DNA of 40,563 nt from Lewinellaceae bacterium (GTDB lineage: Bacteria; Bacteroidota; Bacteroidia; Chitinophagales; Saprospiraceae): NCBI GenBank assembly GCA_947459655.1, contig CANHEE010000011.1, positions 1-40,563 on the forward strand, given 5' to 3'. The notes beneath the pieces are model-generated. The model was not told the origin of the DNA, ran no database searches, and saw only the letters and a program-made list of their open reading frames with translations. The position numbers were made by a program, and so were the translations under genes. Positions 1 to 40,563 of the stretch are shown in pieces (position 1 is the first letter of the stretch; each line of letters starts with the position of its first letter).

Positions 1-60
1 TAAGAAGTTTGTATTTCTTCCTTACCTTCCCACAATGTCAATGAACTATTCTTTCAGTCT
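1..60 (-). other. putative rRNA operon leader (partial)
   Basis: Read on the minus strand, this edge contains GTTCATTGACATTGTGGG followed by a purine-rich stretch. It resembles the conserved GTTCTTTGACAT-type leader found upstream of 16S rRNA genes in many Bacteroidota. Two strong leftward promoters lie just upstream of it. The rRNA genes themselves would be outside the window, so this is inference from a short motif plus context. Confidence 0.4.
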
Positions 61-173
61 AATGCTTTTCAGCATATATAACCGGCTGATAAAAACTTTT
101 TTATATCAACCTTTTTTTCTAATTTGTTCCACTCCAAAACCAAACAACAATGCCCAGTTTTCTAAAGCGAGTG

Positions 174-205
174 CAAAGGTAATCGCTCTTTTCTAATAGT
201 GCAAA
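174..205 (-). promoter_or_regulatory. leftward promoter, proximal copy
   Basis: On the minus strand a TTTG minus-33 box (202-205) is followed after exactly 20 bases by TACCTTTG (174-181). This matches the Bacteroidota sigma-ABfr consensus TTTG-N19-23-TAnnTTTG. The core and its surroundings are nearly repeated at 299-330, so the two look like tandem promoters of one strong transcription unit leaving the window to the left. Confidence 0.65.
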
Positions 206-298
206 TATTTATGCAAAAAAATTTAAAGTTTTTTTTAAATCCAAAATCATCAAAAACCAAAACCATGCAACTCAAATACTTGCCCGAAAAAGCGGTTG

Positions 299-330
299 CA
301 AAGGTAACCGCTTATTCAGCTAAATCCAAA
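299..330 (-). promoter_or_regulatory. leftward promoter, distal copy
   Basis: On the minus strand TTTG (327-330), a 20-base spacer and TACCTTTG (299-306) form a full Bacteroidota promoter. Spacer length and the flanking GCGGTTACCTTTGCAA sequence closely match the copy at 174-205. Tandem strong promoters are typical of rRNA operons. No leftward gene start is visible inside the window for either promoter. Confidence 0.65.
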
Positions 331-437
331 TACATAATGCAGTTTTTTTGAAAAAAATAATTAGCATGGAAAATATAATACGGCATTTTACTGCTTAATT
401 TGATTAAAATATAATTTTATTCTACCTTTTTTCACAA

Positions 438-584
438 ATGCCACATTTTAATCTGCCTTCATCTGATTTACAAACCCTTATTTTTGTTGATTCGGATAAT
501 CCGTCAGCGCCAGCCATTCACCTGGGAGGGGCACCCTGCGAAGTAACCCATGTAAAGCACTCGCTGGCCATGGGTCAGGGTTGA
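438..584 (+). CDS. doubtful small ORF, 48 aa
   Basis: An ATG-started 48-codon ORF lies in the only sizeable non-coding stretch (1-661). It is richer in G+C than its AT-rich surroundings, as coding DNA would be. A minus-7-like TACCTTTT (423-430) sits 7 bases before the ATG. I recognise no family. The opposite strand is also open from about 636 down to 488, so chance openness is quite possible. Apart from this and the promoters, I see nothing else in 1-661. Confidence 0.2.
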   Translation: MPHFNLPSSDLQTLIFVDSDNPSAPAIHLGGAPCEVTHVKHSLAMGQG

Positions 585-622
585 ATACCGATACCACTTT
601 ATGGCCTATCGAACTCCGATTA

Positions 623-657
623 TTTGTTTTTCGCAAATCATATTAATCCTATCTTTG
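623..657 (+). promoter_or_regulatory. holB promoter
   Basis: TTTG (623-626), a 23-base spacer and TATCTTTG (650-657) give a Bacteroidota-type promoter. The minus-7 box ends only 4 bases before the holB ATG at 662, so transcription should start at or next to the start codon. Confidence 0.6.
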
Positions 658-661
658 CAAC

Positions 662-1774
662 ATGTTTACTAATGTAGTCGGTCAGGCTGTTGCCAAGTCA
701 GTTCTACGGAATATGGTTTATTCCGATAGGATTCCACATGCACTGCTCATTCTGGGGAAAGAGGGATTTGGTGGGCTAGCCCTCGCGGAAGCATTCATAC
801 AATATATGTTGTGTGAAGACCGAAGCGAATATGATGCTTGCGGAAAATGCAGATCCTGCAGCAAAACCACAAAAATGGTTCACCCCGACGTACATTACTC
901 CTATCCGGTTTTCGGTCAGCATGTTGCTACGGACTTTGTTGCAGATTGGCGTAGAGAAGTGCTGAACAACCCCTACTTTACGGTGCAGCACTGGTTGAGC
1001 GTCATCAGCAAGGGTGAGAACAAGCAAGGCAACATCAACAAGGACGAGTGCCTTAGCATCATCAAAAAGTTGAGTCTGAAATCTTTTGAGGCCCCACTAA
1101 AAATTCTGTTGATGTGGTTGCCGGAATATCTCGGGAAGGAGGGCAACAGATTGCTTAAATTGATTGAAGAGCCCCCTGAAAACACGGTTTTCGTGTTGGT
1201 CGCGGAAAACCAGGAAGCCATACTCAGCACCATATTGTCGCGTTGTCAGCTGGTAAAACTGCCGCCGGTGAGCGAAAAAGATATCCGTGATGCATTGGTC
1301 AGTGGCTTTTCCCTTCCTGAAAAGGAGGCAGATACTATAGCGCTGCTTGCAGAAGGGAATTTTGCAGAATCAGTGAACCTTTCTCAATATACCGAGAACG
1401 ATAACAATGCGCTATTCATTGACTGGATGAGAAAATGTTATAACGGCAACGGAGTAGACATGGTCATGACTTCGGAAAAAATCGCCGCTGGCAGCAGGGA
1501 GGATCAGAAATTTTTTCTGCGTTATGGACTGCACTTCATGAGAGAACTGGCGATGATGCAGGCAGGCATCCCAAATGAGCGCATCAAATTGCAAGCGACG
1601 GCATTGGAAAGTGCTCAGAGAATGAGTAGAATAATCAATCTCGGGAAGATAGACCCCATTTCAGAACTATTCAATAAAGCAATTGCAGGAATTGAGCGAA
1701 ACGGTAACGTGAAAATGATATTTACAGACACCTCTATTTCCCTCAACAAAATAATGCGCCGGACAAATCCATAA
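662..1774 (+). CDS. holB: DNA polymerase III subunit delta'
   Basis: This is the non-catalytic clamp-loader subunit that works with delta and the tau/gamma ATPases to load the sliding clamp. The 370-residue product has the usual N-terminal AAA+ fold. The P-loop is degenerate (GKEGFGG, about 32-38), as expected for delta', which does not hydrolyse ATP. The zinc-module cysteines are visible at 51, 60, 63 and 66, and the SRC sensor motif at 193-195. The start is the ATG 4 bases after a strong minus-7 box. A DUF983 gene follows in the same direction. The delta subunit gene holA is also in this window, on the other strand at about 23 kb. Confidence 0.95.
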   Translation: MFTNVVGQAVAKSVLRNMVYSDRIPHALLILGKEGFGGLALAEAFIQYMLCEDRSEYDACGKCRSCSKTTKMVHPDVHYSYPVFGQHVATDFVADWRREVLNNPYFTVQHWLSVISKGENKQGNINKDECLSIIKKLSLKSFEAPLKILLMWLPEYLGKEGNRLLKLIEEPPENTVFVLVAENQEAILSTILSRCQLVKLPPVSEKDIRDALVSGFSLPEKEADTIALLAEGNFAESVNLSQYTENDNNALFIDWMRKCYNGNGVDMVMTSEKIAAGSREDQKFFLRYGLHFMRELAMMQAGIPNERIKLQATALESAQRMSRIINLGKIDPISELFNKAIAGIERNGNVKMIFTDTSISLNKIMRRTNP

Positions 1775-1836
1775 GACGTGTCTCATTATTGCCATTTGTG
1801 ATTGGTCATGGTGAAAAAAATCATTTATTTTGCAGG

Positions 1837-2256
1837 ATGTTAAAAAAAGGACAGAAACTATACAGCATCATTTACCAGAAATGTCCGCGCTGTCACGAGG
1901 GCGAATTGTGGAAAAAACCATTTTTCAGCTCCATCCCTCAACTGCTTCGTGGGAACTACCAAATGCATGAACGCTGCCCTGTATGCCAATTGAAATATGA
2001 ACAGGAGCCGGGGTTCTGGTGGGGAGCCATGTACATCGCATATGCCCTTAGTTCTGGTGCGCTTCTGATTACCGCTTTCTTGTGCAAATACTATTTTGAG
2101 ATGAATCTCACACAAACAATGCTGATTGTCCTGGCTGTTGCACTAATAGGTTTTCTATACAATGCGAGGGTAGCCAGGTCGGTTTACATCAATATTTTTG
2201 TAAAATACGAACCGCATTCTGTACAAACGAATCAAAATACAAGCAGTTCTGAATAA
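1837..2256 (+). CDS. DUF983 family membrane protein
   Basis: A 139-residue protein of the uncharacterised DUF983 family. An N-terminal CPRC motif (CPRCHEGELW) and a second CPVC about 40 residues later probably form a zinc knuckle. The family-typical GFWWGAMYIAYAL leads into two hydrophobic helices. I prefer the ATG at 1837 over an upstream in-frame TTG at 1789, because homologues start just before the first CxxC. It lies 62 bases after holB and 32 bases before the dioxygenase, so it is probably co-transcribed with one of them. The role of the family is not known. Confidence 0.85.
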   Translation: MLKKGQKLYSIIYQKCPRCHEGELWKKPFFSSIPQLLRGNYQMHERCPVCQLKYEQEPGFWWGAMYIAYALSSGALLITAFLCKYYFEMNLTQTMLIVLAVALIGFLYNARVARSVYINIFVKYEPHSVQTNQNTSSSE

Positions 2257-2288
2257 GTATAGTATCGGAGTCTAAAAAATCATGAATT

Positions 2289-3443
2289 ATGCACTATCAT
2301 AAGCTCGGGACAATCCCACACAAGCGACATACACAATTCAGAAAACCCAACGGGGAGCTTTACCATGAACAGCTGTTCTCGACCGAGGGTTTCAGCGACA
2401 ATTATGCCTTGCTTTACCACACCAATGCTCCTACTCAGATTGTTCAGGTAGGAGACCCGTTTGATGTTTCTCCACGGATTATATCCGACAAGCAACTCAA
2501 ACACCGCTGTCTGAAAGGGTTTGAGACCAAACCGGAAGATGATTTTCTTAAAAGCAGAAAACCGGTACTGGTCAATAGTGACTGCAAAATTATTTTCGCT
2601 GCGCCCAGACTGAGCATGACCGATTATTTTTACAAAAATGCAGATGCTGATGAGGTCATTTTTGTGCACGTGGGAAGCGGTACACTGAAAACCATGTACG
2701 GCAACATCGGATTTTCCTACGGAGACTACCTCGTTATACCTCGCGGAACCATCTACCAGATGCATTTTGACAGTACAGACAACAGGTTGCTGATTGTTGA
2801 GTCAACTAGTGCCATTACTACCCCAAAAAGGTACAGGAACGACCATGGGCAGCTTATGGAGCATTCTCCTTTCTGTGAAAGGGATATTCGAAAACCTGAG
2901 GTGCTGGAAACAAAGGACGAAAAGGGAGATTTTTTGCTGTATATCAAGAAGCAAGATATGATGTACCCTTACCACTATCTGTGCCATCCTTTTGATGTTA
3001 TCGGTTGGGATGGCTATGTTTATCCATATGCTTTTTCCATTCACGATTTTGAACCCATCACCGGAAGGGTACACCAGCCACCTCCCGTTCACCAGACTTT
3101 CCAGGCAAGGGGATTTGTCATTTGCTCTTTCGTGCCAAGACTATACGACTACCACCCGCTTTCCATTCCTGCTCCATACAACCACAGCAACATCGACTCA
3201 GATGAGGTACTTTATTACGTAGATGGTGATTTTATGAGCAGAAAACACGTTGAGAAGGGTATGATTACCCTACATCCCGGCGGCATTCCACATGGTCCGC
3301 ACCCGGGTACTGTAGAAAAGTCTATCGGAAAAAAAGAAACGTTGGAACTCGCAGTGATGGTTGATACGTTCCGACCATTACTGATGACGGAGTTCGCCTA
3401 TGCTGTAGAAGATCCGGACTATTACAAGAGCTGGATACGTTAA
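2289..3443 (+). CDS. hmgA: homogentisate 1,2-dioxygenase
   Basis: This iron enzyme opens the ring of homogentisate to maleylacetoacetate in tyrosine and phenylalanine breakdown. The 384-residue cupin-type protein carries the C-terminal metal region: His299 and Glu306 (around NHSNIDSDE) and HGPH at 335-338. It is shorter than the classical enzymes of about 430-440 residues, but I recall this shorter form from other Bacteroidota. The rest of the pathway is not adjacent. The FAH-family gene at 10.9 kb may or may not take part. The gene ends 14 bases from convergent pyrE. Naming rests on motif recognition, and a related ring-cleaving dioxygenase cannot be excluded. Confidence 0.85.
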   Translation: MHYHKLGTIPHKRHTQFRKPNGELYHEQLFSTEGFSDNYALLYHTNAPTQIVQVGDPFDVSPRIISDKQLKHRCLKGFETKPEDDFLKSRKPVLVNSDCKIIFAAPRLSMTDYFYKNADADEVIFVHVGSGTLKTMYGNIGFSYGDYLVIPRGTIYQMHFDSTDNRLLIVESTSAITTPKRYRNDHGQLMEHSPFCERDIRKPEVLETKDEKGDFLLYIKKQDMMYPYHYLCHPFDVIGWDGYVYPYAFSIHDFEPITGRVHQPPPVHQTFQARGFVICSFVPRLYDYHPLSIPAPYNHSNIDSDEVLYYVDGDFMSRKHVEKGMITLHPGGIPHGPHPGTVEKSIGKKETLELAVMVDTFRPLLMTEFAYAVEDPDYYKSWIR

Positions 3444-3457
3444 TTATCTGCAAACAA

Positions 3458-4096
3458 TCAGGTGGTAAACCAGTTTTTGGGATCTCTCCGCCAAATTTTA
3501 AGCGATTCAAGGTCTGAAGTGCTGATGTAATTCAGGTCCAATGCCTCTTGTAACAACCTGTCGTAATCGGCGAGGGTCTGCATGGGGATATTTCTACGCT
3601 CAAACAAATCTGATGCCTCCTGAAAGCCATAGGTGAATATGGCCAGTATCCCCACTACGGTAGCGCCTGCCTCCTGCAGTGCATCAATAGCCTTCATTGA
3701 GCTGCCGCCGGTAGAAATCAGGTCTTCAATGACGAGTACGCTTTGCCCCGGCTGCAATTCTCCTTCAATCTGGTTTTGCCGTCCGTGACTTTTAGGTTTG
3801 TCTCGCACGTACACGAAAGGCAGATTCAGCGCATCTGCAAGCAGTGCTCCGTGCGGAATACCTGCAGTAGCTACACCGGCAACCACATCAAACCCACCAA
3901 AAGCAAGAGCCATCTGCACAAAGCCGTTTTTCACCATATTTCTTGCCTCGGGATGTGAAAGGACGATTCTGTTGTCGCAGTATATCGGCGAGCGCATGCC
4001 CGATGCCCAAGTAAATGGATTTACAACACTGAGTTTTACGGCTTTTATTTTTAACAATTGCCGGGCAATCTGGCCGGAAAGCTCTGATGATGTCAT
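3458..4096 (-). CDS. pyrE: orotate phosphoribosyltransferase
   Basis: This enzyme joins orotate to PRPP to form OMP in de novo pyrimidine synthesis. The 212-residue product shows the type I phosphoribosyltransferase loop VIEDLISTGGSS (122-133). It also has the OPRTase-specific N-terminal SGMRSPIYCDNR (32-43) and the catalytic-loop basic stretch RDKPKSHGR (98-106). The length is normal. It is divergent from corA, and their control region contains a leftward TATCTTTG at 4219-4226. It is not next to other pyrimidine genes. Confidence 0.95.
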   Translation of the reverse strand: MTSSELSGQIARQLLKIKAVKLSVVNPFTWASGMRSPIYCDNRIVLSHPEARNMVKNGFVQMALAFGGFDVVAGVATAGIPHGALLADALNLPFVYVRDKPKSHGRQNQIEGELQPGQSVLVIEDLISTGGSSMKAIDALQEAGATVVGILAIFTYGFQEASDLFERRNIPMQTLADYDRLLQEALDLNYISTSDLESLKIWRRDPKNWFTT

Positions 4097-4218
4097 TTTG
4101 AGTTGTTTTATAATTTAAAGTTGGTTTTCTTCTAATAAAATTTCTTTTAGCCAAAATCTGCTTTACTGTTTTCATTAACAATCCTTTTCGGGGTAGCAGC
4201 AGCATGAATTTAACAGCG

Positions 4219-4226
4219 CAAAGATA
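4219..4226 (-). promoter_or_regulatory. minus-7 box, likely pyrE promoter
   Basis: The minus strand reads TATCTTTG, a perfect minus-7 box, about 120 bases upstream of pyrE. No good TTTG box is seen at the usual distance, so the promoter is incomplete by consensus. Confidence 0.4.
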
Positions 4227-4248
4227 GCCGTAATTGGCAAGAATAAAA

Positions 4249-4263
4249 TATCTTTGTACAAAG
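4249..4263 (+). promoter_or_regulatory. corA promoter box overlapping a palindrome
   Basis: TATCTTTG (4249-4256) is a good rightward minus-7 box 42 bases before the corA ATG. It overlaps the perfect 12-base palindrome CTTTGTACAAAG (4252-4263). A protein bound there would cover the promoter. A palindrome with the same 10-base core is at 36909-36920. Confidence 0.45.
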
Positions 4264-4298
4264 CGGTCATTCATTTTATCACCTTGGCTAAAACAATT

Positions 4299-5381
4299 AT
4301 GCACAAAAAGCGAAATGATTCTCAGCACAAAAATAAGGGGCTGAAAAAGGGGCTCCCACCAGGCAGCATTGTTTTTACAGGAGAAGATACTGCAAAAAAG
4401 GCTAATCTGCACTGCATTGTGTACAATGCTTCGGGGACAAGTTTTGAGAGTATAAAGGAGTTTCCGCTCAGAAATATCCGCAAGCCTTCGGAGGGCGAAA
4501 TTGTCTGGTATGACCTTAAAGGGGTAAGCCAGGTAGAAGTAATTGAAGAACTGGGGAGGGCGTTTTCAATACATCCACTTGCGCTGGAAGATGCGGCCAA
4601 TGTTCACCAGCGGCCAAAATTTGAAGAATTTGATAACGGCAACTTTCTGGTTGCAAGGGCATTCCGCTTCCAACCGGAATCCCTAAGTTTTCAGTCGGAG
4701 CAACTAAGTGTTTATTTCGGACACAACTTCCTGATTACCTTTCAGGAAGACGAAGAAGAATTGTTTCAGGCGGTATTTCATCAACTGGAAAGCAATAAAA
4801 GCAAACTGCGAGCTAAAAATACGGATTATCTTGCCTATACATTGATTGATTTTATCGTAGATGAGTACATCGAGCACCTCAGCATTTTTGAAGATCAGAT
4901 TATCAAACTGGAAAACGACATCACAGAAAATCCGGTCCCGTCACAAAAGAAACTAATCTATCACCTGAAGCGGGAACTGATGATTTTCAGAAAAACTGTA
5001 CACTCTTTGCGCGAGGCCATCAGCAGGATGAGCAAAGCAGACAACCGCTTTGTAGATCCGACCAACAGTTTTTTCCTAAGGGATTTGCTGGATCACCTTA
5101 CCCAGGTGTTGGAGCAGACAGAAAACTATCGCGAAATGCTGACCGACCTTCAGAATCTGTATGTAGCAGAAATTGGTTACAAGGCAAATAGTGTGATGCA
5201 GACGCTTACGGTTGTCAGTAGCATTTTCATCCCACTGACCTTTATTGCGGGTGTTTACGGGATGAACTTCGAACATATGCCGGAATTGAAATGGGACTAT
5301 GGCTACTACGAAGTTCTTGCCTTCATGTTGGTCGTAGGGCTACTGTCATTGTATTATTTCAGGAGAAAACACTGGCTCTGA
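4299..5381 (+). CDS. corA: CorA-type magnesium/cobalt transporter
   Basis: This is a pentameric divalent-cation channel of the inner membrane. From the ATG at 4299 the protein has 360 residues: a large acidic and helical cytoplasmic domain, then two C-terminal membrane helices. The signature YGMN sits at about 320-323, just after the first helix. The C-terminus ends in the basic RRKHWL typical of CorA. An upstream in-frame TTG at 4254 lies inside the minus-7 box and so cannot be the start if that promoter is real. Mg versus Co or Ni preference cannot be read from sequence. Confidence 0.93.
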   Translation: MHKKRNDSQHKNKGLKKGLPPGSIVFTGEDTAKKANLHCIVYNASGTSFESIKEFPLRNIRKPSEGEIVWYDLKGVSQVEVIEELGRAFSIHPLALEDAANVHQRPKFEEFDNGNFLVARAFRFQPESLSFQSEQLSVYFGHNFLITFQEDEEELFQAVFHQLESNKSKLRAKNTDYLAYTLIDFIVDEYIEHLSIFEDQIIKLENDITENPVPSQKKLIYHLKRELMIFRKTVHSLREAISRMSKADNRFVDPTNSFFLRDLLDHLTQVLEQTENYREMLTDLQNLYVAEIGYKANSVMQTLTVVSSIFIPLTFIAGVYGMNFEHMPELKWDYGYYEVLAFMLVVGLLSLYYFRRKHWL

Positions 5382-5421
5382 TTCTTTTGTTTTTTTATTT
5401 TCCCAACCCTGAACTTATCTG

Positions 5422-5429
5422 TACTTTTA
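5422..5429 (+). promoter_or_regulatory. minus-7-like box, GH3 run
   Basis: TACTTTTA matches the relaxed TAnnTTT(G/A) box 39 bases before the GH3 ATG at 5469. No convincing minus-33 box is seen, so this is only a candidate promoter for the GH3-LysE-PNP run. Confidence 0.3.
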
Positions 5430-5468
5430 CGGCGGTTTAGCACTACGTTGCAAAATACAAACAAGCAC

Positions 5469-6998
5469 ATGTCTATTTTTGGAAACATCATAAAGAGAAC
5501 CCTGAGGATTGGGGATGCCATAAAGCCCACATTTCTTACTCCTGCACAGCTGCAGGAAAAGACTTTGCGCAGACTTTTGCTTGAAGCACAGTTTACTTCA
5601 TTTGGAAGGCATTACCACTTCAGGGATATCCTAAAAAGTTCAGATCTTACAGAGGCGTTTCAAAAGGCAGTACCCATTCACGATTACAACAAAATGCACG
5701 ACGAGTGGTGGCAGATGCAACTGAAAGGCCATGATTTCATTACCTGGTCATCGAAGATTCTGTATTATGGTCTGAGTTCCGGGACATCCGGTGCGCCAAG
5801 CAAGTACATACCTGAGTCAGAAGAAATGCTGCGCTCCATGAGAAAAGCAGGGTACAAGATGTTCTTTAAAATGGCCAAGCAACAGGGCATCAGTTCTGAT
5901 ATTTTCACGAAGGACTTCCTGATGATTGGTGGTACCACTGCGCTCAACAACCATGGAAAATACCTATCGGGTGATTTGAGCGGCATCAACGCCAGTCTGA
6001 CACCCATCTGGTTCAGAAGGTACCGTCCCGGAAAAAAAATTGCAAAAATCAAGGACTGGAATGCTCGCCTGGAAGAAATTGCCAAAAATGCTCCGAAATG
6101 GGATATTGTGGCGGCAATGGGTCTGCCGTCCTGGGTACAACTCGTATTGGAAAAGGTCATTGAATACCACAAATTGGATAATATCCACCAGATCTGGCCC
6201 AATTTCCAGATTTTCGTCAGTGGAGGGATTGCGCTTGAGCCATATAAGGCATCTCTGAACAGACTTTTTGAAAAGCCCATTCTTTACGCTGATACCTACC
6301 TGGCATCGGAGGGCTTCATTGCCTTTCAGACGCATCCCGATGCAAAGGGCATGAACTTGGTGCTCAACAATGGTATTTTCTACGAGTTCGTTCCTTTCAA
6401 CGAGGACAACTTTGATGATGACGGAATGCCTAGGCCAAATGCCGAGGTACTGACCATCGCCGAAGTAAAGGAAAATACGGACTATGCGCTGCTGCTCAGT
6501 ACCAATGCGGGAGCTTGGCGTTATTTGCTGGGTGATACCGTGAGATTCATCAATGTGAAAGAATCGGAAATCATCATCAGTGGACGGACAAAGCATTTTA
6601 TCAGTATCTGTGGTGAACACCTTTCTGTTGACAACATGACCCGTGCCATCCAGCACGCGCAAGAGCAACTGAAAATATCCATCCCCGAGTTCACTGTACT
6701 CGCCCGAAAATCCGGCACACACTTTTCACACATGTGGTATCTTGGTTCAGAAGACAATATTGATATTGCAACCGCCACTAAGTCAATTGACGAATATCTG
6801 ATGGAGATTAATGATGACTATGCCGCCGAGCGTTCCGCCATGTTGCAGGCGCCGGAGGCAAGGGTTATACCGCCGAAAGCATTTTACCGTTATCTTGAAA
6901 AAGAGGGCAAATCGATGGGGCAGTCCAAATTCCCAAGGGTGCTGAAAGGGGGGCAGACTATTGCCTGGGAGGACTACCTGAAAAAGAACAATATCTGA
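5469..6998 (+). CDS. GH3 family acyl-adenylate (amido synthetase-like) enzyme
   Basis: This is a bacterial member of the plant GH3 family, which adenylates carboxylic acids and often joins them to amino acids. All three ATP/AMP motifs are visible in the 509 residues: SSGTSGAPSK (103-112), the YLASEGF type (about 275-282), and WRYLLGDTVRF further on. A C-terminal lid domain follows. I chose ATG 5469 (MSIFGN). An in-frame upstream TTG at 5448 would add 7 residues. The gene lies 25 bases before a LysE-type exporter, which suggests a shared transcript. The acid and amine substrates are unknown, and 'auxin-responsive' is only a family label. Confidence 0.9.
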   Translation: MSIFGNIIKRTLRIGDAIKPTFLTPAQLQEKTLRRLLLEAQFTSFGRHYHFRDILKSSDLTEAFQKAVPIHDYNKMHDEWWQMQLKGHDFITWSSKILYYGLSSGTSGAPSKYIPESEEMLRSMRKAGYKMFFKMAKQQGISSDIFTKDFLMIGGTTALNNHGKYLSGDLSGINASLTPIWFRRYRPGKKIAKIKDWNARLEEIAKNAPKWDIVAAMGLPSWVQLVLEKVIEYHKLDNIHQIWPNFQIFVSGGIALEPYKASLNRLFEKPILYADTYLASEGFIAFQTHPDAKGMNLVLNNGIFYEFVPFNEDNFDDDGMPRPNAEVLTIAEVKENTDYALLLSTNAGAWRYLLGDTVRFINVKESEIIISGRTKHFISICGEHLSVDNMTRAIQHAQEQLKISIPEFTVLARKSGTHFSHMWYLGSEDNIDIATATKSIDEYLMEINDDYAAERSAMLQAPEARVIPPKAFYRYLEKEGKSMGQSKFPRVLKGGQTIAWEDYLKKNNI

Positions 6999-7023
6999 AT
7001 TCAAAAGGAAGGAATAGCTGCTG

Positions 7024-7656
7024 ATGGATTACCTGACTCAAGGTATTTTGCTGGGTTTGTTGTTGAGTTATCTGCCGGGGCCATTGTTTTTTGGATTGTT
7101 GCAGGTGGGTATTGAGAGGGGGTTCAGGGCTGCGGTATCTTATGCAGCAGGAATCTGGATCTGCGATATTTTCTTTGTGATGATTACCTACTTTGGTGTT
7201 TCGTATCTTCTTGCGCTTACACAGATCAAGGGGTTCAATATTTTCCTCGCAATGGCAGGTGGCGGCATATTGATTTTTACAGGGTTAGGCACTTTGCTGA
7301 CAAGGCCCTCCTATCTGCAACACGAAACCAGAGTGATTGACCACGTGTCCAGGTTTGGCATATTTTTGCGCGGGTTCTTTTTCAATCTGTTCAATCCCGG
7401 GACGATATTTTTCTGGCTGGGCATCTCCAGTCAGCTTTCCGCGTACCAACCCGGACCGAAGAATGCACTTTTGTTTTTCAGCGGCATGTGGGGAGGCCTG
7501 GTCTCTTCCGACATTCTGAAGGCTTATCTTGCCAAGCAGATCAAAGAAAAACTGACGGGAAAAGTCATTCGTTACATCAAGACGCTCATCAGTCTGATGC
7601 TCATCGGATTCGGTATTTTTCTGATACTAAGTTATTTCTGGAAAAACCATGGTTAG
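7024..7656 (+). CDS. LysE/RhtB family exporter
   Basis: A 210-residue inner-membrane protein with about six hydrophobic segments and the family's N-terminal signature, GxxxSYLPGPLFFGLLQ (about 11-27). It also has the NLFNPGTIFFWLG motif (about 121-133) typical of LysE/RhtB amino acid exporters. The family uses the proton gradient to export amino acids and their derivatives. The gene sits 25 bases after the GH3 gene and 23 bases before the nucleoside phosphorylase. The position invites the idea that it exports the GH3 product, but substrate cannot be told from sequence. Confidence 0.88.
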   Translation: MDYLTQGILLGLLLSYLPGPLFFGLLQVGIERGFRAAVSYAAGIWICDIFFVMITYFGVSYLLALTQIKGFNIFLAMAGGGILIFTGLGTLLTRPSYLQHETRVIDHVSRFGIFLRGFFFNLFNPGTIFFWLGISSQLSAYQPGPKNALLFFSGMWGGLVSSDILKAYLAKQIKEKLTGKVIRYIKTLISLMLIGFGIFLILSYFWKNHG

Positions 7657-7679
7657 ACAATAAACATTCAAACTGCAAC

Positions 7680-8507
7680 ATGAACAATATTTTTGAAGCC
7701 GTTCAGGAATCGGTTTCCTTTATAAAATCGAGAACCGATATCAGTCCGCGGGCAGGAATAATCCTCGGCACCGGCCTGGGATCATTTGCCGCTGAAATCA
7801 GAGATGCGGTGGAAATACCATATTCGGAAATACCTCACTTTCCTGTTTCTACGGTCAAGAGCCACCTGGGTAAACTGATTTTCGGAACAGTAGAGGGCGT
7901 TCCTGTGGTCTGCATGGCAGGAAGATTCCACTATTACGAAGGCTACAGAATGCAGCAGGTTACATTTCCCGTTAGGGTGCTGAACGCCCTTCAGGCCGGC
8001 AGGCTTTTTATCACCAATGTATCCGGAAGCACCAATCCCACAATCGAAGCGGGTGATCTGGTATTCATCAGGGACCACATCAATTTACTTCCGGAAAATC
8101 CGCTGCGCGGTCCGAACGATGAGCGGCTGGGACCGCGGTTTCCCGATATGAAGCATACTTACAATACAGAAAACAACCGGCTTGGACTTGCGATTGCTGC
8201 CAAGAACAACATCAGTGCACACACCGGCGTTTACACCGCCTTGCAGGGTCCAAATCTGGAAACACCGGCAGAGTACCGTTTTGTGCACACCATAGGCGGC
8301 GATGTGGTCGGCATGTCTACAGTACCGGAAGTATTAGTGGCACGGCATTGCGGAATGGATGTCACAGCCATTTCAATCGTTTCCAACAAATGCTATCCCA
8401 TAGAGGCAATCGTTGAGACTTCACTCGACGACGTCATAAAAATGGCAGAAGCATCGGCGCAAAAGTTGAGTTTTCTGCTGAAAGAATTGCTGAAGATTAC
8501 TAACTGA
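7680..8507 (+). CDS. purine nucleoside phosphorylase
   Basis: This enzyme splits purine nucleosides with phosphate into base and ribose-1-phosphate in purine salvage. The 275-residue product belongs to the trimeric PNP/MTAP family. Visible motifs are GTGLGSF near residue 24, GRFHYYEGY in the first third, ALQGPNLETPAEYR, and GMSTVPEVLVARH followed by SIVSNKC in the base-binding region. The start at ATG 7680 gives the family's usual N-terminus and avoids a long overlap with the LysE gene that an upstream start would cause. It is the last gene of the close-packed GH3 run. Confidence 0.93.
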   Translation: MNNIFEAVQESVSFIKSRTDISPRAGIILGTGLGSFAAEIRDAVEIPYSEIPHFPVSTVKSHLGKLIFGTVEGVPVVCMAGRFHYYEGYRMQQVTFPVRVLNALQAGRLFITNVSGSTNPTIEAGDLVFIRDHINLLPENPLRGPNDERLGPRFPDMKHTYNTENNRLGLAIAAKNNISAHTGVYTALQGPNLETPAEYRFVHTIGGDVVGMSTVPEVLVARHCGMDVTAISIVSNKCYPIEAIVETSLDDVIKMAEASAQKLSFLLKELLKITN

Positions 8508-8599
8508 GCAGAAAGAAATTACCTTTCCCCGGTTCGGAACTTTTGGCGCAGTGTTGTGTTTATTCCCTGATATTTCATCACTAAAACTATAATTATCCT

Positions 8600-9298
8600 A
8601 TGTTTTTTGGTCTGGATCCCATTTCAATTTTCATTACGCTTGGAACGTCACTGGTGGGCATGATACTCAGCAGTCGTCTGAAAAGCAAATTCCAACACTA
8701 TAGTCAGGTCAGATTGTTGAATGGCAAGAGTGGAAAAGAGGTCGCGGAGGCGATGCTACGCTACCACAACATTACCGATGTTCAGGTTGTCAGTGTTGAT
8801 GGATTTTTGTCTGACCACTATAATCCGGTCAATAAAACCGTAAATCTGAGTCCGGAAGTCTATGAAGGTCGGCATATTGCTGCGGCTGCAGTTGCTGCGC
8901 ACGAGTGTGGACATGCCGTACAGCATGCCACTGCTTACAGCATGCTTCAACTCCGTTCGGCCATCGTTCCGGTGGTAAATTTTGCCTCTATGGGACTTCA
9001 GTATGTGATGGCCATCGCTTTCATGACCATCAATACCATGCCTTCAATTATGCTGATTACCATCATACTTTTCGCGGCGACCACTGCATTCAGTCTGATA
9101 ACGCTGCCGGTCGAATTTGATGCCAGCAAGCGAGCAAAGGAATGGCTGAATCACAGCAACATGGCTATGGGCGAAGAAAACAGGGGTGTCAGCGATGCAC
9201 TATGGTGGGCTGCGATGACCTATGTGAGTGCGGCTATGTCATCTGTAATCATGCTGGCTTACCTGATTTTAAGGTATGTGGCCGCAACAAGAGATTAA
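8600..9298 (+). CDS. zinc-dependent membrane peptidase (YugP-like, DUF family PF04298)
   Basis: A 232-residue integral membrane protein of the neutral zinc metallopeptidase family represented by Bacillus YugP. The zinc motif HECGH is at 101-105, and a likely third ligand lies in LPVEFDAS. Hydrophobic helices flank the catalytic part (N-terminal about 5-24, then about 119-165, and one at the C-terminus). The length is normal. The native substrate of this family is not established. A strong terminator follows at 9346-9384, so it probably ends its own transcript. Confidence 0.9.
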   Translation: MFFGLDPISIFITLGTSLVGMILSSRLKSKFQHYSQVRLLNGKSGKEVAEAMLRYHNITDVQVVSVDGFLSDHYNPVNKTVNLSPEVYEGRHIAAAAVAAHECGHAVQHATAYSMLQLRSAIVPVVNFASMGLQYVMAIAFMTINTMPSIMLITIILFAATTAFSLITLPVEFDASKRAKEWLNHSNMAMGEENRGVSDALWWAAMTYVSAAMSSVIMLAYLILRYVAATRD

Positions 9299-9345
9299 TC
9301 AAATGGCTCAGTAAATCAGCAGTTTACAGCAATTTTTGACAAATC

Positions 9346-9384
9346 AAAATGGATAGTATAAGAAATTATATTATCCATTTTTTT
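9346..9384 (+). terminator. intrinsic terminator after the zinc peptidase gene
   Basis: A 15-base-pair stem (9346-9360 with 9367-9381, one G-U pair, 6-base loop) runs straight into a T tract ending at 9384. It lies 48 bases after the zinc peptidase stop. Confidence 0.85.
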
Positions 9385-9457
9385 GTATTCAAAAACTAAA
9401 AAATGTTTTAACTTGCAGCCCCAAACCACAGTAAAAATTTCCCTGGCATTGAATTTA

Positions 9458-9473
9458 GAGACCTTCGGGTCTC
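9458..9473. repeat. GAGACC-TTCG-GGTCTC hairpin
   Basis: A perfect 6-bp stem closes a very stable C(UUCG)G tetraloop, 16 bases before the ATG of the next gene. The pattern ACC(C)TTCGGGT(C)TCAyAC followed by GATT recurs at 19715-19735, which suggests a dispersed palindromic element. It may instead act in the 5' leader of the PIN-like gene. Confidence 0.5.
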
Positions 9474-9489
9474 ACACTGATTGTACCGT

Positions 9490-10176
9490 ATGAACCAGCA
9501 GCAGAGTCGCAGGTATATTTTTGTAGACTATGAGAGTCTGAAGAGAATAAAGTTCAGAAAACTCGAAAAAGTATGTGATAAAGTTTTCGTTTTCATTGAC
9601 TCCAACGAAAACTACATTCCTTTTTCACTGGTTCGTCAGATGCAAAGGATGGGAAATGCCCTCAAGTGGGTTACTGTTGACCACCTCAACCAGTCCGGAG
9701 CAAGTTACCACATCACATTTCTGATGGGTAAACTGCATGAAAAAGTCAATTACGATATCGAATTTGCCATACTTTCCAACGATTCCACCTACGACAATCT
9801 GATCAGTTTCATCAATTCCGAAGGGAGGAGTTGCGTAAGGGTTAAAAGAAAGGAAGGCAAGACGGGTGATGAATCGCTGATGTCCGATATGAGAACAGAG
9901 CACATCTCAAGTTCGATTCACTCCGATTTTCAACCGCAACCATTTTCGGTTGACCACCACTTCCCGGATGATCTAATTGAAAAAACAGCTACTGACACCA
10001 TCAGCAGACTAGTACGTTCGGGGAATCGACCAGCTGAGATTTCCACCCTGAAAAATTATATTCTGCTGCACAATCAGGAGCAGAACATACAGAGCAATCT
10101 AGAGCTGATCATCCGCAGAATGGAAGATAAAAAGGAAATTGCCATCAGGGGACATGAAGTGCTTTACAATTTTTGA
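9490..10176 (+). CDS. PIN/NYN-like domain protein with C-terminal winged-helix-like region
   Basis: The 228-residue protein resembles bacterial PIN-like (PIN_7/NYN-type) nuclease-fold proteins. It has a hydrophobic first strand ending in VDYESL (12-17), FIDSNENYIPF (36-45), an ASYHITFLMG segment (71-80) and ILSNDSTYDNLI (94-105). Compared from memory with the family pattern (DFENV, NALDFHIAY, SKDKGFDPLI), the Asn of the first motif and the Asp of the middle motif are Ser16 and Ser72. Asp13, Asp98 and Asp102 remain. Residues from about 160 on look like a small winged-helix domain. The start is ATG 9490; a TTG at 9481 is also in frame. Function unknown; probably RNA-related. Confidence 0.7.
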   Translation: MNQQQSRRYIFVDYESLKRIKFRKLEKVCDKVFVFIDSNENYIPFSLVRQMQRMGNALKWVTVDHLNQSGASYHITFLMGKLHEKVNYDIEFAILSNDSTYDNLISFINSEGRSCVRVKRKEGKTGDESLMSDMRTEHISSSIHSDFQPQPFSVDHHFPDDLIEKTATDTISRLVRSGNRPAEISTLKNYILLHNQEQNIQSNLELIIRRMEDKKEIAIRGHEVLYNF

Positions 10177-10219
10177 TAAACTTACTTACTACTAAAAAAC
10201 AACACAAGATTAAAACTTT

Positions 10220-10780
10220 ATGGAAGAGCTAAATTTAGCGTTGGAAATGTGTAAAAGTGAGATGGAACACGCCATCGAACACCTGAGCAAGGAGTTGTCC
10301 AAAGTGCGGACAGGCAAAGCAACTCCATCGATGATTTCAGATTTGCTGGTGGAATATTACGGTTCACCCACACCGCTCAGCCAAGTCGCCAATATTGCCT
10401 CAGCTGATTCCCGGACGCTGACCATTCAACCGTGGGAAAAGTCAATGCTTCGTCATATCGAAAATGCTATCTTCGAAGCAAATATGGGTGTAACCCCTCA
10501 GAATGACGGCGAAATGGTGAGACTTTCCTTCCCTCCACTCAATGAAGAGCGCAGAAAGGAAATGGTAAAAAAAGCCAAACAAATTGGTGAAGACACCAAA
10601 GTGGGTATACGCAACCATAGGAGAGATGCCATAGAAGAAGTCAGAAAGGCGGTGAAAAATGGCCTTCCTGAAGATACGGGAAAGGCCAAAGAGGGTTATG
10701 TACAGGATCTGACCAATAAGTTTACCGAGAAAGTAGATGCCATACTGGCGGCGAAAGAAAAGGAAATCATGTCCGTGTAA
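10220..10780 (+). CDS. frr: ribosome recycling factor
   Basis: This factor splits post-termination ribosomes together with EF-G. The 186-residue protein has the standard length and the family features. These are the N-terminal helical arm ending in LSKVRTGKATPSM, the beta domain with PLSQVANI, and the long C-terminal helices with VRNHRRDA-like GIRNHRRDAIEEV. It lies 43 bases after the PIN-like gene. The usual partner pyrH is not adjacent. A terminator follows at 10830-10872. Confidence 0.97.
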   Translation: MEELNLALEMCKSEMEHAIEHLSKELSKVRTGKATPSMISDLLVEYYGSPTPLSQVANIASADSRTLTIQPWEKSMLRHIENAIFEANMGVTPQNDGEMVRLSFPPLNEERRKEMVKKAKQIGEDTKVGIRNHRRDAIEEVRKAVKNGLPEDTGKAKEGYVQDLTNKFTEKVDAILAAKEKEIMSV

Positions 10781-10829
10781 TGTGGCGAGTCCTTTTTTGA
10801 CGGGAAAGATATTTAAATAAAAACACCTC

Positions 10830-10872
10830 AGGGGGCTGCCTTACATCATAAAAAGCAGCCTCCTTTTGTTTT
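10830..10872 (+). terminator. intrinsic terminator after frr
   Basis: A 10-bp stem (AGGGGGCTGC at 10830-10839 with GCAGCCTCCT at 10855-10864, one G-U pair) is followed by TTTGTTTT. It lies 50 bases after the frr stop and just before the FAH-family gene. Confidence 0.8.
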
Positions 10873-10892
10873 GCCAACCAAAATCAGGAAAA

Positions 10893-11501
10893 ATGAAAAT
10901 CATCTGCGTCGGTCGCAATTATTCAGAACACGCGCGGGAGCTGAACAACGCCGTACCGGAAGCACCTATGCTGTTCATGAAGCCGGAAACTGCTGTCTTA
11001 CAGGAGGGAAAACCCTTTTATTATCCCGAATTTTCCAAAAATATCCACTACGAGCTGGAAATCGTGCTGCGCATCTGCAAAACAGCAAAATGTGTCGGGA
11101 AGGAATTCGCAGCGAATTACTACGACCGCATTGCGCTTGGACTGGATTTTACTGCCCGTGACTTACAGGACCAGCTCAAGTCAAAAGGCCATCCCTGGGA
11201 AATCGCCAAAGGCTTTGACGGATCAGCCGTTATTGGATCATGGTTGCCTATAGATGCGTACAAAAACCGAAATATTGACTTCAAACTGCTCAAGAACGGA
11301 GTGCTCGCGCAGGAAGGGCACAGCGATGACATGATTTTTGATTTTGACACACTGGTTTCCTATGCCTCCCAATTTTTCACCCTGAAGCAAGGCGATCTGA
11401 TATTTACCGGTACACCGGCCGGTGTCGGACCCATTCAGATAGGTGATCTGCTGGAGGGATTACTGGAAGACAAGCCTGTACTGAAGTGCCAGATTAAATA
11501 A
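10893..11501 (+). CDS. fumarylacetoacetate hydrolase family protein
   Basis: A 202-residue single-domain FAH-fold protein. It opens with the family's KIICVGRNYSEHARELNN. It keeps the metal-binding acids in HYELEIVLRI (about 60-69) and LGLDFTARDLQ (about 94-104), and ends with FTGTPAGVGPIQIGD. This short form includes acylpyruvases, oxaloacetate tautomerase/decarboxylases and 2-oxohepta-diene-dioate isomerases. True fumarylacetoacetases are about twice as long. The ATG 10893 was chosen because homologues begin MKI. An hmgA gene lies 7 kb upstream, but a common pathway is only possible, not shown. Confidence 0.88.
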   Translation: MKIICVGRNYSEHARELNNAVPEAPMLFMKPETAVLQEGKPFYYPEFSKNIHYELEIVLRICKTAKCVGKEFAANYYDRIALGLDFTARDLQDQLKSKGHPWEIAKGFDGSAVIGSWLPIDAYKNRNIDFKLLKNGVLAQEGHSDDMIFDFDTLVSYASQFFTLKQGDLIFTGTPAGVGPIQIGDLLEGLLEDKPVLKCQIK

Positions 11502-11530
11502 ACATTTTATCATATTCCGTTCAAAATCAG

Positions 11531-11538
11531 TATCTTTA
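11531..11538 (+). promoter_or_regulatory. minus-7-like box, gldH
   Basis: TATCTTTA lies 31 bases before the gldH ATG. It matches TAnnTTT(G/A), but no clear minus-33 box is seen. Confidence 0.4.
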
Positions 11539-11569
11539 CGGCTATTTTACACCTAAAATCTGCATCCGA

Positions 11570-12136
11570 ATGTCATTAAACGCCCGTTTGCGCAAGACTT
11601 TCCTCCCGGTAGTTTGTACCGCATTATTGCTGAGTTCCTGTTCGGAGAATTTCATGTACGACAAAAAGCACCAGTTGGAAGGTGAGCGGTGGACCTACCG
11701 TGATTCTGTAGATTTTAATTTCACCATTGCAGATACGCTGAAAATCTACAATCTCTACCTGGAAGTGGAACACGGCGATGCCTATCCGTTCCAGAACATT
11801 TACACCCTGACGCACACGCGCTTCCCTGGCGGACAGCGCCCTGCCCAGTTGCTGAACATCGATCTGGCTGAAAAATCGGGCAAATGGCAAGGAAAGAAAT
11901 CTGGCGGCAACTGGATACAACGGGTTGATCTGCAGCGAGGGGCGTACTTCAGTCAGATGGGCGACTATACTTTGACGTTGCACCAGTACATGCGCAGCGA
12001 CTCCATCCCCTCCATCCACAGCATCAGATTTGCCATCGAACAAACGGACCAGCAGCGGGACGGCAAAATGCCTGAGGTAAAAAAGGAGCGGAGAGGAAAC
12101 GCGGAAGCGCAGCGAAAGTACTTGCCTGAACGGTGA
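11570..12136 (+). CDS. gldH: gliding motility lipoprotein GldH
   Basis: GldH is a lipoprotein required for gliding in Flavobacterium, linked to the motility and type IX secretion machinery of the cell envelope. The 188-residue protein has a lipoprotein signal ending in LSSC, with Cys24 as the lipidated residue. It then shows the family's pattern of short beta strands (TYRDSVDFNF, a YNLYLEVEH-type strand, YTLTLHQYMR near residue 135). The C-terminus is strongly basic. gldB is also in this window at 25 kb. The gene converges with the HIT/greA pair. No other gld gene is adjacent. Confidence 0.85.
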   Translation: MSLNARLRKTFLPVVCTALLLSSCSENFMYDKKHQLEGERWTYRDSVDFNFTIADTLKIYNLYLEVEHGDAYPFQNIYTLTHTRFPGGQRPAQLLNIDLAEKSGKWQGKKSGGNWIQRVDLQRGAYFSQMGDYTLTLHQYMRSDSIPSIHSIRFAIEQTDQQRDGKMPEVKKERRGNAEAQRKYLPER

Positions 12137-12218
12137 GCAAAATAAGCTCTAAAAAATGCTTCCAGTAACAAAGTGATGGTATTGGGGTGGTTAGTGTGCT
12201 GTGTCAGATTTATTAAAA

Positions 12219-12611
12219 CTACAACTGACTCCTTATCGCTGCCGCAGTGGCCTCAAATTGTTCTGCAGTGAAGTTGGGGCGTTCCTTCCTGAAGTCCATG
12301 TCGCCGATATGGCTGATGGGGAGCAGGTGGACGTGGGCATGTGGAACCTCGAGCCCGATCACAGAGACGCCTACCCGAGAGCACGGAACCGCCGCCTCTA
12401 TGGCTTTGGCGATAGGCCTGGAAAAGAGCAGGATGTCCTGTAGCAGATCATCCGGAAGGTCAAAAAGGTAATCTACCTCAAGCTTTGGAACAACCAACAC
12501 ATGGCCATTTGCAAGGGGAAATGCATCCAGAAAAGCAAGAAATTTGTCGTTTTCCGCTATTTTGTAACAGGGGATTTCTCCACTGATAATACGGGAAAAT
12601 ATCGTGGGCAT
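12219..12611 (-). CDS. HIT family nucleotide hydrolase (HinT-like)
   Basis: A 130-residue histidine-triad protein. The catalytic triad HAHVH lies at 91-95 within VPHAHVHLLPI. The N-terminal FSRIISGEIPCYKI is typical of the HinT branch, which hydrolyses adenosine phosphoramidates and related AMP conjugates. It starts 2 bases after the greA stop, so the two share a transcript and perhaps translational coupling. This greA-HIT pairing is one I recall from other Bacteroidota. The physiological substrate is not known. Confidence 0.93.
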   Translation of the reverse strand: MPTIFSRIISGEIPCYKIAENDKFLAFLDAFPLANGHVLVVPKLEVDYLFDLPDDLLQDILLFSRPIAKAIEAAVPCSRVGVSVIGLEVPHAHVHLLPISHIGDMDFRKERPNFTAEQFEATAAAIRSQL

Positions 12612-12613
12612 AA

Positions 12614-13087
12614 TCAGGCGGTTATGTCTAATATTTCAAATTCAAGCACGCCAGCAGGTGTGGTCACCTGCGCGACATCGCCCTTCTTTTTTCCCAGCAA
12701 GCCCTTGCCAATCGGAGAGGTAACCGATATTTTGCCCTCTTTGGTGTTGGCTTCGCTTTCGGAAACCAGTTTGTAAGATACCTCCTTGTTCATTTTGCGG
12801 TTTTTCATCCGCACTGTCGTGAAAATAGCAACACGAGAGGTGTCAATTTGTGACTCGTCCAGTACCCTCGCATTCATCATGATTTTCTCCAGCTCATTGA
12901 TGCGTGCTTCAAGGTGACCCTGGTGGTCCTTCGCTGCATCGTACTCTGCATTTTCAGACAAGTCGCCCTTGTCGCGTGCTTCAGCAATGGCTCTGGCAGC
13001 TTCCTGTCTGCCAGTCGTTTTGAGGTGCTCGAGCTCTGCTCTGAGTCTGTCGTGTCCTTCTTTGGTCAGGTATGTATAGTTTGACAT
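12614..13087 (-). CDS. greA: transcription elongation factor GreA
   Basis: GreA rescues backtracked RNA polymerase by stimulating cleavage of the 3' end of the transcript. The 157-residue protein has the N-terminal coiled coil, with the tip acids in GDLSENAEYDAAK (about 42-54). It also has the C-terminal FKBP-like domain with ISVTSPIGKGLLGKKKGD. Length and motifs are normal. It is the first gene of a greA-HIT unit, separated from the upstream peptidase gene by a strong terminator. Confidence 0.97.
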   Translation of the reverse strand: MSNYTYLTKEGHDRLRAELEHLKTTGRQEAARAIAEARDKGDLSENAEYDAAKDHQGHLEARINELEKIMMNARVLDESQIDTSRVAIFTTVRMKNRKMNKEVSYKLVSESEANTKEGKISVTSPIGKGLLGKKKGDVAQVTTPAGVLEFEILDITA

Positions 13088-13138
13088 AAGATTAAAAATT
13101 GCTTTGAAATTTAACAGATGTTAAATCTCGTTTTTTTA

Positions 13139-13188
13139 AGAAAATAAAAGAGAGAACGTTTTTAGCTGTGTTGCTAAAAACGTTCTCT
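13139..13188 (-). terminator. intrinsic terminator after the M1 peptidase gene
   Basis: A perfect 16-bp stem (13151-13166 with 13173-13188, 6-base loop) is followed on the minus strand by CTTTTATTTTCTT. It ends the M1 peptidase transcript and insulates greA, whose promoter must lie between it and 13087. Confidence 0.85.
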
Positions 13189-13294
13189 ATATGAAAATAG
13201 TCTATTTGAAATTCAATTACAATGGCACAAAAATACAGCCTTTTTACGAATAAGGAAAGGGGTGCGATAAAATTTTTACCAAAAAACAAAGACT

Positions 13295-14986
13295 TCAGCG
13301 CATCGGCTCCTTTTTCACTGCTTCTTTTTCTATCAGATAAAGATCAAGCGGGATGCCAAATTCTTCGGGCAGGCAGTTTTTTAACGTTGTTTTCTGCCAT
13401 TGGGATGTCGGGGTTATAGTCACCAAATTTCCCTGTTTTCCAACCCTTACCGGCATGTTGAAACCAGCGATGGTTTTGCTCCACCGGTAGTAGAGCAGCG
13501 TTTTGCCTCCGGTCGGACTTTTTTTGCAAAAGTACTCGAGCACGGGAATTTCGGGACTGTACAGGTACTGGCGGAAAAAGGCCCCAAAGTCCCTCCCGGT
13601 AAGATTCGAAGTGAGGGAAACGAAATCTGCAGTGGTCGCGAAACCGCAGCTATGTTTATCGTAGAACTGTCGTAAAATGCCAAAAAACAATGCGTCATCG
13701 TTGATCACCGAGCGAAGTGTGTGCAGCATCCATGCACCTTTGTAGTACTGGTCGCTGCCTGACCATTTGTCGAAATTGACTTTCAGCGGACCAACGATTG
13801 GCTGTTCGTTTTCGATGTCCTCTCGCTGCATCTCGAGGTACCTGATTGCATCAGCATAGCTCATGGTGTACTCAACATAGAGCGACTCGAGATAAGTAGT
13901 AAATGATTCATGTAGCCACATTTCAGCGTGGTCGGTGCAACTCAGGCTATTTCCGAAGTACTCATGGCCGGATTCGTGAATGATGATATAATCCCAGTCC
14001 ATTCCCGGGGGCATCCTGCCTCCAAGGTAGCCTTTTTTGTACTGGTTGCCGTAGGCGATCGCGCCCTGATGTTCCATTCCGAGATAACTGGTCTCAACCA
14101 GACAGTAGCCATCCTTCCAGAAGGGATATTTTCCGAAATAATGTTCATATGCCTTGAGCATGGGTTTCACCTGTTTGAATTGCTGCTTTGCCTTATCGAG
14201 ATTGTAGGGAAGGCAGTAAAATTCAAGCTCCAGCCTGCTTTTGTCGCCTGCAATATACTCATCAGACAACCTCACGTAATCGCCAATATTCAGGGTGACA
14301 TTATAGTTGTTGATGGGATAGGATACAAACCATTGAAATTCTGTATTGCCGTCAGCCAGTTTTGTCCGGTTCCTGAGATTCCCATTGCAAATGCAGTACA
14401 AGTCACCAGGTACAGCTACTTTGATACTCATACTATCGGGCTCATCACTGAGGTGATCCTTGTTGGGCCACCAACAGCTGGCACCCAGTCCTTCACAGGC
14501 AACACCCACCCAAGGTTTGCCGTTTTTATCCTTTTTCCATACGAATCCACCCTGCCATGGTGCATTCGGAGCCTCCACGGACCTGCCTCCATACGCAATG
14601 GTTATGCTACCCATTTCACCTTTCTGCATTTTGGGAATCGTTACAAATACAGCATCTCCGTCCCGGGTAAAGCCCACATTTTTGCCCTTGAATGTGATGC
14701 TTTTCAATTCCATGTTCCTGAAAAGATCAATCTGCATCAGCGAAAAACTGCGTGTTGCCTCAAAAAAAATAGCATTGCTCCCGCTTATTTTCTTGTTGGG
14801 AATATCAACCTTCACGCTAAGGTCATAAAATTTCACATCGTAACAGGAACGGGCTGCACTCAATGTTCCCCGCAAGCTGTCTTCGCGGCTGAATTTCATG
14901 TTCCACCTGAAGGGTTGCTGGGCAGAGAGCCCAGTTGAAAGGTAAAGACTGATGAAAAAAACGATGTGGCGGTAAAAGTTGGGCAT
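13295..14986 (-). CDS. M1 family metallopeptidase, secreted
   Basis: A zinc aminopeptidase of the M1 (gluzincin) family. From ATG 14986 the product has 563 residues and a clear signal peptide ending near LSAQQ (about 14-23). The exopeptidase loop is GMEHQGAIAYGN (303-314), in the GMEHQ form rather than GAMEN. Zinc ligands are HESGH (337-341) and Glu360, 18 residues after the second His. The catalytic tyrosine is in YYKGAWML, about 414-415. The C-terminal half is short, so the four-helix ERAP-like domain is missing, as in many secreted bacterial members. An upstream in-frame start at 15094 would bury the signal peptide. Confidence 0.92.
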   Translation of the reverse strand: MPNFYRHIVFFISLYLSTGLSAQQPFRWNMKFSREDSLRGTLSAARSCYDVKFYDLSVKVDIPNKKISGSNAIFFEATRSFSLMQIDLFRNMELKSITFKGKNVGFTRDGDAVFVTIPKMQKGEMGSITIAYGGRSVEAPNAPWQGGFVWKKDKNGKPWVGVACEGLGASCWWPNKDHLSDEPDSMSIKVAVPGDLYCICNGNLRNRTKLADGNTEFQWFVSYPINNYNVTLNIGDYVRLSDEYIAGDKSRLELEFYCLPYNLDKAKQQFKQVKPMLKAYEHYFGKYPFWKDGYCLVETSYLGMEHQGAIAYGNQYKKGYLGGRMPPGMDWDYIIIHESGHEYFGNSLSCTDHAEMWLHESFTTYLESLYVEYTMSYADAIRYLEMQREDIENEQPIVGPLKVNFDKWSGSDQYYKGAWMLHTLRSVINDDALFFGILRQFYDKHSCGFATTADFVSLTSNLTGRDFGAFFRQYLYSPEIPVLEYFCKKSPTGGKTLLYYRWSKTIAGFNMPVRVGKQGNLVTITPTSQWQKTTLKNCLPEEFGIPLDLYLIEKEAVKKEPMR

Positions 14987-15073
14987 ATCCGGATATTTGT
15001 TCTTCTGCAGCGAAGGGAAGATAAGACGCAAAAAAAGTAAAAAAATTACGCAAGACTGAGATTTAGGAAGATT

Positions 15074-15107
15074 TTTGGTTTGAAATTTACACAAAATGGT
15101 AATTTTA
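15074..15107 (+). promoter_or_regulatory. promoter of the small lipoprotein gene
   Basis: TTTG (15074-15077), a 22-base spacer and TAATTTTA (15100-15107) give a near-consensus Bacteroidota promoter 31 bases before the ATG at 15139. It lies in the region divergent from the M1 peptidase gene. Confidence 0.45.
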
Positions 15108-15138
15108 CGTCAGAGAATTATCAACCAACAGAGTTTCA

Positions 15139-15516
15139 ATGTCTTCTTTGCACACCAGACTTTTTACACTTTTTTTTCTGGCATATTTAATGTCCTGTAA
15201 AGAGGGTACGGATGAACGCCACCAAATGATTGCCGGCACCTGGTATCTCAAAAATGCCCAAGCTGACGGAACTGAGACCAGGCGGCTTGACGGAACCATC
15301 TTCACTTTTGCAGATGGCCAAATCAACACCAACGTGCCTCAAATTGGAGCCGGAGCTTATCATTTTGAAAAAAACAAACTCGTCCAGAAGGGTGATTCAA
15401 AGATTACCTACACTATTGAGGCGCTGGACAATGATGCGCTGATTCTTTCTATGACCTTGAGAGACATTGATTTCCGCATGGAATTTGTCCGCGATGAGCC
15501 TGCGGCTGAGAACTGA
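15139..15516 (+). CDS. small lipoprotein, lipocalin-like
   Basis: A 125-residue predicted lipoprotein. The signal ends in YLMSC with Cys20 as the lipidation site, followed by KEGTDE. The mature part opens with IAGTWYLKNAQ. It continues as short strands (TIFTFADGQI, AYHFEKNKLV, YTIEALDNDALIL) in the manner of lipocalin-like DUF domains of Bacteroidota lipoproteins. No function can be assigned. It is divergent from the M1 peptidase and converges, 13 bases apart, with the aminotransferase. Confidence 0.7.
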   Translation: MSSLHTRLFTLFFLAYLMSCKEGTDERHQMIAGTWYLKNAQADGTETRRLDGTIFTFADGQINTNVPQIGAGAYHFEKNKLVQKGDSKITYTIEALDNDALILSMTLRDIDFRMEFVRDEPAAEN

Positions 15517-15529
15517 TTTGTCGGTTCAC

Positions 15530-16675
15530 TCAACACACTGCACTTAGACATTTGCCAGCCTGTTCAAGCGTTTCTTCCGTTTTGGCAAAGCACAAACGAA
15601 TTATTTTATCGTCTCTTTTAGAAGAATAAAATGCCGAAACGGGAATGCTGGCAATGCCAAATTCCTTCGTTAATCTTTTGGCAAAATCAAAATCGTTTTC
15701 GGTGCTGAATTCAGAATAATCCAGTAACTGGAAGTACGTTCCTTTGCTACTCAACGCTCTGAATGGCGCACTCCTGATACAATCGAGAAAATAATCGCGC
15801 TTTCTTTCGAAAAAATTCGGTAAACTAAGGTATTCCTCCCTGTCGCTCAGGAATTCAGCGATGGCGTATTGCACGGGCGTGTTTACTGAAAAGACATTGA
15901 ACTGGTGGACCTTCCTGAATTCCCTAGTGAGTGGCTCCGGTGCGACCACATAGCCCATTTTCCAGCCTGTAACATGGCAGGTTTTCCCGAATGAATACAC
16001 CACCATGCTTCGCTCCCATAATTCGGAATAGCGGAGTACACTTTCATGTCTGACGCCATCGAAAATCAGGTGTTCGTATACTTCATCGCTAAGAATAATG
16101 ATACCGGTATTGCGTACAAGAGCTGCCAGTGAATGTATGTCTTGGGCGGTCCAAACGGTTGCCGTCGGATTATGGGGTGTGTTGATCATGATCATCCGCG
16201 TTTTTGGACTGATGAGCGCTGCAAAAGCTGCCCAATCGATACGGTAGTCCGGAGCGCTGAGCTCATACACTACAGGTATCCCTCCGCAAAGTTCGATGGA
16301 AGGGCGGTATGAATCATAGGCCGGTTCGATGACAATGACCTCATCACCGGGATGGACGAAAGCGGTAACTGCCGTAAAAAGTGCTTGTGTGCCTCCTGCA
16401 GTAATGGTGATGTCATCGGGATGCACCTGTGCCTGGTACATGAAGGCAATTTTCTCTGCAATACGCTCCCGCAGGATGGGAACTCCGGCCATGGGTGCGT
16501 ATTGGTTGAAACCCTTCTGCATATAGTCAGAGACGAGTTGTCTCAGTTTCGCAGAGCAGTCATAATTGGGAAAACCCTGCGAAAGGTTTACAGCATTGTG
16601 TTCAGCTGCAAGCGCAGACATCACCGTGAAAATGGTAGTGCCTACATCAGGCAATTTGGATGGAGCTAAGTTCAT
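15530..16675 (-). CDS. class I/II aminotransferase, methionine aminotransferase-like
   Basis: A 381-residue fold-type I PLP enzyme close to E. coli YbdL, a methionine/aromatic aminotransferase. The Schiff-base lysine is Lys231 in YSFGKTCHVTGWK. NTPHNPTA (165-172), the ILSDEVYEHL motif and LSQGFPNYD near the N-terminus are all present. YbdL-type enzymes can make methionine from its keto acid in the salvage pathway. A purine/MTA-type phosphorylase relative lies at 7.7 kb, but no other salvage gene is seen. Substrate is therefore inferred from family resemblance only. Confidence 0.88.
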   Translation of the reverse strand: MNLAPSKLPDVGTTIFTVMSALAAEHNAVNLSQGFPNYDCSAKLRQLVSDYMQKGFNQYAPMAGVPILRERIAEKIAFMYQAQVHPDDITITAGGTQALFTAVTAFVHPGDEVIVIEPAYDSYRPSIELCGGIPVVYELSAPDYRIDWAAFAALISPKTRMIMINTPHNPTATVWTAQDIHSLAALVRNTGIIILSDEVYEHLIFDGVRHESVLRYSELWERSMVVYSFGKTCHVTGWKMGYVVAPEPLTREFRKVHQFNVFSVNTPVQYAIAEFLSDREEYLSLPNFFERKRDYFLDCIRSAPFRALSSKGTYFQLLDYSEFSTENDFDFAKRLTKEFGIASIPVSAFYSSKRDDKIIRLCFAKTEETLEQAGKCLSAVC

Positions 16676-16719
16676 AAAAGGGGATTGAGCATGTCATTAA
16701 TCAATGGCTTCTGCGCATC

Positions 16720-17361
16720 TTATCCCTTGTCCTTCATAAGTTGACTTTGCAATTTTGCGAGTTCATCCCAGTTGCCCTCATGCGCAAGAGCAGCCTGAAG
16801 TGACCAGCTGGCGGGATTGCGTTTCTGATAATTTTTTACAGTCGGCTCGAGGATTTCCTGAAGTCGATCGGTACCCGTTTCAGAGAGTTGCCTGTAGGTG
16901 AGTATTCCTGCGGCATGTAGCAACGTTTCAATTTTGGCACTTACACCAACTATTTTCTTTAGATCATCTTCGGCAGGTAGCTGTTCTACTGTTTGCTGCG
17001 CTTTCGCAGCGGGCTGTTTTTTGGGTTTTTCAATAACCAGCCGCGTTGGTTTTGATGCCTTTTCTTCCGGATCTGGAACAGCAGTCGCCGAGGTAGGATT
17101 TTTTTCTTGTTTCCTCTCCATCGCCGATTGATATTGCTCCTGACTGACCCTAACCAAGGCTTTCATTTCCTCTACTTTACTACTCAATTCTTTGACGATA
17201 CTGTTTTTCTCATCAAGTGAACTTTCTGCGTTTTGAAGCTTCATTCCCCAGAGTATAAACCCGCCAAAAATGCCTAGCAGGAAAGAAATAAACAGAAAAA
17301 ACAGAAGCCTGTTGCTGTCGGTACTGCCCCAATCTAGGAGGAAATTATCTAATGTGTTCAT
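16720..17361 (-). CDS. membrane-anchored coiled-coil/helix-hairpin-helix protein
   Basis: The 213-residue protein has one membrane helix (about 20-39) and a coiled coil (about 43-85). A Lys/Pro/Ala-rich linker follows, then a C-terminal domain (about 126-208) reading DDLKKIVGVSAKIETLL and ending AALAHEGNWDELAKLQ. This module resembles the C-terminal extension of ribosomal protein L21 in many Bacteroidota, which has a helix-hairpin-helix core. Here the hairpin glycine appears as Ser (GVS for GIG). ATG 17361 is preferred over TTG 17367. A 50-residue membrane peptide gene ends 11 bases upstream of it. Function unknown. Confidence 0.75.
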   Translation of the reverse strand: MNTLDNFLLDWGSTDSNRLLFFLFISFLLGIFGGFILWGMKLQNAESSLDEKNSIVKELSSKVEEMKALVRVSQEQYQSAMERKQEKNPTSATAVPDPEEKASKPTRLVIEKPKKQPAAKAQQTVEQLPAEDDLKKIVGVSAKIETLLHAAGILTYRQLSETGTDRLQEILEPTVKNYQKRNPASWSLQAALAHEGNWDELAKLQSQLMKDKG

Positions 17362-17372
17362 TGGCAAAGGAT

Positions 17373-17525
17373 TTATTGTCCGGTGCCGGAAACCGGCCCG
17401 ACAGGTGAAACAGAACTGGCTGGGGAAGCATTGCAGGAATGGCTAGCAATGTGGTGCACATAGTACCAGCGGGAAAAAAATGCCCAAAAAAGAAACAGCA
17501 GCAGGACCAATATCAGATTCCTCAT
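17373..17525 (-). CDS. small membrane protein, 50 aa
   Basis: An ATG-started 50-codon ORF encodes one hydrophobic helix (residues 4-17, LILVLLLFLFWAFF) followed by SRWYYVHHIASHSC and a Ser/Pro/Gly-rich tail. Eleven bases separate its stop from the ATG of the helix-hairpin-helix protein, so the two are probably one transcript. I recall similarly small one-helix proteins with a WYY...C segment in Bacteroidota, but I cannot name a family. Protein-like composition and tight spacing support it as real. Confidence 0.6.
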   Translation of the reverse strand: MRNLILVLLLFLFWAFFSRWYYVHHIASHSCNASPASSVSPVGPVSGTGQ

Positions 17526-17648
17526 GATTCTATGATTATTTTGACGTAACGAATATATGGCGATTCGCTCAAATCACAAAAAAAATCCTATTTTTACCAC
17601 CTATTTTATGCTGTATTTTGTTGAGTAACTGTTAATTTTTTACAGAAA

Positions 17649-19685
17649 ATGGCCAAATCACCAAAACATATCAGTACTGTTCAGACAGTCTCGCGCGATA
17701 TTCCACAGAAAGATGCACCGGCTCTCCCCGAATGGTTGAAAAATACCCGTCTGCACTACATTATACTCGCCGTTTTCGGCTTTGCTCTGTATGCCAATAC
17801 GCTGTTTCATGATTTTACGCAGGACGACGCGATTGTCATTTACGACAACATGTACACGAGTCAGGGGATAAATGGCATTCCGGGTTTGTTGAAAAACGAT
17901 ACCTTTTTTGGATTTTTCAAGGAGGAGGGAAAGCAAAAACTGGTAGAGGGCGGTCGTTACCGTCCTTTTACCCCGATTATGTTCGCTATAGAGAATCAGA
18001 TATTCGGTACGCTGAAGCGGGACACAGCGGGCAATCCGGTCATAGACGAGCGAGGGAATACCGTTCTTGTTTACCCGCCATTTATCGGACATTTATTAAA
18101 CATCATCTGGTATATCCTGTCTGGTTTGCTTGTATATCTTGTCATCCGACAGTTGTTGCGAGACAAGGGCAATACCGTTTCGGTTTTGGTTGCCTTTGGT
18201 TCTGCGATGTTATTCATGGCTCATCCGATACATACAGAAGCCGTCGCCAACATCAAAGGCAGGGACGAAATTATGGCGCTCGTTGGCAGTCTTGGCGCGC
18301 TATTTTTTACCCTCAAAGCTTTTGACTCAAGAGATTTCAAGTGGACGCTTGTGGCTGCACTATTGTTTTTTATCGGACTGATGTCTAAGGAAAATGCCAT
18401 TACATTCCTGGGGATAGTGCCGCTGGCTTTCTGGTTCTTCACCCGTGCAAAGGTAACAGAGGCGATCAAATACACCATTCCTCTGGCTGTAAGTACTGTA
18501 GTATTTTTAATTATCAGAACCTCGGTTATCGGTCTAGACTCGGGTGGGACACCATGGGAGCTGATGAACAATCCTTTTATCAAGATTGTAAATGGCGCTT
18601 ACCTTCCCTACACCGGAGCAGAAAAATTGGCAACAATTCTTTATACCCTGGGCAAATATGTGCAGTTGCTTTTTGCGCCAATTACGCTTACCCACGATTA
18701 CTATCCATACCATGTGCAAACCATGACTTTTGGTGACGGAGCCGTCCTGCTTTCGCTGGCATTGTATGCTGCAATGGCATATTTTGCCATAAAAGGAATA
18801 AAAAGCAAATCCGTTCCCGCTTTTGGCATGTGGTTTTTTCTGTTGTCTCTTTCCATTGTTTCCAATATTGTTTTTCCAATTGGAACCAATATGTCAGAGC
18901 GCTTTATGTTTATGCCTTCTGTGGGCTTCTGTCTGGCGGTCTGTTATTTTTTGTACAACAAATTACCTACTGCGGGCAGTTATCTGGCTCTGATAATGGT
19001 AGCCTGCGGATTGTTCGGATTCAAGACAATTGACAGAAATACAGTCTGGAAAGACAATTTCACCTTGTTTACCACCGATATCAATACCTCACCAGGCAGT
19101 GCCAAATTGCAAAATTCGGTGGGCGGTGAGTACACGACCAAGGGTGCTGCTGAAAAGGATGAGAAAAAGAAAATGGAATATCTTCGGAATGCTATACCGC
19201 ACCTGAAAGAGGCCGTTAGAATTCACCCCAAGTACAGAAATGCATACCTTCTGATGGGAAATGCATACAACTACATGAAGGATTACGACAACTCCATTCA
19301 GGCTTACCGCGAATGCCTGAAGATTGATCCAACTTATTCTGAAGGAAAAATCAACATTGCCCTGACGTTAAGAGAGGCCGGTAAAGCAGCCGGAGAGCAG
19401 CAGAATTTGCAGAAGGCCACTGCTTACTTGGAAGAGGCATACAAATACAATCCGAAGGATTTTGAAACGGTTAGGCTACTTGGTGTTGCCAGTGCATTCA
19501 GCGGCAACAAGGAAAAGGCCGTACAATGGTTCCAACGCTCAGTAGAAATTGAACCCCGAAACGCACATTCATGGTGGGATCTGGGAACGGCCTATGCAGG
19601 TGTCAACAATGCCGCAGAAAGCAAGCGTTGTAGAGAGAAAGCTCTCGAGCTTGACCCCAATATCGGAAATAGTTTGAGTAAGTAA
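17649..19685 (+). CDS. TMTC-like multi-spanning membrane protein with C-terminal TPR repeats
   Basis: A 678-residue protein. Residues 1-480 hold about 10 membrane helices with a GT-C glycosyltransferase-like layout, and the first loop carries FTQDDAIVIYDN. A KENAITFLGIVPLAF motif typical of DUF1736/TMTC proteins is near 250. From about 489 to 678 there are four or so TPR units (for example AYLLMGNAYNYMKDYDNSI and HSWWDLGTAYAG). Eukaryotic TMTC proteins are O-mannosyltransferases. Bacterial relatives are mostly uncharacterised, and transfer of a lipid-linked sugar to secreted proteins is only a hypothesis. A minus-7-like TATTTTTA lies about 60 bases upstream. It converges with thiL. Confidence 0.8.
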   Translation: MAKSPKHISTVQTVSRDIPQKDAPALPEWLKNTRLHYIILAVFGFALYANTLFHDFTQDDAIVIYDNMYTSQGINGIPGLLKNDTFFGFFKEEGKQKLVEGGRYRPFTPIMFAIENQIFGTLKRDTAGNPVIDERGNTVLVYPPFIGHLLNIIWYILSGLLVYLVIRQLLRDKGNTVSVLVAFGSAMLFMAHPIHTEAVANIKGRDEIMALVGSLGALFFTLKAFDSRDFKWTLVAALLFFIGLMSKENAITFLGIVPLAFWFFTRAKVTEAIKYTIPLAVSTVVFLIIRTSVIGLDSGGTPWELMNNPFIKIVNGAYLPYTGAEKLATILYTLGKYVQLLFAPITLTHDYYPYHVQTMTFGDGAVLLSLALYAAMAYFAIKGIKSKSVPAFGMWFFLLSLSIVSNIVFPIGTNMSERFMFMPSVGFCLAVCYFLYNKLPTAGSYLALIMVACGLFGFKTIDRNTVWKDNFTLFTTDINTSPGSAKLQNSVGGEYTTKGAAEKDEKKKMEYLRNAIPHLKEAVRIHPKYRNAYLLMGNAYNYMKDYDNSIQAYRECLKIDPTYSEGKINIALTLREAGKAAGEQQNLQKATAYLEEAYKYNPKDFETVRLLGVASAFSGNKEKAVQWFQRSVEIEPRNAHSWWDLGTAYAGVNNAAESKRCREKALELDPNIGNSLSK

Positions 19686-19686
19686 G

Positions 19687-19795
19687 GGTGGGGTTACAAT
19701 CCTTTACGTTATTAAACCCTTCGGGTTCATACGATTATAGAAAAAATAGTGGGAAATCAATTCGACCCTGAAGGTGTCGCATAAAAACCCCAACC
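19687..19795. repeat. composite inverted repeat with two small hairpins
   Basis: An outer stem (GGTGGGGTT at 19687-19695 with AACCCC-A-ACC at 19786-19795, one bulge) encloses two hairpins. One is AACCC-TTC-GGGTT (19715-19727). The other is CGACCC-TGAA-GG-T-GTCG (19763-19779), which on the minus strand reads ACACCTTCAGGGT. The two hairpins face each other in opposite orientation, like the paired units of REP/BIME elements. The block fills the convergent TMTC-like/thiL gap and may also stop transcription. Confidence 0.45.
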
Positions 19796-19799
19796 CCGG

Positions 19800-20822
19800 T
19801 CAGAAATGAACCCAGCCCTGAGCAGTAATCGGATGTATTTTTCCGCCTTCGGTGTGCAATTTTATGCCATCTGCCTTGTCGGTAATTTCACCGATGATGT
19901 AAATATCCGGCATGTATCTGACCTTTTCAAGATCTGACGGACTAACTGTAAACAGCAACTCATAATCCTCTCCACCGCTCAATGCACAGGTGATGGGATC
20001 CAATCCAAAATTAATGGCCGTCATTTTTGCGTCAGCATGTATCGGCACCTGCGCCTCTTCGATATAGACACCTACACCAGACTGCTTACAGATGTGGTGC
20101 AGCTCTGATGCCAGTCCGTCAGAGATGTCCATCATGGAAGTAGGGCGCAATCCCGCGTTGGCGAACAATTCGATCATGTCCTTTCTGGCCTCAGGTTTGA
20201 GGATTTTCTCAATCAGGTAGGTGGATTCACCCAACTCGGGCTGGATGTCGGGATGCTGCTGCCAGATCTGTTTTTCGCGAATCAGAATCTGCAATCCAAG
20301 ATATGCTGCACCCAAATCGCCGGTTACGCAAATGATGTCACCCACGCTGGCGCCATTTCTGTACACAAGTTTTTCAGCGGCTGCCTGGCCAATCGCGGTT
20401 ACACTGATGACCAGTCCGCTCATAGAAGATGTAGTATCCCCACCGACCAGATCGACATTGTAAAATTTGCATGCCTGAAAAATACCCTCATACAACTCGT
20501 CAATGGCCTCTACAGAAATTCTGTTGGAAATTCCGATGGAAACGGTAATCTGCTTAGGCACTGCGTTCATGGCATAAATATCTGAGACATTCACAACCAC
20601 AGCTTTGTAACCCAGGTGCCGCAGCGGCGTGTAGGCAAGGTCGAAATGGATGCCTTCCATCAGCAAATCGGTACTCACAACGGTCATGCAGTCACTGTTG
20701 TCAATTACTGCAGCATCATCACCGATACTTTTCAAGGTTGATGCCTGCCTGAGAGTATTTTTTTCTGCAATACGGTCAATTAGTCCGAATTCACCAAGAG
20801 TACTGATTTCTGTTCTTTTCAC
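19800..20822 (-). CDS. thiL: thiamine-monophosphate kinase
   Basis: ThiL phosphorylates thiamine monophosphate to the coenzyme TPP. The 340-residue AIRS-fold protein has the N-terminal LGEFGLIDRI, the GDDAAV metal/ATP motif (about 34-39), DLVGGDTTSS (about 118-127), ITGDLG-like CVTGDLG, and DISDGLASELHH. The gene starts with GTG at 20822, and no ATG is available nearby upstream. A minus-7 TACCTTTG lies at 20888-20895. Length is normal. No other thiamine gene is in the window. Confidence 0.95.
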   Translation of the reverse strand: MKRTEISTLGEFGLIDRIAEKNTLRQASTLKSIGDDAAVIDNSDCMTVVSTDLLMEGIHFDLAYTPLRHLGYKAVVVNVSDIYAMNAVPKQITVSIGISNRISVEAIDELYEGIFQACKFYNVDLVGGDTTSSMSGLVISVTAIGQAAAEKLVYRNGASVGDIICVTGDLGAAYLGLQILIREKQIWQQHPDIQPELGESTYLIEKILKPEARKDMIELFANAGLRPTSMMDISDGLASELHHICKQSGVGVYIEEAQVPIHADAKMTAINFGLDPITCALSGGEDYELLFTVSPSDLEKVRYMPDIYIIGEITDKADGIKLHTEGGKIHPITAQGWVHF

Positions 20823-20887
20823 TTTATGTGGAATTATAATGTGCGAATATTTGATTTTGCAATTGATGTTTCAGGGATACACACCCG

Positions 20888-20895
20888 CAAAGGTA
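20888..20895 (-). promoter_or_regulatory. minus-7 box, thiL promoter
   Basis: The minus strand reads TACCTTTG 65 bases before the thiL GTG. The minus-33 region is poor, so confidence is moderate. Confidence 0.4.
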
Positions 20896-20950
20896 GTATT
20901 TTTCCACACACCTCGTCGGAGGGCCAATTACTCAGTTTAATGTCAAAGCC

Positions 20951-22039
20951 TTATTTTTGTGCCTTGCTGACGGCGTACACCGTTATCAGCGCATAAATAA
21001 TATTTGGAATCCAGACACCGACAATGGCCGGCAAGTCGTTGCTGTTGGCAAACGTGGCGGAAAACCTGGATATAAAAATATAAACGGCACCCAGACCGAT
21101 GCCGATGGCAAGGTGGAGTCCCATTCCGCCACGAACTTTTCTTCCCGCAATGGCAAGTCCGAGAATGGTCAGAATAACCACCATAAAGGGCTCAGAAGTT
21201 CGGCGGTGTAATTCAATTTCATAATTTTTTGGATTGATGGCTCCGCGCAATTTTTCCCGCTGGATATTGTCCATCAACATGGCCGTGGTCATACGCTCCT
21301 TTTCGTTTTCGTAGAATACAAAGTCGTTGGGATGAATGTTCAGTGCTGTATCCAATGTCGAGGTGTAATTGTATTGCAAAGACTCATTGATGCCGTCAAA
21401 CGTACGAATTTCGTAGGTTGACAATGTCCATTTACCAGTATTGCCATGCCACTGCGCGGTAGCTGCTTCGAGGATTCCTTTTACCTCTCCGTTTTCAATT
21501 TTTTCAATCCTCAGGTCACGAATCATGCTGTCGGAAGGACTGTAGTACCGGATGTAGGCCTTCAGGTTTTTCGCTATAAACAAGTGGACATTGTCCTTTT
21601 TGCCCTTCTCTGAGCGTTTATTGATGTATTTCCGCTCGAAATCCAGTCTCTTGACATTACCTACAGGCACAAAATAATGTGAGGCCAACAAGAAAAGGAT
21701 CATCACTATCGTGGCTGAAATCAGATAGGGTCTCATGATTCGCGAAAACGGCACACCGGCGTTGAGAATGGAAATCATTTCAGCGTTATAGGCCATTCGG
21801 GAGGTAAAAAAGATGACGCCGATTAGTACATAAATGGGCATGAGCATCCCATTGATGTAGAGCATGAAGTTGATGAAATAATCAAAAATAATCTCTCTTT
21901 TGGTACAACTCTCCTCTATGAAGTCCTGCACTTTTTCGCTGAAATCGATGGCCGAGGCAATCATAGTGAACAAAAGCATCACAAAGAAAAAAGTACCCAG
22001 GTACTTTCTGATGATGTACTTGTCTAAAATTTTGAACAT
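20951..22039 (-). CDS. LptF/LptG family permease
   Basis: This is an inner-membrane component of the LptBFG transporter that extracts lipopolysaccharide for transport to the outer membrane. The 362-residue YjgP/YjgQ-family protein begins MFKILDKYIIRKYLGTFF. Helices near 10-30, 60-80 and 100-120 precede the periplasmic beta-jellyroll (about 140-260), and three helices follow. LptF and LptG cannot be separated confidently here. No second permease or lptB is nearby. It lies 40 bases downstream of holA on the same strand. Confidence 0.9.
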   Translation of the reverse strand: MFKILDKYIIRKYLGTFFFVMLLFTMIASAIDFSEKVQDFIEESCTKREIIFDYFINFMLYINGMLMPIYVLIGVIFFTSRMAYNAEMISILNAGVPFSRIMRPYLISATIVMILFLLASHYFVPVGNVKRLDFERKYINKRSEKGKKDNVHLFIAKNLKAYIRYYSPSDSMIRDLRIEKIENGEVKGILEAATAQWHGNTGKWTLSTYEIRTFDGINESLQYNYTSTLDTALNIHPNDFVFYENEKERMTTAMLMDNIQREKLRGAINPKNYEIELHRRTSEPFMVVILTILGLAIAGRKVRGGMGLHLAIGIGLGAVYIFISRFSATFANSNDLPAIVGVWIPNIIYALITVYAVSKAQK

Positions 22040-22079
22040 GCTTCTGTCTTGATTAATTTTCTCAAACCGCTTCCGCTAT

Positions 22080-23087
22080 TCAGAGTAAAATTCTGCTGAT
22101 CAACTCCCTAAGCAGTTCCTCATCTCCAGTGTTTACATTGTCGACCCCCTTTGCACGGAGGTCAAAGGTATTCAGCATTTCAATAATGGTTTCTACTCTA
22201 TCCGGTGGATAATTCCTGATGGCAGCAACGTAATCTCTCAAAGCCCATTCGTTTTTAAGACCCAGCACCTTGATCTGTTCAGTCGGAGACGTGCCTCGCA
22301 GAAAATGCAACATGTAAACCTTGCTGAAAAAACCATAAAGTGCCGCAATACAGGGAATAAGCGGATTGCGCTTCATGTTGTCTGTCAGGTGTCGCACAAT
22401 TCTGTTGCATTTTGAAATATCGCGGTTGCCAAGGGCACTTATCAGCTCGAAAACATTGAATTCCTTGCTGATTCCGATGTATTTCTCAATGTGTGCCGGT
22501 GTAATAAACGACCCCTCAGGAATGTTTATCGCAAGCTTTTCCAGCTCGTTGACAATTCTCGAAAGGTCTGTTCCCAGGTATTCTGCCAGCATGGTCGCAG
22601 AATCCGGCTTGATCTTCAGTTTACGGTCTTTCAGGTAATCCATTATCCAGTCCGCTACCTTGTAGTCGTAAATTTTTTTAGACTCAAAAACCACGGATTT
22701 CTGCGTAATTGCTTTCCCGGCAGTTGTTCTGGCATCTATTTTTTTACGTTTGTGGCAAATGACCATAATGGTACTCGGTGTGGGTTTCTCCACATAGGTA
22801 CTCAGTTTTTCCAGCTCCTCCATTTCCTGAGCTTCCCTGATGATGAGAAGCTGGTACTCGCTCATCATCGGATAGCGCCTTGCAGTATCAACGACACCCT
22901 GAAAATCGGCATCTTTGCCGTAAAAAATGGTTAGGTTGAAGGCTTTTTCTGCCTCTGACAGCACCTTTTCTTCAAACAAAGCAGCGAGTTCATCAATGAA
23001 AAAGGGTTCCTCACCCTGTAACAAGTAAACAGGCTGAAACTTTTTTGCTGAAATCTGCTGGACTATTTCCTGATAGGTCATCGGCAT
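22080..23087 (-). CDS. holA: DNA polymerase III subunit delta
   Basis: This is the clamp-loader subunit that opens the beta clamp. From ATG 23087 the protein has 335 residues. It has the N-terminal PVYLLQGEEPFFIDELA (about 18-34), the LLIIREAQEME segment and the helical C-terminal collar. A second ATG two codons on (23081) is equally possible. An upstream TTG at 23111 is unlikely. It is followed by lptG/F after 40 bases. HolB, its partner in the complex, is encoded at 662. Confidence 0.92.
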   Translation of the reverse strand: MPMTYQEIVQQISAKKFQPVYLLQGEEPFFIDELAALFEEKVLSEAEKAFNLTIFYGKDADFQGVVDTARRYPMMSEYQLLIIREAQEMEELEKLSTYVEKPTPSTIMVICHKRKKIDARTTAGKAITQKSVVFESKKIYDYKVADWIMDYLKDRKLKIKPDSATMLAEYLGTDLSRIVNELEKLAINIPEGSFITPAHIEKYIGISKEFNVFELISALGNRDISKCNRIVRHLTDNMKRNPLIPCIAALYGFFSKVYMLHFLRGTSPTEQIKVLGLKNEWALRDYVAAIRNYPPDRVETIIEMLNTFDLRAKGVDNVNTGDEELLRELISRILL

Positions 23088-23164
23088 TTTTTTTGCACTG
23101 TACGGCTGCAAAAATAAGCAATCTAAAGGTATTTCGAACAGGATATATTTCCGTATTGCTGCGA

Positions 23165-24205
23165 CTATGCGATTCGGGGATCAAGGTGCCTGTAACACAA
23201 CTCTGCAATAATATTTCCGGCAATAGTAAAAACGGCTGTAATGACAATTACCGCGAACAAAACCGGAAAATCGCGGGCAGCTATGCTTTCTACAGTTAGT
23301 TTACCCATACCGGGAATGTTAAAGATGTTTTCAATCAAAAAGGCGCCTGCAATCAGGTCGGGAACTGCATTTCCGGCCATCGTTAACATCGGAAAAACAG
23401 CATTTGGAAATACATGCTTTCTGAAAACCTGTTTTTCGCTTAGGCCCTTCGCGCGGGCTGTCCTGATATAGTCCTGCCCACTGACCTCGAGTGCGGCACT
23501 TCTCATCTGCCGAATGACGATACTGATGCTTCCCAGTACGATACAAATAATGGGCAGTATCAGGTGGGGCAGCGCGTGTAGCAGTTTTACACAAAAACCG
23601 GCTCCGTAGGGTGCCTCTCCCAAACCGGCTGAGGGAAAAAGTTGTATGCCGTAATAACTCGTTGTTAGAAAAATCATGGCCAGGGTGGCCAACCAGAAAG
23701 AAGGTATGGCGTCGAGGACAAAACTGGCCTGCATAATGAACTTGTCGACGCGACTTCCATACCGCCGTGCGCTCTGCATTCCAAGATACATTCCGGGTAA
23801 AAATATCAGCAGCAACGCCAGTCCATTCATGACAATTGTCCAGCGAATAGACTCCCATAGTTCTATGCTGACCGGCAGTCTCGTGCGGTAAGAAATTCCA
23901 AAATCACCCTGAAATATTTTTTTTACCTTTGCGACATACTGGTTTTCAAAGCCTATCCACTGAACACCGGTTTTTGCGCTGGCTTTAAAGAAGAACACCG
24001 GTTTGTCAAGACCCAGCTCGCGGGCATAAATCCGGTATAGCCGATGGTATTCCAGTGAATCAGACCCGAGTTTTTTCTGGGGCATGACGTACGTTGCTTC
24101 CACTTCGTCGCCCGGAAGACAACGGTACAGAAAAAACACAATCCCAATAACGACAAACAGCAGCGGAACGGCTCTGAGAAGGCGGGAAATCAGCAATTTT
24201 ATCAT
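23165..24205 (-). CDS. ABC transporter permease, DppB/OppB type
   Basis: A 346-residue inner-membrane permease of the peptide/nickel ABC importer class. It has the N-terminal LLRAVPLLFVVIGIVFFLYRCLPGD and six helices. The ATPase-coupling EAA loop reads GQDYIRTARAKGLSEKQVF (about 243-261), and the C-terminal HLDPRI ending is typical. The second permease, ATPases and binding protein are not adjacent, so substrate is unknown. Its ATG lies only 5 bases after a perfect minus-7 box, implying a leaderless or near-leaderless mRNA. Confidence 0.9.
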   Translation of the reverse strand: MIKLLISRLLRAVPLLFVVIGIVFFLYRCLPGDEVEATYVMPQKKLGSDSLEYHRLYRIYARELGLDKPVFFFKASAKTGVQWIGFENQYVAKVKKIFQGDFGISYRTRLPVSIELWESIRWTIVMNGLALLLIFLPGMYLGMQSARRYGSRVDKFIMQASFVLDAIPSFWLATLAMIFLTTSYYGIQLFPSAGLGEAPYGAGFCVKLLHALPHLILPIICIVLGSISIVIRQMRSAALEVSGQDYIRTARAKGLSEKQVFRKHVFPNAVFPMLTMAGNAVPDLIAGAFLIENIFNIPGMGKLTVESIAARDFPVLFAVIVITAVFTIAGNIIAELCYRHLDPRIA

Positions 24206-24210
24206 TACAA

Positions 24211-24243
24211 CAAAGATAAAAAAAGTTGGGCGGACAATCCAAA
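24211..24243 (-). promoter_or_regulatory. promoter of the DppB-type permease
   Basis: The minus strand reads TTTG (24240-24243), 21 bases, TATCTTTG (24211-24218), then 5 bases to the ATG at 24205. All elements match the Bacteroidota consensus. Confidence 0.65.
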
Positions 24244-24259
24244 ATTATTCAATTTCACG

Positions 24260-25024
24260 ATGGTTATCAAACTACAATACCAATTTAAAAATTACTCGGC
24301 AGATCTGTCCAGGCCCATTGACATTTCCATTCCAATGAAATCGGGTACTGAGAACCCAAACTGCTTTTACGCACCTTTCCCCGAATTTGAGCCGGTGCGC
24401 TCGGGGGACTGGGTAGGTTCAACGGCCGAGGGAGGTATTGTCAACTTCAAAAATGTGCGTTTCAACCCGCACGGCAATGGAACCCACACGGAATGTGTCG
24501 GACACATCGCTAAAGAGTGGTACAGCATTCAGGATTGCCTGAACAACTTTCATTTCATCGCCAGACTGGTAACACTATACCCTACCAAAAGAGAAGATGG
24601 TGACCGTGTCATTGAAAAGCAACAGATAGCCGAACTGATTGGTCCGGGTGATGCCCAGACCATAGTGATCAGGACGATGCCCAATGACGGACACAAACTG
24701 AAGATGAACTACTCGCACGCCAATCCGCCTTATATACACCATGAAGCCATGGAATACCTGGTCGAATGCGGCATTACACATCTATTGACCGACCTGCCAT
24801 CGGTTGACCGCGAACACGATGAGGGGAAGTTGCTGGCTCACAGGGCTTTCTGGCAATACCCCGCAGATCCGCGTAAAAATGCCACAATCACAGAGTTGGT
24901 TTATGTTCCGGACATCGTAAAAGATGGTGATTATCTATTGAATATCCAAATTGCTACCTTCGACCTCGATGCCAGTCCGAGCAAGCCGCAGCTGTATGCC
25001 CTACAAGAGATCGGCGAAGATTGA
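24260..25024 (+). CDS. cyclase family protein (KynB-like metal hydrolase)
   Basis: A 254-residue member of the cyclase family (PF04199), which includes bacterial kynurenine formamidase and other metal-dependent hydrolases and dehydratases. The metal motif reads HGNGTHTECVGH (71-82). Against the classical HxGTHxDxPxH it has one extra residue after the first His and Glu in place of Asp. It begins with an LSRPIDISIPM segment like its relatives. It is divergent from the permease gene and 43 bases upstream of gldB, probably in one transcript. No other tryptophan-degradation gene is present, so the substrate is open. Confidence 0.85.
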   Translation: MVIKLQYQFKNYSADLSRPIDISIPMKSGTENPNCFYAPFPEFEPVRSGDWVGSTAEGGIVNFKNVRFNPHGNGTHTECVGHIAKEWYSIQDCLNNFHFIARLVTLYPTKREDGDRVIEKQQIAELIGPGDAQTIVIRTMPNDGHKLKMNYSHANPPYIHHEAMEYLVECGITHLLTDLPSVDREHDEGKLLAHRAFWQYPADPRKNATITELVYVPDIVKDGDYLLNIQIATFDLDASPSKPQLYALQEIGED

Positions 25025-25067
25025 TCAAAAGCAAAGGCATTTTTTTATTTTTCAAAAAATCCTGAAT

Positions 25068-26135
25068 ATGAACGACTTTAATAGTTATTCCATCAATATA
25101 ATTAAAATCTTTTTGCGCAGCCTGAAAGCGATACTGCCGCTCTGTCTGTTGTATTTCTGCACATCCTGCGGCAGCGGGTCCGATAAAATTCCGGATGTTT
25201 CCAATATTCAATTGGATGTCAAAGTGCAACGTTTTGATCAGGATATGATGGCCATTGACACCAACAACATCGCTGTAGGAGTGTCCGGACTAAAAAGCAA
25301 GTATCCGATGTTTATGGAGATATTTCCACAAATCATCAGCGATCCCAGCCGCAAAGATGCCACCGCTGAAGCTGTAATTGGTGACTTCATAAGACACAAA
25401 CAAATCAGAAACCTGTTTGACAGCTGTCAGTTGATTTACCGAGACATGAGCGCTTACGACAAGGAATTCACGCAGGCATTCAGGTTTTTCAAGTACTACT
25501 TTCCCAAAAGACCCACACCGCAGGTCATTTCCTACATCAGCGAGTATGGCGTAGGGGCCTTTCCATACGGCGACAGTCTACTCGCTGTGGGAGTCGACTT
25601 TTTCCTCGGAGAAAATCACACCGGGTACCAGCACCTGGATATTCCGCGTTACGTACTTCGCGGTATGGACAAGAATCACCTGGTGGCCAGGGGTATGGAG
25701 GCCTGGGTCAATGGAATGATTGATGAGTCGCCACTCGGCAAAAGACTGATTGATGTGATGATTGACAACGGGAAAAAACTATATATCCTTGACAAACTGC
25801 TGCCGTACACACCCGATAGCGTCAAACTAGCCTACACGCAGAAACAGGTGGACTGGTGTAAAAACAATGAAGCCGACCTATGGGCTTATGTCCTCAGCGA
25901 CAACCTGTTGTACTCAGTTAAAGGGGAATCGTGGTCAAAACTCGTCAACCCCAGTCCGAGCGGAACTACAAAAATGCCTGCCGATTCACCCGGAAGAGCC
26001 GGCAACTGGATGGGAATGCAGATAATAAAAGCTTACATGCAGCGCATGCCAAACACCACGATGGATCAACTGATTGCGCTAAAAGATGCCCAAAGCATTC
26101 TGGATAAGTCTAAGTACAAACCAAAGAGAAAATAG
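25068..26135 (+). CDS. gldB: gliding motility lipoprotein GldB
   Basis: GldB is a lipoprotein required for gliding in Flavobacterium. The 355-residue protein has a hydrophobic N-terminus ending in FCTSC, with Cys34 as the lipid site. It then shows the family's VKVQRFDQDMMAID and LKSKYPMFMEIFPQII segments (about 48-90), and a central YGVGAFPYGDSLLAVGVDFFLG (before residue 190). ATG 25068 is chosen because upstream in-frame starts overlap the cyclase gene and would hide the lipoprotein signal. The usual neighbour gldC is absent. gldH is at 11.6 kb. Confidence 0.88.
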   Translation: MNDFNSYSINIIKIFLRSLKAILPLCLLYFCTSCGSGSDKIPDVSNIQLDVKVQRFDQDMMAIDTNNIAVGVSGLKSKYPMFMEIFPQIISDPSRKDATAEAVIGDFIRHKQIRNLFDSCQLIYRDMSAYDKEFTQAFRFFKYYFPKRPTPQVISYISEYGVGAFPYGDSLLAVGVDFFLGENHTGYQHLDIPRYVLRGMDKNHLVARGMEAWVNGMIDESPLGKRLIDVMIDNGKKLYILDKLLPYTPDSVKLAYTQKQVDWCKNNEADLWAYVLSDNLLYSVKGESWSKLVNPSPSGTTKMPADSPGRAGNWMGMQIIKAYMQRMPNTTMDQLIALKDAQSILDKSKYKPKRK

Positions 26136-26158
26136 TGGCAGCACGGCTGCTCCACTCG

Positions 26159-27547
26159 TCAATGTAAACCTGCATCGAGGTCCATTCTTATACGGAATTG
26201 TGCGGGAAGGTAGTTGTTGATGCGGTTGGGCAGAATTTTCATCCACCCCAATGCCAATCCCCTATATCTTGCAAGCGCCCATCCCCGCAGATCGGTATCA
26301 ACATTGTGAAGCTCTTTTTTCAGAAACAGCAGGGCTTCATTTTTCTCTAGTTCCACACAAGGTAAATCTGCGGACACAAGGGTGCTTAACGCCAGTTCAT
26401 GTGAGGGAATGAAATCCCGACCCTTGAATTCTCCTATTTCTATTCCGAACGACACCCTTTTCAGGGCCGATTCAATGGTAGCGCATTCCTGCTCAATGGC
26501 CTTTGGTACGGCGGTAATCATGCCATTGCCTTTTTTATATAACGAGAGCGAAGCGGTATCCTGTAACCACTGACCCAGCACTTCGGCTTCCCATTTCAAT
26601 ACAGGCTCGTGCGTAGGCTTGTTTCCGTAATAGGTGGACTGTGAGATGGTTCCGGTTGATTTTCCCTTGCGGAGAATGGCAAAAAAGAAGCCTTCCCCTT
26701 TCACAAGATGCGGATAGCATTGGTAGCCAAAACCACTTGCTTCATGCAATTCCAGCACGCCCCAGTTAGCCGGCATTTTTATCGGTAAGGACTCGCAGCC
26801 GAATTGTTCCGAAATCCAGCGTACATTGTCCATATTTTCCTGTGCATTGTAGGTGCAGGTCGAGTACAGCAAAATTCCACCTTCGGTCAGCAGGTTTACC
26901 GCATTGGCAACGATTTTTCGCTGACGGGCGGCACAGAGCTGCACATTATCTTCAGACCATTCTTTCCCGGCGTTTTCATCCTTGCGAAATAGTCCTTCGC
27001 CACTACAGGGCGCATCAATCAGCAGCACATCAAAAAAACCATTGAGCGAACGAAAATCCTCAGCTTCTTGGTTGCTCACCACTGCATTCGGGTGTCCCCA
27101 CTTGTGGATATTTTCTTTGAGTATGTTTACCCTAGTTTTGATGACATCGTTGCTGAGCAGCACGCTTTGCCGGTTCATGTGCGAGAGCAGTAGTGTGCTT
27201 TTACCACCGGGAGCTGCGCACAAATCCATTATTTTCAGGCTGTCGCCAAAATCAACTGTCTGTCTCAGCGCATGGCCAATGAGCATTGAAGATGCCTCCT
27301 GAACATAGTAGGCACCGGCGTGAAAAGACGGATCCAGTGTAAAAGAAGGGCGTGCGCCGAGGTAAAAGCCGTTGGGCTCCCAAGGAATTGGAGCGGCTTC
27401 ATCAAATTGCGCTACCGGCTTTAGAGGGTTATAGCGAATACTCACCGGTGCTGCCTCCGCCATTGCGGACTCAAAAGCGGGATATGTAGTAGCTAATTGG
27501 GACCGCATGCGGGCAACGAACGCTGGAGGAAGACCTGAAGTAGCCAT
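26159..27547 (-). CDS. RNA m5C methyltransferase, RsmF/NOL1-NOP2-Sun type
   Basis: An S-adenosylmethionine-dependent RNA cytosine-C5 methyltransferase. The 462-residue protein has the SAM motif DLCAAPGGKS (108-117). DAPCSGEG (178-185, Cys181) and STCTYN (229-234, Cys231) are the two catalytic cysteine motifs. A C-terminal RNA-binding extension of about 170 residues resembles RsmF (YebU). ATG 27547 gives the usual MATSGLPPAFV start. An upstream start at 27595 falls next to the neighbouring terminator. 16S rRNA is the likely target, but the modified base cannot be fixed from sequence. Confidence 0.9.
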   Translation of the reverse strand: MATSGLPPAFVARMRSQLATTYPAFESAMAEAAPVSIRYNPLKPVAQFDEAAPIPWEPNGFYLGARPSFTLDPSFHAGAYYVQEASSMLIGHALRQTVDFGDSLKIMDLCAAPGGKSTLLLSHMNRQSVLLSNDVIKTRVNILKENIHKWGHPNAVVSNQEAEDFRSLNGFFDVLLIDAPCSGEGLFRKDENAGKEWSEDNVQLCAARQRKIVANAVNLLTEGGILLYSTCTYNAQENMDNVRWISEQFGCESLPIKMPANWGVLELHEASGFGYQCYPHLVKGEGFFFAILRKGKSTGTISQSTYYGNKPTHEPVLKWEAEVLGQWLQDTASLSLYKKGNGMITAVPKAIEQECATIESALKRVSFGIEIGEFKGRDFIPSHELALSTLVSADLPCVELEKNEALLFLKKELHNVDTDLRGWALARYRGLALGWMKILPNRINNYLPAQFRIRMDLDAGLH

Positions 27548-27596
27548 CTTTTTTTGAGCAAAAATACTCCGTTTGGGGAGAGAAAATCGTTTCAAT

Positions 27597-27648
27597 AAAA
27601 AAATCTCATGGTAACGGAAGAAAATCAGCCCTCCGCCACTATGAGATT
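27597..27648 (-). terminator. intrinsic terminator after the OmpA/PD40 gene
   Basis: The minus strand forms a long stem (AATCTCAT-led arm at 27648 downward with the ATGAGATT arm ending at 27602, about 17 pairs with one mismatch and two G-U pairs). It runs into TTTTTTT. It lies 55 bases after the OmpA/PD40 stop. Confidence 0.8.
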
Positions 27649-27702
27649 ATGAAGATAACCTTGTTTATGGTTGAAACCGTTCAGGCCTGGCTTCCGGCGA
27701 AA

Positions 27703-29751
27703 TCAATTGTCTTTTCCGTTGATGACCTCAGGACCCCTATCACCATATTCGACCTTCACCGCAGGTTCGTTGATTTTGGTGACAATGACTTCAGTACGGC
27801 GGTTATACTGGTGTTCTGTTTCAGAGCACTTCACACCATCACTGCATTTGTTCCTGAGTCGGATTTCTCCGGCACCTCGTGCAACGATTCTGTTTTCGGC
27901 AATCCCTTTTGCCATCAGGTATTGCTTTGCTGATATTGCCCTTTGGTCAGAGAGGCGCTGGTTGTAATCGCCGTAGCCACGTGAATCTGTATGCGAAATC
28001 AGCTCAATTTCCATTGACTTGTACTTGCTCATCAATCCGGCAAGCGCATCCAATTCTGCAGCCGCACCCACCCGAATGATGGCCTTATCGAAATCGTAAT
28101 AGATTTTTTCCAGAACAATAACAGCTCCGGTTTCGATGGGATTGTTGACCAGCTGAGAATCAATCGGAACGAGTACAAATCGCCTTTCCATCAGCATGGA
28201 CGCGTTTTTGTCTGTGCTCAATGTTTCTGTAACAGACCTGTAACCGGCTTTCTCAATTTTTATCGTATACAAGGCGGCAGGTTCCGGATTGTAAACAAAT
28301 TCTCCACTCGAGTTTGAGTAGATGGTTTCCGTTTTTTGAGTGGTGGTGTTTATTATATTGATGACAGCGCCGGTGATGGCAGTATTGAACCTGTCGCTCA
28401 TTACTACTGCCTTTAGACTTGGTTTTGCAGGCTTTTCAAGGATGATTTCCAGTGTAACCACATCTGAGGCTTCTGTATTACTGAAGTGAAGTTCTCTGGT
28501 TTCGTAGCCTTCTTTGTTGACCAGAATAAGGTATTCACGGTTGTTTTTCATGTCGTACTGGACATCTCCGGTGGAGGTGCTGTAGCAACTCGGCTTTCCC
28601 AGTTTTTCCACCGACTTTCTGACTGTCTCAATGGCCAAATCCTTGCCATTGGGATTGGTCGTCAGGCGGACATCATAGTATTCCTCGCCGGCAAGGAAAC
28701 GGTCTCCCGATTTTTCAAATATCCTCATTTCGGCACCGCCGATCTGTTTCAAACTGACAGCGTCCCTAACCTTAATCAGTGCCTTGAGGTCGTGTGATTC
28801 ATCGGTCAGAATGTACTCAGACCTAAAAAGGTAAATGTCGTCTTTTCCAAATCCTCCTTCACGACCGGAACAAAAATAACCCGCATTCCCCTCTGAATTC
28901 AGTATCAGACTCAGGTCATCTGACTCGGTATTAAAAGGTTTTCCCAGATTGGTTACAGTAGGTGTGGTGCCTTTCAAGTCTGTTTTAAACACATCAAAAC
29001 CACCCATGCTGTTGTGTCCCTTGGAGGCAAAAAACAGGGTGCCGCTCTCGTGGATAAATGGAAATGCCTCGTCGTTGGTAGTATTGATGGTAGAGCCCAG
29101 ATTGATCGGTTTACCCCAGCCCTTTCCGGTATTTTCAACTTTGTAGATATCGTAACCACCTTTGCCACCAGGCATATCAGATGCAAAGTATAGGGTACGT
29201 CCGTCGGCAGACAAGGATGGGTGAAAACAGCTGAATCTGTCGTTGTTGAAAGGTAGTGCAACACCTCTTTCCCAGTCCCTCAATCCACGCTTGCTCTCGT
29301 ATATCTTCATTCTGCTGATGCCCTTGCTGTCTGCCAGACTGAAGCCACGGTTCTGGTTACTGGCAGAGTAGTACATAGCATCCCATTTTTTACTGAATGA
29401 AACACCGCCCTCGTGGTACTGTGAGTTGGCTTCCTGTGAATAAAGATGCGGTTGCAGGGGAATGTAGTTGCGGTCGGTTTCCGCATAGTACAACTGAAAA
29501 AAAGGTTCTCCGGATTGTGGATCTATCTTGCCTTTTTTTGCAGAAGAGGCAAACACGAGACCATATTGGTAAAACGCCGGCGCAAATTCTGTTCTGTCGC
29601 TGTTGATGGCGTTGCAGTTCCAGAGTTCGACACCCTTTCGCTTTTCTATGCTTTGACTGCTGCTCTTTCCATCTGTGGATTTTGAATTATCCTGCGCGAG
29701 CAAAGGACAAAGATTTAAGGAGATTAGTGCGGTTATCAGGATTTTATTCAT
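27703..29751 (-). CDS. outer-membrane-associated PD40/OmpA protein
   Basis: A 682-residue secreted protein with a signal peptide ending near LLAQ (about 1-20). It then has PD40/WD40-like propeller repeats (about 160-310, for example SADGRTLYFASDMPGGKGGYD and GTLFFASKGHNSMGGFD). A carboxypeptidase-regulatory/Cna-like beta domain spans about 430-520. The C-terminal OmpA domain has the peptidoglycan-binding HTD (587-589) and SDQR (601-604). The order resembles PorE of the type IX secretion system but lacks an N-terminal TPR. It should tie outer-membrane structures to peptidoglycan. It is downstream of the type B cargo gene by 100 bases. Confidence 0.88.
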   Translation of the reverse strand: MNKILITALISLNLCPLLAQDNSKSTDGKSSSQSIEKRKGVELWNCNAINSDRTEFAPAFYQYGLVFASSAKKGKIDPQSGEPFFQLYYAETDRNYIPLQPHLYSQEANSQYHEGGVSFSKKWDAMYYSASNQNRGFSLADSKGISRMKIYESKRGLRDWERGVALPFNNDRFSCFHPSLSADGRTLYFASDMPGGKGGYDIYKVENTGKGWGKPINLGSTINTTNDEAFPFIHESGTLFFASKGHNSMGGFDVFKTDLKGTTPTVTNLGKPFNTESDDLSLILNSEGNAGYFCSGREGGFGKDDIYLFRSEYILTDESHDLKALIKVRDAVSLKQIGGAEMRIFEKSGDRFLAGEEYYDVRLTTNPNGKDLAIETVRKSVEKLGKPSCYSTSTGDVQYDMKNNREYLILVNKEGYETRELHFSNTEASDVVTLEIILEKPAKPSLKAVVMSDRFNTAITGAVINIINTTTQKTETIYSNSSGEFVYNPEPAALYTIKIEKAGYRSVTETLSTDKNASMLMERRFVLVPIDSQLVNNPIETGAVIVLEKIYYDFDKAIIRVGAAAELDALAGLMSKYKSMEIELISHTDSRGYGDYNQRLSDQRAISAKQYLMAKGIAENRIVARGAGEIRLRNKCSDGVKCSETEHQYNRRTEVIVTKINEPAVKVEYGDRGPEVINGKDN

Positions 29752-29851
29752 ACGAATGAATTGTATTTTATGGGAGCAGTATCGCGCTGTTGTTTCTTTC
29801 CCGACCCGTCAGTCGATTATGGAAAGTCATCCGGCAGTTTCCACCAGGATT

Positions 29852-31579
29852 TTACCTGAGTAGAAGAACTGCTCCTTTGGTCTCTTCCGTTTTGCCGTTC
29901 TTCTGAACGGTCTTAATGTAGTAAACATATGTGTCCTGGCTCATTTCCCTTCCGTTGTTGTAGAGTTTGCCATTCCAGCCAACTGTCAGATCATCGGTTT
30001 CAAAGACTTTTGCGCCGTAGCGGTCAAAAATGGCCATTGAAAAAGAGGCCAGCTGATCGTTAAAACTGATTACAGGGCGAAACTCCTGATTGACACCCCT
30101 CGGTGCAAATGCGTTTGGCGTAAAAATGGTGGCTGTTTGGCTCACACAAACCGTATTAGATTTGGAGCGTACGCGTATGGGACTACCATTAGGGAGGGTG
30201 TCATAGACATATGCCACCACATGGTAGCAGATGTTGGCATTTTCAGGATTGAGCGGATCAAACGGATCCGTAAATTCATTTTGATTCTGACTTTCCCAGA
30301 TCTTGTTTTCGCTGCCATTGACAATCCGGTACAACTCGTAATCCGTTTTCTGCACATCCGGCAGGAAATGCGTTGTCCATCTCAGAAGGTTACTGCGGTT
30401 ATCCTGTACCTCACCTTTGATGTTCAGCGTATAAAATGGAAAAATCTGCTCTTTTCCGCAGATATCCCGGGTGTAAATTGAATAATGGGTTTTTTCGGAA
30501 ATCCCTGCTGTTTTGTCTGTATAACTTACTTCTCCCGGAAAATTGCTGGTCGGGAGGGTGGCGATATCTGTCCACAGTTGTGCGTCAGCAGATATCCGGA
30601 TTTTCACAAGGTCCAGATCAGCATCGTTGTTCCAAATCCATGAAAAGGAAGTTTCACCCTTGTTGCTAATCTCTACATTTTTCACGATAACGAACTGAAG
30701 CGGGTTGATGAGATCGGCTACCATGCAAACCTCATTCGTCCGCGACGTGGCTGCCGGATTTCCTCTGCTAACAGAGCGGATATAGAAACAGTACTTTTCC
30801 TTGTCTTTCAGCCCTTTGAAAACATAACTGCTATCATTTCCCGGCAGGGTATCTGACATCACATATGGAAGACTTCCCCTTTTTACCCATACCTCCTGCC
30901 TCAAAATTCCTTCGCTCCAGTCTTTGTAGCGGTTCCAGTTCAGCAGTGCGGTCCCTGCACACTCGTCCTGCTTGTAGAAGGCGCGAATGGACTGGTGAGC
31001 CTTTCCGAAAAGACTGGTATTGCCGCAACGGTCTAGTCCCAGTACAAAATAAATTTCGCGCTGCTTGTCAGGCTGCGAATTTCTATCCACGTAAGTATTG
31101 CTATTGAAAACCGTATCAATAGGCTTAATACCCTGGGCAGTAAATTTGTAAATGATGTACGCGTAAACCCGCTTGTCCTGTGTTTTTTTCCACTCCAAAA
31201 CCGTTTTGTTGTTTTCAACAGAAATAGATCGAATGACAGGAATTTCAGGAGAAGAACCGGTAAGTGTATCGGAATTCAGGATGGGCTGACCGGGGCAATC
31301 ATAGCGGCTCTGCAGAAAATAGTACCAAGTCTGACCTGCCGGATGCAGGTGAAAAAAGAAAGTGGTGTTTTCATTGTTTACCGCGCCGACCTGTACATAG
31401 GGTCCGGCAAAGCTCTGACTGCCGTAAATGAGGTATTTCTGGAATGCTCCGCAGGTATTTTTAAATGGGTCCCATCTCAGCGTGTCGTTCTGTACACATT
31501 TAAAATCAGGTGGGTAAACCTGCGCTTTTACATTACAGACAAAAAAAACAGAGCAGAGGATAGTAAACAGAACACGCAT
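29852..31579 (-). CDS. T9SS type B sorting domain (CHU_C) secreted protein
   Basis: A 575-residue cell-surface or secreted protein. The signal peptide ends about VKAQ (residue 20), and several fibronectin-III-like beta domains follow. About the last 95 residues form the gliding-motility-associated C-terminal domain used as a type IX secretion signal: TIFTPNAFAPRGVN, FDRYGAKVFE, GWNGKLYNNG, DTYVYYIK. ATG 31579 puts the signal peptide at the N-terminus. An upstream in-frame start at 31627 does not. It sits between a carboxypeptidase-regulatory-like gene and the OmpA/PD40 gene on one strand. The ligand is unknown. A minus-7-like TATTTTTG lies at 31604-31611. Confidence 0.88.
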   Translation of the reverse strand: MRVLFTILCSVFFVCNVKAQVYPPDFKCVQNDTLRWDPFKNTCGAFQKYLIYGSQSFAGPYVQVGAVNNENTTFFFHLHPAGQTWYYFLQSRYDCPGQPILNSDTLTGSSPEIPVIRSISVENNKTVLEWKKTQDKRVYAYIIYKFTAQGIKPIDTVFNSNTYVDRNSQPDKQREIYFVLGLDRCGNTSLFGKAHQSIRAFYKQDECAGTALLNWNRYKDWSEGILRQEVWVKRGSLPYVMSDTLPGNDSSYVFKGLKDKEKYCFYIRSVSRGNPAATSRTNEVCMVADLINPLQFVIVKNVEISNKGETSFSWIWNNDADLDLVKIRISADAQLWTDIATLPTSNFPGEVSYTDKTAGISEKTHYSIYTRDICGKEQIFPFYTLNIKGEVQDNRSNLLRWTTHFLPDVQKTDYELYRIVNGSENKIWESQNQNEFTDPFDPLNPENANICYHVVAYVYDTLPNGSPIRVRSKSNTVCVSQTATIFTPNAFAPRGVNQEFRPVISFNDQLASFSMAIFDRYGAKVFETDDLTVGWNGKLYNNGREMSQDTYVYYIKTVQKNGKTEETKGAVLLLR

Positions 31580-31655
31580 GTCGATGCCATTTTTAGACTC
31601 AGGCAAAAATACATTAAAAATTCGCAATATGTTCAGCTGTACGCCAAAACTTCAG

Positions 31656-32300
31656 TTAATGGGTATCGGCTTTTTGCTTGAATTCACCTTTCTTCCATGC
31701 ATCGATGAACTTTGCCCAGGCGAGCGGATTAAAAATATTCATCGGACGAAATTGTCCTGAATAGTAGGTCTGATTGGCTTTTTCTTGAAGAAAAAGGCGG
31801 GTAGTTTCTTTGCCATCGGCGGCAAGCTCTCTTCTCATCCTCCGCATCTCTTTTTCTGCGAGATTTTCCATCGCGCGACGGTGCAATTCGTCTTTGATGT
31901 CCATAGCCAGACACTCGATTTTGAAATGTTCACGACTTGGCCATGGAAAGATGACGGTTGCAGGCAGATTGATGTTGTCCTTTGACAGCAATTGGACTAC
32001 GGAGTAATGGGTATCTTTCAGGGTATCTGGTATAACGATCTCGGTTGTTTTATAACCCACACAGGAAAAAACAACCTTTTCACCTTTGGTTGCCACGAAG
32101 GAGAAAAATCCCCTCATGTCAGAATAACTTCCCCGGCTCCTGTTTTTCATGTATACATTGGCATAGGGTACCGGTACCAGCTCGTTGTTGGTTTCTGTCA
32201 AAATGACTCCCGTGAATTGAATCAGGCGCTCAGATTCCTGCGCCTTCAGAGTCGTGGAAAGGCACCAGACACCGATGAAAAGAAAAATTAGTTGCTTCAT
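31656..32300 (-). CDS. secreted carboxypeptidase-regulatory-like domain protein
   Basis: A 214-residue protein with a signal peptide ending near LKAQ (about 20). A carboxypeptidase D regulatory-like beta domain follows (about 28-110: FTGVILTETNNELVPVPYANVY, GSYSDMRGFFSF, VVFSCVGYKT). The C-terminal half is helical and charged (EKEMRRMRREL) and ends with a hydrophobic-aromatic GQFRPMNIFNPLAWAKF. In Bacteroidota such domains front TonB receptors or stand alone, as here. It is the first of three secreted-protein genes on this strand. I cannot assign a function. Confidence 0.75.
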   Translation of the reverse strand: MKQLIFLFIGVWCLSTTLKAQESERLIQFTGVILTETNNELVPVPYANVYMKNRSRGSYSDMRGFFSFVATKGEKVVFSCVGYKTTEIVIPDTLKDTHYSVVQLLSKDNINLPATVIFPWPSREHFKIECLAMDIKDELHRRAMENLAEKEMRRMRRELAADGKETTRLFLQEKANQTYYSGQFRPMNIFNPLAWAKFIDAWKKGEFKQKADTH

Positions 32301-32369
32301 GCTATAGTTATCTTTAAGGAGGTTTCTCTATACATCAGAACGAATACGGCGGAACCGAAGTTCTTTAAT

Positions 32370-32996
32370 TTAGGGTATTTTACGCCATACCGACAAAAAT
32401 TCATTTAAAATCATCGCGGTGGCTCCCCAGATTCTGTTTTCTCCAGCTCTGAAATAAGGCACATCCTTCATGGTAAACGAACGAACGGTAATATCACACC
32501 TGTCCAGATTGCCATCCTCAAAAAAATGCATCAGTGGCAAATTCAGCACCGACCTCACTTCACTTTCCTGCAGACTAAACTTCGGTTTTTCAGGGACATA
32601 GCCCACAAACGGGTGTACATTAAAATGCGAAACCGGAATGTACAGCTGGGTCAGTCCGCCAAGGACCTGAATATCACCTACAGGCACACCGATTTCTTCT
32701 TCCGTTTCTCGGAGCGCACATGCGAGCATCGAATCATCTGTCTCATCCCGCTTGCCACCCGGAAAACTGACCTGTCCGCTGTGCGGATCGTTTGGATTGT
32801 GGGCGGTACGATGGATAAAAGTCGTGTGTATCTGTCCTTCATATGGAAAAAGCAATATCATCACCCCTGCATGCCTGGCATCTTCTGGGATGGTATAATC
32901 CGGATCCCTGAAAATATTGGCCATTTCAAACTGCGCCTTTCTGCCGGGCAGCTCTCCCTGCAACTGCGACTTCAGACCATCTACCCACTTTTTCAT
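32370..32996 (-). CDS. NUDIX hydrolase, CoA pyrophosphatase-like (NudL type)
   Basis: A 208-residue NUDIX enzyme. The box reads SFPGGKRDETDDSM...ALRETEEEIG (77-103), with the GGxxDxTD layout of the NudL/UPF0035 branch that cleaves CoA and its derivatives to 4'-phosphopantetheine and 3',5'-ADP. GQVSFPGG directly before it is also branch-typical. Its ATG overlaps the stop of the Crp/Fnr gene (ATGA at 32993-32996), so translation is coupled. CoA as substrate is a family inference. Confidence 0.9.
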   Translation of the reverse strand: MKKWVDGLKSQLQGELPGRKAQFEMANIFRDPDYTIPEDARHAGVMILLFPYEGQIHTTFIHRTAHNPNDPHSGQVSFPGGKRDETDDSMLACALRETEEEIGVPVGDIQVLGGLTQLYIPVSHFNVHPFVGYVPEKPKFSLQESEVRSVLNLPLMHFFEDGNLDRCDITVRSFTMKDVPYFRAGENRIWGATAMILNEFLSVWRKIP

Positions 32997-33682
32997 TGCT
33001 TTTGCGCGTTCTTTTCCAGTCTTTCCATGTCTTTGATTAATATGTTCTTTTCGCTGAAGGCAATCATATTTTCTTTTCGGAATTCACCTAGTCTTGCGAC
33101 AACACGTTGTCCCGAACCTGCGCTCAGGCGCGCAAGCTCTTGTACCTTCATGGCATCCCTGAGCAGCAATTCTCCTCCGGCTTGTTGTTTCCCCTTTCGT
33201 TTACCCATTTCAACCAGTAAATGTGCGATTCTGGTTCCTGAATCCCTGAAAACCAACGATTCGAGGCGATCCTGCATTTCAAGTCTTTTTGAACCTGTGA
33301 ATTTCAGAAAAAAACGGCTGATGGCGTGGTAGTCCCTGAAAAGCGACTTCATTTCATCGACAGAAACCACGCTAACTTTGCAATCTGCAATACAGCAGGC
33401 AAAGTCCTTGCGTCTGCGCTCTGCAGATGACGGTAGTAGTCCGAATGCCTCTCCCCTAAAGAGCATTACATCTGTTATTTCCTTCCCGGCAGCATTGGTG
33501 GACCCGATTTTTATTTTCCCGCTATTCAGGAAATAGATGTAGCCTGACCGGTCATTCGGAATGTTGATGTATTCTCCTGCCTTGTACGTGAGGTGAGCAG
33601 GTGGTTGCTGCTCCTGTTTCCTCGGACACAAGATGTCGGTTAAATCAATATTTTCCAGATACCAGATGGGAGAATTTGACAT
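32993..33682 (-). CDS. Crp/Fnr family transcriptional regulator
   Basis: A 229-residue regulator with an N-terminal cyclic-nucleotide-binding-like beta roll (about 30-120). A long dimer helix follows, then a C-terminal winged helix (about 150-215) with the recognition region VQELARLSAGSGQRVVARLGEF (180-201). The phosphate-binding cassette of true cAMP receptors (GExxxRSA type) is not evident; GEAFGLLPSS stands in its place. Cysteines at 19, 97, 98 and 101 could serve redox or metal sensing. It is translationally coupled to the NUDIX gene. purB is 15 bases upstream on the same strand. Confidence 0.88.
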   Translation of the reverse strand: MSNSPIWYLENIDLTDILCPRKQEQQPPAHLTYKAGEYINIPNDRSGYIYFLNSGKIKIGSTNAAGKEITDVMLFRGEAFGLLPSSAERRRKDFACCIADCKVSVVSVDEMKSLFRDYHAISRFFLKFTGSKRLEMQDRLESLVFRDSGTRIAHLLVEMGKRKGKQQAGGELLLRDAMKVQELARLSAGSGQRVVARLGEFRKENMIAFSEKNILIKDMERLEKNAQKQ

Positions 33683-33697
33683 TTTTGGATAATAAAT

Positions 33698-35041
33698 TTA
33701 TTGCCAGATGCCCACGTAATTGTGCGGACTGATTGCTTTTAGTTCACTTTTAATGGCATCAGTGACGTTGAGTTCATCAATGAAACGGTGTATTTCAGCC
33801 CTTCCCACTTTTGATTTGCCTCGTGTAAGCGCCTTAAGTGCTTCATAAGGCTGTTCATAACCTTCTCTTCTAAGAACTGTCTGAATCGCTTCCGCCACAA
33901 CCATCCAGTTAGACTCCAGGTCTTCGCGGATTTTCTCCTCGTTGAGCACCAGTTTTCCGAATCCCCGGAGAATGGATTTCAGGGCGATGAGTGTATGCCC
34001 GAAAGGCACCCCGACATTGCGAAGCACCGTGCTGTCGGTAAGGTCACGCTGCAGCCTTGAAATCGGCAATTTTTCAGCCAGGTGACCGAAAATGGCGTTT
34101 GCCATGCCAAAGTTGCCTTCAGCATTTTCAAAATCGATCGGATTTACCTTATGGGGCATGGCCGACGAACCAACTTCTCCTTCCACTGCTTTTTGTTTGA
34201 AATAATCCATAGAAATGTACGCCCAGATGTCGCGGCACAAATCGATTAATATTGTATTGATGCGGGAAAGACAGTGAAAAAGAGCAGCCAGATCATCATA
34301 GTGTGCAATCTGAGTGGTGTATTTGTGTCTTTCCAGTCCGAGGTACTCTCCTACGAAATGGTTGCCAAAATACTCCCAATCGTAGTCGGGATATGCGACA
34401 TGGTGTGCGTTGAAATTGCCGGTAGCACCACCAAACTTTGCCTTTAGGTGCTGGTGACAATGCCGCAGGGTGGCCAGTTCATTGTTCAGCCGCTCAGAAA
34501 ACACCATAAATTCTTTTCCAAGCAAAGTGGGGGAGGCTGGTTGTCCATGCGTTTTCGCCAGCAGCGGTACATTCATCCACTCCTGACCCAGCACGTTCAG
34601 TTCTTCGACAATCTGCATAAAAACCGGAAGGTAAACATCGCTTATCGCGTGTTTAATACTTATGGGGATGGCGGTATTGTTGATATCCTGCGAGGTCAGT
34701 CCGAAGTGAATAAACTCCTTAAAACGCTCAATTCCCAAGGCATCAAATTTCTCCTTTAGGAAGTACTCTACTGCTTTGACGTCGTGATTGGTAACTTTCT
34801 CGATATTTTTGATGATTTCGGCATCATCCGGAGAGAAATTTTCAAATACATCGTTCAGCTCGTCAAATTTCAGGCTGTCAAACTCCTGTAATTGCGGCAG
34901 CGAAAAATTGCATAGGGCAATGAAATACTGAATTTCTACAAAAACGCGGTAGCGAATCAGTGCATATTCTGAAAAATAATCAGCCAATGCAGCCGTCTGC
35001 CTTTGATAGCGCCCATCAATCGGAGAAACAGCGTTTAACAT
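33698..35041 (-). CDS. purB: adenylosuccinate lyase
   Basis: This enzyme acts twice in purine synthesis, releasing fumarate from SAICAR and from adenylosuccinate. From ATG 35041 it has 447 residues. The family signature SSAMPHKVNPIDF is at 292-304, the catalytic histidine is His165 in KTHGQPAS, and LTSQDINNT is at 115-123. An upstream in-frame start at 35083 spans the promoter box and is rejected. It is probably the first gene of a purB-crp-nudL unit. A leftward TATCTTTG at 35064-35071 is its likely minus-7 box. Confidence 0.96.
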   Translation of the reverse strand: MLNAVSPIDGRYQRQTAALADYFSEYALIRYRVFVEIQYFIALCNFSLPQLQEFDSLKFDELNDVFENFSPDDAEIIKNIEKVTNHDVKAVEYFLKEKFDALGIERFKEFIHFGLTSQDINNTAIPISIKHAISDVYLPVFMQIVEELNVLGQEWMNVPLLAKTHGQPASPTLLGKEFMVFSERLNNELATLRHCHQHLKAKFGGATGNFNAHHVAYPDYDWEYFGNHFVGEYLGLERHKYTTQIAHYDDLAALFHCLSRINTILIDLCRDIWAYISMDYFKQKAVEGEVGSSAMPHKVNPIDFENAEGNFGMANAIFGHLAEKLPISRLQRDLTDSTVLRNVGVPFGHTLIALKSILRGFGKLVLNEEKIREDLESNWMVVAEAIQTVLRREGYEQPYEALKALTRGKSKVGRAEIHRFIDELNVTDAIKSELKAISPHNYVGIWQ

Positions 35042-35063
35042 AACAAGTTGATTTTCTTTGGTG

Positions 35064-35071
35064 CAAAGATA
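35064..35071 (-). promoter_or_regulatory. minus-7 box, purB promoter
   Basis: The minus strand reads TATCTTTG 22 bases before the purB ATG. A clear TTTG at the expected distance is not seen. The palindrome at 35118-35130 lies upstream in a place where an activator could bind. Confidence 0.5.
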
Positions 35072-35117
35072 ACAGAAAGCCACAGTTATTTATGTCAGGT
35101 AATGGGCTTTTCTGCAT

Positions 35118-35130
35118 TGTGACGGTCACA
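35118..35130. promoter_or_regulatory. TGTGAC-G-GTCACA palindrome, possible operator
   Basis: A perfect 6+1+6 inverted repeat whose half-sites resemble Crp/Fnr-family half-sites (TGTGA/TCACA), though with a 3-base rather than 6-base gap between them. It lies about 77 bases upstream of purB. The encoded Crp/Fnr regulator is 1.4 kb downstream on the same strand. Confidence 0.35.
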
Positions 35131-35135
35131 TGAAG

Positions 35136-35174
35136 AAAAAATGCCCGGCAGAAGTGCATTCTTCTGCCGGGCAT
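35136..35174 (-). terminator. intrinsic terminator after the SSS symporter gene
   Basis: A perfect 14-bp GC-rich stem (35141-35154 with 35161-35174, 6-base loop) is followed on the minus strand by TTTTTTCTTC. It lies 26 bases after the symporter stop. Confidence 0.88.
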
Positions 35175-35200
35175 GCGAAAATCAGCTTTTCAAATGCGTT

Positions 35201-36874
35201 TTACCAAAAAATATAGTAGAGGGCAGATAGTATTCCGCAAACCAGTACGGCACCTACCGCAAATGCGTTGCTCACCTTAAAATCATCCACCTCGATTTCC
35301 AGTCCACGCTGTTTGTTTCGGTTTTTATCGGTCATACTGATGAGAAACTGGATGGCGATGAGCGCCAGAAAGACCCAGCCCATGCGGTTCATAAATGGCA
35401 TATCAGGTACCATCTTTTCAATACCAATACCCAACGGTATGGTCAGTACGGCAGCAGTGAGTGCAGCAGCTGAGGTATTGCCCCTCCAGAAAAAGCCCAT
35501 CATAAATATGGCCAGCACGCCCGGAGAAATCAGTCCGGTAAAGTCCTGAATAAAGTTGAATATTTGTCCGAATGACCGCAGCACAGGTGCAACCGCCACT
35601 GCAACCAGCATGGTAGCTACTATGGTTATTCTACCGGCCTTTATGAGCTGAGCTTCTGTGGCATTTTTGTTGAAAGCCTTTTTGTAAACATCCAGTGCAA
35701 AAATGGTAGCAATGGAGTTAGACTTCCCTGCCAGCGACGCCACCACAGCGGCAGTCAGTGCAGCAAAAACCAGGCCTGTGAATCCAGGGGGCAGAAGTGT
35801 CAGCACAGCAGAGTAGGTCTTGTCAGGCCTGATAACCATCTGACCGGTTTCGGGATTTATACCACTCATGATGTCTCCGCTTCCGCTGAAAACATAACCC
35901 CTTGAATGAAGTAGAAATATGGCAATCCCGGGAATCACCACAATCAGCGGCATAATGAGCTTCAAAAAGGCCGCAAACAAGAGTCCGGAGCGCGCCGTCT
36001 GCAGGTCGGCACCCAATGCCCGCTGTGTGATGTACTGGTTGCAACCCCAGTAGCTGAGGTTTGCAATCCACATGGCACCAATCAGTACCGCCAGTCCCGG
36101 CAATTTTCCGAAGGCGTCTTCTGTTCCCCCTTTTCCGTCGGGCATCATCATCTGCCCTTTGGAAAAAATCATATGAAAATGTGATGCCGCCTCAGTTCTA
36201 AGCACAGCGAGTCCGTTGAAAAATCCTTCTGTGTTGCCAACGTATTGTGCTACTTTACCGACCGCAAGGTAGGTCGCCGCCAGTCCTCCGGTAATCAATA
36301 TGGCCACTTGAATGACATCTGTGAAACCGATAACTTTCATGCCCCCAAGGGTAATGAAAATTGCAAAAGTAGCGATACCCAATATGCACATAAGGTAAGA
36401 AAATCCGGTCAGTGATGAAATTGTCTCTGCACCCATGTGCAAGATTGAGGTCAGATTTACAAAGACATACACCAACAACCAGAAGACCGCCATCAGCATC
36501 GCCACGCTACCGTTGTAACGCTGGGTGAGAAACTGCGGCATCGTGTAAATTTTGTTCCGCAGATATATCGGCAGGAAGAAAATGGCTACAACAATCAGCG
36601 TCGCTGCCGCCATCCATTCATAGGAGGCAATGGCCAGACCCATCGCAAATCCGGATCCCGACATGCCCACAAACTGTTCTGTTGAAATATTGGATGCAAT
36701 CAGCGAAGCACCGATGGCCCACCAAGTCAGCGAACCTTCGGCAAGAAAATAATCAGATGAGGAGGTTTCAGAGCGCTTTTTTCTCTGAAAAATCCAGTAA
36801 CCATACAGTGAAACCAGCAGAAAATATACCAGGAAAATAATGTAATCGATGGTCTGCAGATACGATACTTGCAT
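35201..36874 (-). CDS. sodium/solute symporter, SSS (SGLT-like) family
   Basis: A 557-residue inner-membrane transporter with about 14 helices. It has the SSS hallmarks: LTWWAIGASLIASNISTEQF near 50-70, GGMKVIGFTDVIQ near 175-187, and the Na-site region AALTAAVVASLAGKSNSIATIF (near residue 380). The C-terminal extra helices and overall sequence resemble the SGLT sugar branch (for example Vibrio SglT), so a sugar or inositol is the likely cargo. The gene is alone between two terminator or promoter regions and is not next to a sugar-catabolic gene. Confidence 0.9.
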   Translation of the reverse strand: MQVSYLQTIDYIIFLVYFLLVSLYGYWIFQRKKRSETSSSDYFLAEGSLTWWAIGASLIASNISTEQFVGMSGSGFAMGLAIASYEWMAAATLIVVAIFFLPIYLRNKIYTMPQFLTQRYNGSVAMLMAVFWLLVYVFVNLTSILHMGAETISSLTGFSYLMCILGIATFAIFITLGGMKVIGFTDVIQVAILITGGLAATYLAVGKVAQYVGNTEGFFNGLAVLRTEAASHFHMIFSKGQMMMPDGKGGTEDAFGKLPGLAVLIGAMWIANLSYWGCNQYITQRALGADLQTARSGLLFAAFLKLIMPLIVVIPGIAIFLLHSRGYVFSGSGDIMSGINPETGQMVIRPDKTYSAVLTLLPPGFTGLVFAALTAAVVASLAGKSNSIATIFALDVYKKAFNKNATEAQLIKAGRITIVATMLVAVAVAPVLRSFGQIFNFIQDFTGLISPGVLAIFMMGFFWRGNTSAAALTAAVLTIPLGIGIEKMVPDMPFMNRMGWVFLALIAIQFLISMTDKNRNKQRGLEIEVDDFKVSNAFAVGAVLVCGILSALYYIFW

Positions 36875-36908
36875 AATGTTAAGTTAAAATCGCTTTTGAA
36901 TTAGTGTA

Positions 36909-36920
36909 TTTTGTACAAAA
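36909..36920. promoter_or_regulatory. TTTTGTACAAAA palindrome, possible operator
   Basis: A perfect 12-base palindrome in the divergent region between the symporter and comF. It shares the 10-base core TTTGTACAAA with the palindrome at 4252-4263, which overlaps the corA minus-7 box. Confidence 0.35.
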
Positions 36921-36996
36921 ACTCAAAATTAGCCATTTATTTCAAAGCGGCGATATTTTTATTCCAATTCCGTTGTTTTGGCAGTATAATCTTCCA

Positions 36997-37707
36997 ATGT
37001 TTGGCAAAATCATACAATCGGGCTCAGAGGCTGTTTTATCGTTTCTCTATCCGCGGCTATGCCTAAGCTGCGGCGACGGACTGTCACTAAAAAATGAAGT
37101 ACTCTGTATTGGTTGCCTGTATAAAATTCCAAAAACCGATTACCACTTGCATTTCGATAATCCTGTAACCGAGCGGCTCATGGGCCGTTTTCATTTTCAG
37201 ACCGCTGCCGCCTGTTATCTGTTTACAAAAGGGGGTCATACTCAATCCCTAATTCATGCCCTTAAATACGAGGGCAAAAAGGAAATTGCAACCGGTATCG
37301 GGGAAAATTATGGAAAGAAACTGATGGCTTCCGATTTTTACCGAAACATCGACTGTATCGTTCCCGTGCCCATGCACAGATCCAAAGAGCGAATTCGAGG
37401 CTTTAATCAGGCTGAAGTTTTTGCCAAAGGGCTTTCTGTTTCCATGAATAAGCCGATATTTACATCCGCTTTGAAAAAAATCAGAAAAACTGGATCGCAG
37501 ACTGCCAGAAACCGGTTTGGCAGACTCGAAAATGTCTCTGAAGTGTACAAAGCCGGGAAAAATGCAGGGCAGCTCGAACATAAGCATATTCTGCTTGTTG
37601 ATGATGTGCTGACCACAGGAGCAACCCTTGAAGCCTGTGCCATTGAACTGGCCGCTATTGAGGGACTGCAAATCAGCATAGCGACCATCGCCCTTGCGGC
37701 ATATTGA
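36997..37707 (+). CDS. comF: ComF family phosphoribosyltransferase-like protein
   Basis: A 236-residue ComF homologue, linked in other bacteria to DNA uptake and single-strand processing during natural transformation. Four cysteines form the zinc finger: Cys22, 25, 37 and 40. The PRPP-binding loop is LLVDDVLTTGAT (199-210), and the KYEGKKEIATGIG and PVPMHRSKERIRGFNQAE segments are family-typical. ATG 36997 gives the usual length. An upstream start at 36904 would overlap the palindrome region. It is 24 bases upstream of the small conserved gene and in the same direction as mfd. Confidence 0.9.
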   Translation: MFGKIIQSGSEAVLSFLYPRLCLSCGDGLSLKNEVLCIGCLYKIPKTDYHLHFDNPVTERLMGRFHFQTAAACYLFTKGGHTQSLIHALKYEGKKEIATGIGENYGKKLMASDFYRNIDCIVPVPMHRSKERIRGFNQAEVFAKGLSVSMNKPIFTSALKKIRKTGSQTARNRFGRLENVSEVYKAGKNAGQLEHKHILLVDDVLTTGATLEACAIELAAIEGLQISIATIALAAY

Positions 37708-37731
37708 TTTGGGATTAAACCAATAAACTCT

Positions 37732-38067
37732 ATGAACTTAGCGGACATTCAGGAACAATTGTTACAGATAAAGCCACTGTTGAGACAGGCTTCAGAGATT
37801 ATCCTTTCAGAGGATGTATCCCGTTACCCCATTTTCATTGTCAATGAGGAAGAGATCCCGCTGGGCATTCAGATTCTGAAACGGGAAGATGCCACAGAAT
37901 TCAATCGCAATGTGCATGCCTCAACACTGGAAGAATTTTATGTAAAAAAAATGATTCAGGAAGATAAAGTGGAGGATTTTAAGCAAGCTTACAAGTCTGC
38001 CGATACCCACCTCTGCATATTCTGGGCAACGGATGAAACAGCAAGGTTTATTTTCATCGAAAAATGA
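37732..38067 (+). CDS. small conserved protein of unknown function
   Basis: A 111-residue acidic, soluble protein without signal or membrane segments. It has a helical N-terminus (LLQIKPLLRQASEIILSED, 10-28), a central beta-rich part (PIFIVNEEEIPLGIQIL, 33-49) and a C-terminus ending RFIFIEK. I recall similar anonymous proteins in Bacteroidota but no named domain. It lies 24 bases after comF and 123 bases before mfd, so it may be co-transcribed with comF. Confidence 0.75.
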   Translation: MNLADIQEQLLQIKPLLRQASEIILSEDVSRYPIFIVNEEEIPLGIQILKREDATEFNRNVHASTLEEFYVKKMIQEDKVEDFKQAYKSADTHLCIFWATDETARFIFIEK

Positions 38068-38178
38068 CCGTTTCAGCCAATCATTCAATCCGAATCGCCC
38101 TGCTATCGACACTTCGTTTTTCATTTCAGCAGCAAAAAAGAACCCGGGACGCGACTCCGCTTTACCAAATTGTAATAT

Positions 38179-38186
38179 TAACTTTA
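38179..38186 (+). promoter_or_regulatory. minus-7-like box, mfd promoter
   Basis: TAACTTTA matches the relaxed minus-7 box and ends 4 bases before the mfd GTG start. Its first bases include an in-frame TAA (38179-38181) that blocks any upstream extension of mfd. Confidence 0.45.
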
Positions 38187-38190
38187 CTTC

Positions 38191-40563
38191 GTGGAACTGA
38201 TTAAGGAAATTCTGGACCTGTATTGCAACGACAACAGGATAAAAGAGGTGAACAGATTGCTCGATGAACGGGCAGGCGTGCAGGTCGGTGGTCTCATCGG
38301 AGCCCAGAAATCATTCATCATCGGCGCAGCTTTTCTGTCTGCACCACGGAATTTCCTCATCATAGACTTGGACAAAGAGGAAGCCATCTACAAGGAAAAC
38401 GACCTGGAAAATATCCTCGAAAAAAAGGACATCATCTTTTTTCCCGATTCCTTTAAAAATCCGATGCGCTTTGAGCAGATTGACCACAACAACGTTCTCC
38501 AGAGAACCGAAGCCATCAACAAACTAAGTTCCGACCGCAGCAGAGGAGAGATACTGGTCACCTACCCGGAGGCACTATTTGAAAAAGTGGTGGCACCAAA
38601 GGTACTTGACCAAATGCGCATTGAGATTGCTGTCGGCGAAAAACTCGATGTCAATTTTCTGATCGAAGTACTGGTAGACTACCGTTTTTCACGCAACGAT
38701 TTCGTTTACGAACCCGGACAGTTTTCCATTCGAGGTGGAATAATAGATATTTACTCCTTCGGAAACGACCAGCCCTACCGCGTCGAACTTTTTGACGATG
38801 AGGTGGAGAGCATCCGCACTTTTGATCCTGTCAGCCAGTTATCTGACAAGAAAATCTCACGGATCTCCATCGTTCCCAATATCAATACCCGCTTTGAGCA
38901 GTCGCAGAAGGTATCTATTTTCAAGGTTCTCCCAGAGAATACCGTCATTGTCGTCGAAGATTTTCAGCTGCTGATTGACCGACTTCAGATTTGTTTTGAA
39001 AAGGCTGCTGAATTTGCCAATACCGTTTCAAAACTGGATGAGAGTGAATCGGCCCAGATTTTCCGAGATAGGGCTTTCATATATCCTGCCGAAGTCATGG
39101 ATGAACTGGGTAAATTCCCGATGGTGTTCTTTGGCAATACGGCCTCTGCGGCAAAAGTCAGCGGACAGATTCGTTTCAACGGAAAACCGCAGCCCAGCTT
39201 CAATAAAAATTTCGCACTGCTGATTGAAAACCTTTCGGAAAACACAAGCAACCTCTTCCGAAATTATATTTTCATGGACAGCGTCACCCAGATTGAACGC
39301 TTTTACGCCATCTTCAGCGACCTCAACGCAGCAGTCGATTTTCATCCAATTCCCGTGGGTCTGCACCAGGGTTTTACTGACAGCGATCTGAAAATAGTCT
39401 GCTACACCGACCATCAGATATTTGAAAGGTACCATCGTTTCAGAACAAAAACCGGATATTCAAGTGACCAAGCAATGACCCTGCGCTCCATCAGGGAACT
39501 GCAGCCAGGTGATTTTGTAACGCATATCGACCACGGTGTGGGTAAATTTTCAGGACTCGAAAAAATCAACATCAACGGAAAAATACAGGAGTCGGTCCGA
39601 CTGTTTTACAAAGACCGAGATTTACTTTATGTGAGTATAAACTCGCTGCACAAAATATCCAAATTCGTTGGAAAAGACGGCACTGAACCCAAGTTGCACA
39701 AATTGGGATCCGATGTCTGGAAAAACCTGAAGGCCCGAACCAAAAAGCAGATCAAGGATATCGCCGAGGAGTTGATTAAGCTATACGCCCGACGCAAAGC
39801 ATCCAAGGGACACGCCTTTGCTCCCGATGGCTACCTGCAAATGGAATTGGAAGCATCCTTTGTGTATGAAGACACTCCCGACCAGCTAAAATCGACCCGG
39901 GACGTGAAAGAAGATATGGAAAAACCACATCCAATGGATCGTCTGATTTGCGGAGATGTGGGCTTCGGAAAAACAGAGGTGGCCATCCGAGCCGCATTCA
40001 AGGCAGCAACAGATGGAAAACAGGTTGCCGTGCTTGTACCAACAACCATTCTGGCCCTGCAACATGCAAAGACCTTTTCCGAAAGGCTAAAAGACTTTCC
40101 AGTAACCATCGACTATATTAACCGCTTCAGAACAGCCAAAGAAAAGAAAGACATTCTGGAAAGACTGGCCGAAGGCAAAATAGACATCATCATCGGTACG
40201 CATTCCCTCGCGGGAAAAGAAGTAAAATTCAAAGACCTTGGATTATTGATTGTAGATGAAGAACAAAAATTCGGGGTACAGGTAAAGGAAAAACTTAGGG
40301 GCATGAAAGTCAATGTAGATACCCTCACGTTGACAGCCACGCCGATTCCGCGAACGCTGCAATTTTCGCTCATGGCAGCCCGGGATCTAAGCATTATACG
40401 GACTCCGCCACCCAATCGACAGCCGATTCAGACCGAAGTGCGAATGTTCAGCACCGATTTGATTAAAGATGTCATTTACAAGGAAATCAACCGCGGAGGA
40501 CAGGTTTATTTTGTGCACAACAGGGTCCAATCGCTGCCGGATATGGTTCACATGCTGAAAGAA
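38191..40563 (+). CDS. mfd: transcription-repair coupling factor, 3'-truncated by window end
   Basis: Mfd removes RNA polymerase stalled at lesions and recruits UvrA. The first 791 residues are present: the UvrB-like N-terminal region, the polymerase-interaction domain (GDFVTHIDHGVGKFSGLEK, about 441-459), and the translocase with Walker A GDVGFGKT (588-595), DEEQ (689-692) and LTATPIPRTL. The gene must start with GTG at 38191, because an in-frame TAA lies at 38179 and the MELIKEILDLY-type N-terminus fits. This non-ATG start makes it easy to miss. The last third, including the TRCF C-terminal domain, is outside the window. No frameshift is seen. Confidence 0.95.
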   Translation, partial: MELIKEILDLYCNDNRIKEVNRLLDERAGVQVGGLIGAQKSFIIGAAFLSAPRNFLIIDLDKEEAIYKENDLENILEKKDIIFFPDSFKNPMRFEQIDHNNVLQRTEAINKLSSDRSRGEILVTYPEALFEKVVAPKVLDQMRIEIAVGEKLDVNFLIEVLVDYRFSRNDFVYEPGQFSIRGGIIDIYSFGNDQPYRVELFDDEVESIRTFDPVSQLSDKKISRISIVPNINTRFEQSQKVSIFKVLPENTVIVVEDFQLLIDRLQICFEKAAEFANTVSKLDESESAQIFRDRAFIYPAEVMDELGKFPMVFFGNTASAAKVSGQIRFNGKPQPSFNKNFALLIENLSENTSNLFRNYIFMDSVTQIERFYAIFSDLNAAVDFHPIPVGLHQGFTDSDLKIVCYTDHQIFERYHRFRTKTGYSSDQAMTLRSIRELQPGDFVTHIDHGVGKFSGLEKININGKIQESVRLFYKDRDLLYVSINSLHKISKFVGKDGTEPKLHKLGSDVWKNLKARTKKQIKDIAEELIKLYARRKASKGHAFAPDGYLQMELEASFVYEDTPDQLKSTRDVKEDMEKPHPMDRLICGDVGFGKTEVAIRAAFKAATDGKQVAVLVPTTILALQHAKTFSERLKDFPVTIDYINRFRTAKEKKDILERLAEGKIDIIIGTHSLAGKEVKFKDLGLLIVDEEQKFGVQVKEKLRGMKVNVDTLTLTATPIPRTLQFSLMAARDLSIIRTPPPNRQPIQTEVRMFSTDLIKDVIYKEINRGGQVYFVHNRVQSLPDMVHMLKE

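Follow-up and report, generated by a model that had tools for sequence, protein, structure and literature searches.

A Putative Reduced Copy of an OmpA/HhH Membrane Gene Pair in a Saprospiraceae Genome

Results and Discussion

The window, by which we mean the whole analysed stretch of 40,563 nucleotides from contig CANHEE010000011.1 of a Lewinellaceae bacterium (Saprospiraceae; assembly GCA_947459655.1), carries two adjacent genes on its minus strand that form a small membrane module. The upstream gene is an open reading frame of 50 amino acids (17373..17525, −) with a hydrophobic helix at residues 5–23 (17457..17513, −). The downstream gene (16720..17361, −) encodes a 213-residue protein with a membrane helix, a coiled coil and a helix-hairpin-helix (HhH) domain. 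For this gene we used the ATG at 17361 as the assumed start; the list of open reading frames has a TTG at 17367. Both frames are open, and 11 bases separate the 50-codon frame, with its WYY...C segment, from the ATG of the HhH frame, just as a preliminary description of the locus had stated. Promoter-like sites occur in the module region at chance level (2 found, 1.8 expected), and none of the nine neighbouring open reading frames that we scanned points to a respiratory or photosynthetic membrane complex. Close by, at 15139–15516 on the plus strand, lies a frame of 125 amino acids which has no Pfam match at 0.001 and whose start looks, by eye, like that of a secreted protein or a lipoprotein.

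The identity of the small frame became clear from its relatives. Searched against 60 relatives, the 50-residue protein matched long frames at their N-terminal ends, in G011 (E 5.0e-6), G033 (5.5e-6), G036 (2.8e-5) and G028 (3.8e-4). At the matched loci an OmpA-family gene of about 290–315 codons lies directly upstream of a gene for a TM/coiled-coil/HhH protein; matches of the HhH search on the same contigs were known for G011, G033 and G028, and the neighbour in G036 was seen on reading the locus. Thirteen such OmpA partners align from residue 1 with the pattern MR...F.......RW..[VI]C.....C, and PF00691 is found in all 13 of them, in the first member as two stretches. The model of one OmpA partner (pLDDT 84.2, pTM 0.74) consists of an N-terminal helix and two α/β domains, and by structure comparison it resembles the peptidoglycan-binding domains of OprF, Pal and MotB.

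A profile of these 13 OmpA partners (A1), from which the window sequence was excluded, matches the window's own genome at 17418–17525 with an E value of 1.3e-7 over model positions 1–35. The frame directly upstream of the HhH gene is hence homologous to the N-terminus of the OmpA partners, and its description as a tiny one-helix protein, as a class of its own, is wrong. The 15 other matches of A1 in this genome all fall into the C-terminal OmpA part (model 183–289) and belong to long frames of other proteins. By this search there is no full-length OmpA partner elsewhere in the window genome, and we rejected the idea that the OmpA domains were relocated, because the search returned only C-terminal OmpA domains of other proteins. 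The 50-residue protein itself gives no OmpA match (PF00691) at E ≤ 10; its sole Pfam match is TadE, with an E value of 0.04 that lies below the cut-off. Judged from these sequence comparisons, the small frame is the putative stump of an OmpA partner, namely its N-terminal membrane anchor, with both OmpA-like domains gone. An independent tiny protein was rejected as well, since the homologues are OmpA N-termini.

OmpA-family proteins with an inner-membrane anchor (PF00691), which are MotB-like in layout, possess one N-terminal helix in front of their OmpA domains, and so do the relatives of the stump. Compared with these anchored proteins, however, the window stump has no OmpA domain, its relatives carry tandem OmpA-like domains, and the partner in the module is an HhH protein and not a channel subunit. 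Our searches of an open-access library turned up no publication that deals with the OmpA/HhH pair; in the accessible part of PMC10434189, the two terms searched for stand in different table rows.

How widely is the pair kept? With the full OmpA profile, 144 of 398 genomes of the family Saprospiraceae match at E ≤ 3.8e-49, while all 398 show some OmpA match at 1e-10 because the OmpA domain is common. We also used an anchor profile of 46 columns, window sequence included. At E ≤ 0.001 it matches, with the window's own included, 89 of 199 family genomes in 58 of 112 genera; the remaining 110 genomes give no anchor match at this threshold, showing that the pair is not universal even within the family. 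We read 63 family loci, of which 20 had been chosen partly for known nearby HhH matches and 43 from OmpA or anchor matches. An OmpA gene with its N-terminal half is present at 58 of them (16 from the first set, 42 from the second). The HhH gene follows directly after the OmpA gene on the same strand at 38 of the 42 loci picked by the OmpA or anchor match alone, and directly after it at 15 of the 16 picked partly for HhH, which gives 53 of 58 overall. The conserved small frame upstream of the HhH gene that the preliminary description had proposed to look for thus exists in part: an upstream partner is kept, but it is an OmpA gene, with a frame of 286–347 amino acids at 54 of the 58 loci.

Among the five misses, three loci (L056, L193 and L194) end 759, 209 and 1 bases downstream; at L197 the TM/coiled-coil partner is cut by the contig end, and at L200 a TM/coiled-coil partner of 200 amino acids has no HhH match, both partners being recognised by eye. 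The loci outside the 58, which have no OmpA gene bearing the N-terminal half, are L055, where an OmpA gene (model 92–290) lies directly before the HhH gene, L060 and L063, where an HhH gene is present with no OmpA match in the stretch read, L057, which has only the C-terminal OmpA domain, and L224, which is cut at the anchor.

We also looked beyond the family. In a sample of the order, the anchor is found at E ≤ 1e-4 in 16 of 149 genomes, five of them from the family, and in a sample of the phylum in 2 of 198, namely the window's own genome and one other of its family. Of 14 loci that we read from other families of the order, three of which were chosen for HhH matches, 8 show the OmpA-then-HhH order. 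At L242 the HhH gene precedes the anchor-bearing OmpA gene, and L240, L241, L246 and L248 have an anchor-bearing OmpA gene with no HhH match nearby. L251 carries a bL27-like/HhH fusion and no OmpA. In this fusion (L251:2580–3251, +; genome G054) the same HhH domain forms the C-terminal tail of the bL27-like protein, recognised as such by eye, which makes it a further ribosomal carrier of the tail beside L21 and S2. A scan of contigs with the window HhH protein found no same-genus relative, and a scan with the neighbouring aminotransferase (best 80 of 593 loci, the top one 65% identical) found no same-genus relative either and no anchor-bearing OmpA gene or HhH domain beside it. The best relatives of this aminotransferase come mostly from Saprospiraceae MAGs, in keeping with the family assumed here.

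Shortened OmpA partners are not confined to the window. Of the 199 family genomes, 89 match the anchor profile, and of these only the window's own has an anchor-only frame of about 50 amino acids; the two shorter anchor entries come from a fragment at a contig end (G218) and from a weak, partial match that contains a stop (G086). Partial truncations exist in G082, G118 and G208, with frames of 145, 188 and 190 amino acids that keep the anchor and the adjacent HhH gene. In these three genomes 4 to 50 bases lie between the frames, which leaves no room for a second, canonical OmpA domain. The OmpA profile matches G082 at positions 1–51 only, and for G118 the profile match extends a few positions beyond the stop. 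At L222 and L223 we also noted that the HhH partner stops after its first HhH type and is without the terminal L21-tail type; in both genomes the OmpA partner is without its second domain too, i.e. the shortening runs in parallel on both sides.

We next turn to the HhH protein. Its membrane helix comprises residues 19–37 (17251..17307, −) and is continued by a coiled coil at residues 38–87 (17101..17250, −), and profile matches, model and fold comparison place an HhH domain of the NuoE/L21-tail type at residues 128–211 (16729..16980, −). The AlphaFold2 model, calculated from a 14-row alignment (mean pLDDT 79.6, pTM 0.41), predicts a single long helix at residues 15–87 (block pLDDT 72–97), which unites the membrane helix and the coiled coil, then a linker at residues 89–127 with pLDDT below 50 and finally a compact helical domain from about residue 130 with a block pLDDT of at least 90 except for residues 171–180 (71) and the last three residues (63). 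Model and hydrophobicity together agree with the anatomy of one membrane helix, coiled coil and HhH domain that had been proposed for this protein.

Against NCBIfam the window HhH protein matches NuoE (E 2e-8), phasin PhaH (1.8e-6), L21 (2.1e-6 and 4e-6) and S2 (6.6e-5). These matches cover C-terminal model parts only, with scores far under the whole-protein cut-offs, as expected of a tail that is common to NuoE, L21, S2 and phasin. The L21 core domain is absent, the match covering model positions 116–203 of 223 with 27.7 bits against a cut-off of 193. In an alignment of 14 HhH homologues, window protein included (A2), the models of NuoE, L21 and phasin each match every one of the 14 members, with best E values (7.4e-32, 7.4e-23 and 4.4e-19) far lower than those of the window protein, and the S2 model matches 13. 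The proposed similarity to the L21 extensions is hence present, both in the window protein and throughout its homologues. Pfam HHH_5 is found at 0.001 in 12 of the 14 A2 members, the window protein not among them; the latter has no Pfam match at 0.001, and its weak matches, including TfoX_C, DUF4332 and HHH_5, have E values of 0.006–0.05 and lie below their cut-offs. By profile, the domain is the same as in the extensions of NuoE, L21, S2 and phasin (PRK12373, PRK12278, PRK12311 and PhaH). Unlike these proteins, the window HhH protein is membrane-anchored and has no enzyme, ribosomal or phasin core. At E ≤ 1, a profile search of the window's own genome brought up no second HhH protein of this type; its two additional matches fall in the coiled-coil part of the HhH profile.

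In a fold comparison with VIA-align, the modelled HhH domain is similar to the HhH domains of DNA polymerase theta (Z 9.4, rmsd 2.2, 67 residues aligned), RadA (Z 7.8) and NusA AR2 (Z 7.1–7.3); 8yy9 and 9wqv are not among the 50 matches listed. Foldseek with the HhH model against the PDB gave nothing below E 0.3. The predicted fold is one common to DNA-binding HhH domains, and such a likeness between a model and known structures would show no function.

A search of the PDB with the family profile led us to two proteins of membrane complexes, 9wqv_a (E 2.6e-23), which is named a complex I subunit, and 8yy9_O (E 1.3e-18). With the window HhH protein alone the E values are 0.0078 and 0.0012, respectively, and the matches of a longer homologue to both entries run through its first HhH type. 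Chain O of 8yy9 is protein-O, a membrane-anchored subunit of the Dinoroseobacter shibae RC-LH1 complex with such an HhH tail; its authors liken the C-terminal domain to the tails of NuoE and call the role of this domain obscure, and in the map protein-O is represented by residues 8–59 only, which are its membrane helices (PMC12079452, as far as accessible). The view that an HhH domain held at the membrane is undescribed was therefore too strong. Like the window HhH protein, protein-O combines an N-terminal membrane segment with a C-terminal HhH domain of the same kind. Differences are its two membrane helices and the course of its profile match, which is strongest across the first of the HhH types seen in the homologues, a type absent from the window protein. 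The accessible part of the source makes no mention of a coiled coil or an OmpA partner (PMC12079452). These nearest membrane relatives of the HhH domain give a hint of protein docking, and the present findings add to the hints that the NuoE/L21-tail domain is a general docking tail and not a ribosome part.

The charges around the membrane helices allow the topology to be predicted. Summed over 14 HhH sequences, the 15 residues before the helix contain 1 K/R and 33 D/E, and the 15 residues after it 64 K/R and 23 D/E. This K/R bias predicts that the HhH proteins are oriented N-out, C-in with a cytoplasmic HhH domain. The window HhH protein alone has little charge bias (1 K/R before the helix, 2 after), so that its predicted topology rests on the homologues. 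The OmpA anchors have 10 K/R before the helix and 25 K/R and 29 D/E after it, i.e. no inside-positive bias; we assign their OmpA domains to the periplasm, since peptidoglycan is what such domains bind. From these sequence features, the two proteins are predicted to span the inner membrane in opposite orientations.

Taking the data together, we regard the window module as probably a shortened version of an inner-membrane module of two genes. The intact pair could be a tether from wall to cytoplasm, and a deletion would have removed its OmpA domains here. Homology and gene order give strong support to the reduced-pair reading. The module would span the Saprospiraceae and some other families of the order. 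Its intact first gene would encode a protein with a short membrane helix at the N-terminus, followed by a CxxxxxC pair and by two OmpA-type peptidoglycan-binding domains in the periplasm; the product of the intact second gene would combine an oppositely oriented membrane helix with a coiled coil in the cytoplasm and at least one HhH domain. The two helices most likely associate in the membrane, and the pair may thereby link the wall with a partner in the cytoplasm, probably a protein, to which the HhH domain holds on. This tether proposal rests on gene order and predicted topology. In the window genome, a deletion would have taken both OmpA domains of the first gene and left the anchor, with the second gene still open. 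Such a copy would no longer grip the wall; it may represent a minimal complex in the membrane or else be in the process of being lost.

The state of the window copy bears on these two outcomes. In the stump, His stands in place of the first conserved Cys after the helix, and the second Cys is retained at a distance longer by one residue. The CxxxxxC pair, which 56 of 58 relatives have in exact form close to the anchor, is hence missing; it is also absent from the partners L061 and L193. In the HhH domain, the canonical hairpin G-hydrophobic-G-P is lost, as GVSA replaces GIGP, with the second Gly changed to Ser and the Pro to Ala. When 45 HhH domains are compared, 30 columns are at least 80% conserved, and the window domain departs at 9 of them; 37 of the 45 domains depart at 7 or fewer and 8 at 9 or more. 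This state fits relaxed constraint, as far as sequence can tell, and falls short of proving decay. Separately, we noted that the OmpA partner of L244, a locus from another family of the order, reads WWYYVHQI and has a His at the first Cys position like the window.

A possible, though in our opinion doubtful, alternative is that the window pair is a decaying relic, in which the OmpA gene no longer functions, only chance has preserved its first 50 codons, and constraint on the HhH gene is fading. The absence of both OmpA domains, the lost first Cys, the departures of the HhH domain, hairpin Gly and Pro included, and the lack of another HhH protein of this kind in the genome at E ≤ 1 speak for a relic, but both frames are still open across their 11-base junction, the HhH domain is still predicted with high block pLDDT outside residues 171–180 and the last three, and neither the missing Cys pair nor the degree of divergence is peculiar to the window, given L061, L193 and the 8 of 45 domains that are as divergent or more.

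We consider it very improbable that a mis-assembled draft contig accounts for the missing OmpA domains. The genome is in 175 contigs and so short an anchor frame inside a contig was seen only here among the genomes searched; an orphan first OmpA domain is not found, however, as the 16 own-genome profile matches consist of the stump and of C-terminal OmpA parts in long frames, and a biological change could leave an HhH partner like the one here, which is divergent and among the shorter ones. Very improbable, finally, is an independent tiny membrane protein next to a membrane-held HhH protein that binds nucleic acid or the ribosome, as the preliminary description had suggested, for although the modelled fold resembles the HhH domains of DNA-binding proteins and NusA and the tail also sits on ribosomal proteins, including the bL27-like protein of L251, the upstream homologues are OmpA proteins of about 300 amino acids, Foldseek has no match under E 0.3, likeness of fold does not demonstrate function, the window copy is without the conserved second hairpin Gly and Pro, and the tail sits on respiratory and photosynthetic membrane proteins as well, which leaves such binding unsupported.

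With the reduced-pair reading, an odd tiny frame becomes a readable case of domain loss, and it points to a conserved, apparently uncharacterised envelope module. One may speculate further that the intact pair is an undescribed tether of the order, whose HhH subunit keeps the chromosome or some machine of the cytoplasm at one set site on the wall, and that the wall arm has been lost repeatedly to give a minimal two-helix complex as found here; this extension we put forward only tentatively. If the tether were true, it would be a simple bacterial link from cell wall to cytoplasm. The intact pair is of more interest than the reduced module of the window. Four HhH domains, the most among the loci counted, are found in the HhH frame of L218 (genome G005; 1455–3473, −), and the HhH proteins at L050:5632–7632 (+) and L060:5536–6774 (−) contain long repetitive EKIVEVPVEKIVE-type stretches before the domain.
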